From contig NZ_CP060394.1 of NCBI RefSeq assembly GCF_014274465.1, positions 4,092,001 through 4,156,000 on the forward strand: a DNA stretch of 64,000 nt, in the 5' to 3' direction. The notes under the pieces are model-generated. The model did not search any database, was not told the origin of the DNA, and saw nothing but the letters and a program-made list of their open reading frames with translations. A program made the position numbers and the translations under genes. Shown piece by piece: positions 1 through 64,000 of the stretch. Every line of letters begins with the position of its first letter. The stretch's first letter is position 1. This stretch comes from Alloacidobacterium dinghuense (lineage in GTDB: Bacteria; Acidobacteriota; Terriglobia; Terriglobales; Acidobacteriaceae).

Positions 1-58
1 GCGCATTGGCCTTGACGGCTTTGACCGCGGAGAACTTCTTTGGCTTCTTTTTTACCAT
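1..58 (-). CDS. Partial hypothetical protein (N-terminus only)
   Basis: An ATG on the minus strand at 58-56 opens a frame that stays open to the left edge. The 19 visible residues begin MVKKKPKKF and are rich in lysine and alanine. No domain can be judged from so little. The start has no clear Shine-Dalgarno sequence. It is divergent from the small zinc-ribbon-like gene at 148. The lysine-rich opening is typical of small basic proteins, but the call rests only on an open frame and a reasonable start codon. Confidence 0.4.
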   Translation of the reverse strand, partial: MVKKKPKKFSAVKAVKANA

Positions 59-147
59 AGTGTCCCGTTGTTGCTGGTGGAGTAAATGATTTCCTGACGT
101 CCGACCAGTATGAAATACTTTCGTGGTCGATGTGGAGGTGTTTTGCT

Positions 148-429
148 ATGGAAGAACGCGACTTTTTCAATGAGCAGAATGAACAGCGCAGCCATATGCT
201 TACCTGTCCGCATTGCGGCAAGGCAGACGAGTATCAGCTTGCGTGGCTGGTAAGGCGCAAGCGCAACGGGCTGCCTCGACATGCAGACGAGCGCGACCGC
301 GCGCGCTTTGCCAAGGCGCAGTCCTATATGGTCCGAAAAGACGATATGGTGGCGTGCAAGAATATTCGCTGCCGTAAGCGGTTCGAGGTGGCGGGCGTGC
401 AGTCGGTTGCGTTTCTTCAGTCTGCTTGA
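148..429 (+). CDS. Small CxxC protein, hypothetical
   Basis: This 93-aa basic protein has an N-terminal CPHCGK motif (about residues 20-25) and a second pair, CKNIRC, near residues 70-75, so a two-knuckle zinc ribbon is plausible. The middle is charged, with many Arg and Lys. I chose ATG 148 over the in-frame ATG at 130 because GGAGG at 134-138 sits 9 bases before it. The function is unknown; a nucleic-acid-binding or zinc-storage role would be guesswork. It is followed after 19 bp by the GH106-like gene, so the two could be co-transcribed. Confidence 0.7.
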   Translation: MEERDFFNEQNEQRSHMLTCPHCGKADEYQLAWLVRRKRNGLPRHADERDRARFAKAQSYMVRKDDMVACKNIRCRKRFEVAGVQSVAFLQSA

Positions 430-448
430 TTAAAAGCCGGAGCGCGCT

Positions 449-3168
449 TTGACGAATCGCCGCTGGAAGTGCGTGCTGCTGCTAATCGCTATCCTGTGTG
501 TTTCGTGTTGCCACGCGCAGTCTGATTCCCTTGCTTCTCTGTGGCAGAACTTTGTCCATCCGCCGAACGATGCGCGCATCATGATGCGGTGGTGGTGGTT
601 CGGGCCTGCGGTGGAAGATGGCGAGCTCGAGCGCGAGCTGCGCACGATGAAAGCCGGTGGTATTGGCGGGATTGAGATTCAGCCGGTATATGCGCTCACG
701 CTGGATGATCCGGCGAAAGGGATCCGCAATACGCCGTATCTCTCCGATGATTTTCTGCAGTCTGTAAGTTTCGCCAACAAGACGGCACGCGAGCTTGGGA
801 TGCGCGTAAGCATCACGCTGGGAAGCGGGTGGCCTTATGGCGGACCGCATGTTCCTGTGACGCAGGCTGCCGGGAAGCTGCGGCTGGCTACCGCGCCGCT
901 GCCTGCGGGCGCGGACCGCGTGGCGTTGCTGCTCTCGAAAATGGCGAGGCGCTGCTGGCGGCTTTTGTAGTTGCGGGTACGGCGGCGAGCTACGATCCGG
1001 AGTCGGCAAAACGGTTGGCGTTGCCTTCGGCTGGCGAGGGTGCCTTGTTCGTGCCTACGGGCGATGCGGAGCGGGTGGTTCTGTACTTTATCAGCAGCAG
1101 AACGGGGCAGCAGGTGAAGCGGGCGGCGGTTGGGGCTGAGGGATTTGTGCTCGATCACTTTGACCGAGCGGCGATTGAGAATCACCTTCATTACGCAGGC
1201 GAGAAGCTGCTGCAAGCCCTTGGCGGCGAGCCGCCTTCGTCTGTCTTCAGCGACAGTTTGGAAGTCTATGACTCGGACTGGACGCCGAAATTCCTGAGCG
1301 AATTTGAGAAGCGGCGCGGATACGATCTGACGCCACATCTGCCAGAGCTGTTTGCTGGAAGCGACGAGCTGACAAAGAGTGTGCGGCATGACTGGGGCGA
1401 AACGCTCGGCGAGCTTGTAGACGAGAACTATCTGGAGCCGCTGACGGAGTGGGCGCACGCGCATCACACGCTGTTTCGCTCACAGACGTATGGTGAGCCG
1501 GCGGTTACGTTGTCGAGCAATGCGCTGGTGGATCTGCCTGAGGGCGAAGGTCCGCAGTGGCGTAGTTTTTCCTATACACGGTGGGCTACGTCGGCAAGTC
1601 ATTTGTATGGGCGTCCTGTGACTTCGGCAGAGAGTTGGACGTGGCTGCACTCGCCGGCATTTCGCGCGGTGCCGCTGGACATGAAGGCGGAGGCGGACCG
1701 GTTTTTTCTTGAGGGCGTGAATCAGTTTGTGGGGCATGGGTGGCCCTACTCGCCTGCCTACGCGGGCGAGCCGGGGTACGCATTCTACGCGGCGGCGGTT
1801 TTCAATGAGCACAATCCGTGGTGGCCGGTGATGCCGGAGATTGCTGGGTATCTTCAACGGTTGAGTTTCTTGTTGCGGCAGGGTGAACCGGCGAATCAAG
1901 TTGCGGTGTACGTGCCGACGGATGATGCGCAGGCCGACTTTACTCCGGGGCATGTTGGGGTGACAGAGTACATGGCTGGTTACATCACGCCGGAACTGTC
2001 GGCTAGCATTCTGGATGCTGGATACAACCTTGATTACGTCGACTCCGTAGCAATAGACAAGTTGGGGATTCGGTATCCGGTGCTAGTGCTGCCGCATGTG
2101 GACCGGATATCGCTTGCAACGCTCCAGAAGATTGCCGCGTATGTACGAGGGGGCGGGAAGGTGGTTGCGGTGGGGCGCCTGCCGCAGCGCGCTCCGGGGT
2201 TGCAGGACGCGAATGATACTTCGAAAGTGGAGGCGCTTTCGCGGAGGCTGTCGCATGAGGCGGGCTGGTTTTTCGCGGCTCATGATGCTGGGGCCGGAGG
2301 GTTGCTGAAGAAGGCGGTTGCACCCGATATGCAGCTTGACGCGCCTGCCCCGGAGGTTGGGTTCATCCGGCGGAAATTGCCGGTCGCCGATGTCTATTTC
2401 GTTGCGAATACCGGCAATCATGCGGTTTCGATGAAGGCTCACTTTGCTTCGCGATGGACGGGGGCAGAGGAATGGGATGCTTTCTCAGGTAAGGCTTATC
2501 GGGCTGACGCGGATTTAAATCTGGCTCCGTATGAGTCGCGGGTGCTCGTTTTTCATGATGGCTCTATTTCGTTGCCTGAGCGTTGGGTTGGTGCAGCGGT
2601 CGGCGGTGACACGATCGATTTGAACCACGGCTGGCAGGTTGATTTTCCGGAGTTACATCGTCATGTGAGCATGGCTTCGCTCCGGTCGTGGACGGAGGCT
2701 GAAACTACTCGCTACTTCTCGGGACATGCTGTGTATTCGAAGGATTTTGATCTTTCGGTCACGGCGCTGACTTCGGACCGGCATTATTTTCTGGATTTTG
2801 GCGAGGGTACGACATTGCCAGCAGATGATCCACGCAAGCCCGGCATGCACGCGCTGTTGGAGGGGCCGATTCGCGAGGTGGCGATGGTTTCCGTCAACGG
2901 GCAGAAAGCCGGATCAGTGTGGCGACCGCCTTATCGCGTTGACGTGACGGCGCTCCTGCACCCCGGGAAAAATCATTTGGAGATTGACGTCGCGAATACG
3001 GCGATCAATACACTTGCGGGACGCTCTCTGCCGGATTATCGGTTGCTGAATCTGCGGTACGGACAGAAATTTAGCCCGCAGGATATGGAGCATCTGGAGC
3101 CACTGCCTTCCGGGATCCTTGGACCTGTTCGCCTTGTGCCGGAAACAACCGTCGGCTCATCGCGCTAG
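449..3168 (+). pseudogene. GH106-like alpha-L-rhamnosidase, frameshifted
   Basis: Two overlapping frames make up one protein of about 906 aa. The first (449-970) starts at TTG 449 with GGAG at 439-442 and encodes a signal peptide (hydrophobic LLLIAILCVSCCHA) followed by a GH106-type N-terminus (MMRWWWFG, GGIGGIEIQP). The second frame takes over between about 917 and 945 and runs to 3168 with the rest of the catalytic region and a C-terminal beta-sandwich. The switch from frame 2 to frame 1 is what loss of one base would produce. GH106 enzymes release L-rhamnose from plant glycans outside the cytoplasm. The downstream part is intact and long, so a sequencing error or a very recent mutation are both possible. 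Confidence 0.72.
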
Positions 3169-3725
3169 GCCAGCGCTTTCGGAACCGCTTCTTCCCATCG
3201 GCCCTGGGACTTCAGGATGAGTTCGATTACTTCTCGTGCCGCGCCCTCTCCCCCGCGGGCTGTGGTGATGAAGTGGCAGGCAGCTTTCAGCTCTACGGCT
3301 GCATCGGCGACAGCTACTGCGAGTCCTGCGCGTACTGCGAGCGGGAGGTCGGGGAGGTCGTCGCCCATGTAGGCGGTTTCTTCTTCTGTGACTCCAGCCT
3401 TCTGCATGCACTCTTCGAATGCGGCCTTCTTGGTCGCCTGGCCGAGATAGACGTAGTCCACATGAACCTCGTGGGCACGCTGCTGCACGGCGGGCGACTT
3501 GCGTCCTGTGATGAAGCCGGTTTTGAGGCCCATGATGTGAGCGAGCGTCAACCCTGCGCCGTCTTTGGCGTTGAAGACTTTCATCTCGAGAATCTCGCCG
3601 CCGCCGGGAGGTGAGATGAGGCAGACACCGCCGTTGGTGAGGGTGCCGTCCACGTCCATGAGAAAGAGCTTGATTTTTTTGGCTCGATCGAGGACCGCTT
3701 CGGAGAATTGCGTATTGTCTGGCAT
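3165..3725 (-). CDS. kdsC: 3-deoxy-D-manno-octulosonate 8-phosphate phosphatase, KdsC family
   Basis: This 186-aa HAD-superfamily hydrolase has the size and compact form of KdsC. Motif I is DVDGTLTNG (about residues 24-32), with the nucleophile and acid Asp pair; ITGRKS matches motif II and GDDLPD (about 122-127) the metal-binding motif. The family removes phosphate from KDO-8-P in the cytoplasm to give KDO for lipopolysaccharide inner core, as expected for a didermic acidobacterium. It lies 21 bp after the M20 peptidase gene on the same strand and is probably co-transcribed. Its 3' end overlaps the end of the convergent GH106-like gene by 4 bases. Confidence 0.88.
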   Translation of the reverse strand: MPDNTQFSEAVLDRAKKIKLFLMDVDGTLTNGGVCLISPPGGGEILEMKVFNAKDGAGLTLAHIMGLKTGFITGRKSPAVQQRAHEVHVDYVYLGQATKKAAFEECMQKAGVTEEETAYMGDDLPDLPLAVRAGLAVAVADAAVELKAACHFITTARGGEGAAREVIELILKSQGRWEEAVPKALA

Positions 3726-3746
3726 GGGCTTGATTTTATCTCGCGT

Positions 3747-5126
3747 TTATTGCGGGGACGTTGCGGGGTAGAGCGACTTCAGGTCGGCGTTTGCATCGAC
3801 TTTGCTGAGGCGGTACATGAGCAGGGCAGCGCGCTCGGTATTGATGGGCTGCGCGGACAAGTCAACCGTTTCGCCGGGGGCATGCGCGCCTTCTCCGGTG
3901 GCTCCGATGCCGGCTAGACCGGGCAGCGTGTCGGCCACGAAGGCGATATCGCCTGCGCCACGCTTCATTGGATCGAGTTCGGGCATTTCGGGGAAATCGA
4001 GGCTCTTGTTGGCTTCGTTGAGCATGCGAAGCAGCGCACGACTTTCTTCAGTAGGCGCCATGGCGGGGTAGCCTTCGCCGAATTCGATGGTCGCGTTGGT
4101 TTTGGGCAGGTGCTGGGCGACGATGGCTTTCATCTTCGCTTCAACGCGATCAGACTGCTCGTTCGAGATGGTGCGGATGTCGCCGCTGACGTACGCCGTG
4201 GGCGCGATGATGTTGTCCTTGCCAGTGGCGCTGCCTGAGATGCCTTCGGAATCGACGCTGACGCTGGTTCCGCCGAGGATGAGGCCGACGTTGTAGGTGA
4301 GGTATTTTTCGGGGAGCTGCGTGCGGAAGGCGTCGAGGATGCGGGCAACTTCATAGATGGCTCCGTCGCCTTTGCTCTCCGAGAAGATTCCCGACGAGTG
4401 CCCGGTTTCGCCGGTGGCTTTGATACGCCAGGTGATGGAGCTGCGGCGGCTGACGCTGCCATAGAAGACGCCATTGACGCGCGGAGTGCCCTCGAACTCC
4501 AACGCCACGTCGCTGTGTTTGGCGGCGGCGATCATGTCGCGGCGGGAGATCGTGGCAGGTTCACCGTGAGCCTCTTCATCGCCGCTGAGGACGATGGTGA
4601 TGTCAGTCTGCTTGAGCACTCCAGCGGCCTGCATGGCTTTGAGGGCGTACAGCATGATGACGAGTCCGCCCTTCATGTCGTTGGTGCCGGGGCCCGTGGC
4701 GATGTTGCCGTTGCCGGTGCCACTCACCGTGTAGTGCTGGAAGGGACTGTCTTTCTCGAAGACCGTGTCCATATGGCCGATGAGGAGCATGCGTTTGCCG
4801 CACTTTCCGGGCGCGGGGCACGGGTGCTCTGCGATCAGGTTGCCGGCGCGCTTGACCTCGTCCATGGGGATCCATTTGGTTTGGAAGCCCAGATCGTCGA
4901 GCTGCTCGGTGATGATTTTGCCTATGGCGCGGACGCCTTCGAGGTTGCGAGTGCCGCTGTTGATTTCTACCAGCTTTTTGAGGAGGTCGTTCGAGGCTTG
5001 CTCGTTGGCCTGGATGTAGCTCACTATGGCGTGCTCGGGCTCTGAGAGCTGTTGTGTGTGGGCGGGGGCTGTCGGCGCAAGGAGGGGCATAAGCAGCATT
5101 GCACAAGACCCAATTTTGATCCGCAT
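3747..5126 (-). CDS. M20 family metallopeptidase, exported
   Basis: This protein of about 459 aa belongs to the M20/ArgE/glutamate carboxypeptidase family. The start at 5126 gives a clear signal peptide (CAMLLMPLLAPTAPA), whereas the longer frame to 5174 adds an unlikely N-terminus. Metal-site motifs are present: GHMDTV, GTNDMKGG, and SGDEEAHGEP with the catalytic Glu. A dimerisation domain is inserted in the middle. The family removes C-terminal or single amino acids from peptides, or deacylates amino acids; substrate cannot be told from sequence. The signal peptide places it in the periplasm. It is transcribed toward kdsC and is divergent from etfB. Confidence 0.85.
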   Translation of the reverse strand: MRIKIGSCAMLLMPLLAPTAPAHTQQLSEPEHAIVSYIQANEQASNDLLKKLVEINSGTRNLEGVRAIGKIITEQLDDLGFQTKWIPMDEVKRAGNLIAEHPCPAPGKCGKRMLLIGHMDTVFEKDSPFQHYTVSGTGNGNIATGPGTNDMKGGLVIMLYALKAMQAAGVLKQTDITIVLSGDEEAHGEPATISRRDMIAAAKHSDVALEFEGTPRVNGVFYGSVSRRSSITWRIKATGETGHSSGIFSESKGDGAIYEVARILDAFRTQLPEKYLTYNVGLILGGTSVSVDSEGISGSATGKDNIIAPTAYVSGDIRTISNEQSDRVEAKMKAIVAQHLPKTNATIEFGEGYPAMAPTEESRALLRMLNEANKSLDFPEMPELDPMKRGAGDIAFVADTLPGLAGIGATGEGAHAPGETVDLSAQPINTERAALLMYRLSKVDANADLKSLYPATSPQ

Positions 5127-5178
5127 GATGGCAGGAGAATAGCAGAAGCGCACTCTGGCACATACATCCTGCAAAGCA

Positions 5179-5205
5179 GATCCTTCGCTGCGCTCAGGAT
5201 GACAG
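5179..5205. repeat. Interspersed repeat TCCTTCG...CTCAGGATGACA, copy 1
   Basis: The sequence GATCCTTCGCTGCGCTCAGGATGACA lies between the M20 peptidase and etfB. The same ends occur at 6387-6425 and, more degenerate, at 25268-25302. All copies are intergenic. I associate this element with dispersed repeats in Terriglobia genomes, but its function is not known. Confidence 0.55.
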
Positions 5206-5276
5206 CATTTTCCAATCTGGAATTAGATGCCCAAGGACCGACTCACGGTAAATCCGATATACTGACGCGTTCACCT

Positions 5277-6047
5277 ATGAAGATTCTGGTTTGTATCAAG
5301 CAGGTTCCGCAGAAGGATGCTCCGCTGAAACTGAACGAGTCCGGGACGTGGATTCGGGAGGAGGTTTCCTACGAAGTCAATGAGCCGGATGCCTATGCGC
5401 TGGAAGAGGCGCTGCGGCAGAAGGAAAAGCATGGCGGCGAGGTGGTCGTGATCACGGCTGGTCCGGCGCGGGCGCAGCAGGTGTTGCGCGAGGCGCTGGC
5501 CAAGGGCGCGGACCGGGCGATTCATCTGGAAGACGACAAGTTTGTTCAGCTCGATTCGACGAATACGGCGCGCGCGATTGCGGCGGCTGTGGCTGAGGAG
5601 AATTTCGACCTGATCGTGACCGGGCTCCAGTCGGATGATTTTGGCGCGGCTCAAACGGGCGTACTGCTGGCGGAGATTCTGGGACTGCCGCACGCGACGA
5701 TCATTATCGGGATTGAGAAGACGGACTCAGGGTTGCATTTGAAGCGGGAGTTGGAGGCTGGGCATTACCAGTTCATCGATATGCAAACGCCGGCGGTGCT
5801 GACGATCCAGAGCGGGATCAACAAGCTGCGCTATGCGAGTTTGATCGGGATCAAGCAGGCAAAAAACAAGCCGTTGCGCAAGATCGCCTGGGCTGACGTA
5901 GAGCCGAAGCTAAGCAAGAACCTGCAGCAGATAGAGCGGCTCTACGTTCCCGTGAAGCAGAAAAAGACCGAAATGGTCGAGGGCCCGCCGACGGAAGTGG
6001 CACGAAAGATTACCGAGTATCTCAAAAATACCGCCCGCGTGATTTAA
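5277..6047 (+). CDS. etfB: Electron transfer flavoprotein beta subunit
   Basis: This 256-aa protein begins MKILVCIKQVPQ, the characteristic ETF-beta N-terminus, with NEPDAYALEEAL and the DFGAAQTGVLLAE segment that contacts the AMP cofactor. The upstream in-frame extension to 5052 is not coding because it crosses the repeat at 5179-5205. EtfAB is a soluble FAD heterodimer that carries electrons from acyl-CoA and related dehydrogenases to ETF-quinone oxidoreductase, which is encoded nearby at 8101. The order etfB, small membrane gene, etfA, membrane gene, ETF-QO on one strand suggests joint function, though gaps of 36-105 bp may hold separate signals. Confidence 0.93.
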   Translation: MKILVCIKQVPQKDAPLKLNESGTWIREEVSYEVNEPDAYALEEALRQKEKHGGEVVVITAGPARAQQVLREALAKGADRAIHLEDDKFVQLDSTNTARAIAAAVAEENFDLIVTGLQSDDFGAAQTGVLLAEILGLPHATIIIGIEKTDSGLHLKRELEAGHYQFIDMQTPAVLTIQSGINKLRYASLIGIKQAKNKPLRKIAWADVEPKLSKNLQQIERLYVPVKQKKTEMVEGPPTEVARKITEYLKNTARVI

Positions 6048-6083
6048 TCATTGTCATAGATCGTTTCAGGAGATCAGAACACT

Positions 6084-6368
6084 ATGCCGAACATGAACAT
6101 TCCCGAAGAGGAACGCAACCTGACGCCCGATCAAGTGGAAGCTCTGGACAAGCGCCGTCAGTGGGGACTGACGTATCAGGTAATTGGCGGACAGTTTGCC
6201 TTCTTCGCCGTGTTGCTTACATTGTGGTCGGGGCAGGATGCGCAGTATTCACCGGGCGCGATGCATCCAATGCTGTACTACAACATCCTCACTGGGATTC
6301 TGGCGGTGGTCTTCGGGCTTTATGGGACGTATCTGAAGCGCGGGCGTCCGGAGTTTTCGAGTCTTTAG
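6084..6368 (+). CDS. Small two-helix membrane protein, hypothetical
   Basis: This 94-aa protein has a charged N-terminal stretch (residues 1-28) and two hydrophobic segments, roughly residues 33-48 and 66-86, followed by a short basic tail. A purine-rich AGGAG (about 6069-6073) precedes the ATG at a good distance. It lies between etfB and etfA on the same strand, so it may help tether or tune the ETF electron chain at the membrane, but this is only context. I do not recognise a named family. Confidence 0.75.
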   Translation: MPNMNIPEEERNLTPDQVEALDKRRQWGLTYQVIGGQFAFFAVLLTLWSGQDAQYSPGAMHPMLYYNILTGILAVVFGLYGTYLKRGRPEFSSL

Positions 6369-6386
6369 TTGAGGAGACCCGCGGGT

Positions 6387-6425
6387 CCTTCGACTTCGCG
6401 CCTCTGGCGCATTCGCTCAGGATGA
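6387..6425. repeat. Interspersed repeat TCCTTCG...CTCAGGATGACA, copy 2
   Basis: The segment starts GGTCCTTCGACTTCGCG and ends GCTCAGGATGACA, with an inner GCGCCTCTGGCGC stem. It shares both ends with the copy at 5179-5205 about 1.2 kb upstream. It is intergenic, between the small membrane gene and etfA. Confidence 0.55.
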
Positions 6426-6444
6426 CAAACTTGATTAATACCAG

Positions 6445-6464
6445 AGGGGAGCTTCGGCTCCCCT
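6445..6464 (+). promoter_or_regulatory. UUCG-capped hairpin abutting the etfA ribosome binding site
   Basis: AGGGGAGC, then TTCG, then GCTCCCCT forms a perfect 8-bp stem closed by an extra-stable TTCG tetraloop. GAGG, the probable Shine-Dalgarno of etfA (6465-6468), begins at the next base. No U-tract follows, so this is not a normal intrinsic terminator. It could stabilise processed mRNA or affect loading of ribosomes on etfA. Confidence 0.55.
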
Positions 6465-6473
6465 GAGGTGTGT

Positions 6474-7457
6474 ATGGCAGACACTATTCTTGTGATTGCG
6501 GAGCAGCGCGAAGGCAAGCTGAACCGCGTCTCCTTTGAAACAATTGCGGCTGCGCAGGCTATCTCGAAAGAGACGGGCTGGGCGGTCGAGGTTGTCCTTG
6601 CCGGGAGCGGTGTTGGATCGCTCGCGCAGGAGCTGGCTGCGAAGGCTGTGGCTCGGGTGTATGCGCTGGAAGCTCCCGTGCTCGCTGCTTACACTTCTGA
6701 CGCGTATGTTTTCGCGTTGAAGCACTTCATCGCCGACAAGCAGCCGAAGCTGGTGCTCTTTCCGCATACCTACCAGGTGCGTGATTTTGCGCCCCGGTTG
6801 GCGCTGGCGCTTGGCCAGACCCTGATCTCAGACGCGATTGGCTACAAGTACGAGAACGGCAAGCTGCTGTTCACGCGGCAGATGTTTCAGGGGAAATTTG
6901 CGGCCGACGTTTCGTTTGGTTCGGATGGACCGTGGCTGGCTACGTTCCAGATTGGAGCGTTTCGTGGAGATCAGGCTGAGGCCGGATCTGCGCCGGTTGA
7001 AAATGTAACTTCTGCGGTTGCAGATGGCGCGGCGCGCGTGACTCCACATGAGGTGTTTCAGGAGGCGAAGCAGGCGGTCGATCTTTCGCAGTCGGAGGTC
7101 ATTGTCGCGGTCGGGCGCGGGATCAAGGAGCAGAAGAATCTTGCGCTCGCCGAAGAGCTGGCGAAAGCGTTGGGCGGCGAGGTTGCGGCTTCGCGTCCGA
7201 TCTGCGATAACGGCTGGCTTCCGCTGGAGCGGCAGATTGGCTCATCCGGGCAGACGGTGGCTCCGAAGCTCTATGTGGCGCTGGGGATCAGCGGGGCGAT
7301 TCAGCACATAGTTGGCATGAAAGGCTCGCGCACGATTGTTGCGGTGAACAAGGACCCTGAGGCTCCGATCTTTGAGATTGCGGATGTGGGCGTGGTTGGG
7401 AATCTGTTTGATGTGGTGCCTGCGCTGACGGAGGAGATTAAGAAGGCAAATGCGTAA
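6474..7457 (+). CDS. etfA: Electron transfer flavoprotein alpha subunit
   Basis: This 327-aa protein starts MADTILVIAEQREGKLNR, typical for ETF-alpha, and has the C-terminal FAD-binding module with VAVGRGIKEQKN, SRPICDNGWLP, GSSGQTVAPKLYVA, GISGAIQH and NKDPEAPIF. ATG 6474 is preferred over GTG 6468 because GAGG at 6465-6468 is then at a usable distance. It pairs with EtfB (5277) and passes electrons to the membrane ETF-QO (8101). Its last codons overlap the start of the next membrane-protein gene by 8 bases, so those two are very likely co-transcribed. Confidence 0.94.
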   Translation: MADTILVIAEQREGKLNRVSFETIAAAQAISKETGWAVEVVLAGSGVGSLAQELAAKAVARVYALEAPVLAAYTSDAYVFALKHFIADKQPKLVLFPHTYQVRDFAPRLALALGQTLISDAIGYKYENGKLLFTRQMFQGKFAADVSFGSDGPWLATFQIGAFRGDQAEAGSAPVENVTSAVADGAARVTPHEVFQEAKQAVDLSQSEVIVAVGRGIKEQKNLALAEELAKALGGEVAASRPICDNGWLPLERQIGSSGQTVAPKLYVALGISGAIQHIVGMKGSRTIVAVNKDPEAPIFEIADVGVVGNLFDVVPALTEEIKKANA

Positions 7458-8031
7458 GCAACTATCGACTAATTCTGTTATGAACGAACTCACGGTTGAA
7501 AAAAGATCAAGATCACTACTCAAATTCGTCCTTCTCATTGTTCTTGCTGGCTGTCCACTTCTTCTGGTCGAGTTTGTTCTGTACGTTGGGCTAACTTTTA
7601 CCGCGCCTACAAATATCGGCATCTGGCTTCGTGTATTTCTCCTTTTTGGATGTTTGCTTGACCTACCCGCCCTTGTTTTAGCTATAGTTTGGCAACGCGG
7701 TGCTGGTTACTGGTTGGCTGGTAATGCCATCATTAGCTGGCTTATCTATTTAGCTTTTCAAGCGCAGACGCTCTTCAGCGGGAATTCGACCTATCATCCA
7801 CCGTTGTCGAGTCTACTCAAAACAGAACTGGCTTTTCAGTGGAAAGCAGTTCTGTTTTGGGGGCTGAAACTAATATGTGCATCCTGTTTGTTGATCATTT
7901 CTCGATCTAGTGTCGATGCACCTTCAGAGCGGATCAAATCATTCACGAGAATCGCAAGGCCAATTGCTTGGATGCTTGTTGGCGGCTACTCTGTTTGCGC
8001 TGTTTTGCTTCTGTTTAGTTGGTACTTGTGA
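7450..8031 (+). CDS. Hypothetical multi-pass membrane protein
   Basis: This 193-aa protein has about five hydrophobic segments (approximately residues 24-50, 57-82, 88-105, 130-150 and 170-192). I recognise no family. AGAAGG (7441-7446) lies just before ATG 7450; ATG 7480 (MNELTV) is an alternative start. Composition is more AT-rich than the flanking ETF genes, which suggests a more recent arrival or weaker constraint. The 8-base overlap with etfA implies translational coupling. Confidence 0.65.
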   Translation: MRKQLSTNSVMNELTVEKRSRSLLKFVLLIVLAGCPLLLVEFVLYVGLTFTAPTNIGIWLRVFLLFGCLLDLPALVLAIVWQRGAGYWLAGNAIISWLIYLAFQAQTLFSGNSTYHPPLSSLLKTELAFQWKAVLFWGLKLICASCLLIISRSSVDAPSERIKSFTRIARPIAWMLVGGYSVCAVLLLFSWYL

Positions 8032-8100
8032 GAATCGCGCTCGATGCTTGGCCGATCCAAATAATATGCACGTTTAATCCTGTAAGATGGTCGGTCGACC

Positions 8101-9837
8101 ATGATCACTTTTCGTAAACCGATTGAAGATATTGAACGCCCACAGATGGAGGCCGATGTTGTCATCATCGGCGGGGGGCCGGCGGGGATGGCTTGTGCGC
8201 TGCGGCTTTCGCAGTTGATTGATGAGCACAATGCGCATCATCCGGACTCGCAGCTTTCGAAGGACAACGTCTACGTTCTCGAAAAGGCGCGCGAGGTGGG
8301 GCAGCATTGTTTATCCGGTGCGTTGCTTGATCCACGCTCGATGCGGGAGCTGCTGCCGGGATTCGAGTCGGAAGCGCCGCTCGATGCCGAGGTCACGAAG
8401 GAGTCGGTTTATTTCCTGAGCAAGGGCAACGCGCGAAAGTTTCCGATGGTTCCGCAGCCGCTGCGGGACCATGGCAATTACGTCATCTCGATTAACAAGT
8501 TTGTGAAGTGGCTCGGGCAGAAGGTCGAAGAGGCTGGCATTACGGTCTTTACGGGCTTCGCGGGCTCTGAGCTGCTTTTTGACGATGACAGTCGCGATGC
8601 CGAGATTGCGCGCGTGGCAGGAGTCCGTACCGATGATAAGGGTGTCGATAAGCAGGGGCAGCAGAAGTCGAATTTTGAGCCGGGATACGATCTGCGGGCG
8701 AAGATTACGATTCTGGCGGAGGGCACGCGTGGGAACTGCGCCAAACAGCTGATCGAGCGGCTCGGGCTTGAAGATTTTTACCACGCGCAGACGTATGGGG
8801 TCGGGATCAAGGAGCTTTGGGAGATTCCCGCTGGGCGTGTGGCCAAGGGTGAGGTGATTTACACGCTCGGTTATCCGCTGACGACGAAGGAATATGGCGG
8901 GGCTTGGATTTACGGCATCAGCGATACGCAGCTTTCGATCGGATATGTGACAGGGCTGGATTACGAGGATCCGCGGACCGATCCGCACCATGTGTTTCAG
9001 GATTTCAAGGAGCATCCGTTAGCGCGGAGGCTTCTTGAGGGCGGCAAGATGATTCGCTATGGAGCGAAGACGTTGCCCTATGGTGGATGGCTGACGATGC
9101 CGCGCATCTATGGCAATGGCTGGATGATTCTGGGCGACTCGGCGAGCTTCCTGAATTCGCAGCGGCTCAAGGGGATTCATCTGGCGATCAAGAGCGGGAT
9201 GCTGGCGGCCGAGACGGCGTTTGATGCTCTGCTTTCGGACGACAGCTCTGCCGATACGCTGAGCGAATACAAGACTTCGGTCGATAGAAGCTGGATCTAT
9301 GACGAGCTCTATCCGGTCAGGAATTTTCATCAGGCGTTTGAGCATGGGCTCTATGACGGGCTGGTGAAAGCCGGGATTCAACAGCTCATGCGCGGCGGCA
9401 ACCTAGGACCTGACTATAAGAATGAAGCAGGCTATCTGCGCATGAAACATGCGGATGCGTTGAGTCCGTATGGCGATGGGCGCGAGCATTTTCTTGGCAA
9501 TGCGAAAGGCGATGGCAAGTTGACGTTTGATCGCCTCACGGACGTCTACCACTCTGGCACGCGACACGATGACGATCAACCGGTGCATCTTGTCGTCAAG
9601 AATCTGGATATTTGTAACAGCCGCTGTGGCAAAGAATTTGGCAATCCGTGCCAGTATTTCTGTCCGGCTGCGGTGTATGAGATGGTTGAGTCGAGCGAAA
9701 CGCCTTCGGGCAAGCAGTTGCATATCAACTTTGCCAACTGCGTGCACTGCAAGACGTGCGACATCATGGATCCCTATCAGATCATCAACTGGGTACCTCC
9801 GGAAGGCGGAGGTGGCCCGAATTATGATTCAATGTAA
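8101..9837 (+). CDS. Electron transfer flavoprotein-ubiquinone oxidoreductase
   Basis: This 578-aa protein has the full ETF-QO layout. An FAD-binding fold opens with VVIIGGGPAGMACALRL (residues 17-33). A second FAD-contact segment, NGWMILGDSASFLNSQRLKG, holds the conserved GD. The C-terminal ferredoxin part has CGKEFGNPCQYFCP and NFANCVHCKTCD, the Cys ligands of one [4Fe-4S] cluster. The enzyme is a monotopic membrane protein that takes electrons from reduced EtfAB and reduces quinone. Its presence next to etfBA indicates a classical respiratory ETF chain rather than a bifurcating one. Length matches the family. Confidence 0.93.
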   Translation: MITFRKPIEDIERPQMEADVVIIGGGPAGMACALRLSQLIDEHNAHHPDSQLSKDNVYVLEKAREVGQHCLSGALLDPRSMRELLPGFESEAPLDAEVTKESVYFLSKGNARKFPMVPQPLRDHGNYVISINKFVKWLGQKVEEAGITVFTGFAGSELLFDDDSRDAEIARVAGVRTDDKGVDKQGQQKSNFEPGYDLRAKITILAEGTRGNCAKQLIERLGLEDFYHAQTYGVGIKELWEIPAGRVAKGEVIYTLGYPLTTKEYGGAWIYGISDTQLSIGYVTGLDYEDPRTDPHHVFQDFKEHPLARRLLEGGKMIRYGAKTLPYGGWLTMPRIYGNGWMILGDSASFLNSQRLKGIHLAIKSGMLAAETAFDALLSDDSSADTLSEYKTSVDRSWIYDELYPVRNFHQAFEHGLYDGLVKAGIQQLMRGGNLGPDYKNEAGYLRMKHADALSPYGDGREHFLGNAKGDGKLTFDRLTDVYHSGTRHDDDQPVHLVVKNLDICNSRCGKEFGNPCQYFCPAAVYEMVESSETPSGKQLHINFANCVHCKTCDIMDPYQIINWVPPEGGGGPNYDSM

Positions 9838-9841
9838 GCGA

Positions 9842-9875
9842 CGAATCCGGGCCTAAAGGCCTTGTTACGGATTCG
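9842..9875. repeat. Nested inverted repeat after the ETF-QO gene
   Basis: An outer stem CGAATCC/GGATTCG (9842-9848 with 9869-9875) encloses GGGCCTAAAGGCC (9849-9861). It begins 5 bases after the ETF-QO stop codon. The inner GGCCTxAAGGCC core recurs after ffh (17557-17576), so this is either a dispersed element or a terminator of the same design. No strong U-tract follows. Confidence 0.5.
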
Positions 9876-9948
9876 GGATGGTTTCCCAACTTCTACTCAT
9901 TCTTCGACCTGGCCAAGACTTTGCAGATTGCGTAACGAGCAGAGAATC

Positions 9949-10491
9949 ATGAGCTCCATCTTTCTTCGCATCGCAACTCCTGATGATGTTCCGGCGCTCC
10001 GCGAACTGATCGAGCATTCCGTGCGCGAGTTGCAGGCGGGCTGGTATACGCCGGAGCAGATTGAAGCTGCCGTGCACTCCGTCTTTGGAGTGGATCAGCA
10101 GCTTATCGATGACGGCACGTATTACGTCGCTGAGATCGGCGGACAGGTGGCTGGATGCGGAGGTTGGAGCAAGCGCGGCACGCTCTATGGAGCCAGCCAC
10201 TACGATCATTCGCGAAACGATGTAATGCTTGATCCTGCACGCGAGCCGGCACGTATCCGTGCCTTTTTTACCCACCCGAAGTATGCCCGTAAAGGGGTTG
10301 GGCGTGCCCTTCTTGAACGCTGCGAGGAAGAGGCACGCAAAGCTGGATTCCATAGTATGGAGATGGCTTCCACGTTGCCTGGAGTTCCCTTGTATGTTGC
10401 GCATGGATACGAGGCGCTTGAGACCTTCGACGTTCCTCTACCAGGCGGTCAATCCATCCAGGTGCGGCGGATGGCAAAGCGAATTACATAA
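9949..10491 (+). CDS. GNAT family N-acetyltransferase
   Basis: This 180-aa protein has a GNAT fold. Residues 1-60 form the first strand and helices (LRIATPDDVPALRELIEHS), and the acetyl-CoA loop is HPKYARKGVGRALLERC (R-x-x-G-x-G/A type). ATG 9949 is chosen because the upstream frame to 9862 lies in the repeat-containing spacer. It transfers an acetyl group from acetyl-CoA to an unknown amine substrate. It ends 29 bp before the convergent moaA gene. Confidence 0.85.
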   Translation: MSSIFLRIATPDDVPALRELIEHSVRELQAGWYTPEQIEAAVHSVFGVDQQLIDDGTYYVAEIGGQVAGCGGWSKRGTLYGASHYDHSRNDVMLDPAREPARIRAFFTHPKYARKGVGRALLERCEEEARKAGFHSMEMASTLPGVPLYVAHGYEALETFDVPLPGGQSIQVRRMAKRIT

Positions 10492-10520
10492 CCGATGCAC
10501 TGATCGGGCAAAGAAAGTGA

Positions 10521-11567
10521 TCAGCCGCCGATGTGCACCATGCTGCGCGATGGCTTGAGGAAATCCGGCTCGCCGATATGGTGGCGCGCCTCTTTCCGCT
10601 CTACTGTGGAGCGGATAAAAGTGGCAACCTCGTCGTCCGTTGCACCGCGGAGCATGCGCCCGTAGAGGTCGTGATCAAACTGTGAGAACAGGCAGGTACG
10701 GATTTTGCCGTCTGAGGTGAGGCGGATTCGGCTGCAGTGGCCACAGAATGCCTGAGAGACAGGGGCGATGATGCCGATCTCGCCGATGCCATCATCGAAG
10801 GTATAGCGCTGCGCTGTTTCACTGAGTGTATTTGCTCGCAAAGGAACAACGGGGCGGAACGTGCTGAGACGATTCAACAATTCCCGCACTGGGATAACAG
10901 ATTCTGGTGTCCAGAGGCGATCCTCTTCAAGCGGCATGAATTCAATAAAGCGGACGATCACATCTTCATCGCGTGCGAATCTTGCGAAGGGGGCGATCTG
11001 GTCCTCGTTGAAGCCGCGCAGGAGAACGCAGTTTACTTTCACCGGGCCAAGGCCAACACGCTGTGCCGCGCGGATCCCGGCGCGTACTCTGTCAAAGCTG
11101 CCAGGCACGCGCGTGATGCGTGCAAAGATGTCTGGATCAACCGCGTCCATGCTGACGGTGACACGTGTGAGGCCGGCATCCTTGAGCGTCTGCGCCATAT
11201 CAGCCAGCAAATGCCCGTTCGTCGTCAGAGCCAGATCGAGGGACTCGCCATCAACTGTCTTTAATTTGGCAAGTTCGCGGATGAGGTCCGGCAAGCCCTT
11301 GCGCAGCAGCGGCTCACCGCCGGTAAGCCTCACTTTTTCGATTCCAAGATCTACAAAGATGCGCACGATGCGCAGGTAGTCGGCGATGGGAAGCTCAGCA
11401 TATTGGGCACCGTCGTTGCCTGTCCGGCAATAAACACACTTGTAGTTGCAGCGATCTGTCACGGATACGCGCAGATCAGTAATGGCGCGACCGTGCTTGT
11501 CTGTAAGTCGCGAATCGTCATTCGCCTGGGTCTGATTAAGGTCGAAAGTGGGCAGGGACACGACCAT
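10521..11567 (-). CDS. moaA: GTP 3',8-cyclase MoaA
   Basis: This 348-aa radical SAM enzyme has its first cluster in SVTDRCNYKCVYC (Cys 40, 44, 47) and the C-terminal second cluster CGHCSRIRLTSDGKIRTC. LTGGEPLL is the SAM-binding GGE motif. The protein ends in two glycines (MVHIGG), the conserved tail that inserts into the active site. MoaA converts GTP into 3',8-cyclo-GTP, the first step of molybdenum cofactor synthesis in the cytoplasm. No other moa genes are in the window. It converges on the GNAT gene. Confidence 0.94.
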   Translation of the reverse strand: MVVSLPTFDLNQTQANDDSRLTDKHGRAITDLRVSVTDRCNYKCVYCRTGNDGAQYAELPIADYLRIVRIFVDLGIEKVRLTGGEPLLRKGLPDLIRELAKLKTVDGESLDLALTTNGHLLADMAQTLKDAGLTRVTVSMDAVDPDIFARITRVPGSFDRVRAGIRAAQRVGLGPVKVNCVLLRGFNEDQIAPFARFARDEDVIVRFIEFMPLEEDRLWTPESVIPVRELLNRLSTFRPVVPLRANTLSETAQRYTFDDGIGEIGIIAPVSQAFCGHCSRIRLTSDGKIRTCLFSQFDHDLYGRMLRGATDDEVATFIRSTVERKEARHHIGEPDFLKPSRSMVHIGG

Positions 11568-11618
11568 TCTTGCTGTTTCCTAGTCTATTCGATGCACGAG
11601 TTTGAGGCTAGATACAGG

Positions 11619-12617
11619 CTATCGCGCTGGCTGGATTGGAGTGAGGCTATTTTTGTTCTCCGGTGAGGTGGGGTCGACGCCAAAATCCCACACATCCAGG
11701 TTCACTTCCTGTTGCGAAAGCACTTCCATAAGCGCATATTCTCCGAAACTTAGTGGTTCCTTGGGCACGACCTTCATCCAGCGACTACCGGGCAGAATCT
11801 GTGTCGTGGTTTCGACGATGTTTTCTGAATGGGAGATCTTGCCCAGCATGCTGATGTTCATCGCCGCGACGACGCGCAGATTGCGCCGTCCCTGCACGCG
11901 CACGATCACATAGTGACTGGTCGGGGAACTGTAGTTGTTCTTGTCCTTTTCTTTTGAACTTGCACCGTGCGTGTCGACTTTCAGGGCTTCTTCTGGAGCC
12001 TCGTTTCCGTCGTTGACATCGAGACTGACGTAGATCTCAGGCTGGTTCACATGCAGCTGAAATTTCGAGCGGGCTCCGTCGATCTGGATGAGCTGCTTTG
12101 AACCGCCCATGGGATTGACGGCGGCCTTCAAGACGTTGTGACCGAGCGCCTTGTTGAGGTCACCATTGCTTTGTTGCAGTTTGACCAATTCAGGCGTGCC
12201 CTGGAAGGTATCCAGAACCCAGACACCACTCTCGTCCGGCAGCCGCAACCCCTTGGAGACAAATGGCATTCGCGCCAATTCTGCGGCGCGCTCCGCACGT
12301 TCTTCCTTGTCAATTTCGGCTGCGTCGCCCTGTTCGGCTTTCTCGCGGGCCGCTTCGGCAGCCGCCAGCGCGCCTGGCTCGTGCTCTTTGTTCCACTTGT
12401 CAGTCGCCGGCCAATCGATCAGATCTTTGGGAATCTCTTCCCATTCGCCGCCACGTTCGGCACTTTTGTAACGGACGCGGTCGCCTACAATCTGATATTG
12501 CGACACGACCTGGTAAGAACCATCCTTCAGGATGAGCCGCTTGTTCGCATTCTGGGAGAGAGCAGGCAGTGCGCAAAGCACCAGAAATGCGAGCAGGATG
12601 GAAGCCAGACCTTTCAT
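11619..12617 (-). CDS. Secreted hypothetical protein
   Basis: This protein of about 332 aa begins with a signal peptide (MKGLASILLAFLVLCALPALS, cleavage after about residue 21). ATG 12617 is preferred over ATG 12656 for that reason. The mature protein starts with NKRLILKDGSYQVVSQYQ and a Trp-containing stretch, has an acidic, Ala/Glu-rich probable helix (residues about 75-105), and then a beta-rich body. I have the impression that proteins with this opening are common in acidobacteria but know no function. It is likely periplasmic or surface-exposed. Confidence 0.8.
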   Translation of the reverse strand: MKGLASILLAFLVLCALPALSQNANKRLILKDGSYQVVSQYQIVGDRVRYKSAERGGEWEEIPKDLIDWPATDKWNKEHEPGALAAAEAAREKAEQGDAAEIDKEERAERAAELARMPFVSKGLRLPDESGVWVLDTFQGTPELVKLQQSNGDLNKALGHNVLKAAVNPMGGSKQLIQIDGARSKFQLHVNQPEIYVSLDVNDGNEAPEEALKVDTHGASSKEKDKNNYSSPTSHYVIVRVQGRRNLRVVAAMNISMLGKISHSENIVETTTQILPGSRWMKVVPKEPLSFGEYALMEVLSQQEVNLDVWDFGVDPTSPENKNSLTPIQPAR

Positions 12618-12784
12618 AGTGCGTCTTTTAGACGAAATTGCGGTGAGCGGCGTCACTTGTGTCCCTGTTATATCTCACAAAATGACTTAGGGTTTTATCG
12701 ATCTTTAGACCGGGTAGGATGCAAGTCCAAGTATTTAAAGCTTTGGTTCGTGGCGATTCCTTCGGCCTCTATCTTTCTTATTAA

Positions 12785-14497
<1,713 letters not shown>

Positions 14498-14561
14498 GCA
14501 GATCAGAAATTATTTGCTGATTTGAAGCCCACATTCTGGAACAGCGCCATCTAAAGCTCCC

Positions 14562-15227
14562 ATGAGCATCGTACCCATTCTGGATCCTGTGGAAACACCG
14601 AGAAAATCGAGCGCAGGTAAGGTTCTGCTTGCTCTCTTCCTCGGACTGATTCTTGGCGCGGCTGCCCTCGTGTGGTTTGTGCGGCATGCAACGAATGGCT
14701 TATGGAACGAGATTGCGGCCAAGGTCACGGGACGCAGTCTATCGCTTGACTCCTCCCTTCCTACTGTCATCGAGAAAATCCAGCAGCTGCAACGGCTGGA
14801 GGCGGTCGTTTACACGATGGACAAGGTCGTCGAAGGCTCGCGCGAAAATGCGTACCTGCCGAGTTTTCTGGCTGGCGACAAGCTTTTGCTCGTAGTGCAT
14901 GGCCAGACGATTGCCGGAATTGATCTCAGCAAGTTCAAACCCAGCGATATTCAAATCGATGGCCGAGCCGTGCGCGTGCATCTACCGGAGCCCGAGGTCT
15001 TCACCACCACAATCGACAACTCGAAAACCCGGGTCTACTCACGCGAGACAGGCCTGCTTGTCGGGGCTGATCCGAATCTTGAAAGTGAAGTGCGTGCCCG
15101 TGCTCAGCAGGACCTGCAGCAGGCGGCAGTCGATGACGGAATACTGAATACTGCCCGCAAGAACGCCGCTGCGACTGTCACGACCTTGCTGCTCGGTTTA
15201 GGTTTCGAGACCGTTCAGGTCACATAG
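14562..15227 (+). CDS. DUF4230 domain membrane-anchored protein
   Basis: This 221-aa protein has one N-terminal transmembrane helix (about residues 21-41) followed by a DUF4230-type domain. Recognisable segments are the coiled stretch LQRLEAVVYTMDKVVEG, VVHGQTIAGIDLSKF and VHLPEPEVFTTTIDN. The domain is probably outside the cytoplasmic membrane. Function is unknown. It follows pyrG by 64 bp on the same strand. Confidence 0.8.
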   Translation: MSIVPILDPVETPRKSSAGKVLLALFLGLILGAAALVWFVRHATNGLWNEIAAKVTGRSLSLDSSLPTVIEKIQQLQRLEAVVYTMDKVVEGSRENAYLPSFLAGDKLLLVVHGQTIAGIDLSKFKPSDIQIDGRAVRVHLPEPEVFTTTIDNSKTRVYSRETGLLVGADPNLESEVRARAQQDLQQAAVDDGILNTARKNAAATVTTLLLGLGFETVQVT

Positions 15228-15271
15228 CGGCACTTGCTGTTACGATTCGTGCTACTTCAAGCGAAATTGCC

Positions 15272-16051
15272 TTAGACGATTGACTTGACAACGCCGCCAT
15301 CGACGCGAATGGCAGACCCTGTCGTTCCGGACGCCGCTTCACTGCAGAGAAACACGACCATCGCGGCAATCTCATCGATTGTTTCAAAGCGCTTCAGCAG
15401 GCTGGTTGGGCGCACGTGCTCAAAAAAGTCGCGGGCTACGTCTTCTTTGGTCTTGCCCTGCTGGCTCGCCAGACCTTCCACGAAGGTTGAGACTCCCTCG
15501 CTTTCCGTTGGCCCTGCGAGAACTGAGTTGACGGTAACGCCGCTGGCGGGGAAAGACTCGGCGATGCCGCGAGCGACCGCGAGTTGGGCGGTCTTTGTCA
15601 TCCCATAGTGCACCATTTCAGCGGGAATCTGCAGTGCAGATTCGCTGGAGATGAAGATGATCCGTCCCCACTTCTTCTGGAGCATTCCGGGCAGGTAATG
15701 GCGCGTAATGCGGACTCCGGAGAGCACATTGGCCTCGAAGAAACGCGTCCATTCCGCATCCTCGATGTCGAGGAAAGGCTTTGCCTCAAAGATTCCGAGA
15801 TTATTTACCACGATGTCGAGGTCTTTGACCCTGGCGAAGAGCCTCTCTGAGCCTTCCTTGGTGGTGAGATCGGCGGCGATTCCGTCGACTTTGCCCTCAA
15901 TCTCGCTTACGGCTCGGTTCACGCGCTCTTCGGTGCGGCCATTGACGTAGACGAACGCTCCCTCCCGCGCCAGCTGCTTCGCGATGGCGAAGCCGATTCC
16001 CGCGGTGGAACCCGTAACTAACGCTCTCTTGTGCTTTAAGCCCAAATCCAT
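15272..16051 (-). CDS. SDR family NAD(P)-dependent oxidoreductase
   Basis: This 259-aa short-chain dehydrogenase has the classical motifs: TGSTAGIGFAIA (cofactor-binding TGxxxGIG, residues 13-24), NNLGIF (a variant NNAG), a catalytic Ser in FISSESA, and Tyr-x3-Lys in HYGMTKTAQ. The C-terminus IRVDGG is also typical. The substrate cannot be predicted. It is divergent from ffh, with about 90 bp between the starts. Confidence 0.88.
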   Translation of the reverse strand: MDLGLKHKRALVTGSTAGIGFAIAKQLAREGAFVYVNGRTEERVNRAVSEIEGKVDGIAADLTTKEGSERLFARVKDLDIVVNNLGIFEAKPFLDIEDAEWTRFFEANVLSGVRITRHYLPGMLQKKWGRIIFISSESALQIPAEMVHYGMTKTAQLAVARGIAESFPASGVTVNSVLAGPTESEGVSTFVEGLASQQGKTKEDVARDFFEHVRPTSLLKRFETIDEIAAMVVFLCSEAASGTTGSAIRVDGGVVKSIV

Positions 16052-16141
16052 AGCTCGCTCCTGTTGATTCTCGTAGCAGTAGATTCAGCAGACAAGCGGG
16101 GAGATGCAGGGCAGAGCCGCTGGTAAACTAGACGAGAAGCT

Positions 16142-17515
16142 ATGTTTGAAAATCTTTCAGAAAAACTGCAGCGCGCGTTTAAGAACCTTCGCGGGCAGGG
16201 CACCATCTCCGAGGAGAATATCGGCGAGGCCCTGCGCGAGATCCGCGTTGGGCTGCTCGAGGCCGACGTCAACCTCAACGTCGTCAAGGACCTGATCGAG
16301 CACATCCGGGCCAAAGCTGTCGGGCAGGAAGTGATGACAGCGCTGTCTCCGACCGAGCAGGTCATCAAGATCGTGCGCGATGAGCTGATCGCTCTGCTGG
16401 GCAAGGATACGGCGCGGTTTCAGTTTGCCTCGAAGCCACCGACGGTCATTCTTATGGCTGGCTTGCAGGGTTCCGGTAAAACAACGACTTCTGGCAAGCT
16501 GGCGGCGTGGCTGCAAAAGGGCGGACATCGGCCGATGCTTGTTTCCGTTGACGTGTATCGCCCTGCGGCGCGTGAGCAGCTGAAGGTTGTGGCCAAGTCG
16601 ATCAAGGCCAATCTCTATGAAGGCGATACAAAGGGCGAGGTTGCCGGAACTCCGCTGGTGGAGCGGTTGGCGAAAGAGGCGCGGCGTGAGGCAGTTATTT
16701 CGGGTTGCGACACGCTGATTGTCGACACCGCAGGTCGTCTGCATATCGATGAGGATCTGATGGGCGAGATGGAGTCGCTCAAGAAGCTGCTCTCGCCACA
16801 GGAGATTCTGTTCATCGCCGACTCGATGACGGGGCAGGACGCCGTTAAATCCGCAGACGAGTTCCATAAGCGGCTGGCTTTGACGGGTATCATTCTGACC
16901 AAGATGGATGGCGATGCTCGCGGCGGCGCGGCGCTGTCGATTCGGCATGTGACCGGACAGCCGGTGAAGTTCATCGGCATGGGCGAGAAGCCGGATGCGT
17001 TTGAGCCGTTCCATCCGGACCGCATTGTGAGCCGCATTCTCGGCATGGGCGACATCATGACGCTCATCGAGAAGGCAGAAGAGAAGCTGGATCGCAAGAA
17101 GTCTGAGGAGTTTGCGCGCAAGGCACTCTCAGGCGATGGATTCTCGCTGGAAGACTTTCGCGACCAACTGCGGCAGATCCGCAAGCTCGGGTCGCTGCAG
17201 AGCATTATGAAGATGCTTCCTTCGGTCGGACCTTTGGCTGGCATGCAGCAGATGGCCGATCAGGTGGATGAGAAGCAGTTTGTTCGCGTCGAAGCGATCA
17301 TCAACTCGATGACGCAGAAGGAACGGAACAATCACGAGATCATCTCGGGCAGTCGGCGGAAGCGGATTGCGAATGGTTCTGGAACAACTGTGCAGGAAGT
17401 GAATCAGCTTCTGCGGCAATACGCGCAGATGCGAAAGATGTTCAAGAACGTCGGTAAAGGTGGAATGTTGCAGCGCCGCGCGATGGGGATGTTGGGCGGA
17501 ATGCGCGGACGGTAG
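16142..17515 (+). CDS. ffh: Signal recognition particle protein Ffh
   Basis: This 457-aa GTPase has the N-domain at residues 1-90 and the G-domain with GLQGSGKTTTSGKLA (P-loop), SVDVYRPAA, DTAGRLHIDE and TKMDGDARGGAALS. A Met-rich M-domain (GDIMTLIEKAEE onward, ending MLGGMRGR) binds 4.5S RNA and signal sequences. Ffh delivers nascent membrane and secreted proteins to FtsY and SecYEG. It is complete and of normal length. Confidence 0.97.
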   Translation: MFENLSEKLQRAFKNLRGQGTISEENIGEALREIRVGLLEADVNLNVVKDLIEHIRAKAVGQEVMTALSPTEQVIKIVRDELIALLGKDTARFQFASKPPTVILMAGLQGSGKTTTSGKLAAWLQKGGHRPMLVSVDVYRPAAREQLKVVAKSIKANLYEGDTKGEVAGTPLVERLAKEARREAVISGCDTLIVDTAGRLHIDEDLMGEMESLKKLLSPQEILFIADSMTGQDAVKSADEFHKRLALTGIILTKMDGDARGGAALSIRHVTGQPVKFIGMGEKPDAFEPFHPDRIVSRILGMGDIMTLIEKAEEKLDRKKSEEFARKALSGDGFSLEDFRDQLRQIRKLGSLQSIMKMLPSVGPLAGMQQMADQVDEKQFVRVEAIINSMTQKERNNHEIISGSRRKRIANGSGTTVQEVNQLLRQYAQMRKMFKNVGKGGMLQRRAMGMLGGMRGR

Positions 17516-17523
17516 TTGAAACC

Positions 17524-17576
17524 GGGGCTAAAGCCCTTTCTTAACGTTCCCTAATTCACCGGCCTGAAGGCCGGTG
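17524..17576 (+). terminator. Tandem hairpins after ffh
   Basis: GGGC-TAAA-GCCC at 17525-17536, followed by TTTCTT, resembles a short intrinsic terminator for ffh. A second perfect 8-bp stem, CACCGGCC-TGAA-GGCCGGTG, spans 17557-17576. The GGCCTxAAGGCC core matches the element at 9849-9861, so the second hairpin may be a repeat copy rather than a terminator. Confidence 0.5.
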
Positions 17577-17654
17577 CTTCTACCCAGCCTTGGCCAAGAT
17601 TAGCGGCAAAATATGGCCATTTTCGCGGGTTTAAGTTCGATTTTTTTGGCACTT

Positions 17655-18314
17655 ATGATTGACCTCGATCACCGTTTACAGGATCAGCTCGACGAGATTA
17701 CCACCAACACGCGCAACCTTGTTCAGCCGGAGCGGCTGGCCATCAGCGAGCATGCTGTAGAAGATCTTTTTGCGAGTGGGATCGAGGAGCGGATTCTTCC
17801 GGTTGGAGCGAAGGCTCCGGAGTTTGCCCTGCCGGATGCTTCGGGGCGGCTGGTGCGCTCGTCTGATCTGCTGGCGCTTGGGCCGCTGGTAATCAACTTC
17901 TTCCGCGGGCGCTGGTGTCCTTACTGCATGACGGAGTTGGAAGCCTGGCGCGATCTTTATCCCGTGGTCCGGGAACACGGTGCGTTGCTGGTTGGGATTT
18001 CTCCGCAGATGGCACGACAGAGCGACTTTACCGCTGGACAGCACGGGATTCCCTTCCCGTTGCTGCATGACTCGCATTGCGACGTGGCGCAGCATTTCGG
18101 GATTGCGTACAAGGTTCCTCCGTTCCACCAGAAATACTTCCGCAGCATTCTGGTGAATATTCCATTCATGAACGGGGATGAGAGCTGGATGCTGCCTCTG
18201 CCTGCTACCTATGTGCTTGCGCAGGACGGTACGATCCTCTTTGCCGAGGCGCATGCCGATTTCCGGGTTCGTCCTGAACCGGGCGAGCTTTGGAAGTACC
18301 TGCCTCCGCGGTAG
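17655..18314 (+). CDS. Peroxiredoxin-like (AhpC/TSA family) protein
   Basis: This 219-aa thioredoxin-fold protein has residues 1-45 forming a helical N-terminal extension, then APEFALPDASGRLVRSSDLL, and the active-site region FFRGRWCPYC with a CxxC pair at the end of the first strand. The CPYC pair is unlike the single peroxidatic Cys of classical 2-Cys enzymes and is typical of peroxiredoxin-like proteins close to the Bcp/redoxin group. The likely role is thiol-dependent peroxide reduction in the cytoplasm. ATG 17655 is preferred over TTG 17613, but no good Shine-Dalgarno marks either. Confidence 0.82.
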   Translation: MIDLDHRLQDQLDEITTNTRNLVQPERLAISEHAVEDLFASGIEERILPVGAKAPEFALPDASGRLVRSSDLLALGPLVINFFRGRWCPYCMTELEAWRDLYPVVREHGALLVGISPQMARQSDFTAGQHGIPFPLLHDSHCDVAQHFGIAYKVPPFHQKYFRSILVNIPFMNGDESWMLPLPATYVLAQDGTILFAEAHADFRVRPEPGELWKYLPPR

Positions 18315-18734
18315 CTACCCCTCCCCCTTTGTTACTGGTACCCTCCTTTATTTTCAATGACTTGCGCGGGGATCATCCCTCGCTAACCCGCTGATTTCAT
18401 TCGGCTTAGGTCGATTCTAGTGTTTTCAATCACTTAGCGAGGGATCCCTTACCTGAAAAGTGAAACGCCCGCTTCAGGAGCGGGCGTTGATCGTGAAAAG
18501 TTCTTCTATTTCTATGATAGCAATTTTCGCGAAATAGTACGCCAGCTGGGTTCGTCGTAGAAGTCGTTCGGTTTCATTCATTTAACTGAGGTTGCATGTG
18601 TTCAGAGACTTGACAAGTTCGGCTGTGGAAAAGATGGCCATCTGGTTTATGAAGCCCGGTTTCTCGGACGACTCGTCGGACGCAACCCCAACCGCCATCG
18701 AGTTGTAACCAGATGAATTGCCTCCCGGCTGCGA
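18315..18734. other. Intergenic region with direct repeat and hairpin
   Basis: No gene is seen in these 420 bases. They hold C-rich tracts (CCCCTCCCCC at about 18318), two 24-base imperfect direct repeats (18351-18374 and 18423-18446, sharing TTTTCAAT, ACTT and GGGxATC) and a strong 10-bp hairpin at 18464-18488. I associate this composition with terriglobial intergenic repeats. Confidence 0.5.
18464..18488. terminator. Strong GC hairpin downstream of the peroxiredoxin and ggt genes
   Basis: AACGCCCGCT, loop TCAGG, AGCGGGCGTT forms a 10-bp perfect stem between convergent genes. On the plus strand TTGATC follows, so the U-tract is weak. It resembles the isolated hairpin at 22351-22377. Confidence 0.45.
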
Positions 18735-20417
18735 TCAGGGCCTGGGCGGAGCCTCGGGGATGGCGGCGCCGTCGGCTCGCGGATCGGAGGCGCCGTACTT
18801 GATGCCGCTGGCGCTGTCGTAGAGGATGGCCTGACCGCGTCCCATGGTTGTTGAATACTGCTTGCGCACATTGAGGACATGGCCCATGGCTGTGAGTTGC
18901 TGAAGGGTCTCGGGCGGGACGCGGGATTCGATGAGGATGCTGCAGCCGAGTTTGCCGCTGACGGTGAAGCGGGCTTCTTCCATCGCCGCCTGAACGTTCA
19001 TGTGGTAATCGACGACATTGGAGACGAACTGGGCGTGAGCCAAAGGCTGATTCATGCCGCCCATGATTCCGAAGCCGATATGCTCTCTTCCGCGCTCCAT
19101 GAAGCCGGGGATGATGGTGTGAAAGGGGCGCTTGTGACCGGCGAGAGCGTTCGGGGATTTGGTGTCGAACGAGAAGAGACCGCCGCGATTCTGCAGGACG
19201 AAGCCCATGTCCTCGACCGTGACTCCGGAGCCGAAAGCTGAGTAGTTGCTTTGGATGAGCGAGAGGATGTTGCCCTCGCGATCGACGATGGTGAGGTAGG
19301 TAGTGTCGCTAGCAGAGAGCGCACCGGGGGCGACGGTGCAGTTGGCTTTACCGGGATCGATGAGGGGGGCGCGTTTCGCGGCGAAGGCTTTCGAGAGCAG
19401 CTCAGATACGGGGATGGTGCTGAATCTGGGGTCGCCGTCATACGCTTTGACGTCGGCGTAGGCGAGCTTCATGGCCTCGATGCGGGTGTGCAGTTCGGCG
19501 GTGCTGAGCGGGCCGTCGGGGGCCGGCTGCGACTGCTCCATGATGTTGAGCATTTCGAGCGCGGCGATACCGTCGCCGTTCGGTGGGAGCTCGTAGACCT
19601 TCCAGTCGCGATAGGTGGTGGAAACGGGATCGACCCACTGGGCGGAGAATTCGCTGAGATCATCGGCGGTCATGGCGCCGCCGTGACTGGCTGAGGTTTT
19701 GAGGATCGCTTGCGCGATGCCTCCTTTGTAGAAGGCGGATTCGCCTTTGTCGGCGATGAGGGTGAGGGCTTGAGCAAGGTCGGGATTGCTGAAGATCTGA
19801 CCTAGTTCAGGGGACTTGCCATTCGGCAAGAAGACCCGGCGGCTCTCAGCATCGCCTGCCAGGCGCGGCGTGGCTTCTTCCCAGTAGGACTGCAGAGCCT
19901 CAGGCAAGGGGTAACCCTGCTTTGCATAAGCGATGGCAGGCTGGAAGAGCGTGGCCCAGGGGAGCTTGCCGAAGCGGTCGTGAAGCTTGGTCCATCCGTC
20001 GACGACGCCGGGTATCGTGACGGAGTCAATTCCCGCCTGCGGCATTTCGGTGATTCCTTTGGCGCGGAGATGGTCGATGGTGAGGGCTTTGGGCGCCCAG
20101 CCGCTGGCGTTGAGTCCGTAGAGCTTGCCGGTTTTGGCTTCCCAGTAGATGGCGAAGAGGTCGCCGCCGATGCCGTTCATCATAGGCTCAGCTACGCCGA
20201 GGACGGCATTAGCGGCGATTCCGGCGTCAATGGCCGAGCCGCCCTGTTCGAGGATGCGGGCACCGGCCTGCGAGGCTTGAACGTAGCTCGTGGCTACCAT
20301 TCCGTAGGGCGTAACGACCATGGAGCGGCCGTAGGAGCGGTCTTCTGCGATGGAGGATGGGACAAACATCAGGAAGATGAGGCAGACAAGCCGGGGTTTG
20401 AGCAATAGAGATCGCAT
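18735..20417 (-). CDS. ggt: Gamma-glutamyltransferase
   Basis: This protein of about 560 aa is a periplasmic Ntn-hydrolase. ATG 20417 has AGGAG four bases upstream and gives a signal peptide (RLVCLIFLMFVPSSIA); the frame open to 20519 is not needed. Motifs include GGSAIDAGIAANAVLGV, NGIGGD, and the self-cleavage and nucleophile site DTTYLTIVD, where the conserved Thr starts the small subunit. GGMNQPLAHAQFVSNVVDYHMN and the C-terminal GRGQAI are also typical. The enzyme cleaves glutathione and other gamma-glutamyl compounds, recovering Glu and Cys-Gly. Confidence 0.92.
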   Translation of the reverse strand: MRSLLLKPRLVCLIFLMFVPSSIAEDRSYGRSMVVTPYGMVATSYVQASQAGARILEQGGSAIDAGIAANAVLGVAEPMMNGIGGDLFAIYWEAKTGKLYGLNASGWAPKALTIDHLRAKGITEMPQAGIDSVTIPGVVDGWTKLHDRFGKLPWATLFQPAIAYAKQGYPLPEALQSYWEEATPRLAGDAESRRVFLPNGKSPELGQIFSNPDLAQALTLIADKGESAFYKGGIAQAILKTSASHGGAMTADDLSEFSAQWVDPVSTTYRDWKVYELPPNGDGIAALEMLNIMEQSQPAPDGPLSTAELHTRIEAMKLAYADVKAYDGDPRFSTIPVSELLSKAFAAKRAPLIDPGKANCTVAPGALSASDTTYLTIVDREGNILSLIQSNYSAFGSGVTVEDMGFVLQNRGGLFSFDTKSPNALAGHKRPFHTIIPGFMERGREHIGFGIMGGMNQPLAHAQFVSNVVDYHMNVQAAMEEARFTVSGKLGCSILIESRVPPETLQQLTAMGHVLNVRKQYSTTMGRGQAILYDSASGIKYGASDPRADGAAIPEAPPRP

Positions 20418-20552
20418 GGTTCTCCTGCGCACTGCTTGCAAAGGCTGAGGGAACGCGAGAATCATACAACGGGCGGGACAGAAAGGCGGCAGATTGCAAA
20501 CAGAGACTGCGCGACTCACGGAGAAGTCGTCGTTTTACGGCGGAGCGCTTGC

Positions 20553-21881
20553 TTAGTCGATGGCGTAGAGGTTGCCGTCGGCTGTTCCGATGTAGACGAC
20601 ATTTCCGGAGATGACAGGCGAGGAAAGAATCGTCCCTACGCTGTGGAGTTTGCTGATGCCTGCGAGCATGTCGTCGTAGAAGTTCGATGTGAAGGCGGCT
20701 TCGTAGTTGGGATTGCCATCGGGCTTGGAGTAGTTTGGGAGGTTCTGGCGCGAGGCTTCTGACTGGAAGGTGGAGATGGGCTTTCTGCTGGTGAGGTCGA
20801 TGGCGATGAGTTTGCCATCTTGTCCGGCTAGATAGAGCGTGTTGCCTGCGATCGATGGCGACGCGAAGATGGGCCAGTGAAACTTCAGAGTTTCGACGGG
20901 TGCTCCGGTTTGCGCGTCGAGGATTTCGAGGAGTGCCGTATCGGATGTGGCGAAGTAGACTTTGCCGTCCTTCACGACGGGCGAAGAGATGACCCACGAG
21001 CCTTTGTTATCGAAGCTCCAGCGCTTCTGGCCGGTGGCGGCGTCGAGCGCGTAGAACTTTGAATCGCGGCAGCCGAAGTAGACGACGCCGTTGTCTACTG
21101 TGGCTGAGGACTGGATACCGACCTGGTTGTGGATGTCGGGGTCTTCGCCGGTTTTGAAGCGCCAGAGTTCTTTCCCCGTAGCTGCATCGAGGGCGTAGAA
21201 GTAACTGTCCCAACTGCCGATGTAGAGTTTGCCATCGGAGATAGCGGGCGAGGCGTGCACTACGTCTCCGGTTTTGAATTTCCATTTGAGTACGCCAGTT
21301 GCGGCGTCGAGCGCGTAGATGTTGCCGTCGCCGCTGCCGAAGTAAACAGTGTTGTTCCAGATCGATGGCGAGGAGAGGTATACGTCGAAGGGATCGGGCA
21401 TGGTTTCCCCTTCGGGGACGGAGCCGTGCAGGTGAGTCGCGGCATAGCGGCGCTCGCCTGCGTTGCGAAATTTCCATTGCGGCTTGCCGGTGGTGGTGTC
21501 GATAGCGTAGAAGTTGCCGTCATAACTGCCGAAGTAGACGAGGCCGTTGGCGACGGCGGGTGATGATGGAACGCGGGCTCCGGTCTGGAACTTCCACTTT
21601 TGCGATCCTGTCTGTTGATCGATGGCGTATAGGTTGCCGTCGTTGCTGCCGATGTAGACGACGCCGTTGACGATGGCGGGCGATGAGATGACTTCGTCGT
21701 GCGTATGGAATGTCCACTTGATGTTGTTGAGCTTTGGCGCGCCAGAGGAGGCGTAGATGCCGGAGTGCGCGAGGTCGTTGCGGAACAGTGAGGAGTTCGG
21801 CGACGTATCTTGCGCAAGAGCAAATGTGCAGATGAGCAGGATGGGCAGGAGCATACGGGCTTGCGGTCGTGCTGCTTTCAT
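20553..21881 (-). CDS. PQQ-binding-like beta-propeller repeat protein, secreted
   Basis: This 442-aa protein has a signal peptide (MLLPILLICTFALA) and eight blade repeats of the form VVYxGSxDGxxYAID, each followed by a Trp-containing strand. The last blade ends almost at the C-terminus. The blade motif is that of PQQ-dependent dehydrogenases and BamB, but the metal and PQQ ligands of true dehydrogenases are not obvious. It is probably a periplasmic or outer-membrane-associated binding protein. ATG 21881 is chosen because of the signal peptide. It lies about 136 bp upstream of ggt on the same strand. Confidence 0.85.
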   Translation of the reverse strand: MKAARPQARMLLPILLICTFALAQDTSPNSSLFRNDLAHSGIYASSGAPKLNNIKWTFHTHDEVISSPAIVNGVVYIGSNDGNLYAIDQQTGSQKWKFQTGARVPSSPAVANGLVYFGSYDGNFYAIDTTTGKPQWKFRNAGERRYAATHLHGSVPEGETMPDPFDVYLSSPSIWNNTVYFGSGDGNIYALDAATGVLKWKFKTGDVVHASPAISDGKLYIGSWDSYFYALDAATGKELWRFKTGEDPDIHNQVGIQSSATVDNGVVYFGCRDSKFYALDAATGQKRWSFDNKGSWVISSPVVKDGKVYFATSDTALLEILDAQTGAPVETLKFHWPIFASPSIAGNTLYLAGQDGKLIAIDLTSRKPISTFQSEASRQNLPNYSKPDGNPNYEAAFTSNFYDDMLAGISKLHSVGTILSSPVISGNVVYIGTADGNLYAID

Positions 21882-22113
21882 CGTTGGCAGGCGAGTTCCA
21901 TGAGGTGAAGCTGAGTGTAGTGCTGTCGCAGCTATGTGCAACTTGGTTTGGGATGAGTTGCGCGCTCAGCGTGACGAACCGGCCTGAAATACAGATGCCA
22001 ATTTCAGCGGCGCTAAAAGCGCTTCCATTTGTCCACAAAAACTTTCTTAGAACTCTTGTCGCCTTTCGTTGGCGGCTTCCGATTTCTCCAAGTAAGGAAA
22101 AGGAGACGGACGC

Positions 22114-22314
22114 TTGTTAAAGATTGCAACAGCGATATGTATGTTGGTTGTGCTGGTGGAATCGGTTCCGGTGTTTGCTGCGAAGCATGAAATCGATCAG
22201 GCCAGCGTGAAAGCGGACGGGGGATTCCCGTTCAAAATCGTTGCGAATGCTTCAGCCGTACAAGCCGAGGATGATCCGCCTTGTGTGCTGGAGAACAACG
22301 GAATCCGTCCGTAG
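22114..22314 (+). CDS. Small secreted protein, hypothetical
   Basis: This 66-aa frame starts at TTG 22114 with AGGAG at 22101-22105. It encodes a signal-peptide-like N-terminus (ICMLVVLVESVPVFAA) and a short mature part of about 42 aa with one Cys. The signal peptide and good ribosome site support it; the unusual start and small size weaken it. No family is recognised. Confidence 0.5.
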   Translation: MLKIATAICMLVVLVESVPVFAAKHEIDQASVKADGGFPFKIVANASAVQAEDDPPCVLENNGIRP

Positions 22315-22350
22315 TTTGAGAAGGCTCCCCCTCTCCCCCAAAATGCGAAA

Positions 22351-22377
22351 CGCCAGTGAACAGTTTGTTCACTGGCG
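22351..22377. terminator. Perfect 12-bp hairpin
   Basis: CGCCAGTGAACA, loop GTT, TGTTCACTGGCG. It lies 37 bp after the small secreted ORF and is flanked by C-rich tracts, like the hairpin at 18464-18488. The U-tract is absent, so it is either a rho-independent terminator lacking its tail or a dispersed structured element. Confidence 0.45.
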
Positions 22378-22570
22378 CCACAATTCAGTAGCCCTCCCCC
22401 AAGTGCTACTCAATGATTGAACTCTATCGCCGGTTGGGCGAATCGGATATCCCAAATTGGTTTTGGCGCAGTGCTATTTCGTAATCGGTTGCGGTGATTA
22501 CCTAGACTGTCTAGCGCTGGCCCTTTCGTGTCCAATTGTGAACGCGGCTGTTGCAAAAACGGGCATGCCG

Positions 22571-22593
22571 CTAGGGAATTCCTATTTCCCTAG
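22571..22593. promoter_or_regulatory. Inverted repeat upstream of the MacB-like permease gene
   Basis: CTAGGGAA and TTCCCTAG (8-bp arms, 7-bp spacer) lie about 49 bp before the TATAAT at 22642. The position suits an operator, but no regulator is linked to it. Confidence 0.35.
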
Positions 22594-22641
22594 CCGACAT
22601 CTTATTCATTCTGCGACCGATCATTTTCGTGATGATTGGCA

Positions 22642-22647
22642 TATAAT
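22642..22647 (+). promoter_or_regulatory. Likely -10 box for the permease gene
   Basis: A consensus TATAAT lies 28 bp before the chosen ATG at 22676. The -35 position 17 bp upstream (GATCAT) is poor. Confidence 0.4.
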
Positions 22648-22675
22648 TTGCCCGTTTTCGGACAAGGGGCTTTCC

Positions 22676-25096
22676 ATGCAATCTTTCCTGCAGGACCTTC
22701 GCTATGCGCTGCGGCAGTTGAGGAAGACGCCGGGGTTTGGAGCGACAGTGATCGCTACCCTGGCGCTGAGTATCGGGATTACGGCTGCGGTCTTCAGCGT
22801 GCTGTATGCGATGCTTATCCGCCCTTTGCCGTATCAGGATACGGATCGAATTGTGGCGCTGGAGACGCGCTCGCCGGAGGGTTATACGCAGCCGGCGGCG
22901 TATCCGGAGTATCAGGATTGGCGGCGGATGAGCCATGGATTTTCAGCTTTGGCGGGTTACTCCGGCTATGGATCGGTGAATTTTGAGGGGCCGACCGGAC
23001 CGATCGCGCTGCACGTCGTTAAGGGAACGGACAATTTCTTCGATGTGTTTGGGGTCAACCCCATCCTCGGACGCACGTTTGCGCCGGGCGAAGATGAAGA
23101 CGGGAAGAACGACGTCGTGGTGCTGAGCTACGAGACCTGGCAGCAGCTTTTTGGCGGACGGAACGACGTCATTGGCGAGAAGGTGAAGCTGGATGGGAAT
23201 GCATACACGGTAATCGGCGTGATGCCCGCGGGGTTCCGGTTCCCGATCGGTAAGGTGAACGCGATTTACACGCCGCTGCACATGGTGAAGCAACAAAGAG
23301 AGGGCCGCGGGAGCCACTGGATGCCAACGGTGGGACGCCTGAGAGCGGGCGTTTCGCTAAGCCAGGCGCAAGCGGACTTGTCGCAAGTCTTTGACGATCT
23401 TGGACGGCAGTATCCAGACACGAAGGGCAGAAAGGTAAAGCTGACTGACCTGGAGACGTTTGTTCTAGGCAAGTCCGACAGTTCACTGAAGCTGCTGCTG
23501 TATGCGGTGATGGCGCTGCTGCTGATTGGCTGCGTGAATGTGGCGGGGCTGATGCTGGCTCGCGGCGTGAAGCGCGAGCGCGAGATGGCCCTGCGTTCGG
23601 CCGTGGGCGCGGCCCGGGCGAGGATTGTGCGGCAGATTCTGACCGAGGCGCTGGTATTTGCGGTTTGCGGGGCGCTGGGCGGCGTGGTGCTGGCGGCCGG
23701 ACTGCTTCGGGTGATTCGCATGCTGCTGATTTCTGCGCTCTCGCGCGGGGCCGAGGTGACACTGAATGTTCCGGTTCTGCTGGCGGCGCTATTTGTAGCT
23801 GTCCTGGTCACGATTCTGGCGGCGCTGATTCCGGCACTGCGGCTTTCGGGGACAGCTCCGAGCATGGCGCTCCGGGCAGGCGGGAGCGTAGGGACTTCGC
23901 GCGGACAGCACCGTCTGCGGGCAGCGTTTGTAGTGACGCAGGTGGCGCTGGCGCTGGCGCTGCTGGTGGTTTCCGGGCTACTGACGCATCTGCTGGGCAG
24001 CCTGCGGAACACCGATCTCGGATTTTCGCCGGACCATATCCTGACGGCGGAGGTCGATCTGTCGCCGGGACGCTATGACGGGCGCGATATGATGGCGGAC
24101 TTCTATACGCCGATGCTGGAAAAGGTGCGGGCGATTCCCGGCGTTGAAGCGGCGGGAATCATTCAGGTACTGCCGATTCAGAATTGGGGGTGGAACTCGG
24201 AGATTCATGTGATCGGTACGCCGCCGGCTCCGGCGAACGCGGTGACGCTGGCCGAGGACCGCATCATGACGCCGGGTTATTACGACGTCTTCAAAGACAG
24301 GCTGGTGCGCGGCCGGCTCCTCGATCCGACGATCGATACGCGAGGCTCGAAGCCGATCATTGTCGTCAATGAGGCGTTTGTGAAGAAGTTCATTCCGGTG
24401 GGGCGCGACCCGATCGGGATGCAGATCGATCAGGATGATCACAACACAATTGTGGGGGTAGTGAAAGACATCCGGCAGAACATTTATGAGCCTCCACTGG
24501 CGGAGATGGACTACATGGCGTCGCAGGTTCCTCCGGGATGGGAGCAGGCCGTCTTGAACAACGTTACGCTGGTGGTGCGGACCTCGGTTGCGCCGGAGAG
24601 CATTGGGCCGAGCCTGCGAAAGGTTTTTCACGATGTCGATCCCACACTGCCCTTCCGCACTCCGGAGACGATGCAAAGCGTGATTGCCGACACGCTGATT
24701 TTTGAGCGGCTGGAGAACTGGCTCTTCGGCACGTTTGCCGCGCTGGCGGTTCTGCTTGCCATTGTCGGACTGTATGGATTGATCAGCCACGAAGTGGAGC
24801 TTTCTACGCGGGATATCGGCGTGAGGATGGCGTTGGGGGCTTCGCGCGGGCGGATTCTTTCCGGGATCTATCGGCGCGTGGGATGGATGCTCGGTGGCGG
24901 TGTGGTGATCGGGCTGATTTTGACGGCTTTTGCACGGAAGTACATCAGCTCGGTGGTGGAGATGCACGTGGACAAGGATGCGGGACGGATTCTCGGCCTG
25001 ACTCTGGCGCTGATTGGGGCTGGATTGGTCGCGGCTTTCTTTCCGGCGAGGCGCGCTTCTTCTGTGGAGCCGGTGGTTGCGTTGCGGGATGAGTAA
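22676..25096 (+). CDS. MacB/FtsX-like ABC transporter permease (acidobacterial type)
   Basis: This 806-aa membrane protein has two FtsX-like halves. A short amphipathic start (MQSFLQDLRYALRQLRKTPGFG) leads into TM1, a MacB-type periplasmic domain (about residues 50-250), three TM helices, a second periplasmic domain, and three final TM helices ending near SVEPVVALRDE. AAGGGG at 22664-22669 marks ATG 22676; the open frame upstream to 22457 is not coding. Members act with an ATPase to move substrates or transmit mechanical force across the periplasm. No ATPase gene is adjacent, as is common for these proteins. Substrate is unknown. Confidence 0.86.
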   Translation: MQSFLQDLRYALRQLRKTPGFGATVIATLALSIGITAAVFSVLYAMLIRPLPYQDTDRIVALETRSPEGYTQPAAYPEYQDWRRMSHGFSALAGYSGYGSVNFEGPTGPIALHVVKGTDNFFDVFGVNPILGRTFAPGEDEDGKNDVVVLSYETWQQLFGGRNDVIGEKVKLDGNAYTVIGVMPAGFRFPIGKVNAIYTPLHMVKQQREGRGSHWMPTVGRLRAGVSLSQAQADLSQVFDDLGRQYPDTKGRKVKLTDLETFVLGKSDSSLKLLLYAVMALLLIGCVNVAGLMLARGVKREREMALRSAVGAARARIVRQILTEALVFAVCGALGGVVLAAGLLRVIRMLLISALSRGAEVTLNVPVLLAALFVAVLVTILAALIPALRLSGTAPSMALRAGGSVGTSRGQHRLRAAFVVTQVALALALLVVSGLLTHLLGSLRNTDLGFSPDHILTAEVDLSPGRYDGRDMMADFYTPMLEKVRAIPGVEAAGIIQVLPIQNWGWNSEIHVIGTPPAPANAVTLAEDRIMTPGYYDVFKDRLVRGRLLDPTIDTRGSKPIIVVNEAFVKKFIPVGRDPIGMQIDQDDHNTIVGVVKDIRQNIYEPPLAEMDYMASQVPPGWEQAVLNNVTLVVRTSVAPESIGPSLRKVFHDVDPTLPFRTPETMQSVIADTLIFERLENWLFGTFAALAVLLAIVGLYGLISHEVELSTRDIGVRMALGASRGRILSGIYRRVGWMLGGGVVIGLILTAFARKYISSVVEMHVDKDAGRILGLTLALIGAGLVAAFFPARRASSVEPVVALRDE

Positions 25097-25198
25097 CGAC
25101 CGTACCGAATGGTTCGCAGTGCAGTCAACGTCTAGCATCGCATAGATTCTTCGCGTGGATGGCGCGTTCAGAATGACGCTTGGCTAGGGTTGTGATCT

Positions 25199-25237
25199 CC
25201 CCCACCCTATCGCAAAAATGCGCGATAGGATGGGGCA
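25199..25237. repeat. Hairpin repeat, CCCACCCTATCGC type
   Basis: CCCACCCTATCGC (25201-25213) and GCGATAGGATGGG (25222-25234) pair with one mismatch around an A-rich loop, then GCACCCC follows. I recognise the layout from acidobacterial intergenic DNA. It lies between the permease and the IclR gene, which converge. Confidence 0.5.
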
Positions 25238-25267
25238 CCCCTTTTCGTGCCCCTGCTCAGTAAAAGA

Positions 25268-25302
25268 AGGTCCTTCCCCTTCGTCCCTCAGGTCAGGATG
25301 AC
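25268..25302. repeat. Interspersed repeat, degenerate copy 3
   Basis: AGGTCCTTCC...CAGGTCAGGATGACAG shares its ends with the copies at 5179-5205 and 6387-6425. A further decayed copy may lie at 25145-25178 (ATTCTTCGCG...TTCAGAATGACG). Confidence 0.4.
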
Positions 25303-25323
25303 AGCTAATCGGACAGTTGAAAC

Positions 25324-26151
25324 TCAGGCTTCGGGTTGAGGGATGCGCGGCCTCTTGGCTGGTTTCTTTTCCGCTTGGTGCGTGGGGTGGTGGAGGCCGC
25401 CGACGGCTTCGGTTAGCTTGAGGCTGGCGTCGCGCAGGGCGGTGCGGACGGTCTTGGGCGTAGTCGGGTCTTCGAGGCGGGCCAGGAATGGCACGGTCAG
25501 CGCGGCTACGGCGGTGCTAGTCTCGTCTAGTACCGGATAGGTGATGTTGATGACGCCGCGCATCTGGTAGCTGTCGCGCTCCTCGTATCCCTGCTCGCGT
25601 ATTTTCTCTAAATGCTCCTCTAAATCTTTGGGGACGCGGTTGCCGGTCTGGTGCTGCCACATTTCGACAGCGCGGTTGCGCTGCTCGGCGGGGATGTGCG
25701 CGAGGATGACGTGGCCGGTGGCGGCGTGCATGAGGTCGACGATGGAGCCGGCTTTGACGTAGAAGCCGGGGCTTACGGGCGAGTCGGCCTGCGCGATGAT
25801 GACGACGTGGCCCCCTTCAAGAACCCCTAGATGGACGGACTGGTTGAGCTGATGCACCAGTTCCTGCATGACGGGCAGCGCTTCGGAGACGAGGCGCTTG
25901 GTCGGCGGGTATTCGAGCGCCATGCGGAAGATTCTTAGGCTCAGGCGGAAGTGGTCATCTTCGTCGGAGCGGGTGATGTAGCCGCGCTCTTCTAGGCAGA
26001 GGAGCATGCGGAAGATTTCAGAGACAGTGCGGTTGAGGCGGCGGGCGACTTCGCTTTTGGTGAGGCCGGAGGGCTCGTGCGCGAAAAGCTCAAGGATGTC
26101 GAGGCCTTTTTCGAGGGCCGGAGTTGGGTAGCGTCTTTTTGCTGTCTTCAA
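25324..26151 (-). CDS. IclR family transcriptional regulator
   Basis: This 275-aa protein has an N-terminal winged helix (LEKGLDILELFAHEP, LTKSEVARRLNRTVSEIFRMLLCLEERGY in pieces) and a C-terminal IclR effector-binding domain (residues about 85-255). The tail is Lys/Pro-rich. IclR proteins control sugar and aromatic catabolism. It is divergent from the GH29 fucosidase gene at 26305 and is the only regulator in the fucose locus, so it probably controls that locus, with a fucose-pathway intermediate as a possible ligand. Confidence 0.88.
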   Translation of the reverse strand: MKTAKRRYPTPALEKGLDILELFAHEPSGLTKSEVARRLNRTVSEIFRMLLCLEERGYITRSDEDDHFRLSLRIFRMALEYPPTKRLVSEALPVMQELVHQLNQSVHLGVLEGGHVVIIAQADSPVSPGFYVKAGSIVDLMHAATGHVILAHIPAEQRNRAVEMWQHQTGNRVPKDLEEHLEKIREQGYEERDSYQMRGVINITYPVLDETSTAVAALTVPFLARLEDPTTPKTVRTALRDASLKLTEAVGGLHHPTHQAEKKPAKRPRIPQPEA

Positions 26152-26234
26152 AGTGTGTGCCCGCGTATTGTTTTTCTCGGGGATTGCAGTGATTGTAAAC
26201 CGCTTATGACGGAAGACTGTAGAACCATTTAGTA

Positions 26235-26265
26235 TTGCCCGTCAAAACGTTTTTTAGCGTATAAA
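26235..26265 (+). promoter_or_regulatory. Promoter and palindromic operator before the first fucosidase
   Basis: A perfect 10-bp palindrome, AAAACGTTTT (26244-26253), lies just upstream of TATAAA (26260-26265), a reasonable -10 box; TTGCCC (26235-26240) is a weak -35. A repressor bound there would cover the promoter. The central CG is more typical of LacI-type than IclR-type sites, so which regulator binds is open. Confidence 0.4.
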
Positions 26266-26304
26266 AGGATGGTCTAAAAGTCAGTTCTGAGCAGGAGAGC
26301 GAAA

Positions 26305-27885
26305 TTGAAAGCGAAGCGCGGATTGAGGGTTGTGGTCTGGGGGCTCGTAGCAAGTTGCGGTCTGGGGGCGGTGGCGCAGCAGCCGAATGCGGACGATATC
26401 GTCTGGCAGAAATCGGTAGCGAAGTATGACAAGCAGCGCGCGGCGGTGCTGGCTACTGTAGACAAGGACGCGCATGAGGGGCCGTTTCAGCCGAACTGGG
26501 GTTCGCTGAAGGAATACAAGATTCCGGATTGGTATCAGGATGCGAAGTTCGGGATCTTTATTCACTGGGGCGTCTATTCGGTACCGGCGTTTGGCAGTGA
26601 GTGGTATCCGCGCAACTCGTATCGGCAGGGCACGCCGGACTTCAAGCACCAGGTAGAGACCTACGGGCCGCAGACGAAGTTTGGGTACAAGGACTTTATT
26701 CCGGAATTCAAGGCGCAGGATTTTGACGCGAAGGCGTGGGCGGCGCTGTTCAAGGAGTCGGGCGCGAAGTACGTGATTCCGGTGGCGGAGCACCATGACG
26801 GCTTCCAGATGTACTCGTCCGACCTGAGCGACTGGTGCGCGGCAAAGATGGGGCCGAAGCGGGACATAATCGGCGAGCTGCGGACTGCAATTCTGGCGGA
26901 AGGAATTCACTTCGGTGCGTCGTCGCACCGGGCGGAGCACTACTGGTTTATGAATGGCGGGCGGCAGTTTCCTTCCGATGTTCAGGACCCGAAGTATGCA
27001 TCGTTGTACGGGCCGGCGCATGTAGGGCCTGATCCGGACAAGGATCAGACGGGGCATCCTGATACGGCGTATCTGAATGACTGGCTCGCGCGCAGCGGCG
27101 AGATTGTGGAGCGATACCATCCGGAGCTGATGTATTTCGACTGGTGGGTGGAGCAGGATACCTTCCAACCGTATCTGCAGCGTTTTGCCGCGTTCTACTA
27201 CAACCAGGCGGCGAAGGCCGGGCAGCAGGTGGTGCTCTTCCGCAAGAACAATGCGTTTCCGGATGGGACGACGGTGCTCGACATTGAGCGCGGGCAGTTG
27301 GACAAGATTCGCGAGCAGCACTGGCAGACCGATACGTCTGTAAGTCAACAGTCGTGGGGATATATCAAGGGCGATACCTATAAAACGCCGGAGAGCATTG
27401 TCTGGCAGCTGATTGATATTGTCAGCAAGAACGGGAATCTGCTGTTGAACATCGGACCGAAGTCGGATGGAACGATTCCGGACGAGGCGCAGTCGATTTT
27501 GAAACACACGGGCGCGTGGCTGAAGGTGAATGGCGAGGCGATCTATGGAACGCGTCCTTGGACCACATATGGCGAGGGGCCAACGAAGGTGGTGGCCGGA
27601 TCATTTAACGATTCGGAGACGAAGCCTTATACGGCGCAGGATATTCGCTTCACGACCAAGGGCAAGACGCTGTATGCGATTGCGCTGGGCTGGCCCTCGG
27701 ATGGGAAGCTGGTGATTCAGTCGCTGGGCAGCGGCAGCGGGGTGAAGGTCGGGTCGGTGGCGCTCCTGGGATCGAGCGAGACCGTGCATTTTACGCAGGA
27801 GAGCGATGGGCTGCATTTGGATGTACCGGGGCAGGCTCCAGGAGACTACGCGTACAGCTTCAAGATTTCGCCTGCCGGCGAGTGA
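26305..27885 (+). CDS. Alpha-L-fucosidase, GH29
   Basis: This 526-aa exported enzyme starts at TTG 26305, supported by AGGAG at 26293-26297, with a signal peptide (VVVWGLVASCGLGAVAQ). GH29 hallmarks follow: FGIFIHWGVYSVPAF (about residues 87-101), EHHDGFQMY, and MYFDWW, in which the Asp at about residue 279 is the expected nucleophile; LLNIGPKSDG is typical of the barrel end. A C-terminal beta-sandwich closes the protein. It removes alpha-linked L-fucose from glycans in the periplasm and heads the fucose locus. Confidence 0.92.
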   Translation: MKAKRGLRVVVWGLVASCGLGAVAQQPNADDIVWQKSVAKYDKQRAAVLATVDKDAHEGPFQPNWGSLKEYKIPDWYQDAKFGIFIHWGVYSVPAFGSEWYPRNSYRQGTPDFKHQVETYGPQTKFGYKDFIPEFKAQDFDAKAWAALFKESGAKYVIPVAEHHDGFQMYSSDLSDWCAAKMGPKRDIIGELRTAILAEGIHFGASSHRAEHYWFMNGGRQFPSDVQDPKYASLYGPAHVGPDPDKDQTGHPDTAYLNDWLARSGEIVERYHPELMYFDWWVEQDTFQPYLQRFAAFYYNQAAKAGQQVVLFRKNNAFPDGTTVLDIERGQLDKIREQHWQTDTSVSQQSWGYIKGDTYKTPESIVWQLIDIVSKNGNLLLNIGPKSDGTIPDEAQSILKHTGAWLKVNGEAIYGTRPWTTYGEGPTKVVAGSFNDSETKPYTAQDIRFTTKGKTLYAIALGWPSDGKLVIQSLGSGSGVKVGSVALLGSSETVHFTQESDGLHLDVPGQAPGDYAYSFKISPAGE

Positions 27886-27926
27886 TGGATTTGGATGCGT
27901 TCGGATTTCGCAGTACGATACTTTTA

Positions 27927-27954
27927 TTGACAAATAAATAGTTTTACATATAGA
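27927..27954 (+). promoter_or_regulatory. Likely promoter of the fucose catabolic operon
   Basis: TTGACA (27927-27932), 16-bp spacer, TATAGA (27949-27954) in a very AT-rich stretch between the fucosidase and the oxidoreductase gene. Transcription would start near 27961, about 20-25 bp before the coding region. Confidence 0.5.
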
Positions 27955-27985
27955 AGTTTGATTTGATTTCTTTTCTTTTGTGAGC

Positions 27986-29068
27986 ATGGATTTCCAATCT
28001 CGTGTTGAGCAGGCTTTGCGCGAGGCAAAGCCGCCGCTGCCGCGTCAACCTCGTTCGATTATTGTGGTCGGGACGGGCGGGATCGTGCATGACGCGCATC
28101 TTCCCGCATATCAGAAGGCTGGCTTTCCGGTGGCGGCGCTGGTGGATGCGAATTCGGCACGGGCGGCGACGCTGGCAGCGAAGCATTCCGTTCCCCTGGC
28201 CACGTCGTCTTTGGATGAGGCAATTGCGAAATCGCCGAAAGATAGCATCTTTGATGTTGCAGTCCCTGCGGGGGCGATTCTGGATGTGCTGCCGCTGCTT
28301 CCGGACGGGTCGGCTGCGCTGATTCAGAAGCCGATGGGAAACACGCTGGCGGAGGCAGAACAGATTCTGGCGCTTTGCCGCAAGAAAGGCATGACGGCAG
28401 CGGTGAATTTCCAGTTGCGCTATGCGCCGGTGATGCTGGCAGCGCGACGGATCACCGATGCCGGGCTGCTGGGCGAGCTGCACGACCTGGAAGTCAGGGT
28501 GAATGTGTTTATGCCCTGGGAGCTGTGGGGCTTTCTGGCGACAGCGCCGCGGCTCGAGATTCTGTATCACAGCATTCACTACATCGACCTGGTGCGGTCG
28601 TGGTTCGGCAACCCGGAGCGCGTGCTGGCGAAGACGGTGCGGCATCCGAAGACGGCGAATCTGGCAGCGACGAAGAGCCTGATCACGCTGGATTACGGCG
28701 ACTGGAAGCGCGTGTATATTGCGACCAACCACGGGCACAAATTCAAGAACTCGCAGCACAGCTATGTGCAGTGGGAAGGTACGGAAGGCGCGCTGCACGC
28801 GGTGATGGGCGTGAACCTGGATTACCCGCGAGGGCGTCCGGACACGCTGAGCATCGCGAAGACTGATGAGGATTGGCAGACGCTGCCGACTGTGGGCAAC
28901 TGGTTCCCGGATGCGTTTATCGGTTCGATGGGCTCGCTGCAGGCTTATGTGACAGGCGACACAGATACGCTGCCGACGAGCGTGGAGGATGCCATCGACA
29001 CGATGCGCACGGTTGAGGCTGCATATATTTCGAATGAGCGGGACGGGGTTCCGCTGATGAGTCATTGA
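27986..29068 (+). CDS. Gfo/Idh/MocA family oxidoreductase
   Basis: This 360-aa protein (ATG 27986; GTG 27980 is an alternative) has a Rossmann domain with IIVVGTGGIVHDAHLPAY, ALVDANSARA, and IQKPMGNTLAEAE in place of the usual EKP. The C-terminal Gfo/Idh sheet domain has the expected His in LYHSIHYIDL. The family oxidises or reduces sugars with NAD(P). As the first gene of the fucose catabolic operon it may oxidise L-fucose or a side substrate; the precise reaction cannot be read from sequence. The stop codon lies 2 bp before the next ATG at 29071. Confidence 0.85.
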   Translation: MDFQSRVEQALREAKPPLPRQPRSIIVVGTGGIVHDAHLPAYQKAGFPVAALVDANSARAATLAAKHSVPLATSSLDEAIAKSPKDSIFDVAVPAGAILDVLPLLPDGSAALIQKPMGNTLAEAEQILALCRKKGMTAAVNFQLRYAPVMLAARRITDAGLLGELHDLEVRVNVFMPWELWGFLATAPRLEILYHSIHYIDLVRSWFGNPERVLAKTVRHPKTANLAATKSLITLDYGDWKRVYIATNHGHKFKNSQHSYVQWEGTEGALHAVMGVNLDYPRGRPDTLSIAKTDEDWQTLPTVGNWFPDAFIGSMGSLQAYVTGDTDTLPTSVEDAIDTMRTVEAAYISNERDGVPLMSH

Positions 29069-29070
29069 TT

Positions 29071-30306
29071 ATGTCGAGCACACTTCTGCGCATCGCGGTT
29101 CGAGAATTCTCCGATTTCGAGAATGCGCTTGCCGAAGAGATCGAGATTTATCGAAAGCAACATCCGGGGGTGGGGTTCGAGGCAGTTCCGCTGGACCTGC
29201 ACAAGCTGCATGGCGAGATGTTTGAGAAAAACGGGCTGCGCAACGGTATGTGGGACATTGGCTATATCAGCACCGACTGGCTTGCCGAGGCAGTGGAAGA
29301 GGACACGGTTGAAGAGCTGACTCCTTATATGAAGCAAAGGCCCGTTGCAGATTGGCCGCAGGGGTGGGCGCGGTCGATTGTTGATCCGCTGCTGTTTGGA
29401 GACAGGCTTTACACTCTGCCGTGGCATGATGGGCCGGAGTGTCTGATCTATCGAAAAGACCTGTTTGAGGATGCCGGTGAGCAGGAGAGATTTCGTAATC
29501 AATACGGTTACGAATTAAAGCCGCCGCGGACGTGGAAACAGTTTTCTGACATTGCGCGTTTTTTTACGCGGCCTGCTGAGAATCTTTACGGGACCCTATT
29601 CGCGGCTTTTCCGGATGGGCATAATACCCTTTACGATTTTGCGCTGCAGCTCTGGAGTCGCGGCGGCGAGTTTGAAGACGAGGACGGCAAGGCGGTTCTG
29701 AATACGCCGGAAGCTGCGGCTTCGCTCGATTTTTATCGCAACACGATTCGCGATGCTTCGATGTGCTATCCGGGGGCAGAGGATTTTGATTCGACGCGCT
29801 CTGGGGATGTGGTGTTATCCGGCGCGATTGCGATGATGGTGAACTGGTTCGGCTTTGCGGCGCGCTGTGACCGGCCCGGTTCGCCGCTGCGCGGCAAGAT
29901 TGCGATTGCGCCGATTCCTTCCGACGAAGGCAAGCCGCCGGCTTCCCTTTCCGTATTCTGGACTCTGGGGATCGGGACGGGATCGAAGAATAAACAGGCG
30001 GCGTATGACTTTATTCACTTTCTGACGCAACCGGAAATGGACCTGGGCATTGTGAAGCATGGCACCGTTGGCGTGCGGCTCTCGACGTGGAGAAGTGACA
30101 ATGTGCAGAAGCAGATTCCGGCGTACGCGAAGATAGAAGAGATTTCTCTGGGCGCGCGTAAGCTGCCGCGCAGCAGGAATCTGCCGGCGTTTGCGGAGAT
30201 TCTGAATGATGTTGCCATGGAGGCGCTGAAGACGGATGCGCCTTCGGCTGCGATTCTGGCGAAGGGACAGGCGCGGATTGACGCGCAGAGGATTGCTTTT
30301 CGATGA
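29071..30306 (+). CDS. Solute-binding-protein-like protein without signal peptide
   Basis: This 411-aa protein has the fold pattern of family 1 extracellular solute-binding proteins: LPWHDGPECLIYRKDLFE, PRTWKQFSDIARFF, and the late FIHFLTQPEM. Unlike true binding proteins, it begins MSSTLLRIAVREFSDF with no hydrophobic leader or lipobox; TTG 29065 upstream adds only two residues. No ABC permease genes are near. It overlaps the next gene by ATGA (30303-30306), so it is translated as part of the fucose operon. It may be a cytoplasmic sugar-binding protein or partner of an unknown enzyme. Confidence 0.8.
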   Translation: MSSTLLRIAVREFSDFENALAEEIEIYRKQHPGVGFEAVPLDLHKLHGEMFEKNGLRNGMWDIGYISTDWLAEAVEEDTVEELTPYMKQRPVADWPQGWARSIVDPLLFGDRLYTLPWHDGPECLIYRKDLFEDAGEQERFRNQYGYELKPPRTWKQFSDIARFFTRPAENLYGTLFAAFPDGHNTLYDFALQLWSRGGEFEDEDGKAVLNTPEAAASLDFYRNTIRDASMCYPGAEDFDSTRSGDVVLSGAIAMMVNWFGFAARCDRPGSPLRGKIAIAPIPSDEGKPPASLSVFWTLGIGTGSKNKQAAYDFIHFLTQPEMDLGIVKHGTVGVRLSTWRSDNVQKQIPAYAKIEEISLGARKLPRSRNLPAFAEILNDVAMEALKTDAPSAAILAKGQARIDAQRIAFR

Positions 30307-31058
30307 GTAGTGGTGATGCATTTCGGCTGGACGGGAAAGTAGCGCTGGTGACGGGCGGCGCGAGCGGTATTGGCGAGGCGACTTGCAAGGAACTGGCGCG
30401 CGCGGGTGCATCGGTGATCGTTGCGGATATCAATCGGGAAGCCGCCGAGAGATTGGCTTCTACGCTGCCGCATGCGAAGGCGGTGCGTATGGATGTGACG
30501 AATGTCGAGTCGATTGAGGCTGTGGCGGCGACGATAGAGCGGCTGGATATCCTAGTGAATAACGCGGGCATCGCGCATGTCGGCGATATCGCGCATGTCG
30601 AGCCCGATGATTTTGATCGATTGATGACGGTCAATGTGAAGTCTGTATATCTGGTCACACGCACGTTTCTGCCTTTGCTGCTGAAAGTACGTGGCTCGAT
30701 TGTGAACATTGGCTCAGTCGCGGGGCAGGTCGGTATCAAGCAGCGCTTTGCGTATTGCACCACGAAGGGCGCGGTGCTGGCGATGTCGCGGCAACTGGCG
30801 GTGGAATATCCGAAGGAGCTGCGGGTGAACTGCATTTGCCCGGGGACGGTGCAGACGCCGTTTGTGGAGGGGTATCTCGATAAATATCACGCGCATGAGA
30901 AGGAAAAGATTCGTGCTGAGCTAAATGCGCGGCAGCCCATTGGACGCGTGGGCAAGCCGGAAGAGATTGCGTCGCTGATTCGCTATGTGTCTTCGGAGGA
31001 AGCGGAATTCATGACGGGTTCATTGCTTGCGATTGACGGCGGATGGACCGCCGCTTGA
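30303..31058 (+). CDS. SDR dehydrogenase of the fucose operon
   Basis: This 251-aa short-chain dehydrogenase has TGGASGIGEATC (cofactor site), NNAGIAHVGD, Ser in NIGSVAGQ, and YCTTKG with catalytic Tyr and Lys. The tail ends LAIDGGWTA. In the non-phosphorylated L-fucose pathway SDRs act as L-fucose dehydrogenase and as 2-keto-3-deoxy-L-fuconate dehydrogenase; either is possible here. The neighbouring FAH-family hydrolase, which needs the 2,4-diketo product, favours the latter. Translation is coupled to the previous gene by a 4-base overlap. Confidence 0.87.
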   Translation: MSSGDAFRLDGKVALVTGGASGIGEATCKELARAGASVIVADINREAAERLASTLPHAKAVRMDVTNVESIEAVAATIERLDILVNNAGIAHVGDIAHVEPDDFDRLMTVNVKSVYLVTRTFLPLLLKVRGSIVNIGSVAGQVGIKQRFAYCTTKGAVLAMSRQLAVEYPKELRVNCICPGTVQTPFVEGYLDKYHAHEKEKIRAELNARQPIGRVGKPEEIASLIRYVSSEEAEFMTGSLLAIDGGWTAA

Positions 31059-31083
31059 GCAGGCGAAAGGAGAGTGATTCCGA

Positions 31084-32385
31084 TTGAGCGATCTAAAGAT
31101 CACCCACGCGCGCGTAGTCGATCTGCGCTTTCCTACCTCGCGGGAGCATATCGGGTCGGATGCGGTGAATGTCGATCCGGACTATTCGGCGGCTTACTGC
31201 ATTCTTGAGACAGATCACGGTCCACATGGATATGGACTGACGTTTACGCTGGGGCGCGGCACGGAGCTGTGCGTTGAGGCGCTCAAGTATCTTTCGCGCT
31301 TTGCGGTCGGGCGGACACTGTCTTCGATTACGGATGATCTCGGCGAGTTTTATCGGCTGCTGACTTCGGACAGCCAGTTTCGCTGGCTCGGCCCGGAGAA
31401 GGGCGTGATTCATCTGGCGACGGGCGCGCTGATCAATGCGGTGTGGGATCTGTACGCGCGTGTGCAAGAAAAACCGCTTTGGAAATTGCTGGCTGATATG
31501 AGCGCGGAGGAGATTGTCCGCGCGATCGATTTTCGCTATATCACCGATGCGTTGACCCGCGAAGAGGCCCTGGAGATTTTGCGCGCGCGTAAAGCGTGCA
31601 TGGATACGCGGCTGAAGCAATTGCAGGAGACGGGGTATCCAGCGTATACGACTTCGGCGGGGTGGTTCGGGTACGACGACGAGAAGATTGTGCGCCTCGC
31701 GAGCGAAGGGCTGGCCGAGGGATGGACCCATTTCAAGTTGAAAGTCGGCGGAAAGCCGGATGATGACTTGCGGCGCGCGCGGCTGCTGCGGAATACGATC
31801 GGATGCGGCAACAAGCTGATGATGGACGCCAATCAGAAATGGGATATTGGCGAGGCAATTGAGCGAACGAGGCAACTTGCTGAAGTCGATCCCTGGTGGA
31901 TGGAAGAGCCGACGAATCCGGACGACATTCTGGGACATGCGCGGATTCGGCGTGAAGTCCCGAAGGTGCGCATAGCGACGGGCGAGCATTGCCACAACCG
32001 CGTAATGTTCAAGCAGCTGATGCAGGCCGAGGCGATTGATGTTTGCCAGATTGACAGCTGCCGCCTTGCGGGCGTGAATGAGAATCTCGCCGTGATTCTG
32101 ATGGCAGCGAAGTTCGATCTTCCTGTTTGTCCGCATGCGGGCGGCGTTGGCCTTTGCGAGTATGTACAGCATTTGTCGGCCTTTGATTTTCTGCGTGTAT
32201 CGACCACATTGGAGGACCGCGTCACGGAGTTTGTCGACCATCTGCATGAACATTTTGTCGACCCGGTGAAGATTCGCAATGCGCACTATGTGCTTCCGGA
32301 GAAGCCCGGCTACAGCGCCGAGATTTATGAGGATACGCTGCATGATTACAGCTATCCGGATGGACGCTTTTGGAGAAATGAATGA
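31084..32385 (+). CDS. L-fuconate dehydratase (enolase superfamily)
   Basis: This 433-aa protein matches the L-fuconate dehydratase branch of the enolase superfamily. KLK at 218-220 holds the base lysine, MMDAN at 246-250 and MEEPTNPDD at 273-281 the metal ligands, GEHCHN at 300-305 the third acid, and CPHAGGVGLCEY the distal His. It removes water from L-fuconate to give 2-keto-3-deoxy-L-fuconate in the cytoplasm. The start is TTG 31084 with AGGAGAG upstream. It overlaps the next gene by 4 bases (ATGA). This is the most diagnostic enzyme of the locus. Confidence 0.92.
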   Translation: MSDLKITHARVVDLRFPTSREHIGSDAVNVDPDYSAAYCILETDHGPHGYGLTFTLGRGTELCVEALKYLSRFAVGRTLSSITDDLGEFYRLLTSDSQFRWLGPEKGVIHLATGALINAVWDLYARVQEKPLWKLLADMSAEEIVRAIDFRYITDALTREEALEILRARKACMDTRLKQLQETGYPAYTTSAGWFGYDDEKIVRLASEGLAEGWTHFKLKVGGKPDDDLRRARLLRNTIGCGNKLMMDANQKWDIGEAIERTRQLAEVDPWWMEEPTNPDDILGHARIRREVPKVRIATGEHCHNRVMFKQLMQAEAIDVCQIDSCRLAGVNENLAVILMAAKFDLPVCPHAGGVGLCEYVQHLSAFDFLRVSTTLEDRVTEFVDHLHEHFVDPVKIRNAHYVLPEKPGYSAEIYEDTLHDYSYPDGRFWRNE

Positions 32386-33224
32386 AGTTCGTTACGTTTT
32401 CTGCTGGAGACGGCACTACGCGGGCCGGGATATTGCTGGATGGCTCGGTCGTGGATATTTCTTCGCGCTTTCGCGGTGTGCTCTCGGTCATTCATGGCGG
32501 TGAAGAAGCACTGAGCGCCGCGCGGTCGCTTGTCTCCGATGTGCGCGTTCCGTTAGATACTGTGCAACTGCTGGCTCCGTTACCGGACGCGCCGCGGATT
32601 TTTTGTGTCGGCCTGAACTATCGCGATCATGCGGTGGAATCGAAGATGGAGATTCCGAAGGTGCCAACAATTTTCATGAAGCTGCCGTCGGCATTGATCG
32701 GACCGAAGGCAGAGATTGAGCTGCCGAAGATCTCATCGCAGCCAGATTACGAAGCGGAGTTTGCGTGCGTGATCGGCAAGGGCGGCAATCGCATCGCTCG
32801 TGATGACTGGCAGGACTATGTTTTTGGCTACACGATTTTGAATGATGTCAGCGCACGCGATATTCAGCTTGCCACTACCCAGTGGACGCTGGGCAAGAGC
32901 TTTAATACGTTCGCGCCGCTTGGACCTGCGATTGTGACCAAGGATGAGATTGCCGATCCGCATGCGCTGGATGTGAATCTCTCGATTGACGGCGAGGTGC
33001 TGCAGCACTCGAATACGCGCGAGCTGATTTTCAAGCTGCCTGATTTGATTGCATATATTTCTTCGATTACTCCGCTGCAGGCAGGGGATATTATCAGTAC
33101 CGGCACGCCTGCGGGCGTGGGCCTGGGTCGCAGTCCGCAGCGTTGGCTGAAGGCGGGCGAGACGATTACGATCGAGGTCAGCGGACTGGGAACGCTGGTG
33201 AACCCCGTGGTCGCCGGAGAGTAG
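32382..33224 (+). CDS. Fumarylacetoacetate hydrolase family protein
   Basis: This 280-aa protein has the FAH fold: FCVGLNYRDHAVE, the metal ligands in DYEAEFACVIGKG, LNDVSARDIQ, GKSFNTFAPLGP, and STGTPAGVGLGR. In the oxidative L-fucose pathway the FAH-type enzyme cleaves 2,4-diketo-3-deoxy-L-fuconate to pyruvate and L-lactate. The position directly after L-fuconate dehydratase, with a 4-base overlap, supports that role. Related 2-keto-3-deoxy sugar-acid hydrolases and isomerases share the fold. Confidence 0.88.
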   Translation: MKFVTFSAGDGTTRAGILLDGSVVDISSRFRGVLSVIHGGEEALSAARSLVSDVRVPLDTVQLLAPLPDAPRIFCVGLNYRDHAVESKMEIPKVPTIFMKLPSALIGPKAEIELPKISSQPDYEAEFACVIGKGGNRIARDDWQDYVFGYTILNDVSARDIQLATTQWTLGKSFNTFAPLGPAIVTKDEIADPHALDVNLSIDGEVLQHSNTRELIFKLPDLIAYISSITPLQAGDIISTGTPAGVGLGRSPQRWLKAGETITIEVSGLGTLVNPVVAGE

Positions 33225-33232
33225 CTGCATCT

Positions 33233-34486
33233 ATGGCAGTATCGCGCATCTCAACGACATCGATTCCGCAAACGGGCGGCCCACTTACGGAGCGGCGCTA
33301 CATCGTTCCGCTGATGCTCATTACCAGCCTGTTTTTTCTGTGGGCTGTTGGCGTCAACCTGAATGACATTCTCATTCCGCATCTGAAAGGCGCATTTCAC
33401 CTGACGGACTTTGAGTCTTCGTTTGTGCAGGTAGCTTTCTTTGGCGGATATTTCCTAGCCGCGTGGCCTGCCGGAAGGTTGATGGAGAAGATCGGCTATC
33501 AGCGCGGCATTGTGTGCGGGCTGCTGATCTGCGCTTGCGGGGCCTTTCTGTTTATTCCGGCAGCTTCGATTCGCGTCTATGCGGTCTTTCTGCTCGGACT
33601 GTTTGTGATGGCTTGCGGGCAGTCGTTTCTGGAAGTCTCGGCGAATCCCTATGTGACGTTTCTTGGACCGCCGGGCACTTCAGAGCAGCGATTGAATGTC
33701 GCGCAGTCATTCAATGCGGTGGGCGCGGTGGTGACGCCGATTTTCGGGTCGGCTTTTATTCTTTCGCGAGCGCATGCTGCGGCGCCGGGGTCAGAAGCAG
33801 ATGTCGTGCGCCTGCCGTACATGATCATCGTCAGCATTTTTCTGGTGATGGCGCTGATCATTTATTCGGCGAAGTTGCCTGTGATCCAAGAGGAACAAGC
33901 GGAAGAAGAATCGACGCAGTTTTCAGGAATTATGGCGTTTCCGCATTTGTTGAAGGGCGTGGCGGCGCAGTTTTTTTATGTGGGTGCGCAGGTGGGCGTT
34001 GCGAGTTTCGTGATTCGCTTTGTGCAGCATGCGCATCCGGGCACACTGGACACGGAGGCAGCGAATTACCTTAAACTGCACCTGCTGGGGTTCATGATCG
34101 GGCGCTTCGCGGGGTCAGCACTGATGAAGAAGATTAAACCTGCGCATATGCTCGCCGCCTTTGCGGTTGGCTGCGTGGTCTCGGTGCTTCTCGTGATCTT
34201 CACGAGTGGAACACCTTCGCTGGCGGGGATTGTGCTGCTCGGTTTCTTTCACTCAATCATGTTCCCGACGATCTTTGCGCTCAGCATCCGGCACCTGGGG
34301 CCCTACACCAAGCGTGGGTCATCGCTGGTAGTGATGGGGATTCTGGGTGGCGCGGTCTTCCCTGCTCTGATGGGACGCATTTCCGATGCTGCGAATATTC
34401 AATGGGCGTTCTTTGTTCCACTGGCCTGCTACCTATTTGTGCTCTATTTTGCGGTGAGCGGATATAAGGTCCGACACGTCGCCTAA
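33233..34486 (+). CDS. fucP: L-fucose:H+ symporter, FucP-type MFS transporter
   Basis: This 417-aa protein has about 12 transmembrane helices with FucP-family segments: SLFFLWAVGVNLNDILIPHL in TM1, GYFLAAWPAGRLMEKIGYQ, MACGQSFLEVSANPYVT, and FHSIMFPTIFALSI late in the protein. It imports L-fucose with a proton across the inner membrane. ATG 33233 is 8 bp after the FAH gene stop; the longer open frame from 33143 overlaps the FAH gene and is not needed. It closes the operon and converges with lutC. Confidence 0.9.
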   Translation: MAVSRISTTSIPQTGGPLTERRYIVPLMLITSLFFLWAVGVNLNDILIPHLKGAFHLTDFESSFVQVAFFGGYFLAAWPAGRLMEKIGYQRGIVCGLLICACGAFLFIPAASIRVYAVFLLGLFVMACGQSFLEVSANPYVTFLGPPGTSEQRLNVAQSFNAVGAVVTPIFGSAFILSRAHAAAPGSEADVVRLPYMIIVSIFLVMALIIYSAKLPVIQEEQAEEESTQFSGIMAFPHLLKGVAAQFFYVGAQVGVASFVIRFVQHAHPGTLDTEAANYLKLHLLGFMIGRFAGSALMKKIKPAHMLAAFAVGCVVSVLLVIFTSGTPSLAGIVLLGFFHSIMFPTIFALSIRHLGPYTKRGSSLVVMGILGGAVFPALMGRISDAANIQWAFFVPLACYLFVLYFAVSGYKVRHVA

Positions 34487-35121
34487 TCTCTGACCACAAT
34501 TACATCGAGAAAGCGCGGGCCGTGGACGCCGCGAATGCGCGTCATTTCTATGTCTGCCGTTGCCGATGGTCCGGAGACGAAGGTTAATGGCTCAGCCTTG
34601 TATGGCTCAAGTCTGGCCATCGCTTCGGGGACGGTGTCGACAATTTGATTTTCGTAGACAACACACAGGAAGCGGTCGGGCAGGAGCGTCAACTGGCGCG
34701 TTCCTCGGAGGATGATGGTTCCGGTGTGTGCGATAGCAACTTCGCATCCGGCGATGGCGCCACCAGTGGTGTTCAGCTGATCCTTCGTACTTTTTGACTC
34801 GCGCTGCCAGGTGAAGCCCGTGGGCAAGTCTTCTTCGGGGAAATCGTCGGCTACGATGGCGGATTTCTGATCGTGGGATTTCAGAACCTCTGCGATGGCG
34901 CAGGCCAACGTGTCCGGGTTTGCTTCGAAGACGTGCGCGTCGTATTCGTGCAGGTGATCGAGGAATGTCTTCAGGATTGTTTCGCGATCAAGAGTGGTGC
35001 GTTGCTGATAATTTCGCTCAATGGCTGGATATTCAGCTGCGCTTGCTGCCGCTCTCGCGCTGGTGTTCGCTGTGCGGATGCGGTTAAGGATGGCTTCGCA
35101 TGCGTCCCTGCCTTCAGCCAT
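34483..35121 (-). CDS. lutC: LutC/YkgG family LUD-domain protein
   Basis: This 212-aa protein has a LUD domain: residues 1-60 are helical, then AIVADDFPEEDLPTG, GCEVAIAHTGTIIL, LTLLPDRFLCVV, and SGPSATADIEMTRIRGVHG near the end, a typical LutC/LutB shared motif. LutC works with LutA and LutB to oxidise L-lactate to pyruvate. ATG 35121 is chosen since the longer frame to 35313 lies inside lutB. It overlaps lutB by 8 bases and ends 4 bases into the convergent fucP stop. Confidence 0.88.
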   Translation of the reverse strand: MAEGRDACEAILNRIRTANTSARAAASAAEYPAIERNYQQRTTLDRETILKTFLDHLHEYDAHVFEANPDTLACAIAEVLKSHDQKSAIVADDFPEEDLPTGFTWQRESKSTKDQLNTTGGAIAGCEVAIAHTGTIILRGTRQLTLLPDRFLCVVYENQIVDTVPEAMARLEPYKAEPLTFVSGPSATADIEMTRIRGVHGPRFLDVIVVRD

Positions 35122-36559
35122 CGGCGCCCTCCTTTTTCTCTTTTTCGTGCTCACGCCACCAACTGCGGAACGACTGTTTGGGCAATGGGCGCATATCGCG
35201 CACGGCGGTCCAGTTGCCCAGCATGCCTGGCAGATGCTTGATCCAACCTTCGGAGACGAACGGCCACTGGCCGAGGCGACCGAGACGTTGTGCGGCTTCC
35301 AGGCGGCGGCCACTGGAGAAGACGCGAGCCATTGCTTTCATGCCGATGGCTTCGATGTTGGCTCCGCTCTGCTGCTCGCGTACGATACGGCCACGCAGGT
35401 GGATGAGGACCTCAGGGATGTTGATTTTCACCGGGCAGACTTCATAGCAGGCTCCGCAAAGCGATGAGGCATAGGGCAGCGATTGCGAGTGCTCCATGTC
35501 GAAAAGCTGTGGCGTAACAATGGCGCCGATGGGGCCTGAGTAGATGGAGCCATAGGCGTGGCCGCCCGTCTGGCGGTAGACCGGGCAGGTGTTGAGGCAG
35601 GCGCCACAGCGGATGCAATGCAGCGTCTGGCGCGCTTCCGGGTCGGCGAGGATACGTGTGCGTCCATTGTCGAGCAGGACGACGTGGAAGTGCTGCGGGC
35701 CTTCGCCCTTGTGCACGCCGGTCCAGAGCGAGTTGTACGGATTCATGCGCTCGCCGGTTGCGGAACGCGGCAAGAGTTGCAGGAAAACTTCGAGGTCGCG
35801 AAACGAGGGAATGATTTTTTCTATGCCGGCAAGTGTGATGAGGATATCGGGTAGCGTGACGCACATGCGTCCGTTGCCTTCGGATTCGACGACGCAGACG
35901 CCGCCCGTGTCTGCCAGAAGGTAGTTGGCTCCGCTGAAGCCGATTTTTACTTTCAGGAATTTTTCGCGGAGGTACTGGCGCGCTGCGTTGGTAAGGTCTT
36001 GCGGTTCATCTGTCAGCTCAGACAAGCCCATTTCGCGCATGAAGATTTCGCGTACCTGCTGGCGGTTCCTGTGCAGGGCTGGCGCAACAATATGCGATGG
36101 CTTGTCGTGGCCGAGCTGCACGATCATATCGGCGAGATCGGTTTCATGCGGGTGAATGCCGTTGGCCTCGAAGGCTTTGTTGAGGCCGATCTCGTCGGAG
36201 GTCATGGTCTTAACCTTGATGACTTCCTTGCCTCCGTACTGCTTCACCAGGTCGACGATGATGCGGTTGGCCTCGTCAGCATCGGAAGCCCAATGCACGT
36301 GGCCGCCGGCGGCGGTGCAGGCGGCTTCGAACTTCAGGAGATATTCATCAAGGTGCGCAAGAGTGTGCTGCTTGATGGCGCTTGCCGTCGCGCGCAACTG
36401 CTGCCAATCCTGCTGCTCTTTTACGACAATGGCGCGCTTGCCGCTAATGACGTCAGTTGCATGACGAACGTTTTTGCGCAGCTGCGCATCGTCGAGTAGT
36501 TTGAATGCTGCTTTCTGAAAAGATGGAGCTTCGGCGGCTTCTCCCACGCGGATGGTCAT
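35114..36559 (-). CDS. lutB: LutB family iron-sulfur protein
   Basis: This 481-aa protein has an N-terminal LUD domain (residues about 60-290, with VKTMTSDEIGLNKAFE and FSGANYLLADTGG) and a C-terminal ferredoxin part with CIRCGACLNTCPVYR and CGACYEVCPVKINIP, ligands for two [4Fe-4S] clusters. It is the electron-transfer subunit of the LutABC L-lactate oxidation complex. It overlaps lutA by 4 bases and lutC by 8, so the three are translationally coupled. Confidence 0.92.
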   Translation of the reverse strand: MTIRVGEAAEAPSFQKAAFKLLDDAQLRKNVRHATDVISGKRAIVVKEQQDWQQLRATASAIKQHTLAHLDEYLLKFEAACTAAGGHVHWASDADEANRIIVDLVKQYGGKEVIKVKTMTSDEIGLNKAFEANGIHPHETDLADMIVQLGHDKPSHIVAPALHRNRQQVREIFMREMGLSELTDEPQDLTNAARQYLREKFLKVKIGFSGANYLLADTGGVCVVESEGNGRMCVTLPDILITLAGIEKIIPSFRDLEVFLQLLPRSATGERMNPYNSLWTGVHKGEGPQHFHVVLLDNGRTRILADPEARQTLHCIRCGACLNTCPVYRQTGGHAYGSIYSGPIGAIVTPQLFDMEHSQSLPYASSLCGACYEVCPVKINIPEVLIHLRGRIVREQQSGANIEAIGMKAMARVFSSGRRLEAAQRLGRLGQWPFVSEGWIKHLPGMLGNWTAVRDMRPLPKQSFRSWWREHEKEKKEGADG

Positions 36560-37314
36560 GATTGAGCCTCGTCTTCGCTAGGCTGGTCTTCTGTAGACGC
36601 GAGGATTTCTGCGAGGTGCACTGTTTTGATTCCGGTACGCTGGCGGTGCAATCCGCCGAAGATGTGCATGAGGCAGGAGTTGTCGACGGCAGTGCAAACT
36701 TCGGCGCGGGTGTTCTCGACGCAGCGGAGCTTTTCGGAGAGCATAGCGGCGGAAACGTCGCCGTTCTTGATGGCGAAGGTGCCACCGAAACCGCAGCACT
36801 GGTCGATCTCATTCAGCTCGACGAGATCGATGCCACGGACTTTTCGTAACAGGCGTAGTGGCAACTCGCCCAAGTGCAGGCTGCGCAGCGAGTGACAACT
36901 GGCGTGGTAAGTGACGCGGTGGGGGTAGTAGGCGTTGACGTCTTCGATGCCGAGTTTGTTCACGAGTAGCTCGCTGAGTTCATAGACACGGGGCAGGAGT
37001 CGATCGACTGCCTTGATGAGTCCGGGATCGCCGGTAGCTTCGGCCATTTTGGGATAGTGATCGCGGATCATGGCTACACACGATGAGGATGGGATGCAGA
37101 CGACTTCTGCATCTTTGAAGATTTCAACGAAGCGTTGCATCAGCGGCATCGCTTCCTGCTGGTAGCCGGTGTTGTAGTGCATCTGGCCGCAGCAGGTCTG
37201 CTCGAGTGGAAACTCGATCTCGTGGCCGAGCCGTTCGAGGAGGCGGACGACACTCTTGCCGGTCTCGGGAAAGAGGGTGTCGTTGTAGCAGGTGATGAAA
37301 AGCGAAATCCGCAC
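36556..37314 (-). CDS. lutA: LutA family (Fe-S)-binding protein
   Basis: This 252-aa protein has two CCG-type cysteine motifs: EQTCCGQMHYNTGY near residue 40 and DQCCGFGGTFAIKN near residue 160, which bind cluster(s) as in heterodisulfide-reductase subunits. It starts at GTG 37314 with GAGGG upstream. It is first in the lutABC operon, divergent from the GH3 gene with 91 bp between starts. The operon would turn L-lactate, the predicted end-product of fucose breakdown here, into pyruvate. Confidence 0.92.
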   Translation of the reverse strand: MRISLFITCYNDTLFPETGKSVVRLLERLGHEIEFPLEQTCCGQMHYNTGYQQEAMPLMQRFVEIFKDAEVVCIPSSSCVAMIRDHYPKMAEATGDPGLIKAVDRLLPRVYELSELLVNKLGIEDVNAYYPHRVTYHASCHSLRSLHLGELPLRLLRKVRGIDLVELNEIDQCCGFGGTFAIKNGDVSAAMLSEKLRCVENTRAEVCTAVDNSCLMHIFGGLHRQRTGIKTVHLAEILASTEDQPSEDEAQS

Positions 37315-37405
37315 TACAATTCCCTCGTTTAACTTTTCGGGTTAAGAAAATCGGTTTATTAATTCGCTGGCATCTGTACACTGGTGCGGGAAGCTGATCA
37401 AACCT

Positions 37406-40135
37406 ATGAAGAAATCTTCACGTGTTGCTTCTGCGGCTATTGTTGCCACTGTCTTTGTTCTCGCCATTGCTACAAATGGCTTCTGTCAGTCTACTCCAGA
37501 TAAGCCGGTCTATCTTGATCCTTCTCAGCCACTGGAGAAGCGCGTCACTGATCTGATTTCGAAGATGACGCTCGAAGAAAAGGTTTCGCAGATGCAGAAC
37601 CATGCAGCGGCGATTCCCAGGTTGCAGGTTCCGGATTACGACTGGTGGAGCGAGGCTCTGCATGGCGTGGCGCGCGCCGGGTATGCCACGGTGTTTCCGC
37701 AGGCGATTGGGCTGGCGGCGACATGGGACGTGGATCTGGAGCGGAAGATTGCGGAGACGATTTCGACGGAGGCGCGGGCGAAGTTTAACGCAGCGCAGGC
37801 GGACGGCGATCACAGCATTTATCGCGGACTGGATTTCTGGTCGCCAAACATCAATATCTTTCGCGATCCGCGCTGGGGACGTGGGCAGGAGACGTATGGC
37901 GAGGATCCTTATCTGACGGGGCAGATGGGGGGTGCATTTATCAAAGGTCTGCAGGGCGATGATCCGAAGATCTTCAAGACGATCGCGACGGCCAAGCACT
38001 ACGCGGTGCACAGCGGGCCGGAGTCGACGCGGCACGCGGCGAATATCGATCCGTCTGCGCACGATCTGGAGGATACATACCTGCCACAATTTCGCATGGC
38101 GATGGTGGATGCTAGGGCAGACTCGATTATGTGCGCCTACAACAGCGTGAACGGCTCGCCTGCGTGCGCGAATGAGGATCTGCTGGTGAAGAGGCTGCGG
38201 CAGGACTGGAAATTCAACGGGTACGTGGTATCTGATTGCGGCGCGATCAGTGATTTCTTTAGCGAGAACGGGCACCATTTTTCTCCCGATGCAGCGCATG
38301 CTTCGGCAGCCGCAGTGAGGGCGGGCGATGACCTGAGTTGCGGCACGGAATATTCCGCGCTTGTGGACGCGGTGCATCAGGGATTGATCGACGAGGCGGC
38401 AATCAACCAGGCAGTGACGCGCCTGTTCACGGCGCGTTTCAAGCTCGGGCTTTTTGATCCGCCAGGATCGAATGCGTATTCGCAGATCGGGCCGAGCGAG
38501 AATGCGACTCCGGCACACGCAGAGCTGGCGCTGCAGGCTGCGCATGAGGCGATGGTTCTGCTGAAGAACGATAACAACACGCTGCCGCTGTCGAGTTCGG
38601 TGAAGACGATCGCAGTGATTGGACCGAACGCGGAGTCGCTGACGTCGCTTGAGGGTAACTACAACGGCGTGCCGCTGCATCCGGTGATTCCGCTGGCCGG
38701 ACTGCAGGCAAAGTTCGCTGACAAGGGACAGAAGGTGCTCTTCTCGCAGGGCTCTCCGCTGGTGGCTGAGCTGCCGGTGATTGTGCCGAGCACTGTTTTC
38801 AGCGATAAGGACGGGCATGCTGGCGGCTTAACGGCGGAATATTTTGCCAACGCTGATTTCAGCGGGTCGGCTACGACTCAAGTAGACGCGCATATCGATT
38901 TTGACTGGAATCGCGTGGTGCCGGTTCCGGTTCAGGGCGCGAAGGCATTCAGCGTGCGCTGGATGGGAAATTTTCAGCCGCTGGCCCCAGGCGATGTGTC
39001 GTTCACCGTCGATCACGCAGGATGCGAGCCGCACTGTGCGTCGACCTATTCCTACAGTGTTTCCTTCGACGGCAAAGAGGTGGCGAGCGATGCGAGCAAC
39101 GATCCTCACGACCCGGGAAGGCCGTTGACGTTTACTGTTCACTTTGATGATGCGAAGTCTCACGCGTTCAAGATGGAGTATTCACGGACCGGTGCGGATT
39201 ACGGAGCGGGGGTTCGGCTGAAGTGGAAGCCGGATGTTGAGCAGCTACGGCAACAGGCAATTCAGGCTGCGAACCAGGCGGATGTGGTGGTAGCGTTTGT
39301 CGGGTTGTCGCCGGAGATTGAGGGTGAAGAGATGCCGGTCCATATTCCTGGTTTCTCGGGCGGCGACCGTACGGATGTTGCGTTGCCGGCAGTGCAGCGC
39401 GATCTGCTGGATGCACTTGGCGCCACGAACAAACCGCTGGTAGTGGTTCTGCTGAATGGCAGCGCACTGGCGGTGGACTGGGCGCAGCAGCATGCTGCGG
39501 CGATTCTGGATGCTTGGTATCCGGGACAGGCGGGAGGGACGGCGATTGCGGATGTGCTTGCAGGGACGGCGAACCCTGCAGGGCGGCTAGCGGTGACGTT
39601 TTATCAGTCCGTGGATCAGCTCCCGGCTTTTGATAACTACACAATGGAAGGGCGGACGTACCGCTACTTCCGGCAGAAGCCGTTGTTCGGATTTGGATTC
39701 GGCTTGAGCTATTCGAAGTTTGCTTATAAGAATCTCAAGTTGTCGGCTCCCAAGTTGAATGCGGGTGCGCCGTTGCATGTGACTGTCGATGTGGAGAATA
39801 CGAGCGCAGTCGCGGGTGATGAGGTAGCGGAGTTGTACGTGACTCCGCCAGCGGCGTCGGGTGCGCCGAACCACTGGCTCGCCGGGTTCAAGCGGGTTCA
39901 CATAGAGCCACACAAAGTAGCGCAGGTAGCGTTCGATCTGGATGCGCGTTCGCTGAGCCTTGTCGATGAGCAGGGGCAGCGGGCAGTTACGGCTGGCGAT
40001 TACAAAATATTCGTTGGCGGTGCGCAGCCCGGAGAGACGGATTCGGGGATGGATCAGAAGTTGACGATCGTGGGCATACAGAAGGTCGACGAGGCTGTTT
40101 CCTCAGCGACCGCTCCGTCCCGCGTCCATAAATAA
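37406..40135 (+). CDS. GH3 beta-glycosidase with PA14 insert
   Basis: This 909-aa exported enzyme has a signal peptide (residues 1-27), an N-terminal GH3 barrel with YDWWSEALHGVAR, and VVSDCGA holding the catalytic Asp at about residue 277. A PA14 domain (about residues 470-620, from GLTAEYFANADF) is inserted in the second domain, and a fibronectin-III-like domain ends the protein. The subfamily covers beta-glucosidases and beta-xylosidases; SEALHG is common in xylosidase-like members. It acts in the periplasm on plant or fungal oligosaccharides. Its 3' end overlaps the convergent fucosidase by 33 bp. Confidence 0.9.
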   Translation: MKKSSRVASAAIVATVFVLAIATNGFCQSTPDKPVYLDPSQPLEKRVTDLISKMTLEEKVSQMQNHAAAIPRLQVPDYDWWSEALHGVARAGYATVFPQAIGLAATWDVDLERKIAETISTEARAKFNAAQADGDHSIYRGLDFWSPNINIFRDPRWGRGQETYGEDPYLTGQMGGAFIKGLQGDDPKIFKTIATAKHYAVHSGPESTRHAANIDPSAHDLEDTYLPQFRMAMVDARADSIMCAYNSVNGSPACANEDLLVKRLRQDWKFNGYVVSDCGAISDFFSENGHHFSPDAAHASAAAVRAGDDLSCGTEYSALVDAVHQGLIDEAAINQAVTRLFTARFKLGLFDPPGSNAYSQIGPSENATPAHAELALQAAHEAMVLLKNDNNTLPLSSSVKTIAVIGPNAESLTSLEGNYNGVPLHPVIPLAGLQAKFADKGQKVLFSQGSPLVAELPVIVPSTVFSDKDGHAGGLTAEYFANADFSGSATTQVDAHIDFDWNRVVPVPVQGAKAFSVRWMGNFQPLAPGDVSFTVDHAGCEPHCASTYSYSVSFDGKEVASDASNDPHDPGRPLTFTVHFDDAKSHAFKMEYSRTGADYGAGVRLKWKPDVEQLRQQAIQAANQADVVVAFVGLSPEIEGEEMPVHIPGFSGGDRTDVALPAVQRDLLDALGATNKPLVVVLLNGSALAVDWAQQHAAAILDAWYPGQAGGTAIADVLAGTANPAGRLAVTFYQSVDQLPAFDNYTMEGRTYRYFRQKPLFGFGFGLSYSKFAYKNLKLSAPKLNAGAPLHVTVDVENTSAVAGDEVAELYVTPPAASGAPNHWLAGFKRVHIEPHKVAQVAFDLDARSLSLVDEQGQRAVTAGDYKIFVGGAQPGETDSGMDQKLTIVGIQKVDEAVSSATAPSRVHK

Positions 40136-41467
40136 CTGGAACTCGCGAATATGCGCTTCGGCTGTAGTCGAAAGCAGGTTGAGGCGCACTCGCTGCGCGG
40201 TGACCGTCGGGAAGATGTCGATCTTTTTATGGCCAATGGCTTGCGCTTCGACGATGCGCTGCCATGTGCCGTCTTTGTAAATTTCGATGGCATACTTCTG
40301 GATGTGCTGGCCGTCGTTAAGCCATTCCATGGTGAGGGCGCGGTCGAAGGTGACGGGCTTTGAAAAGGTAACTTCCAGAGTTGCATGATGCGAACATGAG
40401 GGCGCGGACCAGAAGGTATCGGGATCATTGTCGAGGGCTGCGTATTCCTCGGGGGACGCGGGTTTGGCGTGTTCATCGACGATCAGGTTGTGGCTGTAGA
40501 GCCGCCGAATCGCGTCGCCGAATTCCTTGAGACGTTTTACGTCGGCTTCGGGCAGGCGGCCGGTGTTGTCGGGGGCAATGCCCAGCATGAGTTGTCCGCC
40601 GTGGCCAACGGTGTTGTCGTAAACGTCGACTAATTCCGCAACACTCTTCAGTGTGCCTTCGTCATTTGGGTGCCAGAACCAGTGCAGCTTGTGCAAAGGC
40701 GTGTCCGCTTCGATGGGACGCCAGCGGAGATAGCCGGTGCGGTCGATGACGTTCCAGTTTTCGTAAGAGATGGTTCCGCTTTCGGTGCCTACCCAGCGGA
40801 GGTCCGCGTACTTGAAGAGCGCGACATCGGCGAAGACCATCGTGTTCGGCTGGTAGGTGCGCAGCTCATTGATAATGCTCTCGAAGTCGTATTTGCGGCC
40901 AGCGCTACCGGCTCCGTCGAGCCAGAACTCGACGAGGTCGCCGTAGTTCGTCGAGAGTTCGTCGAGTTGCTTGAGGTAGTACTCGTCGTAGGCTTTGGGG
41001 TCTTTGTATTTTGGCTCGTGGCGGTCCCAGGGCGAGAGGTAAACGCCGAACTTGAGACCGTTGGCGCGGGCTGAGTCTGATGCCATGCGCACGAGATCGC
41101 CTTTGCCGTTCATCCACGGGCTGCTCTTTACGCCGTAGTCGGTCTGTTCACTGGGCCAGAGCGTGAATCCGTCATGGTGCTTGGCCACGAGCACAGCGTA
41201 CTTTGCTCCTGCGGCTTTCACCGCTTTCATCCACTGATCGGTATCAACGCTGGAGGGGTTGAAGACTTTTGGGTCTGCGGTGCCGTCACCCCATTCGCGA
41301 TCGAGGAATGTATTCGTGCCGAAATGGATGATGACACCAAATTCCAGATCCTGCCATGCGGTTTGCTGCGGAGAAGGTTTAATGTCGGAGAAGTTCTGGG
41401 CTGCCGCGGAGATTCCGAGTGAAAGCAGCAGTATGGCGAGAAGGCGATAGGCGGTCTGCTTCTTCAA
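40103..41467 (-). CDS. Alpha-L-fucosidase, GH29 (second copy)
   Basis: This 454-aa protein has a signal peptide (RLLAILLLSLGISAAAQ), then FGVIIHFGTNTFLDREWG, VAKHHDGFTLWPS, YLSPWDRHEP, and VEFWLDGAG, where the Asp is the expected nucleophile. A C-terminal carbohydrate-binding-like sandwich follows residue 330. It differs strongly from the GH29 at 26305 and looks like the subfamily that attacks branched or alpha-1,3/4-linked fucose, so the pair would cover different linkages. The last 33 bases overlap the end of the GH3 gene on the other strand. Confidence 0.88.
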   Translation of the reverse strand: MKKQTAYRLLAILLLSLGISAAAQNFSDIKPSPQQTAWQDLEFGVIIHFGTNTFLDREWGDGTADPKVFNPSSVDTDQWMKAVKAAGAKYAVLVAKHHDGFTLWPSEQTDYGVKSSPWMNGKGDLVRMASDSARANGLKFGVYLSPWDRHEPKYKDPKAYDEYYLKQLDELSTNYGDLVEFWLDGAGSAGRKYDFESIINELRTYQPNTMVFADVALFKYADLRWVGTESGTISYENWNVIDRTGYLRWRPIEADTPLHKLHWFWHPNDEGTLKSVAELVDVYDNTVGHGGQLMLGIAPDNTGRLPEADVKRLKEFGDAIRRLYSHNLIVDEHAKPASPEEYAALDNDPDTFWSAPSCSHHATLEVTFSKPVTFDRALTMEWLNDGQHIQKYAIEIYKDGTWQRIVEAQAIGHKKIDIFPTVTAQRVRLNLLSTTAEAHIREFQLFMDAGRSGR

Positions 41468-41520
41468 TGTTGGCTTTCTCCGTTTCTGAATTCAGTATGC
41501 AGAAGAAAGCGATGAACGGG

Positions 41521-42363
41521 CTATTGTTTCGTAATTTTCAAGGGCTGCAGCAGGGCTGGCTGCACGACTGCGGTTGAGGCGAGATGCTTTTCCTTTGACT
41601 GCGCGTCTGTATGGGAATGCACGGCCTGATAGCAAAATTGCATGCCGATCATAAGCAGCCAGGCTGTGAGGACAAGACGGAGTTTTTGATTCGGTAACTT
41701 CGGCGCAAGTGCGCTCCCGGCGATGGCTCCGAAGAAGCCACCGGCGAGAAGCTTTGCCAACAATACAGCGTCGAGATTCTGGCTGAGGAGGTGCAGTCCC
41801 CCGCCGACAAGTGAGAGGCAGAGGCCGAAAGCGAGATCGGTTCCGACGATTTGCGAAGCACTCAGAGTGGTAAGGCCGAGCAACGCGATGGTGCCGAGTG
41901 CGCCTGCGCCGGAGGATGAGAATCCTACTTCGGCTCCGATAGGAAGCATGAGCACGCCGAGCCATTTGGGATGATTGCGTTCTGCGTGGAGCGCTTTGTT
42001 CTTGCGGAAGGTTCTGTAAAGGTGCCAACCGGATGTGATGACGATGATGCTGCCGAGCGCTGCGTAAAGAATGCTCTCGTGGCCTCGCTGAACCACGCTC
42101 CGAAAGAGCCACACTCCGATGATGACGCCGGGCAGGCCACCGAGGAGCATGTATCCTACGGCGCGGTAATTCACCTGTTTGCGCCACATCTGGATAGGAA
42201 CGACGATGAGTTTGACGATGGCGGAATAGACCAGGGCTGTTCCAACGGCAAGCGGCAGCGGCACATGCAGAAAGATCACGAGAATCGGCGCGGTAATGGT
42301 GCCTGCGCCAACTCCAGTGACTGCGATGGCGAACGCGATGAGGAAACCGATGGCCAGTTCCAT
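41521..42363 (-). CDS. TauE/SafE family transporter
   Basis: This 280-aa membrane protein has about eight helices and the TauE/SafE pattern: IAFAIAVTGVGAGTITAPIL at the N-terminus, ALVYSAIVKLIVVP, and a second repeat with GAEVGFSSSGAGALGTIALL. It lies 15 bp after cysH on the same strand, closing the cysDNH operon, so it probably moves sulfate or sulfite for assimilation. The direction of transport cannot be told from sequence. Confidence 0.85.
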   Translation of the reverse strand: MELAIGFLIAFAIAVTGVGAGTITAPILVIFLHVPLPLAVGTALVYSAIVKLIVVPIQMWRKQVNYRAVGYMLLGGLPGVIIGVWLFRSVVQRGHESILYAALGSIIVITSGWHLYRTFRKNKALHAERNHPKWLGVLMLPIGAEVGFSSSGAGALGTIALLGLTTLSASQIVGTDLAFGLCLSLVGGGLHLLSQNLDAVLLAKLLAGGFFGAIAGSALAPKLPNQKLRLVLTAWLLMIGMQFCYQAVHSHTDAQSKEKHLASTAVVQPALLQPLKITKQ

Positions 42364-42378
42364 AAAAATCCTGACTTG

Positions 42379-43083
42379 CTACTGCGCCTGAATGTGAATG
42401 CCGCACTCCTGTTTGCGGCCCGACCAGCGTCCCGAGCGAGGATCATTCGGGTCCGATGGCAAGCTTGTGCACGGCTCACAGCCGATGCTTGAATAGCCCT
42501 TGTCATAAAGCGGCAGGAGCGGAATGCCTTGCTCCTGCGCGTAATACCAGACGTCGCGTGTGGTCCACTCGGCCAGCGGGCTGAGCTTCAGCAACTGCTT
42601 TCCGCCGGGCAGAGTGAAGTAGTCGAGCGCCTCCAGCTGTGCGCGGCTCTTTGCCTGCTCGCGACGCATGCCTGTGAACCATGTTTCGTATTTGGCGAGC
42701 GCTGCAAAGAGTGGCTCTACTTTGCGCAGTTTGCAGCACTGATCTGGCGCGCTTTGATGCAGGATGCCGAATTGGGCTTCCTGCTCGGGCACGGTCTGGC
42801 GTGGCGTGAGGTTGATCAAGTTCAGGTTCCACGCTGCGGCCATCTGGTCGCGGTACGTGTATGTCTCGGCAAAGTGGTAACCGGTGTCGAGGAAAAGCAC
42901 GGGCACGCTGGGATGAATGGCGCGCACCATGTGCAGCACGATCATGTCTTCGGCCTGGAAACTGCAGGTGACGCATTCTGTCGCGGCGCCTTTCACGTGC
43001 GCCGCAACGAGCGCGCGAGCAGCGGCAACCTTTTCTTCCAGCTCCGATAGGAGACCGGTGACCGGTTCAGAGCTTATCGTCAT
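42379..43083 (-). CDS. cysH: Adenylyl-sulfate (APS) reductase CysH
   Basis: This 234-aa protein has LDTGYHFAETY and the two Cys pairs, CC at 116-117 and CxxC at 202-205, that hold a [4Fe-4S] cluster and mark the APS-reducing type rather than the PAPS-reducing type. ECGIH carries the catalytic Cys 227. It reduces APS to sulfite with thioredoxin. No APS kinase domain is seen in cysN, which agrees with direct use of APS. It overlaps the end of cysN by 17 bases. Confidence 0.93.
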   Translation of the reverse strand: MTISSEPVTGLLSELEEKVAAARALVAAHVKGAATECVTCSFQAEDMIVLHMVRAIHPSVPVLFLDTGYHFAETYTYRDQMAAAWNLNLINLTPRQTVPEQEAQFGILHQSAPDQCCKLRKVEPLFAALAKYETWFTGMRREQAKSRAQLEALDYFTLPGGKQLLKLSPLAEWTTRDVWYYAQEQGIPLLPLYDKGYSSIGCEPCTSLPSDPNDPRSGRWSGRKQECGIHIQAQ

Positions 43084-44716
43084 CGTGGCCAGTTCCCTTC
43101 TCCAGTTTCAACTCGCGCAGGATTGTTTCGTTGTCGATTTGTGACGATAGCGGCCGCTTGGTGAATTCGTCTTGCCGATTGAGAGTCACAATTTCTATCT
43201 GCACTGTGTTCGGCGCGTGCACGAGGACGATCAAGCCAGCGTGGAGAAGTGCGCGCCAGACTTCCGGTTTCTGTACGCCCGTGATGACTACGTCCTCTCC
43301 GGATGCGAGCAAGGATTCTTCCAGCCCTGCGGTGAGCTCCGCATGCGGCAGCGTGAGCAAAACACCGCCATTCGATGTGGGCTGCTTCGATACCTCGTGC
43401 GTGGCGCGACGGACCATTCCGGAGCCGACCGTTGCGTTATTTGCAGGATCAATGAGGATGAAGCTTCCGGTCGTGCGGTTGTCGCGGTAGGTGTCGACGA
43501 TGAGGGGCCGGCTGGTCTGAACTCTGGCTTCGCCGATCTCGTTCAAAACGAACGACTGTGCGTGCTGTGGCTCCAGCGTTTCGATGTCGAGCCGGTGCGT
43601 GGTTTCTAGTTGTGCTTTTACGACTTGCGACGCATGTTTTAGAAGATACGTTTTGTTGGCTGCGAATGGTTCGGCATGCAGCCAGACCAATGATGCTTCA
43701 AAATCGGCGGTGGCGGTGGGTGCATCTGGCTGATGCGCGATGAGGTCGCCGCGGCTGATGTCAATCTCGTCTTCGAGCGTGAGAGTGATGGACTGCGGCG
43801 CGAATGCCGATTCGAGTTCGCCATCGAAGGTGTGGATGGCCTGAACGCGACTGGTTTGTCCTGATGGCAGAGCAATGATCGTGTCTCCCGGCTTAATGGT
43901 GCCGGATGCGATCTGCCCGGCGAAGCCGCGAAAATGCTGGTGCGGGCGGATGACGCGCTGCACTGGGAGACGAAACGGCGCTTTTGGCAGGTGCTCAGCG
44001 ATGGGCACAGACTCGAGATGTTCGAGGAGCGTTGGACCGTAGTACCAGGGCGTGCGCTCACTGGGCGTGACGACGTTGTCTCCGTCGAGCGCGCTGATGG
44101 GGATGCAGAGGAGATCCGGGATGTCGAGTTTATCGGCCAGGGCGAGCAGGTCGCGTTGATGCTGCGCGAAGATTTCTTCCGAGAAGTCGACGAGATCCAT
44201 CTTGTTAATGGCAGCGACAACATGACGAATACCCAACAACGACGCGATAAAAGCATGGCGCCGTGATTGCGTGAGGATGCCCTTACGCGCGTCGACAAGG
44301 ACAATTGCCAGCTCCGCAGTGGACGCGCCGGTGACCATGTTGCGCGTGTACTGCTCGTGGCCGGGCGTGTCGGCGATGATGAACTTTCGCTTCGGCGTCG
44401 CGAAAAAACGATACGCAACGTCGATGGTGATTCCTTGCTCGCGCTCCGCGCGAAGGCCGTCGGTGAGTTGCGCGAAGTCAATCGACGAAGCTTCGCCTGA
44501 GTGGCTGCGTGTAACGGCTTTGATCTGATCTTCGTAGACGCTGCGCGAATCGTAGAGCAGACGGCCGATAAGCGTGGATTTGCCGTCATCGACACTACCT
44601 GCCGTGGTAAAGCGCAGCAGATCCTTTTGCTGCTCGGCTGCGAGGAAGTCCTCGATGTCGAAGCGCTCTTCCACGATCTCGCGAATGTCGTCGATCACTG
44701 GCAATTCATGCGACAT
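43067..44716 (-). CDS. cysN: Sulfate adenylyltransferase subunit 1 (CysN)
   Basis: This 549-aa GTPase has GSVDDGKST (40-48), ADTPGHEQYTRNM, and INKMDLVDFSE, as in EF-Tu-like CysN. After the G-domain come two beta-barrel domains; no C-terminal APS kinase is fused. ATG 44716 shares its A with the cysD stop codon (TGATG), giving tight coupling; the longer open frame to 45151 lies over cysD and is not used. With CysD it makes APS from sulfate and ATP. Confidence 0.95.
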   Translation of the reverse strand: MSHELPVIDDIREIVEERFDIEDFLAAEQQKDLLRFTTAGSVDDGKSTLIGRLLYDSRSVYEDQIKAVTRSHSGEASSIDFAQLTDGLRAEREQGITIDVAYRFFATPKRKFIIADTPGHEQYTRNMVTGASTAELAIVLVDARKGILTQSRRHAFIASLLGIRHVVAAINKMDLVDFSEEIFAQHQRDLLALADKLDIPDLLCIPISALDGDNVVTPSERTPWYYGPTLLEHLESVPIAEHLPKAPFRLPVQRVIRPHQHFRGFAGQIASGTIKPGDTIIALPSGQTSRVQAIHTFDGELESAFAPQSITLTLEDEIDISRGDLIAHQPDAPTATADFEASLVWLHAEPFAANKTYLLKHASQVVKAQLETTHRLDIETLEPQHAQSFVLNEIGEARVQTSRPLIVDTYRDNRTTGSFILIDPANNATVGSGMVRRATHEVSKQPTSNGGVLLTLPHAELTAGLEESLLASGEDVVITGVQKPEVWRALLHAGLIVLVHAPNTVQIEIVTLNRQDEFTKRPLSSQIDNETILRELKLEKGTGHDDDKL

Positions 44717-45660
44717 CAGAAGTAGCCCTCGCGTTTCTTGATTTCCATGGAGCCGTCCTGATCGTGGTCGATGATGCGATTCGCGCGCTCGGATGAACGG
44801 AATGAAATCAACTCGGCGATGATCTTCGGCAACGTGTCGGCATCGGAGCGGATCGCTCCGGTGCACGGGCTGCATCCAAGCGAGCGCAGGCGGCAGCGCA
44901 CCCACTGCTCTTCGCCTGGCAGGCCTTTGACGAAAGGCTGCTCGATCGGGATGAGGCTGTCGCCGCGCACGAGCATGCGTCGCTCTTTTGCAAAATAGAG
45001 CGGCACGATCGGGATGTTCTCGAGATGGATATAGTGCCAGATGTCGAGTTCCGTCCAGTTCGACAGCGGGAAAACGCGGATGCTCTCGCCGGGGCCGATG
45101 CGGCCGTTGTAGAGATTCCACAGTTCGGGGCGCTGATTTTTCGGGTCCCACTGTCCGGCGCTGTCGCGGAAGGAGAAGATGCGCTCTTTCGCGCGCGAGC
45201 GTTCTTCGTCGCGACGTGCTCCTCCAAATGCTGCATCAAAGCCGTGCGTGCGCAGGCCGTCGAGCAGCGCTTGTGTCTTCAGGAGTCCGCAGCAACGTTG
45301 CGTGCCGAGTGCGACCGGGTTTGCGCCCTTCTCCAACGCATCTTCATTGCGCCAGACGATGAGGTTCAAACCAAGCTGGCGCGTATAGGCATCGCGGAAC
45401 TCAAGCATCTCGCGGAATTTGTATCCCGTGTCGACATGGAGAAGCGGAAACGGAATCGGCGCAGGATGAAATGCCTTCTGCGCGAGGCGCAGCATCACCG
45501 ATGAGTCTTTGCCGATGGAATAGAGCATCACCGGCTTCTGGAATTCTGACGCTACTTCGCGAATGATGTGGATGCTCTCGGCCTCAAGCATCTGGAGATG
45601 CGTGAGGCGCGTAGGCAACGCCGTATCAGAGGTAGACGAACTGTAGACTGCTTTGGCCAT
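44716..45660 (-). CDS. cysD: Sulfate adenylyltransferase subunit 2 (CysD)
   Basis: This 314-aa protein has the ATP-pyrophosphatase loop [15 protein letters not shown] (PP-loop), [32 protein letters not shown], and the C-terminal GYF that ends nearly all CysD proteins. It transfers AMP to sulfate. It is the first gene of the leftward cysD-cysN-cysH-tauE/safE operon. Its 5' leader holds a nine-cysteine short ORF and a terminator-like hairpin, described separately. Confidence 0.95.
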
Positions 45661-45708
45661 GGCTGGAAATCTCTTGAGTCGATTCTTGAGATTGAGCGAG
45701 AAATAGAA

Positions 45709-45739
45709 AACCCACGCTCAGAATAGTCTGACGTGGGTT
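45709..45739 (-). terminator. Attenuator-like terminator in the cysD leader
   Basis: On the minus strand AACCCACG (45739-45732) pairs with CGTGGGTT (45716-45709), with an inner TCAG/CTGA stem, and runs into TTTTCTATTT. It lies 49 bp upstream of the cysD ATG and 31 bp after the stop codon of the Cys-rich short ORF, the position expected for an attenuator. No competing antiterminator of more than four pairs was found by eye. Confidence 0.6.
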
Positions 45740-45770
45740 GATTTCTGATTAAGCTTTGTGGATAGGTAGT

Positions 45771-45866
45771 CTATCGACAGCGCTTACACCCTCGCCGACA
45801 TGCGCTGATGCTGCAACAACAGCGACACTCGATTCGACAGGCGAAGGTACAAAGCGTGGAAGCCAT
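45771..45866 (-). CDS. Cysteine-rich leader peptide upstream of cysD
   Basis: ATG 45866 opens a 31-codon frame ending at TAG 45773-45771. Nine of 31 residues are Cys (positions 6, 10, 14, 16-18, 23, 27, 30), including a CCC run, and many of the rest are Arg. A TTGACA at 45904-45899 with GATTCT 17 bp later (45881-45876) would start transcription near 45869, so the mRNA would be almost leaderless. An in-frame ATG at 45887 is an alternative. A terminator-like hairpin and then cysD follow. Translation speed through Cys codons could report Cys-tRNA charging and set read-through into cysDNH. Short Cys-rich leader ORFs acting this way are established for sulfur genes in mycobacteria; here it is inferred from sequence. 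Confidence 0.6.
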   Translation of the reverse strand: MASTLCTFACRIECRCCCSISACRRGCKRCR

Positions 45867-45898
45867 GTGGTATTCAGAATCGCGCATATGGGCGGATA

Positions 45899-45941
45899 TG
45901 TCAAACAGAGAGTTGACTTCGAGGAGGATTCCCCCTAGACT
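45899..45941. promoter_or_regulatory. Back-to-back divergent promoters of the two cysteine leaders
   Basis: Plus strand: TTGACT (45913-45918), 17-bp spacer, TAGACT (45936-45941), start near 45948. Minus strand: TTGACA (45904-45899), 17-bp spacer, GATTCT (45881-45876, a weak -10 just left of this interval). The two -35 boxes form an inverted repeat TGTCAA-N8-TTGACT, which may also serve as an operator common to both directions. Confidence 0.55.
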
Positions 45942-45950
45942 ACGTGCACG

Positions 45951-46028
45951 ATGATTCGCGTTTGGCATATTGCAAATTGTTGTTGCGCATCCAACTGTTG
46001 CGCCGGCATGTGCATGCACGTGAATTAG
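45951..46028 (+). CDS. Polycysteine leader peptide upstream of the TonB receptor gene
   Basis: ATG 45951 opens a 25-codon frame ending at TAG 46026-46028. It begins MIRVWHIAN and then has CCC at residues 10-12, CC at 16-17 and a single C at 21. The predicted transcription start near 45948 would leave only a few bases before the ATG, so the mRNA would be leaderless. A strong terminator-like hairpin follows at 46055-46084, and the receptor gene starts at 46231. Six Cys in 25 codons, in runs, next to sulfate assimilation genes, points to cysteine-dependent attenuation rather than a functional peptide. The peptide itself is not known to me. Confidence 0.6.
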   Translation: MIRVWHIANCCCASNCCAGMCMHVN

Positions 46029-46054
46029 CTATCTTCACAGAGCTTTTACATCGC

Positions 46055-46084
46055 AGCCGCCGGGCATCTCCCGAGCGGCTTTTT
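46055..46084 (+). terminator. Intrinsic terminator between leader peptide and receptor gene
   Basis: AGCCGC plus CGGG pair with CCCG plus GCGGCT (one bulged A at 46074), followed by TTTTT (46080-46084). No gene other than the short Cys-rich ORF precedes it on this strand, so it would stop the leader transcript at about 137 nt. CCGGC in codons 18-19 of the leader (46003-46007) can pair with GCCGG in the left arm (46059-46063), a possible weak antiterminator. Confidence 0.65.
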
Positions 46085-46230
46085 AATTTCCGGTAAACGA
46101 TGCGGCCAATATTTCTCCAACCCGGTCCCACATTGCAGCCAGCGATGCTGCCTCTGCGCTGTTGTTGATCCCGCCCGTCTCGCAGTTCATCCCTATCCAG
46201 CACGATTTGAATGATTTGTAAGGAGTTGTT

Positions 46231-49200
46231 ATGAGACGCGGACGTCTACGCGCACTTTCCCTCGCAATCACTATATGGGTTGCGATCTTTGCGAGCGTCA
46301 GTTTCACGCTGACAGCGAATGGGCAGATTGTCGGCGCATCGATCACAGGTACGGTTCGGGATGCTTCGGGAGCCAGTGTTCCTCAGGCGGCGATCACGGT
46401 CAGGAACCTCGAAACAGGCGCTGTACGCAAAGTTGAAAGCGATGGCGAGGGCCACTATGCTGCGCCGTCGGTTCCAGTGGGTCGCTATGAGGTGACGGCT
46501 GAGAAAGAAGGTTTCAATACAGCCACTCGCAGCGGCGTGAATCTTGTGATCGGTCAGAGTGCGGTCGTCGATCTTTCGCTTGCCGTTGGCGAGGTGCACG
46601 AACAGGTTGCGGTAACGGATGCGCCACAGACACTGAATCCAACGACCCAGCAGATCTCCGGCCTGGTGAGCGAGCGACAAGTGAAGGAGCTTCCGCTCAA
46701 TGGCCGCAGCTTCGATGAACTGATCACCTTGAATCCGGCGGTGGTGAACTATACGGGGCAGCGGTCGGGTTCGATTGGTACTTCAAATTCCTCGCCGGGA
46801 AATATGTTCGCTGTTGCCGGGAGGCGTCCACAAGACAATCTGTTTCTGCTCAATGGCGTCGAATACACCGGAGCGTCAGAGATCAATGTGACTCCCGGTG
46901 GCGTGAGCGGCCAGCTACTCGGCGTGGATGCGGTGCGCGAGTTCAATGTCGTCTCTGATACGTATGGCGCAGAATATGGGAAGCGAACTGGAGCGCAGGT
47001 CAGTATTGTAACTGCGTCAGGCACAAATAAACTACATGGCAGCGCGTTCGAGTTTCTGCGTAACAGCGCGCTGGATGCGCGTAATTATTTTGACCAGAGC
47101 GACATTCCGATATTTCAGCGCAATCAGTTTGGCGGAGCTCTCGGCGGCCCTTTGGTGAAGAGCAAGCTTCTGCTCTTCGGGAACTACGAAGGCTTCCGGC
47201 AGAATCTCGGCCTCTCAAATGTAACGCTGGTTCCGGACAACGCTGCGCGAGCGCAGGCTGTGGCCAGCGTGCAGCCGTTGCTTGCCCTGTGGCCCTTGCA
47301 AAATGGCCCGGAGTTGGGTGGCGGAATTGCCGAGGCCTTCAATCATCCTTTGCAGCGCATTCGCGAGGACTTTGGGACGACGCGCCTCGACGACAACATC
47401 TCCGCCAAAGATTCGGCTTTTGCTGTCTACACCATCGACGACAGCTCCGCGGATACGCCCACGATCAATCCTCTCAGCACGGTGGACACGGCTCTGCGCG
47501 AGCAGGTGTTGAGCGCGCAGGAGCAGCATATTTTCTCGCCGCGCGTTCTCAACACATTCCGATTTGGCTTCTCGCGTGGTGGATATTTTTTTACCGGCCA
47601 GACGCCGGTTGATCTTCCCGGATGGGTTCAAGGCAAACCGATCGGCGCGATTGTGATTGGTGGCGGAACGGCTTTGAATGGTGCGTCGCAGATCAGCCTT
47701 GCCGGCACCAACGCAGGCAGCAATTTGACCGCTGCGCGCAATTTGTTTACCTGGGATGATCACGTTTATGTCTCCCATGGGCGGAATCAACTGGAAGCAG
47801 GAGTCTGGCTGCAGAGACTACAGTCGAACAGCAATCTCGCACAGTATCAAAATGGACAGGCCTCGTTTGGAAGCTTAAGCGCGTTTCTGCAAGGCACTGT
47901 TTCCACCTTCACCGTTATCCCGTCGCCTACTGAGCTTGGCTGGCGCTCGCTCGAAGCTGCTGGATTTGTCCAGGATACGCTGCGCCTATGGCCCAATCTC
48001 GAATTGCGGCTTGGGTTCCGCTTTGAATCGACAGACGGCTGGAACGAAGCGCAAGGCAGAGCCTCGAATTTCATCTTTGATGAGAACGGTGCGCTCGAGA
48101 CGCAACCTCACATTGGCAATTCAGCGCTCACCGACAATCGTGCGAAATTCCTGCCCGAGCCTCGCATCGGCCTTGCATGGACTCCGTCGCAGAAAAGCGG
48201 AACGGTGGTCCATGCAGGATTCGGGATCTATCGCGCGTTGCTCGACAGCCTCGATTACCGGCTGGACCAGAACGCTCCGTTCAATACAACACAGAGCGTC
48301 AAAAACATCGCTGTGTCGAAATTGAATTTTGTTCCAGGCACGCCTCCGCCAGCAGGCACCCTGATTTCACCAAGCGGCATTCAGCCAGACGCGTACACGC
48401 CGACGCTGCTTTCGTGGTCGTTGAACATCGAACAGCAGATTGCTCCTGCCACATCGCTGACGCTTGGGTATATCGGCTCGCACGGATACCATCAAATTCT
48501 TTCCGAAGATGTGAATGAGCCAATTCCGACGATCTGCCCGGCGTCGCCGTGCCCGTCAAATCTGGCGGCGGGGACGGTCTACTACCCGAAGGGCGCACCA
48601 TATGCGAATCCCAAATTGGCGAACAGCACCACGTGGATTTCTGAAGGCGTGAGTTCTTACAACGGGTTGATTGTCGATGTGAATCGACGCTTCAACAATG
48701 GGCTGCAGTTCCGCGGCGTCTACACGTTCTCGAAAAATCTCGACAATGGAACGGCATGGAACAGCAGCGTGGGAGCGAATGCGCCTGGATTTGTAATGTA
48801 TCCAGCTGAGCCGCAACTCGATTACGGACCAGCGAATACCGACGTGCGCCATCTTGCCGTAATCAACGGCACTTACGAACTGCCCTTCGGCAATGGCAAG
48901 ACGTGGCTCAAAGGCCTGTCCACATGGAACGAAAGGCTGGTGAGCGGTTGGAGTACGAGTGCCATTTTCAATGTGCAATCGGGTCTTCCCTTCACTCCGC
49001 AACTTGGCTTCAATCCGTCAAACAATGGAGACAGTCGCAATCCTGTGCGGCCTTCGGTGAATCCTGATTTTCGCGGCAACGTAATCCAGGGGGGACCGGC
49101 GCAGTACTTTAATCCGGAGGCATTCGTTGTACCTTTTGCCGGAACCTACGGCAATCTTGGACGGAATACGCTGAATGGGCCGGGACTGTCGGAGTTGGAT

Positions 49201-49413
49201 CTTTCGCTGCGCAAGAATACGGCGATCTCGGAAAGAGTGAATCTGCAGTTCCGCAGCGAGTTTTTCAACATTCTGAATCACACGAATTTCGGTACGCCGA
49301 ATACTGTCGTGTACTCATCCGTATCGACTACTCCCTCGCCAACCGCAGGTGTGATCACGACGACGGCAACGACGTCACGCCAGATTCAGTTTGGCTTGAA
49401 GTTACTGTTTTGA
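46231..49413 (+). CDS. TonB-dependent receptor with carboxypeptidase-regulatory-like domain
   Basis: This 1060-aa outer-membrane protein has a signal peptide (residues 1-32), a Cna-B/carboxypeptidase-regulatory-like domain (about 36-120, from GASITGTVRDASGASVPQA), a plug domain (VKELPLNGRSFDELI, DAVREFNV) and a 22-strand-type barrel. It ends in a C-terminal Phe (QFGLKLLF), typical of outer-membrane barrels. AAGGAG precedes the ATG. This Oar-like type is abundant in acidobacteria and imports unknown large substrates. Its leader carries a polycysteine ORF and terminator and it is divergent from cysDNH, so a sulfur-containing substrate is a reasonable inference. Confidence 0.9.
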   Translation: MRRGRLRALSLAITIWVAIFASVSFTLTANGQIVGASITGTVRDASGASVPQAAITVRNLETGAVRKVESDGEGHYAAPSVPVGRYEVTAEKEGFNTATRSGVNLVIGQSAVVDLSLAVGEVHEQVAVTDAPQTLNPTTQQISGLVSERQVKELPLNGRSFDELITLNPAVVNYTGQRSGSIGTSNSSPGNMFAVAGRRPQDNLFLLNGVEYTGASEINVTPGGVSGQLLGVDAVREFNVVSDTYGAEYGKRTGAQVSIVTASGTNKLHGSAFEFLRNSALDARNYFDQSDIPIFQRNQFGGALGGPLVKSKLLLFGNYEGFRQNLGLSNVTLVPDNAARAQAVASVQPLLALWPLQNGPELGGGIAEAFNHPLQRIREDFGTTRLDDNISAKDSAFAVYTIDDSSADTPTINPLSTVDTALREQVLSAQEQHIFSPRVLNTFRFGFSRGGYFFTGQTPVDLPGWVQGKPIGAIVIGGGTALNGASQISLAGTNAGSNLTAARNLFTWDDHVYVSHGRNQLEAGVWLQRLQSNSNLAQYQNGQASFGSLSAFLQGTVSTFTVIPSPTELGWRSLEAAGFVQDTLRLWPNLELRLGFRFESTDGWNEAQGRASNFIFDENGALETQPHIGNSALTDNRAKFLPEPRIGLAWTPSQKSGTVVHAGFGIYRALLDSLDYRLDQNAPFNTTQSVKNIAVSKLNFVPGTPPPAGTLISPSGIQPDAYTPTLLSWSLNIEQQIAPATSLTLGYIGSHGYHQILSEDVNEPIPTICPASPCPSNLAAGTVYYPKGAPYANPKLANSTTWISEGVSSYNGLIVDVNRRFNNGLQFRGVYTFSKNLDNGTAWNSSVGANAPGFVMYPAEPQLDYGPANTDVRHLAVINGTYELPFGNGKTWLKGLSTWNERLVSGWSTSAIFNVQSGLPFTPQLGFNPSNNGDSRNPVRPSVNPDFRGNVIQGGPAQYFNPEAFVVPFAGTYGNLGRNTLNGPGLSELDLSLRKNTAISERVNLQFRSEFFNILNHTNFGTPNTVVYSSVSTTPSPTAGVITTTATTSRQIQFGLKLLF

Positions 49414-49499
49414 AGCTCCAAGCCGGCGGAGTAGCGGCGGATAGCTGACATATTTCACTGTCATATCCGCCCCTGTCGCCGAGAGCAACAGTCAGCTGT

Positions 49500-49529
49500 T
49501 TGACCCGCGTCTTTAATGCTTGTTAATAT
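49500..49529 (+). promoter_or_regulatory. Probable tRNA promoter
   Basis: TTGACC (49500-49505), then TAATAT (49524-49529) with 18-bp spacing, or TTAATA (49523-49528) with 17. It places the start of transcription at or just before the first base of the tRNA. Confidence 0.4.
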
Positions 49530-49534
49530 TGAAC

Positions 49535-49611
<77 letters not shown>

Positions 49612-49612
49612 A

Positions 49613-51085
49613 TTACAAGACATCAGAGTGAGATAAGAGTGAGTTAAGCGGGGACGAGCTCGAATCTCGCTCTTCCTGACCTTCAGAAATTTCTGTGGAA
49701 ATCTCTCCTGCTGGCATCATCTTGTCAGCATACTCAGCCGGGAAATTCAGCTTGGCGTTCACTCCGTTCCGCTTGTACGCCTCCGCGTCGTAGCACCTGG
49801 CGGCGTCTTCAGCGTTGTCGAAGATGCCGAGGTACACCTTCTGCCCGTTGACCGACATTTTGGCGGCGAAGTGGTTCCCCTGTGGATACACACCGAAGTA
49901 GCCGCTCTTGCTCGTGGACTTCTCGGTACTCAAGGCTGTGGGAATCTCGGCTGGAAGGGCCAGCACCTTCACCAGCTCGTCGTTCGCCGGGCGTACCAGC
50001 GGAATGTTGCCGCCCTTCTTCTTCCCGTACTTCTCAGTCATCTGCTCGGTCGAATGGCGCATCAGGTACTGCTGCACTTTCAGCGGCGTCTTCAGGTCTC
50101 GCAGCAGACTACGGTACGTGTGCCGGAAGCTGTGGAATCCCAGGTTGGCGATCCCCATGCGCTTGCCCAGCTCCACCAGATACTCCTGCATCGAATCGCG
50201 CCAGTAGGGGCGGCCTGTCACCGGGTTGCCGAACACCCAGCCGTTCACGCTTGGGAACTGATCCCTCCATCTCCGTAGGATCACCCACAGACTCTCGTTC
50301 ATCGGGACGGCTTCTTCGGAGGAAACGGTCTTCGTGCCAGCCACATGCTTGCCCACCGAGGCTCTTTCGATAGAGATGAACCCGGCTTCCATGTCGATCA
50401 CTTCCCACCGGAGCGCCAGAATCTCACTGATACGGGCTCCGGTACACATGGCGACCGCGATCATCACGCGCAGGATCACCGGCAGCGTCGTGTCGTTCAT
50501 CATGAACTCGAACTGCTCGGGCTCGATGAGGTCGCGTTCGCGGGTGATCTCGCCCGGCTTGGCCTTCACCTTCAGCTTGGCAATGATATTCTCGGTCGGC
50601 TCCAGAAAGCCCCAAATCATAGCCCGATCGAACATCCGGTGCAGCAGCCACTTGATGTTGTTCCGGCTCTTGCTGGCCATCGGTCGTATCGGCCCATGCC
50701 CTGGAAGCGTCTTCAGCTCGGCCAGCCACTTCTCGATGGCGTAGGCGTTTTTGAGCATGGTGTCGAGCCGCTCGTCTCCCCAGCGTTCGCGGAGTCGGCG
50801 TATGTTCGACATGTCGCTCACCACTGTGCTATGGCGATCATCCATGTCCTGCACGTAGCGGTCGGCCAGATGCCCGAACGTGAATATCTCAACGCGCTCG
50901 TTGATCTCAGAGAGCCGGGACAGTGCTGCTTTTCTAGCGGCAGCTTCAGTCGGGTACTTCTCCACCGTGCCAATTTCAAGCGTTGCGTACTTCGCACCAT
51001 CGTTGTAGCGCAGCAGCCAAAGGTCGGGCAGCGTCTTGCGCTTCTTGCGCTCAATGTACCCGTTCTGAAACCGGTTCCTCTGCAT
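49613..51085 (-). CDS. Tyrosine-type site-specific integrase with C-terminal AP2-like domain
   Basis: This 490-aa recombinase has an N-terminal arm and core-binding region (1-180) and a catalytic domain with R218 (TGARISEIL), HxxR at 318-321 (FHSFRHTY), H344 and nucleophile Y353 (TEKYGK). After a linker, residues about 395-449 ([36 protein letters not shown]) match the AP2 DNA-binding fold, which is known from HNH homing endonucleases and some phage integrases. It integrates and excises the island that starts at the tRNA. It overlaps the excisionase-like gene by 35 bases. Confidence 0.9.
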
Positions 51086-51305
51086 ATCTCACTCCATTGC
51101 TGATTTTCGTGACGTATTCCTGTAGGTCGGAGATGCGGAACCTCCAGACTGTGCGCTTACGGCCAGGAAATGGAACGCAAGGGATTGTACCCTCACGCGC
51201 CATCTGGCGTACCTTCTCACCGGAGAAACCAAGGTATTTCCCCGCGACCTCCGCACTCACGAGAGGCTCGAACTGGGGCTGGGATTTCAGATGTTCAACA
51301 TTCAT
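51051..51305 (-). CDS. Excisionase-like HTH protein
   Basis: This 84-aa protein has a MerR-like/excisionase winged helix: [48 protein letters not shown]. Such small HTH proteins accompany integrases and direct excision or control promoters. It lies directly upstream of the integrase on the same strand with a 35-base overlap, so the two are co-expressed. Confidence 0.85.
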
Positions 51306-52409
51306 AGATCAGAGTCCTTCTCATTTCTTATGCTCACCCTTACCAGGCGAAGCTAAGTTGCTAGCCATCGAGTATGTCGCATAAAACACCGCCAAACTAT
51401 CTTGATCAGTAAAAGACATCGTTACGGGATAGTAGTCTATGTTCTATGTAATCGCCATAATATAGCTAAGCTATCAGATGTTATCAATGCTAAATACGCC
51501 ATCTAAGCATTTGATCTTGTCGAACTTATTCCTCCTTACATCTAGTCATGAAAGTTGATTATTTCTAATCGAGATTCGTAGATAACTAGCTGTTCAGTCA
51601 GCTCCGATTGAGCAGCCCAAGAAATCTAGCTAGTCGCGCTGCTTACAAAGATGGCCTAAGTCGAGGGCTGCTGTTGGGTCTCAATCGGGCCATTTTCTGG
51701 GAGACGTATCGTACCTGTCGCGGATCGGGATCACCGCTGTGCTCGGAGGAACGAGAGAAGAGCTTCTCCCTTAGAGGCAAGCTCAATATTTGTGTGCCGG
51801 TTGGCGTTAGCGCGGAGTCGTGGAAGAGTTAGAGCTGACACTTCTTGAAGACAGATTCGAACCAGATAGGCACGGCTCGATCTACAAAGAAGGTCTTGCA
51901 TCGGGAATTGCAATTGATTGCAATTTTTTTCTCTCCTGCAGTTAACAACCAGGCGTTTTGGTCGCAAGATTACCCCTTCATCCTTTCGGAAGAAGTGAGA
52001 TTTAACCAAGACGAGTTCGGCAAGGCATCAGGGAGCAGAAACTCCGTCTAGTCAGGCTAGGCGAAGTGACGATCTGAACTCAGGCTCGAGACGGGGCGAT
52101 GTCCCTCACAATGAGTTGCGGTCGCGAGAGATTGCAATTGATTGCAAAACTGGAAACGGCCCAATGTCAATCGACGCCCCAATGCTGTCTCTTAAATTTG
52201 ATTTCCACACGGATTTCAGGTCAATTGCTCTCTAGATCGAGTGGCGTGTACGCCACAACTGCGTTTAGCGTTACTAATCCGATTGTCCGGTCGACCTCTG
52301 CTCTGACAGCACAGCGCGTGACAACACTGACGTCAATGGAAGTGATTGGTGCGCCTGATCTGCGACAGTCTCCCCAGAAGTTCCGCAACAAGCTACACTC
52401 GAATTCGCA
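51306..52409. other. AT-rich island regulatory gap with repeats
   Basis: I see no convincing gene in these 1.1 kb. It holds an imperfect inverted repeat, ATCAATGCT (51483-51491) and AGCATTTGAT (51506-51515), and two exact 17-base direct repeats (see next entry). Composition is much more AT-rich than the core region. It may contain integrase arm sites and promoters for the divergent integrase and ATPase genes. Confidence 0.5.
51907..52147. repeat. Two 17-base direct repeats ATTGCAATTGATTGCAA
   Basis: Exact copies at 51907-51923 and 52131-52147, 224 bp apart start to start. Each contains two TTGCAA palindromes separated by TTGA. They look like binding sites for an island regulator or recombination accessory protein. 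Confidence 0.55.
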
Positions 52410-54893
52410 ATGGACCTCTCCAAAGAGTTCGACTTCTCCAAAGAGTTCATAGTCACACCGACTGTTGCCGCTCTCCGCGACTTTCTCTCGCGGCCCGGAG
52501 CGAGACACGCCTTTCTGATCGGAGCTCCTGGGACCGGCAAAACGGCGGTTCTCCAATTTCTTGCTAACAGCTTTCGCGCCGAAAATTGTCTCGTGGTAAT
52601 GGTGCGACTTCGCGACATCGACACCAGCAACCAGCTTTTCGTGCAGATCGCGCGTGCCTTTTTGGATCAGACGCAGGCACAAGACAAGCCTCTAGAGTCT
52701 GATCCGTTAGATCAAATCCGGGTTCAGTTCGCTAACCAATTCACAGTGTTGCAAGATTTATCCCGGGCGGCGGAGTTGCTTGAACGGATCATTCAACTAG
52801 TAATAGAGCGCACCGGCATTAAAAGTCGTGCATACATCTTTCTAGATGGCCTCGACGAAGTGTACGAGGCTGGAGACATCGTCGTCGCGGTGGAAAGCTT
52901 AGCGGAGCGTCTGAGTTCGGCCAGCATGGTGGTGACATCCGACCCGTCCTCTAAAGTCAATCGCCTCGGTAAGCGCACAGCATTCGACGCCTTCACTCTG
53001 ACGCCTCTGACTCAGGCTGAAGCGGTGCAATTCATCCGTCGGTTGCTTCCCGACCCCTTCCTTACGGGGCCCGCTCTTGAGCAGCTGGTTTTGAGAGCCA
53101 ATGGGAACCCTTTGCTCTTGAACCTATTCGCGAGCTATTTCCTGAAGTATGGCGACCTTGCGACTTTCGAAAAGACTGACACGATCCGCGCCGTCCTCGA
53201 CCGTCTCTACTATGAACTCCTCGGGTCTGACCAGACGGGGGTGGATGCGCGGCTGCTCTTGAGCCTCTTGGTCTTTCTCCAGCCCGTTTCAACAGATTAT
53301 CTGACCGAAATCTCAGGGTTGCCCGTCGAACGGGCACAGGCTGCTCTGGGGAAACTCTGGGGATCGATGCTGATCAGCTCAAGCAACAGGCAGGTGATGT
53401 TCGCGCACGCCTCGCTTGCTGAATATCATCTCGAAAACAACCTCATCACAAATGATATCGACATTAACGAGTTCAAGTTCGGCGACGAAGCTGCGGAACG
53501 AGACGCCCTTCTGAAAAAAAATTTCATGCCGCCGCGTGACCTGAATTCTGTTACATCGGGCGCCAAAACGATCGTCCTGGGCGACCGCGGCGCGGGAAAG
53601 AGCGCGATGTTTCGCGCATTGCAAGGGTTAAATGGGGCCGCGTCGGCGCCTGCCGCTGCGAAGCCCGGCACCATAACCTCTGCATCGCAAAATCCTGCTT
53701 CATTCGTGCAGCAAATGACTCCGGACGATTCAGTTACGTCATCGGCGGATGGGTTCAAGGCAGTTTGGCTGTTGTACTCCGCGGCTCTGGCGGCCCGCGA
53801 CGTTGATGTCCCAACGACTAGCGATGACCAGCATACCAAAGCATTCGTCAAGGATTCGCGAACGATTTTGCGGCGCGTCGGCTGGGCCGCCTCGATTAAG
53901 GGTGAGAGTCGAGCGTCACGATGGACGGCGGCCCTACGATCCATCATGCCCGAGAAAGTATCCTTAAAGCTCGGACCCATCACGGTTGAGCCTAATCTGA
54001 GCCGCCGCGGGCGCGGATGGCTCGGAAGCGATATCAAAATTGACGAATTCATTGATCGCACCGATCGGCTTTTACAAGCCACGGATCGACGGCTGTTGAT
54101 TGTCTTTGATCAAATTGATGAGGCGTTTAAATATCAAAGAGACAGACAGGAAGCGCTCGTGCAGGGACTTTTTCTCGCCGAATCCTTCCTATCGTTGCGA
54201 CAGGCCATACGATTGGTCGTACTTCTTCGGACTGATCTCTTCGAGCTTTACGATATTCAAGAGAAAAACAAGTTTGTCTCGCGGACCGTGCGTCTCGACT
54301 GGACACGCGAGGAGCTAAGGAAACAGCTTCTCCAAAGACTGTTTTCGAACGTCGGCCTTCGCGCCATCATGGAATCGCTGAACGTAGCCGCAATTGAGTC
54401 AAGCATTCTTGCCCAGATACAGTTTCGGATCGTATTTCCGACAGAAGTCGAGGGCAAACCGTTTGAGGAGTGGCTGTTTGAGAGTCTGAAAAACGGCAAG
54501 AATCATATCGCGCCCCGCCAAATCATTTTGTTCTTGAACCTCGCCAAAGAAAACGCCAAGGACGCAAGCCGACGGCGCATTCCATTGTTCACTGAGAAGG
54601 AAGTCGCTCAGGCCATGACAAGGCTATCCGAGCTTAGCTATCAAGAGGTGATCAGCGATTTTCGAGCTGCGACCGCGTTTGTACGAAACTGTCGGGCTGG
54701 CAAGATTATGGAGTTTAAGCTCGAGGACGTTCAGACTCTCTTCGACGAAGACGAGGGCTCCGTAGTACTTCAATTGGAGCGGCTGGAGCGGCTTGGATTT
54801 CTGGCGCGCACGATTGTCAAAGAGGGCGATTTACTAGTACCCCGATTCCGCGTCCCACGCTTGTTCACCCGTTGCTGGGAGACCTCTGACTGA
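52410..54893 (+). CDS. Double P-loop NTPase (STAND-like plus second ATPase module)
   Basis: This 827-aa protein has two NTPase modules. Module 1 (residues 20-340) has Walker A GAPGTGKT (38-45), a NACHT/STAND-like Walker B YIFLDGLDE (142-150) and the GxP motif ANGNPLLLN (230-238). Module 2 (360-720) has Walker A GDRGAGKS (391-398) and Walker B LLIVFDQIDEAF (563-573), resembling Sll1717/KAP-like P-loop ATPases. The C-terminus (about 745-827) looks like a winged helix. No nuclease or membrane effector is visible. It has no Shine-Dalgarno; the first codons contain a tandem DLSKEF/DFSKEF repeat. Position in the island suggests a defence or signalling role. Confidence 0.82.
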   Translation: MDLSKEFDFSKEFIVTPTVAALRDFLSRPGARHAFLIGAPGTGKTAVLQFLANSFRAENCLVVMVRLRDIDTSNQLFVQIARAFLDQTQAQDKPLESDPLDQIRVQFANQFTVLQDLSRAAELLERIIQLVIERTGIKSRAYIFLDGLDEVYEAGDIVVAVESLAERLSSASMVVTSDPSSKVNRLGKRTAFDAFTLTPLTQAEAVQFIRRLLPDPFLTGPALEQLVLRANGNPLLLNLFASYFLKYGDLATFEKTDTIRAVLDRLYYELLGSDQTGVDARLLLSLLVFLQPVSTDYLTEISGLPVERAQAALGKLWGSMLISSSNRQVMFAHASLAEYHLENNLITNDIDINEFKFGDEAAERDALLKKNFMPPRDLNSVTSGAKTIVLGDRGAGKSAMFRALQGLNGAASAPAAAKPGTITSASQNPASFVQQMTPDDSVTSSADGFKAVWLLYSAALAARDVDVPTTSDDQHTKAFVKDSRTILRRVGWAASIKGESRASRWTAALRSIMPEKVSLKLGPITVEPNLSRRGRGWLGSDIKIDEFIDRTDRLLQATDRRLLIVFDQIDEAFKYQRDRQEALVQGLFLAESFLSLRQAIRLVVLLRTDLFELYDIQEKNKFVSRTVRLDWTREELRKQLLQRLFSNVGLRAIMESLNVAAIESSILAQIQFRIVFPTEVEGKPFEEWLFESLKNGKNHIAPRQIILFLNLAKENAKDASRRRIPLFTEKEVAQAMTRLSELSYQEVISDFRAATAFVRNCRAGKIMEFKLEDVQTLFDEDEGSVVLQLERLERLGFLARTIVKEGDLLVPRFRVPRLFTRCWETSD

Positions 54894-55146
54894 CAATCGA
54901 GTTTGCGCCTGGGTCTTCGAGGGAAGCAGAGCGAGTTACTGATTCATCGATATATTCGCAGCACCATCTTGTGCGAATTGCTGGCGACACCTGCAAAGCA
55001 TTATCGTCGCTCTGCGGCTGGCGCGGGAACCAGGCATAAATAAACCGTCGCCGCCTGTTAAGTATCGTAAGTGACAGCGTGACGCTGGCGCGGCACATTC
55101 TCAAGCGAGTGATAGGGCAGTAGGAAATGGAGAGAAAGGCAAAATA

Positions 55147-55169
55147 AAGAGCCCCCAAAGGGGGCTCTT
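55147..55169. terminator. Bidirectional intrinsic terminator
   Basis: AAGAGCCCCC-AAA-GGGGGCTCTT is a perfect 10-bp stem. A-rich sequence on the left (GGCAAAATAAA) gives a U-tract for the leftward toxin-antitoxin transcript; TTATTCGG lies on the right. It separates the convergent ATPase and antitoxin genes. Confidence 0.8.
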
Positions 55170-55190
55170 ATTCGGTACGAAATTCTAGGC

Positions 55191-55502
55191 CTACAGTTCG
55201 CCAAGGCCGGTGATTTTGATCGTCGCGCCCTTGGGAAATGTGGCACAGATTATGAGTTCGCCACCCAGAGCTTCGACATGCCGCCGGAGGGTTGAGATAT
55301 GCAAGTCCGTCCGCTTCTCCATGCGCGAAACCTGTTCCTGCTTCACGTCCAAGGCCTTCGCCAGGTCCGCCTGGGTGAATTTTCGCGCCTTACGCAGTTC
55401 CTTCATGGACTGCTCTTCAAGGACAAGCTGGGCTGTGCGTTGGTCGATCTTCTTACGCCGCGCCTCGGGCAAGCGGCTGAGTTTTTCCTGTAAGGTCGTC
55501 AT
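55191..55502 (-). CDS. XRE-family antitoxin (HigA-like)
   Basis: This 103-aa protein has a helix-turn-helix at about residues 38-72 (RKFTQADLAKALDVKQEQVSRMEKR) and a short C-terminal strand region that could bind the toxin. Its start overlaps the toxin gene by 4 bases. The toxin-first order is that of HigBA systems. It should neutralise the toxin and repress the common promoter. Confidence 0.88.
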   Translation of the reverse strand: MTTLQEKLSRLPEARRKKIDQRTAQLVLEEQSMKELRKARKFTQADLAKALDVKQEQVSRMEKRTDLHISTLRRHVEALGGELIICATFPKGATIKITGLGEL

Positions 55503-55891
55503 CGCTTTTTCCCTTTTTCTTCCTTCTTCGATTTCTCTTCCTGTTTCAACTTTTCTAAATGCCGCGCGTATCGGGCATCAGCTTTTTTGATCAAACCTTT
55601 ATAAAAACGCTCTTTGCTCATGCCGACCTTGCCGCCTCCAACAAGCATAACGGCAACACGCTTCGGATCGAACGCAAAAGCCACACGCCATTCATCATTC
55701 ATCGCTTCAAATCGGAGCTCCTTCATGTTCGGGTACTTGGAGCCCTTCAGCGTGTCGACATGCGGTCGCCCGGTGGCTGGACCGTTCATTTCGAGAAATT
55801 GAGCTTCAGCATAGAATTCGTCCTGCACTTCTTCGGGCAGTTCGTCGAATTCCGCCTCAAACTCCTCGTAAAAACTTACCGACCACTTCAT
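55499..55891 (-). CDS. RelE/HigB-like type II toxin
   Basis: This 130-aa protein has a RelE/HigB fold: WSVSFYEEFEAEFDEL, VDTLKGSKYPNMKELRF, EWRVAFAFDPKRVAVML, then FYKGLIKKADARYARHL and a long Lys/Glu tail. Such toxins cleave ribosome-bound mRNA. It is translated together with the antitoxin (4-base overlap). Upstream lies TTGACA (55922-55917) with CATAAT 17 bp later (55899-55894), only 2 bases before the ATG, plus a GCATATGC palindrome (55909-55916) that may be the antitoxin operator. Confidence 0.87.
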   Translation of the reverse strand: MKWSVSFYEEFEAEFDELPEEVQDEFYAEAQFLEMNGPATGRPHVDTLKGSKYPNMKELRFEAMNDEWRVAFAFDPKRVAVMLVGGGKVGMSKERFYKGLIKKADARYARHLEKLKQEEKSKKEEKGKKR

Positions 55892-56211
55892 TGATTATGC
55901 TCCCAAGCGCATATGCTGTCAAGAGCATTTCCTTGTCCCATTGTCACAATCATCATGCCATGTACCCTTCTCTTACGTCCCTTGTTTTCTGCCGGTTGCA
56001 CCTCCAACCGGCAACACCGGACCTGCCTTCGCGGGGAGTGGCAGCAAGGATCAGTGTAGCGGAAGGGGGCATCCGGTCTGCACGCAGCGCAGGGGGGCCG
56101 GGGATGCGCACGCTACGCGAAGCGCTTGGTCCCTGCCATCCGTATCACGAAAAATGGACCCGGAAGAATGGCGGAAGACCGGTCAAAAGGGAAGGGCCGT
56201 AAGCTGGTTTC
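55892..56211. other. Intergenic region with hairpin, no gene seen
   Basis: The toxin promoter-like sequence occupies the left end. A perfect 9-bp hairpin, TGCCGGTTG/CAACCGGCA, spans 55990-56013. The rest, to about 56200, is GC-rich with many short complementary pieces and lacks a convincing coding frame. It may be a remnant or a structured RNA. Confidence 0.4.
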
Positions 56212-57195
56212 TCAGGACGGACCTGTCTTAAGAATATTCTGGCCAGAACTATTCATTAACCAGACATCCCCATCACTCCAACACTTAGCAACGATAGTTC
56301 CATGGTCAATCGTTGAATAGCAGCCATGCGTGGAGAAACGCTCATAACTCGCGGATGCATCATGTTTGTTGTGCAGTTCTCCGACTGAACAGATTGTGGC
56401 ATCTGGGTTCATGGCCTTTACAGCATCTATGCTGTAGCCACTTCGTCTGCCGTGGTGAGACGCTTTTAACAAGTGAGCTTTCGGGAGGGCCCCTTTCCTT
56501 CGTTCGAGCAGCTTGTCCCACATCTCTGCCGGTAAGTCGCCCCCCAGCACGATAGAGCATTTTCCGTGCTGTATCTGCAAAACATAACTGAAGTAATTCG
56601 GGTCGGCCTCCGGGTCGGTGGACTTTGTATTTTCAAATGGTGCCCAGATGGAAATGCCATCATCTTTGTAGAACTGCGCTACCGCGCCCTCCCGAAGCTT
56701 CAGGATCGTGCAGTCTTTGAAACCTCCTGAGTGGAACGTCTGATATCTATCCCAGTCCTTTTCGTCGTGATTTACCTGGGCCCACTTGTTTAGCTCCATA
56801 TCCTTGCTGATGCAGTGGTCAGTGTCCCAAAAATTGGTGACTATGTAGCCCTCATCACCGAGCCTATTCAAACCGCCCATATGGTCCATATCCGGGTGGG
56901 TCTGTATGTATCGAAATATCGACCTGCCGGGGAATTTCGCTTTCAGATAATCGATCGGGTCAACGAGATGAGATTGATCTTTGTCGACCTGTGCATCCAC
57001 GACATACGCGGCAAGAGAACTGCTCGAGAACGTAGCTCCATGGGAATACCTTTTCCGCAACTCGTCGCGCGTCGGACCGGCCAGTTTCTTACAGTTGTTA
57101 ATATCAACCACAGTGAGTCTGTCGGGGAAATCGATGATTGTACAGTCACCGTGGCCGACATGGAGAAAATGAATTTCGAGTTTCGTAACTGACAT
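56212..57195 (-). CDS. MBL-fold hydrolase (ComEC/Rec2-like beta-lactamase domain)
   Basis: This 327-aa protein begins FLHVGHGDCTIIDF, then THPDMDHMGGLNRL, the metal-binding motif, and LKASHHGRRSGYS with further ligands, as in the MBL domains of ComEC and stand-alone relatives. There is no transmembrane segment. The substrate is probably a phosphodiester, nucleic acid or nucleotide. ATG 57195 is favoured by AAGGGG 11 bases upstream over TTG 57219. Its start is 3 bp from the start of the divergent membrane-protein gene, so the two probably work together. Confidence 0.82.
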   Translation of the reverse strand: MSVTKLEIHFLHVGHGDCTIIDFPDRLTVVDINNCKKLAGPTRDELRKRYSHGATFSSSSLAAYVVDAQVDKDQSHLVDPIDYLKAKFPGRSIFRYIQTHPDMDHMGGLNRLGDEGYIVTNFWDTDHCISKDMELNKWAQVNHDEKDWDRYQTFHSGGFKDCTILKLREGAVAQFYKDDGISIWAPFENTKSTDPEADPNYFSYVLQIQHGKCSIVLGGDLPAEMWDKLLERRKGALPKAHLLKASHHGRRSGYSIDAVKAMNPDATICSVGELHNKHDASASYERFSTHGCYSTIDHGTIVAKCWSDGDVWLMNSSGQNILKTGPS

Positions 57196-57198
57196 TCT

Positions 57199-57942
57199 AT
57201 GAATTTCCCCTTCGATCAATACGATCTTCGGGCACGCATCTTCCCGGCACTCATCGTCAGCATTCCGGCCATGGCGCTTGTCTATGCTGTCGCGCCTACT
57301 ACGCGAAATCCCTTTGGTACGGCGGGGATCGGAACGTTACTTGAAGGAGCTGTCCTATTTCTCTTAGGACGCATTGCGCGAGATCGTGGAGTTAAACAAC
57401 AAAAACGGCTTTTCGACCGGTGGGGGGGACCGCCGACCACTCGCATTTTACGTCATGAAAACTCCCTTTTGGACCCACTAACAAAAGCACGCCTAAAAAT
57501 TACACTACAGACGCTTTGCGGCTTGACGTTTCCCTCCGAAGTAGAGGAAAAGAGTGATCCAGCTCGCGCCGACATGATTTACAGCTCGGCCATTAAGGCG
57601 CTCCTGGAGCATAGACGAGATACAAAGCAATTCAGGCTATGCTTCAACGAAAACTGCAACTATGGCTTCGCACGCAATCTGTACGGTATCCGCTGGCTTG
57701 GTATCGTGGTCGCTTCTATCTGCATTGCATCAGGTGGCGCGATATTCCGCGGGCGAGGATTTTCTTTCTTGTGGGTGCTTTCTGCGGCCATATCTATTGC
57801 GGTCCTCTTATTGTTGGTACTTTATATCAATGCCGACTTTGTGAAGCGTAGCGCCGAAGCTTATGCTGTGGCGCTTCTGCGTAGCTGTGAACCTCAAAAA
57901 GCCAAAAAAGCCCCAACAAAGAAGGCGGCCGCCGAGTCTTAA
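57199..57942 (+). CDS. Four-helix membrane protein, hypothetical
   Basis: This 247-aa protein has two hydrophobic segments near the N-terminus (about residues 13-33 and 42-60), a soluble middle of about 100 residues, two more at about 166-186 and 192-213, and a Lys/Ala-rich tail. The layout resembles membrane-disrupting effectors of anti-phage systems such as S-4TM-type proteins, but I see no clear family motif. It is divergent from the MBL hydrolase with 3 bp between start codons. Confidence 0.75.
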   Translation: MNFPFDQYDLRARIFPALIVSIPAMALVYAVAPTTRNPFGTAGIGTLLEGAVLFLLGRIARDRGVKQQKRLFDRWGGPPTTRILRHENSLLDPLTKARLKITLQTLCGLTFPSEVEEKSDPARADMIYSSAIKALLEHRRDTKQFRLCFNENCNYGFARNLYGIRWLGIVVASICIASGGAIFRGRGFSFLWVLSAAISIAVLLLLVLYINADFVKRSAEAYAVALLRSCEPQKAKKAPTKKAAAES

Positions 57943-58853
57943 ACATGAAACGCTGGTGAGGAAGTGGTGCCACGTTTGGTGCCACTTTGTACTTTCATTT
58001 GGTGCATTTCAGTAAAATTAAGTGCGCGCTGGATAATGCGCCCAACTCATTGGTTGTGTGAACGTTATTCGCGCTGTGGAAAACGGACATAAAATCCGAG
58101 CGCGCAGTATCGTTGATCGCGCAGAGCGAAATGCGCGTGCGGCCGTGACAGGTCGAAACAGTTCCAAGCTGTACGAATGGTGCGAACTCATCCACGAAAA
58201 TATTGGGGTATCAAAGGGGGTACTTACCTGATTCGCATCTCTAAATACCTGTGAAATCAGCACATATGGCTGCCTGGGGGGCAGCCAATAAAGACGCGGG
58301 TTTCCTCAGATATCCTCTAAAAAACAATCTATTGTGTCCGTGCTATGTCCGCATTTGTAGGCGGACACTGATTCCCGAATTCAAACACCGAAAGAAGCCC
58401 GAGTGATATCGAAGAAGAAGCGATATTGAGCGCCAGTGTTCGTGCGGGGATGGCCCTCTTTGGCTACACCCTGCGAGGGTAGTCGTTCTGACCGATCAGC
58501 AATTCAGTCTCTTGAGCGGAGAAGAGATCAAGTCAAACGGCCGGTGGAAAAAAGCGACGAAGAACTCTTTCGCGCGTCCACGTATGATTTATCTGTGGAG
58601 ACTGTGAGTGAATCTGGGACCCTGCCTTCAATGTCTGGCCATCAGTAAGGCAGATGGTCGTGCGTAAAATTCTTTATGGTGAAGACGGGACGTATTCCGA
58701 CGAAATCGAAAGAGTCTATCGCACCTGATAGGTGAGTTCGATTAGTTCAGTCGCATTGCCGAACAGCAAGGATCGGAGTTGACGAGCAGTCTGGCGTGAC
58801 ACAATAGCTTACCCTCTGGTACTGCTGGTATTTGATTTGCGCGTCCAAGTTTC
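57943..58853. other. Long gap with no clear gene
   Basis: These 911 bases contain a direct repeat TGGTGCCAC (twice at about 57966-57986), a weak 57-codon frame (58058-58231) and a G-rich stretch (58271-58288). A 70-codon frame at 58436-58648 is composition-poor and unlikely. The region may be eroded cargo from an earlier insertion, plus the promoter of the methyltransferase gene. Confidence 0.45.
58058..58231 (+). CDS. Possible small basic protein or gene remnant
   Basis: A GTG-initiated frame of 57 codons with a plausible amino-acid mix (VNVIRAVENGHKIRARS, then SSKLYEWCELIHENIG). It has no ribosome site and no known family. It could be the tail of a lost gene. Confidence 0.25.
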   Translation: MNVIRAVENGHKIRARSIVDRAERNARAAVTGRNSSKLYEWCELIHENIGVSKGVLT

Positions 58854-59990
58854 ATGGAAAACAGTATGACAACCAACAACGCGAACAAAGCATCAGCCTA
58901 CAGCAATGGTAACCACCCGTCACGTGCCGATCACCATGAAGTGGTGTGCCCGCTCCCAGTTATCAGCTTATTCTCGGGCTGCGGTGGGCTCGATCTTGGA
59001 TTTGCAAACGCCGGGTTCACGTCCATACTTGCCATCGACGCTAACGCTGCTGCGTGTCGAACCTACGAACGGAATCATGTCAGCACCCGAGTGTTCAAAC
59101 GTGATCTATCCAAGCTCCCAAGAAAATACATCCTGGAGCGTCTATCTGAACTATCCACCACGGTAAAGCCGATCGGTATTGTTGGTGGACCGCCGTGTCA
59201 GGCCTTTTCCCAAGGAAACTGGCAAAAGCGTGACGACGATCCGCGCGCATTGCTTTCCAAGACCTACGCCACGATCCTTCGTGAATTAAATGACGCTTGC
59301 GATCTAGATTTCTTCGTTTTCGAGAATGTTCTAGGCCTAAGACAGGATCGTCACGATGAGCAATTCAAGCAAATTAAACGGCTCTTTTCGGCGGCGGGCT
59401 TTAGGATTTTCGAATCAGAACTGAACGCACAAAATTTTGGTGTAGCACAAGTTCGAAGGCGCCTTTTTGTGGTCGGGCTGAATCGGTACAAGTACCCGAA
59501 TATCAGTTTCACTTTCCCTACCCAGAACGGTGCACCGAAGCGAAGTGTCCGCGATCTTATCGCCGAACTGCCGGCACCACTGTTCTTCAAGAGAGGTACT
59601 TCCGTGACCGACATTCCACACCATCCAAATCATTGGTGCATGGTCCCGCGATCCGATCGTTTCTTTAATGGTTCGCTAAAGGAGGGAGAAATCAAAGGTC
59701 GTCCGTTTCGAGTCCTGAAGTGGGACGCGCCAAGTTGGACGGTTGCTTACGGAAATCGTGAGGTACACATTCATCCGAGCGCAACCAGGCGACTGAGTGT
59801 TTATGAAGCAATGCTTTTGCAGGGATTTCCTCCCGAATACGAGCTATGCGGGACTCTATCGGACCAGATCCGTCTCGTGTCGGATGCTGTGCCGCCACCA
59901 TTGGCAGAAGCTCTAGCAAATTCGCTTATCGACGCATTAGGCTATGACCGAGCTACCACTGCTAATTCAGCCTGTTCGATCCGCGCTTAG
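58854..59990 (+). CDS. DNA (cytosine-5)-methyltransferase
   Basis: This 378-aa enzyme (ATG 58854; 58869 also possible) has the ordered C5-MTase motifs: SLFSGCGGLDLGFANAGF (I), GGPPCQAFSQG with catalytic Cys (IV), FVFENVLGL (VI), QVRRRLFVVG (VIII), and RRLSVYEAMLLQGFP (IX/X). The target-recognition region lies between VIII and IX. It modifies DNA of unknown sequence. The next gene is a Vsr nuclease, a common partner of C5 enzymes, so it belongs to a restriction or DISARM-like system. Confidence 0.93.
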   Translation: MENSMTTNNANKASAYSNGNHPSRADHHEVVCPLPVISLFSGCGGLDLGFANAGFTSILAIDANAAACRTYERNHVSTRVFKRDLSKLPRKYILERLSELSTTVKPIGIVGGPPCQAFSQGNWQKRDDDPRALLSKTYATILRELNDACDLDFFVFENVLGLRQDRHDEQFKQIKRLFSAAGFRIFESELNAQNFGVAQVRRRLFVVGLNRYKYPNISFTFPTQNGAPKRSVRDLIAELPAPLFFKRGTSVTDIPHHPNHWCMVPRSDRFFNGSLKEGEIKGRPFRVLKWDAPSWTVAYGNREVHIHPSATRRLSVYEAMLLQGFPPEYELCGTLSDQIRLVSDAVPPPLAEALANSLIDALGYDRATTANSACSIRA

Positions 59991-60076
59991 GATCTTCCGG
60001 AGAGCTCGCTCTGGTATGGGATTACTAGACGGACTGGAGGGATTCAGAGGATCTAGCCGTCTAGGAAAGGCCCGGA

Positions 60077-60505
60077 ATGGACAGACTCAGTGCTGAGCGC
60101 CGCAGTGCCAACATGCGGCAGATTCGATCTAAAGACACGAGCCCTGAAGTAGCACTTCGGCGCCTACTTTATGGAATGGGATATCGGTACCGCCTCCACC
60201 GCAAAGACCTTCCAGGTACTCCAGACATCGCTTTCCCGTCGCGCCGGAAGGTCATCTTCGTTCACGGCTGTTTTTGGCACCAGCACGCTGCTTGCCGGGA
60301 GGGAAAAATGCCGGCCTCGAAGCAGTCCTATTGGGGACCAAAACTTCAGAGCAATGTTGAGCGTGATCGGAAACATCAAGCGGAGCTGACCAGGCTGGGT
60401 TGGGAAACGCTCGTCGTTTGGGAATGTCAGTTGAAAGATTCCGGCGCGGTGGTAGACCAGGTTAAGCGGTTTCTCGGGAAAACAGAGGCTGGCTCTAAAA
60501 AATAG
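60077..60505 (+). CDS. vsr: Very short patch repair endonuclease (Vsr)
   Basis: This 142-aa protein has Vsr hallmarks: RSANMRQIRSKDTSPEVALR, the acid in PGTPDIAFPSRRKVIFVHGC, FWHQHAAC with zinc ligands, and WGPKLQSNVERDRK. Vsr nicks T:G mismatches formed when 5-methylcytosine deaminates, protecting the host from the mutagenic methyltransferase upstream. It follows that gene after 86 bp. Confidence 0.93.
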   Translation: MDRLSAERRSANMRQIRSKDTSPEVALRRLLYGMGYRYRLHRKDLPGTPDIAFPSRRKVIFVHGCFWHQHAACREGKMPASKQSYWGPKLQSNVERDRKHQAELTRLGWETLVVWECQLKDSGAVVDQVKRFLGKTEAGSKK

Positions 60506-60637
60506 CACGAGACCCCTCACGGACCTGAACGTGCGGTGACGCAGGGTACCACGGTAACCTACTACTTTGATGCTGCAACCACAACCTGCTGATTGGCCCG
60601 TTAGAATCACAACGTGTCATGGCGATAGTCTTCACGA

Positions 60638-61627
60638 ATGGTCGAACGGGTAGCTAAGAGTCTCGGAATGCAATTTTGGGACGGCATACAATGGAGGCCG
60701 ATTCCCCTTTGGGCAAGGTTCTTTATCTCGCTGGGTGCCGCCATGTCGGCGGCTCTTTCACCCGAACGCAGGATCGTTGCGGCGTTATCAGTGCCGACCC
60801 CATCATTCGCCGCTGCATTCATTGCTCTCGGCCGCGTTCTCAGTGAGCCGATTTCGGAACCAGCGAAGAGTGCTGTTGATGCTCACTTCGACATGCTCGC
60901 CGCTTTGCCGACGCACACTCCATTGATCTACTTCAATGGGAAAGCTCTTTACAATGGGCCGCTCCTGGGTATTGCGAAGCAATCTAACAGCCACTTCATT
61001 CGTATGGCCATCCACCGCGGAGGGACTTGCATGATCCCGAAGCGCCACTGTCTGTTCGTCGAAGTGCAACCGGAAAGTGAGAACGGCAAACCAATAAGCC
61101 ACTCCGGCCGACTGAGGAATCCGAAACCTTTCGTGGGCCGGTTCTTTACTTTGGCGGAGCACTACAGGATTCTGTGCAGCACAGCAAGATCGGTACTCAT
61201 TATCGGAGAAAAGAATCGCCTTCGAACCGAGCTTGTGCAAACTCAGTTTGCAGTTCCGAGTGGGATTCACCACGTCGAGGGTGTCCTTCAGGATCTAATC
61301 CGGGTCGCCAAGTTCTCTTCGGGCGGGGTTGGTTGTCGGGCAGATGTCTACGCTCGCTCGAGGGGCCACTCAATCCAGAACGGCGGTTCGACAGCCGAAA
61401 GTTCGCTCTTAATCCTCGATGGCGCCGTCTCACACTTTCGATGGGCCCATGAATACTCGCACTGCGATTCGGTTTCGATCCTATCCAGAACAGAGTGTGA
61501 ATACGGAACCGCGATCGACTCGGCAAATGCTCGGTACCTCAATCGACTCGACGACTTTTCATTGTCCGGGCTCATCGCACCGCCCGCTGGAATTGAACTC
61601 ATGGTGCATCTAGAGGACCGGCAATGA
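60638..61627 (+). CDS. Unrecognised 329-aa protein; possible N-terminal part of a DrmE-like protein
   Basis: No certain family is seen. Features: a hydrophobic N-terminal quarter (ARFFISLGAAMSAAL, SFAAAFIALGRVLSEP), HTPLIYFNGKALYNGPLLG, and near residue 255 ESSLLILDGAVSHFRW, which looks like a Walker B strand though no Walker A is present. It overlaps the next gene by ATGA, so the two are coupled; together they make about 832 aa, similar to single DISARM DrmE proteins as I remember them. A frameshift-like split or a natural two-gene form are both possible. Confidence 0.75.
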   Translation: MVERVAKSLGMQFWDGIQWRPIPLWARFFISLGAAMSAALSPERRIVAALSVPTPSFAAAFIALGRVLSEPISEPAKSAVDAHFDMLAALPTHTPLIYFNGKALYNGPLLGIAKQSNSHFIRMAIHRGGTCMIPKRHCLFVEVQPESENGKPISHSGRLRNPKPFVGRFFTLAEHYRILCSTARSVLIIGEKNRLRTELVQTQFAVPSGIHHVEGVLQDLIRVAKFSSGGVGCRADVYARSRGHSIQNGGSTAESSLLILDGAVSHFRWAHEYSHCDSVSILSRTECEYGTAIDSANARYLNRLDDFSLSGLIAPPAGIELMVHLEDRQ

Positions 61628-63135
61628 GAATCACAACCCTCGCGGCCACTAGCACTATCTATGACTGTGGATCAACTAATGTGCTTGTCCGCGCAAGGCT
61701 TTCGCATGATCGTTTTCGAGCCTATTCCCTAGCCGTGAGGCGTCTCATTCATGGTATAGGAGAGGCAGTTATCGAAGAGCCTTGGAAGCATATTCTCACA
61801 CCGCTCCGCAGGTACGGATTTGCCCTGTGTGCAGCCCCCTTGCCGTTCAACGAGCCATCAATTCAGCCGTTGGACATCAGAGAACTTCACTCCCGTAAGG
61901 AAGCCCTGGCGATGGTCTATCCGGCCGAAGCAATGCAGTTCGGAAGGGCAATCCAGTGCCTGGAAGCACTCATCCAGAGCAACGAGAATCCTTACAGAAT
62001 TTGGCTTGCAGAGGCCGTTCTTCGAAATCCTGGGGACGGAGCAGTGCTCATCAGTGATTCCCGGTTAGTTATCGCGGCTGAACGCCAGCTCTACCGCAAC
62101 CCCTCAACACGCCGGTTATCCGTTATTACACCAGCTCAGCTGACAAGAGACAGGTGCTTCGATGTGCTCTATGTTCTTGGTGCGGCAAGGTGGTTCCCTA
62201 GCTTCATTTTCGATGCCCCACGTTCCACGAAAACGGAAGTCATCCGGTATGCATGGATAAAGGACGGGCATCGTGAGGACGCCAAGAGGTTTCTTTGTGC
62301 CGCCGAACCGACATTCGAGATGGAGGACGATCCGGCCGAGCACGAAGATTGTTATGACGCCGCCGATCTGCTCCCAGTTGTCGACTGGAGAAGCATAGGA
62401 CGGAAGATTGCCGCTGCTGAACTGCAAAATACGCTTGAGTCGGCGGAAGCCAATCTGGTGCTCTTAGAAGGTGAGCGTGCTGTTTTTCTTGAGGCGGCTG
62501 ATGGGGCGTCAGTCCTAACCATCGATTTGGATGCCGATGAAAGCACAGAACGTCTTGCGCGGATCGCCACAAATGAGGTCAGGCCGGGTACCTTCTTACT
62601 CCTGCGCACGAGCGGCGGCGGCGACTATATCGTCACCGAGGCCGACCGTCATTTCCTCAAAGGCCGCGCCCCGGAGGTCCGCGAAGCGCAACAGCGCTGG
62701 AAGGCACTCTTGCGCCAGGAAGTGCAGAAGGATGGTCTCCTGGGCACCAGTGTGCGATTGATCGACTTGGGTTCGTCTAGCGCAGAGGAGATCAACGTTC
62801 GGAACTATTTGTCACCCCGGAGCATCAGAACACGCGCCACGGAGGACTTTCAGGCCATCATGCGTCTCGTGGGATTGGGTGAAGAGTGGCAGCGTTATTG
62901 GAACATGATGGGTGAGATTGATCATGCCCACCGCCTTGCGGGCCATCGTATCCGGCGTCAACTGCTTAGGAAACTAGAGGAGTTGGATCTGACCGAGCTC
63001 GAACGTGTCGGTCGTATGGAGATAACGCTGCCTGAGATGGACGCTGGAGGGTTTACGGCTTTCCGCGTTCTCGACGTATCACCCGACTCCCAACTCGTAG
63101 ACATTCACGGTTTGGGTCATCCATTCGAGCTCTGA
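61624..63135 (+). CDS. Unrecognised 503-aa protein; possible DrmE C-terminal-like part
   Basis: This protein has an N-terminal alpha/beta region (residues 1-240, with GDGAVLISDSRLVIAAERQL and CFDVLYVLGAARW), then LRTSGGGDYIVTEADR (about 338-353), NVRNYLSPRSIRTRATEDF and an Arg-rich helical tail. The GGGDYI and NVRNYLSPRSI parts remind me of the C-terminal domain of DISARM DrmE, but I cannot confirm that. Class 2 DISARM has a C5-MTase, which is present two genes upstream. It lacks visible nuclease or helicase motifs. Confidence 0.75.
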   Translation: MRITTLAATSTIYDCGSTNVLVRARLSHDRFRAYSLAVRRLIHGIGEAVIEEPWKHILTPLRRYGFALCAAPLPFNEPSIQPLDIRELHSRKEALAMVYPAEAMQFGRAIQCLEALIQSNENPYRIWLAEAVLRNPGDGAVLISDSRLVIAAERQLYRNPSTRRLSVITPAQLTRDRCFDVLYVLGAARWFPSFIFDAPRSTKTEVIRYAWIKDGHREDAKRFLCAAEPTFEMEDDPAEHEDCYDAADLLPVVDWRSIGRKIAAAELQNTLESAEANLVLLEGERAVFLEAADGASVLTIDLDADESTERLARIATNEVRPGTFLLLRTSGGGDYIVTEADRHFLKGRAPEVREAQQRWKALLRQEVQKDGLLGTSVRLIDLGSSSAEEINVRNYLSPRSIRTRATEDFQAIMRLVGLGEEWQRYWNMMGEIDHAHRLAGHRIRRQLLRKLEELDLTELERVGRMEITLPEMDAGGFTAFRVLDVSPDSQLVDIHGLGHPFEL

Positions 63136-63142
63136 ACGCGGT

Positions 63143-64000
63143 ATGGCGAAAATGTTTCCAGCTGAGATCTTCAGTGGCTGCCCCAGTCCAGGGGAACGCG
63201 AGGTATTTGCGCGACTCAAAGATAGTTCCAATACACCAGATTGGATCGTCCTGCATTCTCTGGATATTGCCCACCACGTCCGGCGAGTGAGCGGTGAAGC
63301 AGACTTCGTCGTGATCATTCCAACTAGAGGCGTTCTTTGTCTGGAGGTTAAAGCCTATCGGCGTATACATCGAAACGAAGCCGGTTGGCTTTATGGCTCT
63401 GAGCAAATCCCAGATTCCCGCGGCCCCTTTCGCCAAGCGTCGGAAGCCATGCACAGTATACGGAACCGCCTAATTAGAAAAAGACCAGACTTGGCTCACA
63501 TCCTGTTCTGGTCGGCGGTTGTCCTTCCGTACATCGATTTCAAGATTCCATCCAACGAGTGGCACGACTGGCAGGTCATTGATGCCGCGCACTTCAGGCA
63601 GCGCCCTCTTCCAGAAAGCATAGAAAACGTTCTCAAGAATGCCCGTGAATTTTTGTCGACTTGCGAGAGTGCCCGATGGTTCAATGCAGGTCTACCTACT
63701 CTCACACCTAAGCAGGCCAAAGCGATTGCGCAGGAACTGCGTCCGAGCTTCGAGATTTTCGAAAGTACTAAAGTTCGCCGAGACCGCTGGGATAAAGAAG
63801 TACGTCGCTACACAGAGGAGCAGTTCGCCTCGCTCGACGCGATGCAGGCCAACTCGCGCGTGCTGTTTACCGGCCCCGCCGGGACTGGCAAAACACTGCT
63901 GGCAATTGAATCAGCACGCCGAGCACATTCCGGAGGAGAACGGTGTCTCTTCGTCTGTTTCAACCGTCTCCTTGGGCGCTGGCTTCAGGAGGAGATGGCC
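63143..64000 (+). CDS. NERD-domain DNA helicase, partial (runs off right edge)
   Basis: The frame opens at ATG 63143, 7 bases after the previous stop, and stays open for 286 codons to the edge. Residues 10-120 form a NERD nuclease-related domain (GEREVFARL, ADFVVIIPTRGVLCLEVKAY with D...EVK acids). From about residue 220 a UvrD-like SF1 helicase begins: TEEQFASLDAM (Q-motif-like) and Walker A TGPAGTGKTLLA near residue 245. It is probably a nuclease-helicase of the defence operon. The remaining helicase motifs and any drmABC genes would lie to the right. Confidence 0.85.
   Translation, partial: MAKMFPAEIFSGCPSPGEREVFARLKDSSNTPDWIVLHSLDIAHHVRRVSGEADFVVIIPTRGVLCLEVKAYRRIHRNEAGWLYGSEQIPDSRGPFRQASEAMHSIRNRLIRKRPDLAHILFWSAVVLPYIDFKIPSNEWHDWQVIDAAHFRQRPLPESIENVLKNAREFLSTCESARWFNAGLPTLTPKQAKAIAQELRPSFEIFESTKVRRDRWDKEVRRYTEEQFASLDAMQANSRVLFTGPAGTGKTLLAIESARRAHSGGERCLFVCFNRLLGRWLQEEMA

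Follow-up and report, generated by a model that had tools for sequence, protein, structure and literature searches.

Here we asked why the gene for a TonB-dependent-receptor-type outer-membrane protein should be preceded by a short ORF with runs of cysteine codons and by an intrinsic terminator, as if its transcription depended on the supply of cysteine. The locus lies within a 64,000-nucleotide stretch of Alloacidobacterium dinghuense DNA (the whole of which is hereafter called the window), taken from a genome of 6.27 Mb in one contig. The initial annotation had placed in front of the receptor a promoter, an ATG at 45951, a 25-codon ORF with CCC, CC and C and a terminator, followed by the receptor ATG at 46231, and each of these was found where it had been claimed. 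That list of elements is entirely correct; it was incomplete, as a further polycysteine ORF (46100-46168), in the interval between the terminator and the receptor, had been overlooked.

The receptor gene (plus strand) and cysD (minus strand) are separated by 570 bp, in which promoter-like sites stand back-to-back. On the plus strand, leader 1 is followed by an intrinsic terminator, leader 2 (with its Cys codons at the end), a C-rich spacer, a ribosome site and the receptor gene. The features of the locus are as follows:

45913..45941, plus: receptor promoter TTGACT-N17-TAGACT (pattern scan; TTGAC at -35 in 28 of the 51 leaders examined)
45951..46028, plus: leader 1, 25-codon polycysteine ORF MIRVWHIANCCCASNCCAGMCMHVN (ORF list, conservation)
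45999..46007, plus: candidate antiterminator segment inside leader 1, predicted by folding to pair with the terminator 5' arm
46054..46085, plus: intrinsic terminator following leader 1, its stem reaching 46081 ahead of a U tract (-18.0 kcal/mol)
46100..46168, plus: leader 2, 22-codon ORF MRPIFLQPGPTLQPAMLPLRCC ending in RCC-stop (ORF list, counterparts in relatives)
46169..46219, plus: C-rich, G-poor spacer from leader 2 to the receptor ribosome site; by its composition a possible Rho loading region
46231..49413, plus: TonB-dependent-receptor-type outer-membrane protein (PF13620 + PF25183 by Pfam), with AAGGAG at 46220
45876..45904, minus: divergent cys-operon promoter TTGACA-N17-GATTCT (read by eye)
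45771..45866, minus: polycysteine leader of the cys operon MASTLCTFACRIECRCCCSISACRRGCKRCR (ORF scan)
45708..45740, minus: intrinsic terminator after the cys-operon leader (-18.5 kcal/mol, U tract)
44716..45660, minus: cysD, for sulfate adenylyltransferase subunit 2; cysN, cysH and a TauE/SafE transporter gene (41521-42363) come after it on that strand

The -35 boxes of the divergent cysDNH-TauE promoter and of the receptor promoter are only 8 bp apart. Immediately 3' of the receptor gene, and convergent with it, lies a phage-integrase-family gene (49613-51085, minus strand).

The match of promoter, ATG and terminator had been judged hard to explain otherwise. As patterns alone these elements do no better than chance, and it is conservation that raises them above it: three promoter-like sites were found against 2.0 expected in a pattern scan of 4 kb, and the hairpin at 46054-46081 is absent from the list made by a simple terminator rule in the same scan.

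We consider it likely that two ribosome-mediated cysteine attenuators, arranged in series on one transcript, control the receptor gene, the first being of the trp type and the second perhaps Rho-dependent. Attenuation, already proposed in the initial annotation, thus stands, with two leaders in series in place of the single one then pictured. Of the possible readings, cysteine attenuation has the best support for this receptor, through conservation of the ORF, its persistence beside the receptor away from cysD, the presence of such leaders before cysD and sulfite reductase and antiterminator pairing at group level. Sequence comparison supports the conservation of the leaders, the placement of a terminator in a subset of loci and antiterminator complementarity there, the composition of the spacer and the occurrence of such leaders before sulfur genes; translation of the leaders, the response to cysteine, the role of Rho and the cargo are what we infer.

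Conservation of the polycysteine leaders

Leaders were scored by a strict rule (CC plus a third Cys within three residues, in an ORF of at most 60 codons within 500 nt upstream). The 80 scored loci comprised 76 of at least 80 further receptor loci among the matches listed in named genomes, together with the window and loci G020, G022 and G034. Four loci with less than 500 nt upstream (L125, L168, L178 and L191) were excluded, and L116, L117 and L149 seem to duplicate the contigs of G001, G003 and G023. Polycysteine ORFs do precede other acidobacterial receptors, where the initial annotation had proposed to look for them: one or more strict ORFs were found in 52/80 loci and two in 25/80, against 6/80 with at least one and none with two in the antisense control. 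Shuffled sequences (30 rounds) gave one leader in a mean of 3.2 loci (maximum 6) and never gave two.

The six closest orthologs found in 61 genomes (G001, G003, G020, G022, G023 and G034, respectively 92, 88, 81, 69, 64 and 63 % identical) all have two upstream cysteine-cluster ORFs, so that loss of the ORF from close relatives that retain the receptor, which would have spoken against attenuation, was not observed; leader 2 has a counterpart in each of the six. In G034 the receptor is on one large contig and cysD on another, and in G023 the two are on separate short contigs; the leaders are still there, which indicates that they travel with the receptor. The window's genome has 75 PF25183 match pieces; among 40 of its other receptor genes of this family, a strict ORF precedes two (antisense, 0/40), and a 57 %-identical paralog in this genome has no upstream polycysteine leader.

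These figures bear on whether the polycysteine ORFs are functionless for the receptor, being by-products of TGT/TTG repeats or loans from the divergent cys operon. In the window, cysD does run divergently from the receptor, and TGTTGTTGT repeats are often present in leader 2, but we regard this explanation as highly improbable, given that leaders are kept where receptor and cysD are far apart (G034; G023, on short contigs), that the antisense and shuffled controls fall far below the observed count, as do the other receptors of the genome, and that terminators are placed behind leaders, with native pairing stronger than swapped pairing, in 22 loci (see below).

A receptor tree (FastTree, 83 rows, midpoint root; L136 and L148 dropped as too short, G020, G022 and G034 absent) placed the window on a 50-row side with a branch support of 100. 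On this side, a strict leader lies within 560 nt in 42 of the 49 scored loci, and 29 have at least two leaders by a looser rule; L121 has a looser leader only. Five of the six window-side loci without a near leader have one farther upstream, at -583 in L172 and between -883 and -2216 in L139, L159, L169 and L170, in a wider search (3.5 kb) whose chance rate is higher and in which one further L159 match sits inside a gene; in L194 no leader was found even at 3.5 kb. The far-upstream leader precedes an Rrf2-family gene in L139 and a PF03601 gene in L159 and L170, in each case co-directional with the receptor, so that a shared operon is possible. Off the window's side of the tree, leaders were found in 10/31 loci, or 7/28 without G020, G022 and G034.

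An Rrf2-family gene stands just upstream of the receptor in L130 and L139 (Pfam-confirmed) and in L132 and L170 (by clustering). No polycysteine leader was found in L130 and L132, which suggests an alternative, protein-based control in these two.

Terminator, candidate antiterminator and start of leader 1

The window hairpin, CAGCCGCCGGGCATCTCCCGAGCGGCTT, spans 46054-46081 with a folding energy of -18.0 kcal/mol and is followed by TTTAATTT. By our own rule, a terminator follows the leader in 22 of the 52 strict-leader loci; where a leader 2 accompanies a strict leader 1 (31 loci), 19 have one between the two. The intrinsic step is therefore not universal. Six loci (L174, L175, L177, L179, L189 and L190) have two leaders with no hairpin between them by the terminator rule, and their first leader may act by a different route. 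Where a terminator was found, 13-52 nt separate the stop codon of leader 1 from the stem, with 22-30 nt in 16/22 loci.

In trp- and his-type attenuators, a leader peptide rich in the regulated amino acid governs the choice between antiterminator and terminator. Under the mechanism that we propose for leader 1, a ribosome amply supplied with Cys-tRNA would reach the stop codon and mask the 3' part of the ORF, allowing the 46054-46081 hairpin to form and the RNA to end at about 137 nt. With Cys-tRNA scarce, it would stall at CCC/CC, the 3' part of the ORF would bind the 5' arm of the hairpin, and RNA polymerase would go on.

When a ribosome was modelled as stalled at the first Cys cluster, the terminator 5' arm paired upstream, for the most part with the 3' end of the leader ORF; the mean probability was 0.57, and dinucleotide-shuffled spacers gave 0.45 (z 3.8, 22 loci). 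Once the ribosome was moved to the stop codon, this upstream pairing ranged from 0.00 to 0.42 across loci. For the window, the stall gave 0.80 (shuffles, 0.37) and a ribosome at the stop gave 0.03. At 8/22 loci, at least 0.30 of the shuffles matched the native pairing.

Swapping the partners between loci gave a similar picture: the duplex of leader 3' end and terminator arm had a mean energy of -21.2 kcal/mol in native combinations and about -17.0 kcal/mol in swapped ones, a difference equalled in 0 of 20,000 permutations (22 loci), with the window's own duplex ranking only 7th among the 22 arms. The predicted antiterminator complementarity is thus supported as a group result and is weak for the window alone in the swap test. 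The leaders of sulfite-reductase and cysD genes behaved likewise, 26/34 having a terminator (none was found by the same rule in the other 8/34) and native duplexes reaching -18.1 against -14.1 kcal/mol when swapped (0/20,000 permutations); the 12 cysD loci of this test were chosen by eye from 27, and L012, L019, L021, L022, L025, L027 and L028 were left out of it despite a CC-containing sORF towards cysD. At equilibrium, the terminator dominated under the stall (probability at least 0.90) in 12/22 loci, the window included (0.97), so that antitermination would need to be co-transcriptional, the antiterminator winning by forming first, which is the common course in attenuation of that kind.

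Leader 1 thus resembles trp/his-type attenuators in its run of Cys codons, its terminator in the window and, at group level, its stall-dependent antiterminator pairing. It differs from them in that the targets include a receptor, the antiterminator strand lies inside the 3' end of the leader ORF and the start is probably near-leaderless.

This last property rests on the position of the start codon, 9 nt past the -10 hexamer in the window (the ORF ends at 46028, stop included). Among 51 leaders, 32 combine a promoter score of at least 8.5 with a start codon 6-13 nt after the -10 (mode 6), a survey in which the in-frame start with the best promoter was picked for each leader, which favours a near-leaderless outcome, and in which the most upstream strict ORF per locus was used, some of these being leader 2. 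An SD-like motif was found in just 4/51. With such spacing, transcription would begin on or beside the start codon; if the predicted promoter is correct, leader 1 is probably near-leaderless, and would be translated from the 5' end of the transcript or a few bases off it.

For cysteine, the leaders use TGT 307 times and TGC 91 times, whereas long ORFs on these contigs use them 371 and 1136 times; the preference of the leaders is to be expected if slow decoding is useful. A genome-wide TGYTGYTGYTRA search was rejected as a regulon list: it returned 44 matches in the genome, and each of the 30 inspected lay under a longer open frame (at least 113 aa).

The second leader and its spacer

Counterparts of leader 2 in relatives finish with CCC, CCCR or CC, and over 47 loci, which were selected for C-terminal Cys codons, these codons abut the stop or sit 1-3 residues before it. 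The spacer that follows is 30-125 nt long (median 84), with mean contents of C and G of 35 % and 17 %. There is more C than G in 46/46 of these spacers, compared with 56/109 control 5' regions of the same contigs. Speaking against a special role of the spacer, the bias is also present in the coding sequence of leader 2 (41/46) and, more weakly, before receptors without leader 2 (24/33; C 28 %, G 22 %).

Rho loads on C-rich, G-poor RNA, and the composition of the spacer suggests that the second step, at leader 2, is perhaps Rho-dependent. With cysteine present, the ribosome would depart from leader 2 and leave the spacer bare, whereupon Rho would load and terminate transcription; with cysteine scarce, a ribosome halted on the final codons would mask the beginning of the spacer. 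At tnaC, a Rho site is hidden by a ribosome that has stalled where the leader ORF ends, and the stall is caused by binding of tryptophan, a signal of excess. Leader 2 would be tna-like in the proposed masking of a Rho site, and has a C-rich, G-poor stretch directly after its stop (46/46); here the stall would come from a lack of charged tRNA, whereas in tnaC it comes from tryptophan excess.

The form of leader 2 has precedents. Cysteine leader peptides have been predicted before the cys operons of Mycobacterium and P. acnes and before B. longum cbs, with Cys runs near the stop and no terminator hairpin, and a tna-like Rho mechanism has been proposed for them, with tna named as the parallel; its authors rated this mechanism as weakly supported for the mycobacterial cysteine leaders (PMC1262725). 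Leader 2 resembles these leaders, and the accessible text of that paper describes among them no intrinsic-terminator form, no tandem arrangement, no member of the Acidobacteriota and no TonB-type receptor. Tandem ORFs occur in Salmonella mgtCBR, where two short leader ORFs control transcription into the gene in response to ATP and proline (PMC3641672); as far as that system is described there, it differs in reading two signals, whereas both leaders here would read one amino acid.

Leader 2 might instead act on translation, by uncovering of the ribosome site or by re-initiation, with Rho playing no part and leader 1 remaining a trp-type cysteine attenuator. Leader 2 is near the receptor start, a Shine-Dalgarno-like motif precedes that start in 46/47 leader-2 loci, and mycobacterial polycysteine sORFs are summarised in the consulted part of PMC9031893 as regulating downstream translation by attenuation. 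We nonetheless hold this to be unlikely, although deserving to be kept in mind, as the median spacer of 84 nt with its bias of C over G suits Rho better and the pre-Cys sequence of leader 2 pairs no better with its own Shine-Dalgarno than with those of other loci. On the latter result (native and swapped duplex energies alike, p 0.61, 46 loci), hiding of the receptor Shine-Dalgarno by leader 2 was rejected.

In a more distant ortholog (L043 of G053), an ORF ending in RCC (1384-1495) overlaps the receptor start.

The receptor among sulfur genes with similar leaders

The initial annotation had regarded a TonB-dependent receptor under cysteine attenuation as an oddity. That view did not hold: the receptor is no outlier and looks like a member of a cysteine regulon, since similar leaders stand before cysD, sulfite reductase and some PF03601 genes. 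Among the best 30 PF01077 (sulfite/nitrite reductase) loci of relatives, a strict leader was found in 22/30 (antisense, 1/30), and the sulfite reductase of the window's own genome has the leader MSHSTIPVLCCGCCICVRRTLSE followed by a terminator. Leaders towards cysD occur in the genus to which the window belongs and in several further genera. For PF03601 genes, the count was 6/30 against 2/30 in antisense, so that at most part of this family belongs to the group. PF03601-type genes near the receptor themselves have polycysteine leaders in L137, L159, L162 and L170 (Pfam-confirmed in L159 and L170, where they lie upstream and co-directional).

A control set of other intergenic regions yielded a polycysteine leader in 29/182. 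Behind these 29 leaders stand cysD (10), the same receptor (5), PF03601 genes (4), genes without evident link (6) and, one each, sulfite reductase, siroheme synthase, a tetrapyrrole methylase and an NMT1-like (SsuA-like) binding protein; six of these assignments were Pfam-checked and the others made by eye from the encoded proteins. In a phylum-wide PF01077 sample, drawn mostly from other classes (29 new loci, of which L300 had too short an upstream region), a leader was found in 1/28. Short frames (361-491 aa) make up ten of these 28, and some of them are paired side by side; by our own reading they may be like dissimilatory DsrAB, making this sample a weak test of the trait's reach; on that weak evidence, the trait seems confined to this class.

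Within the window's own genome, the sulfite reductase locus L221 (near 6095123) has a terminator-type leader, and the PF03601 locus L229 (near 2945478) one of the C-terminal-CCCR type. The receptor combines in tandem the two leader types seen singly at these loci.

The closest known parallel in content is mycobacterial: short leaderless polycysteine ORFs (Canestrari et al. 2020, as cited in PMC13236596 and PMC9094748), with attenuation as summarised in PMC9031893. As portrayed in these sources, they share with the present leaders the short ORFs, the contiguous Cys codons before sulfur genes and cysteine attenuation (here proposed). Differences from that description are the phylum, the frequent intrinsic terminator with its predicted antiterminator segment, the second ORF and the outer-membrane receptor as target. 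New here are the Acidobacteriota, the terminator together with a second leader, and the TonB-type target. The literature searched, mostly outside subscription papers, returned among the matches listed no prior case in Acidobacteria and no amino-acid-attenuated TonB receptor.

Control of a TonB-type gene by an upstream ORF does have a counterpart in CruR (DUF2946) of Bordetella pertussis, which precedes the TonB-dependent transporter gene bfrG/CrtA and works through premature Rho-dependent termination (PMC9426467, PMC12914433). CruR has 145 residues, is predicted to be exported, carries CXXC and a C-terminal RAPP arrest motif, and senses copper (PMC9426467). Common to both, on the published description available to us, is an upstream ORF governing a TonB-type transporter through premature termination (here proposed); unlike CruR as so described, the present leaders are short, lack DUF2946 and RAPP, and would answer to a different signal.

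This parallel, in which a Cys-containing uORF precedes a TonB-dependent transporter (PMC9426467), together with the possible binding of metal by Cys clusters, raises the question of whether the leaders are metal (copper) sensors of the CruR kind. We find this very improbable. Pfam profiles, that of DUF2946 included, matched none of six leader peptides at E up to 1; a RAPP-like motif occurs in 0/86 leader peptides and CXXC in 12/86; the leaders also precede sulfate-assimilation genes; and the bias towards TGT, the codon that is rarer in long ORFs, would affect decoding and not metal binding. Copper sensing was rejected on the first two of these results, i.e. the lack of DUF2946 in the six peptides and of RAPP in the 86. 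A riboswitch (e.g. for cobalamin) was likewise ruled out by the absence of an Rfam match in the leader: covariance models run over 44000-47000 of the window matched no leader and gave one sub-threshold snoRNA match (44632-44699).

The two-step cysteine attenuation that we favour, with the receptor made only in sulfur or cysteine shortage, would place its synthesis alongside that of cysDNH, sulfite reductase and a PF03601 transporter, and the receptor would probably import a sulfur source. Among the matches listed, an 'Acidobacteriales bacterium' MAG has a receptor with 92 % identity to that of the window, and Acidobacterium sp. S8 one with 87 %. In the window receptor, Pfam recognises just the barrel and a carboxypeptidase-regulatory-like domain, NCBIfam has no name for it, and an AlphaFold2 model (30 sequences) had a mean pLDDT of 52.9, too poor for fold searches. 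In the receptor flanks (up to about 5 kb a side, 80 loci), a cysD/cysH-type gene was present at 17 loci, cysN at 17 and a TauE-type gene at 13. From the regulation and this neighbourhood, the cargo is probably a sulfur-containing nutrient.

Acidobacteria possess TonB-type receptors by the dozen that closely resemble one another, and sequence alone does not tell what this one imports; a switch for cysteine that is conserved among relatives points to sulfur as the nutrient probably served and makes a substrate search practical. The fullest version of our proposal, which we put forward tentatively and at somewhat less than even chances, is that one Acidobacteriaceae receptor family is a sulfur-starvation importer, double-locked by an intrinsic and then a Rho-dependent cysteine attenuator on one near-leaderless transcript. 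If so, two locks reading the same tRNA would lower leakage multiplicatively and steepen the response, and the receptor would be, to our knowledge, the first of the TonB type under amino-acid attenuation and would define a system for organosulfur uptake in soil acidobacteria.

Elsewhere in the window, a GTG-initiated ORF with 8 Cys (37384-37503, plus strand) overlaps the start of a GH3 gene in another frame and is probably a frame-shifted signal sequence.
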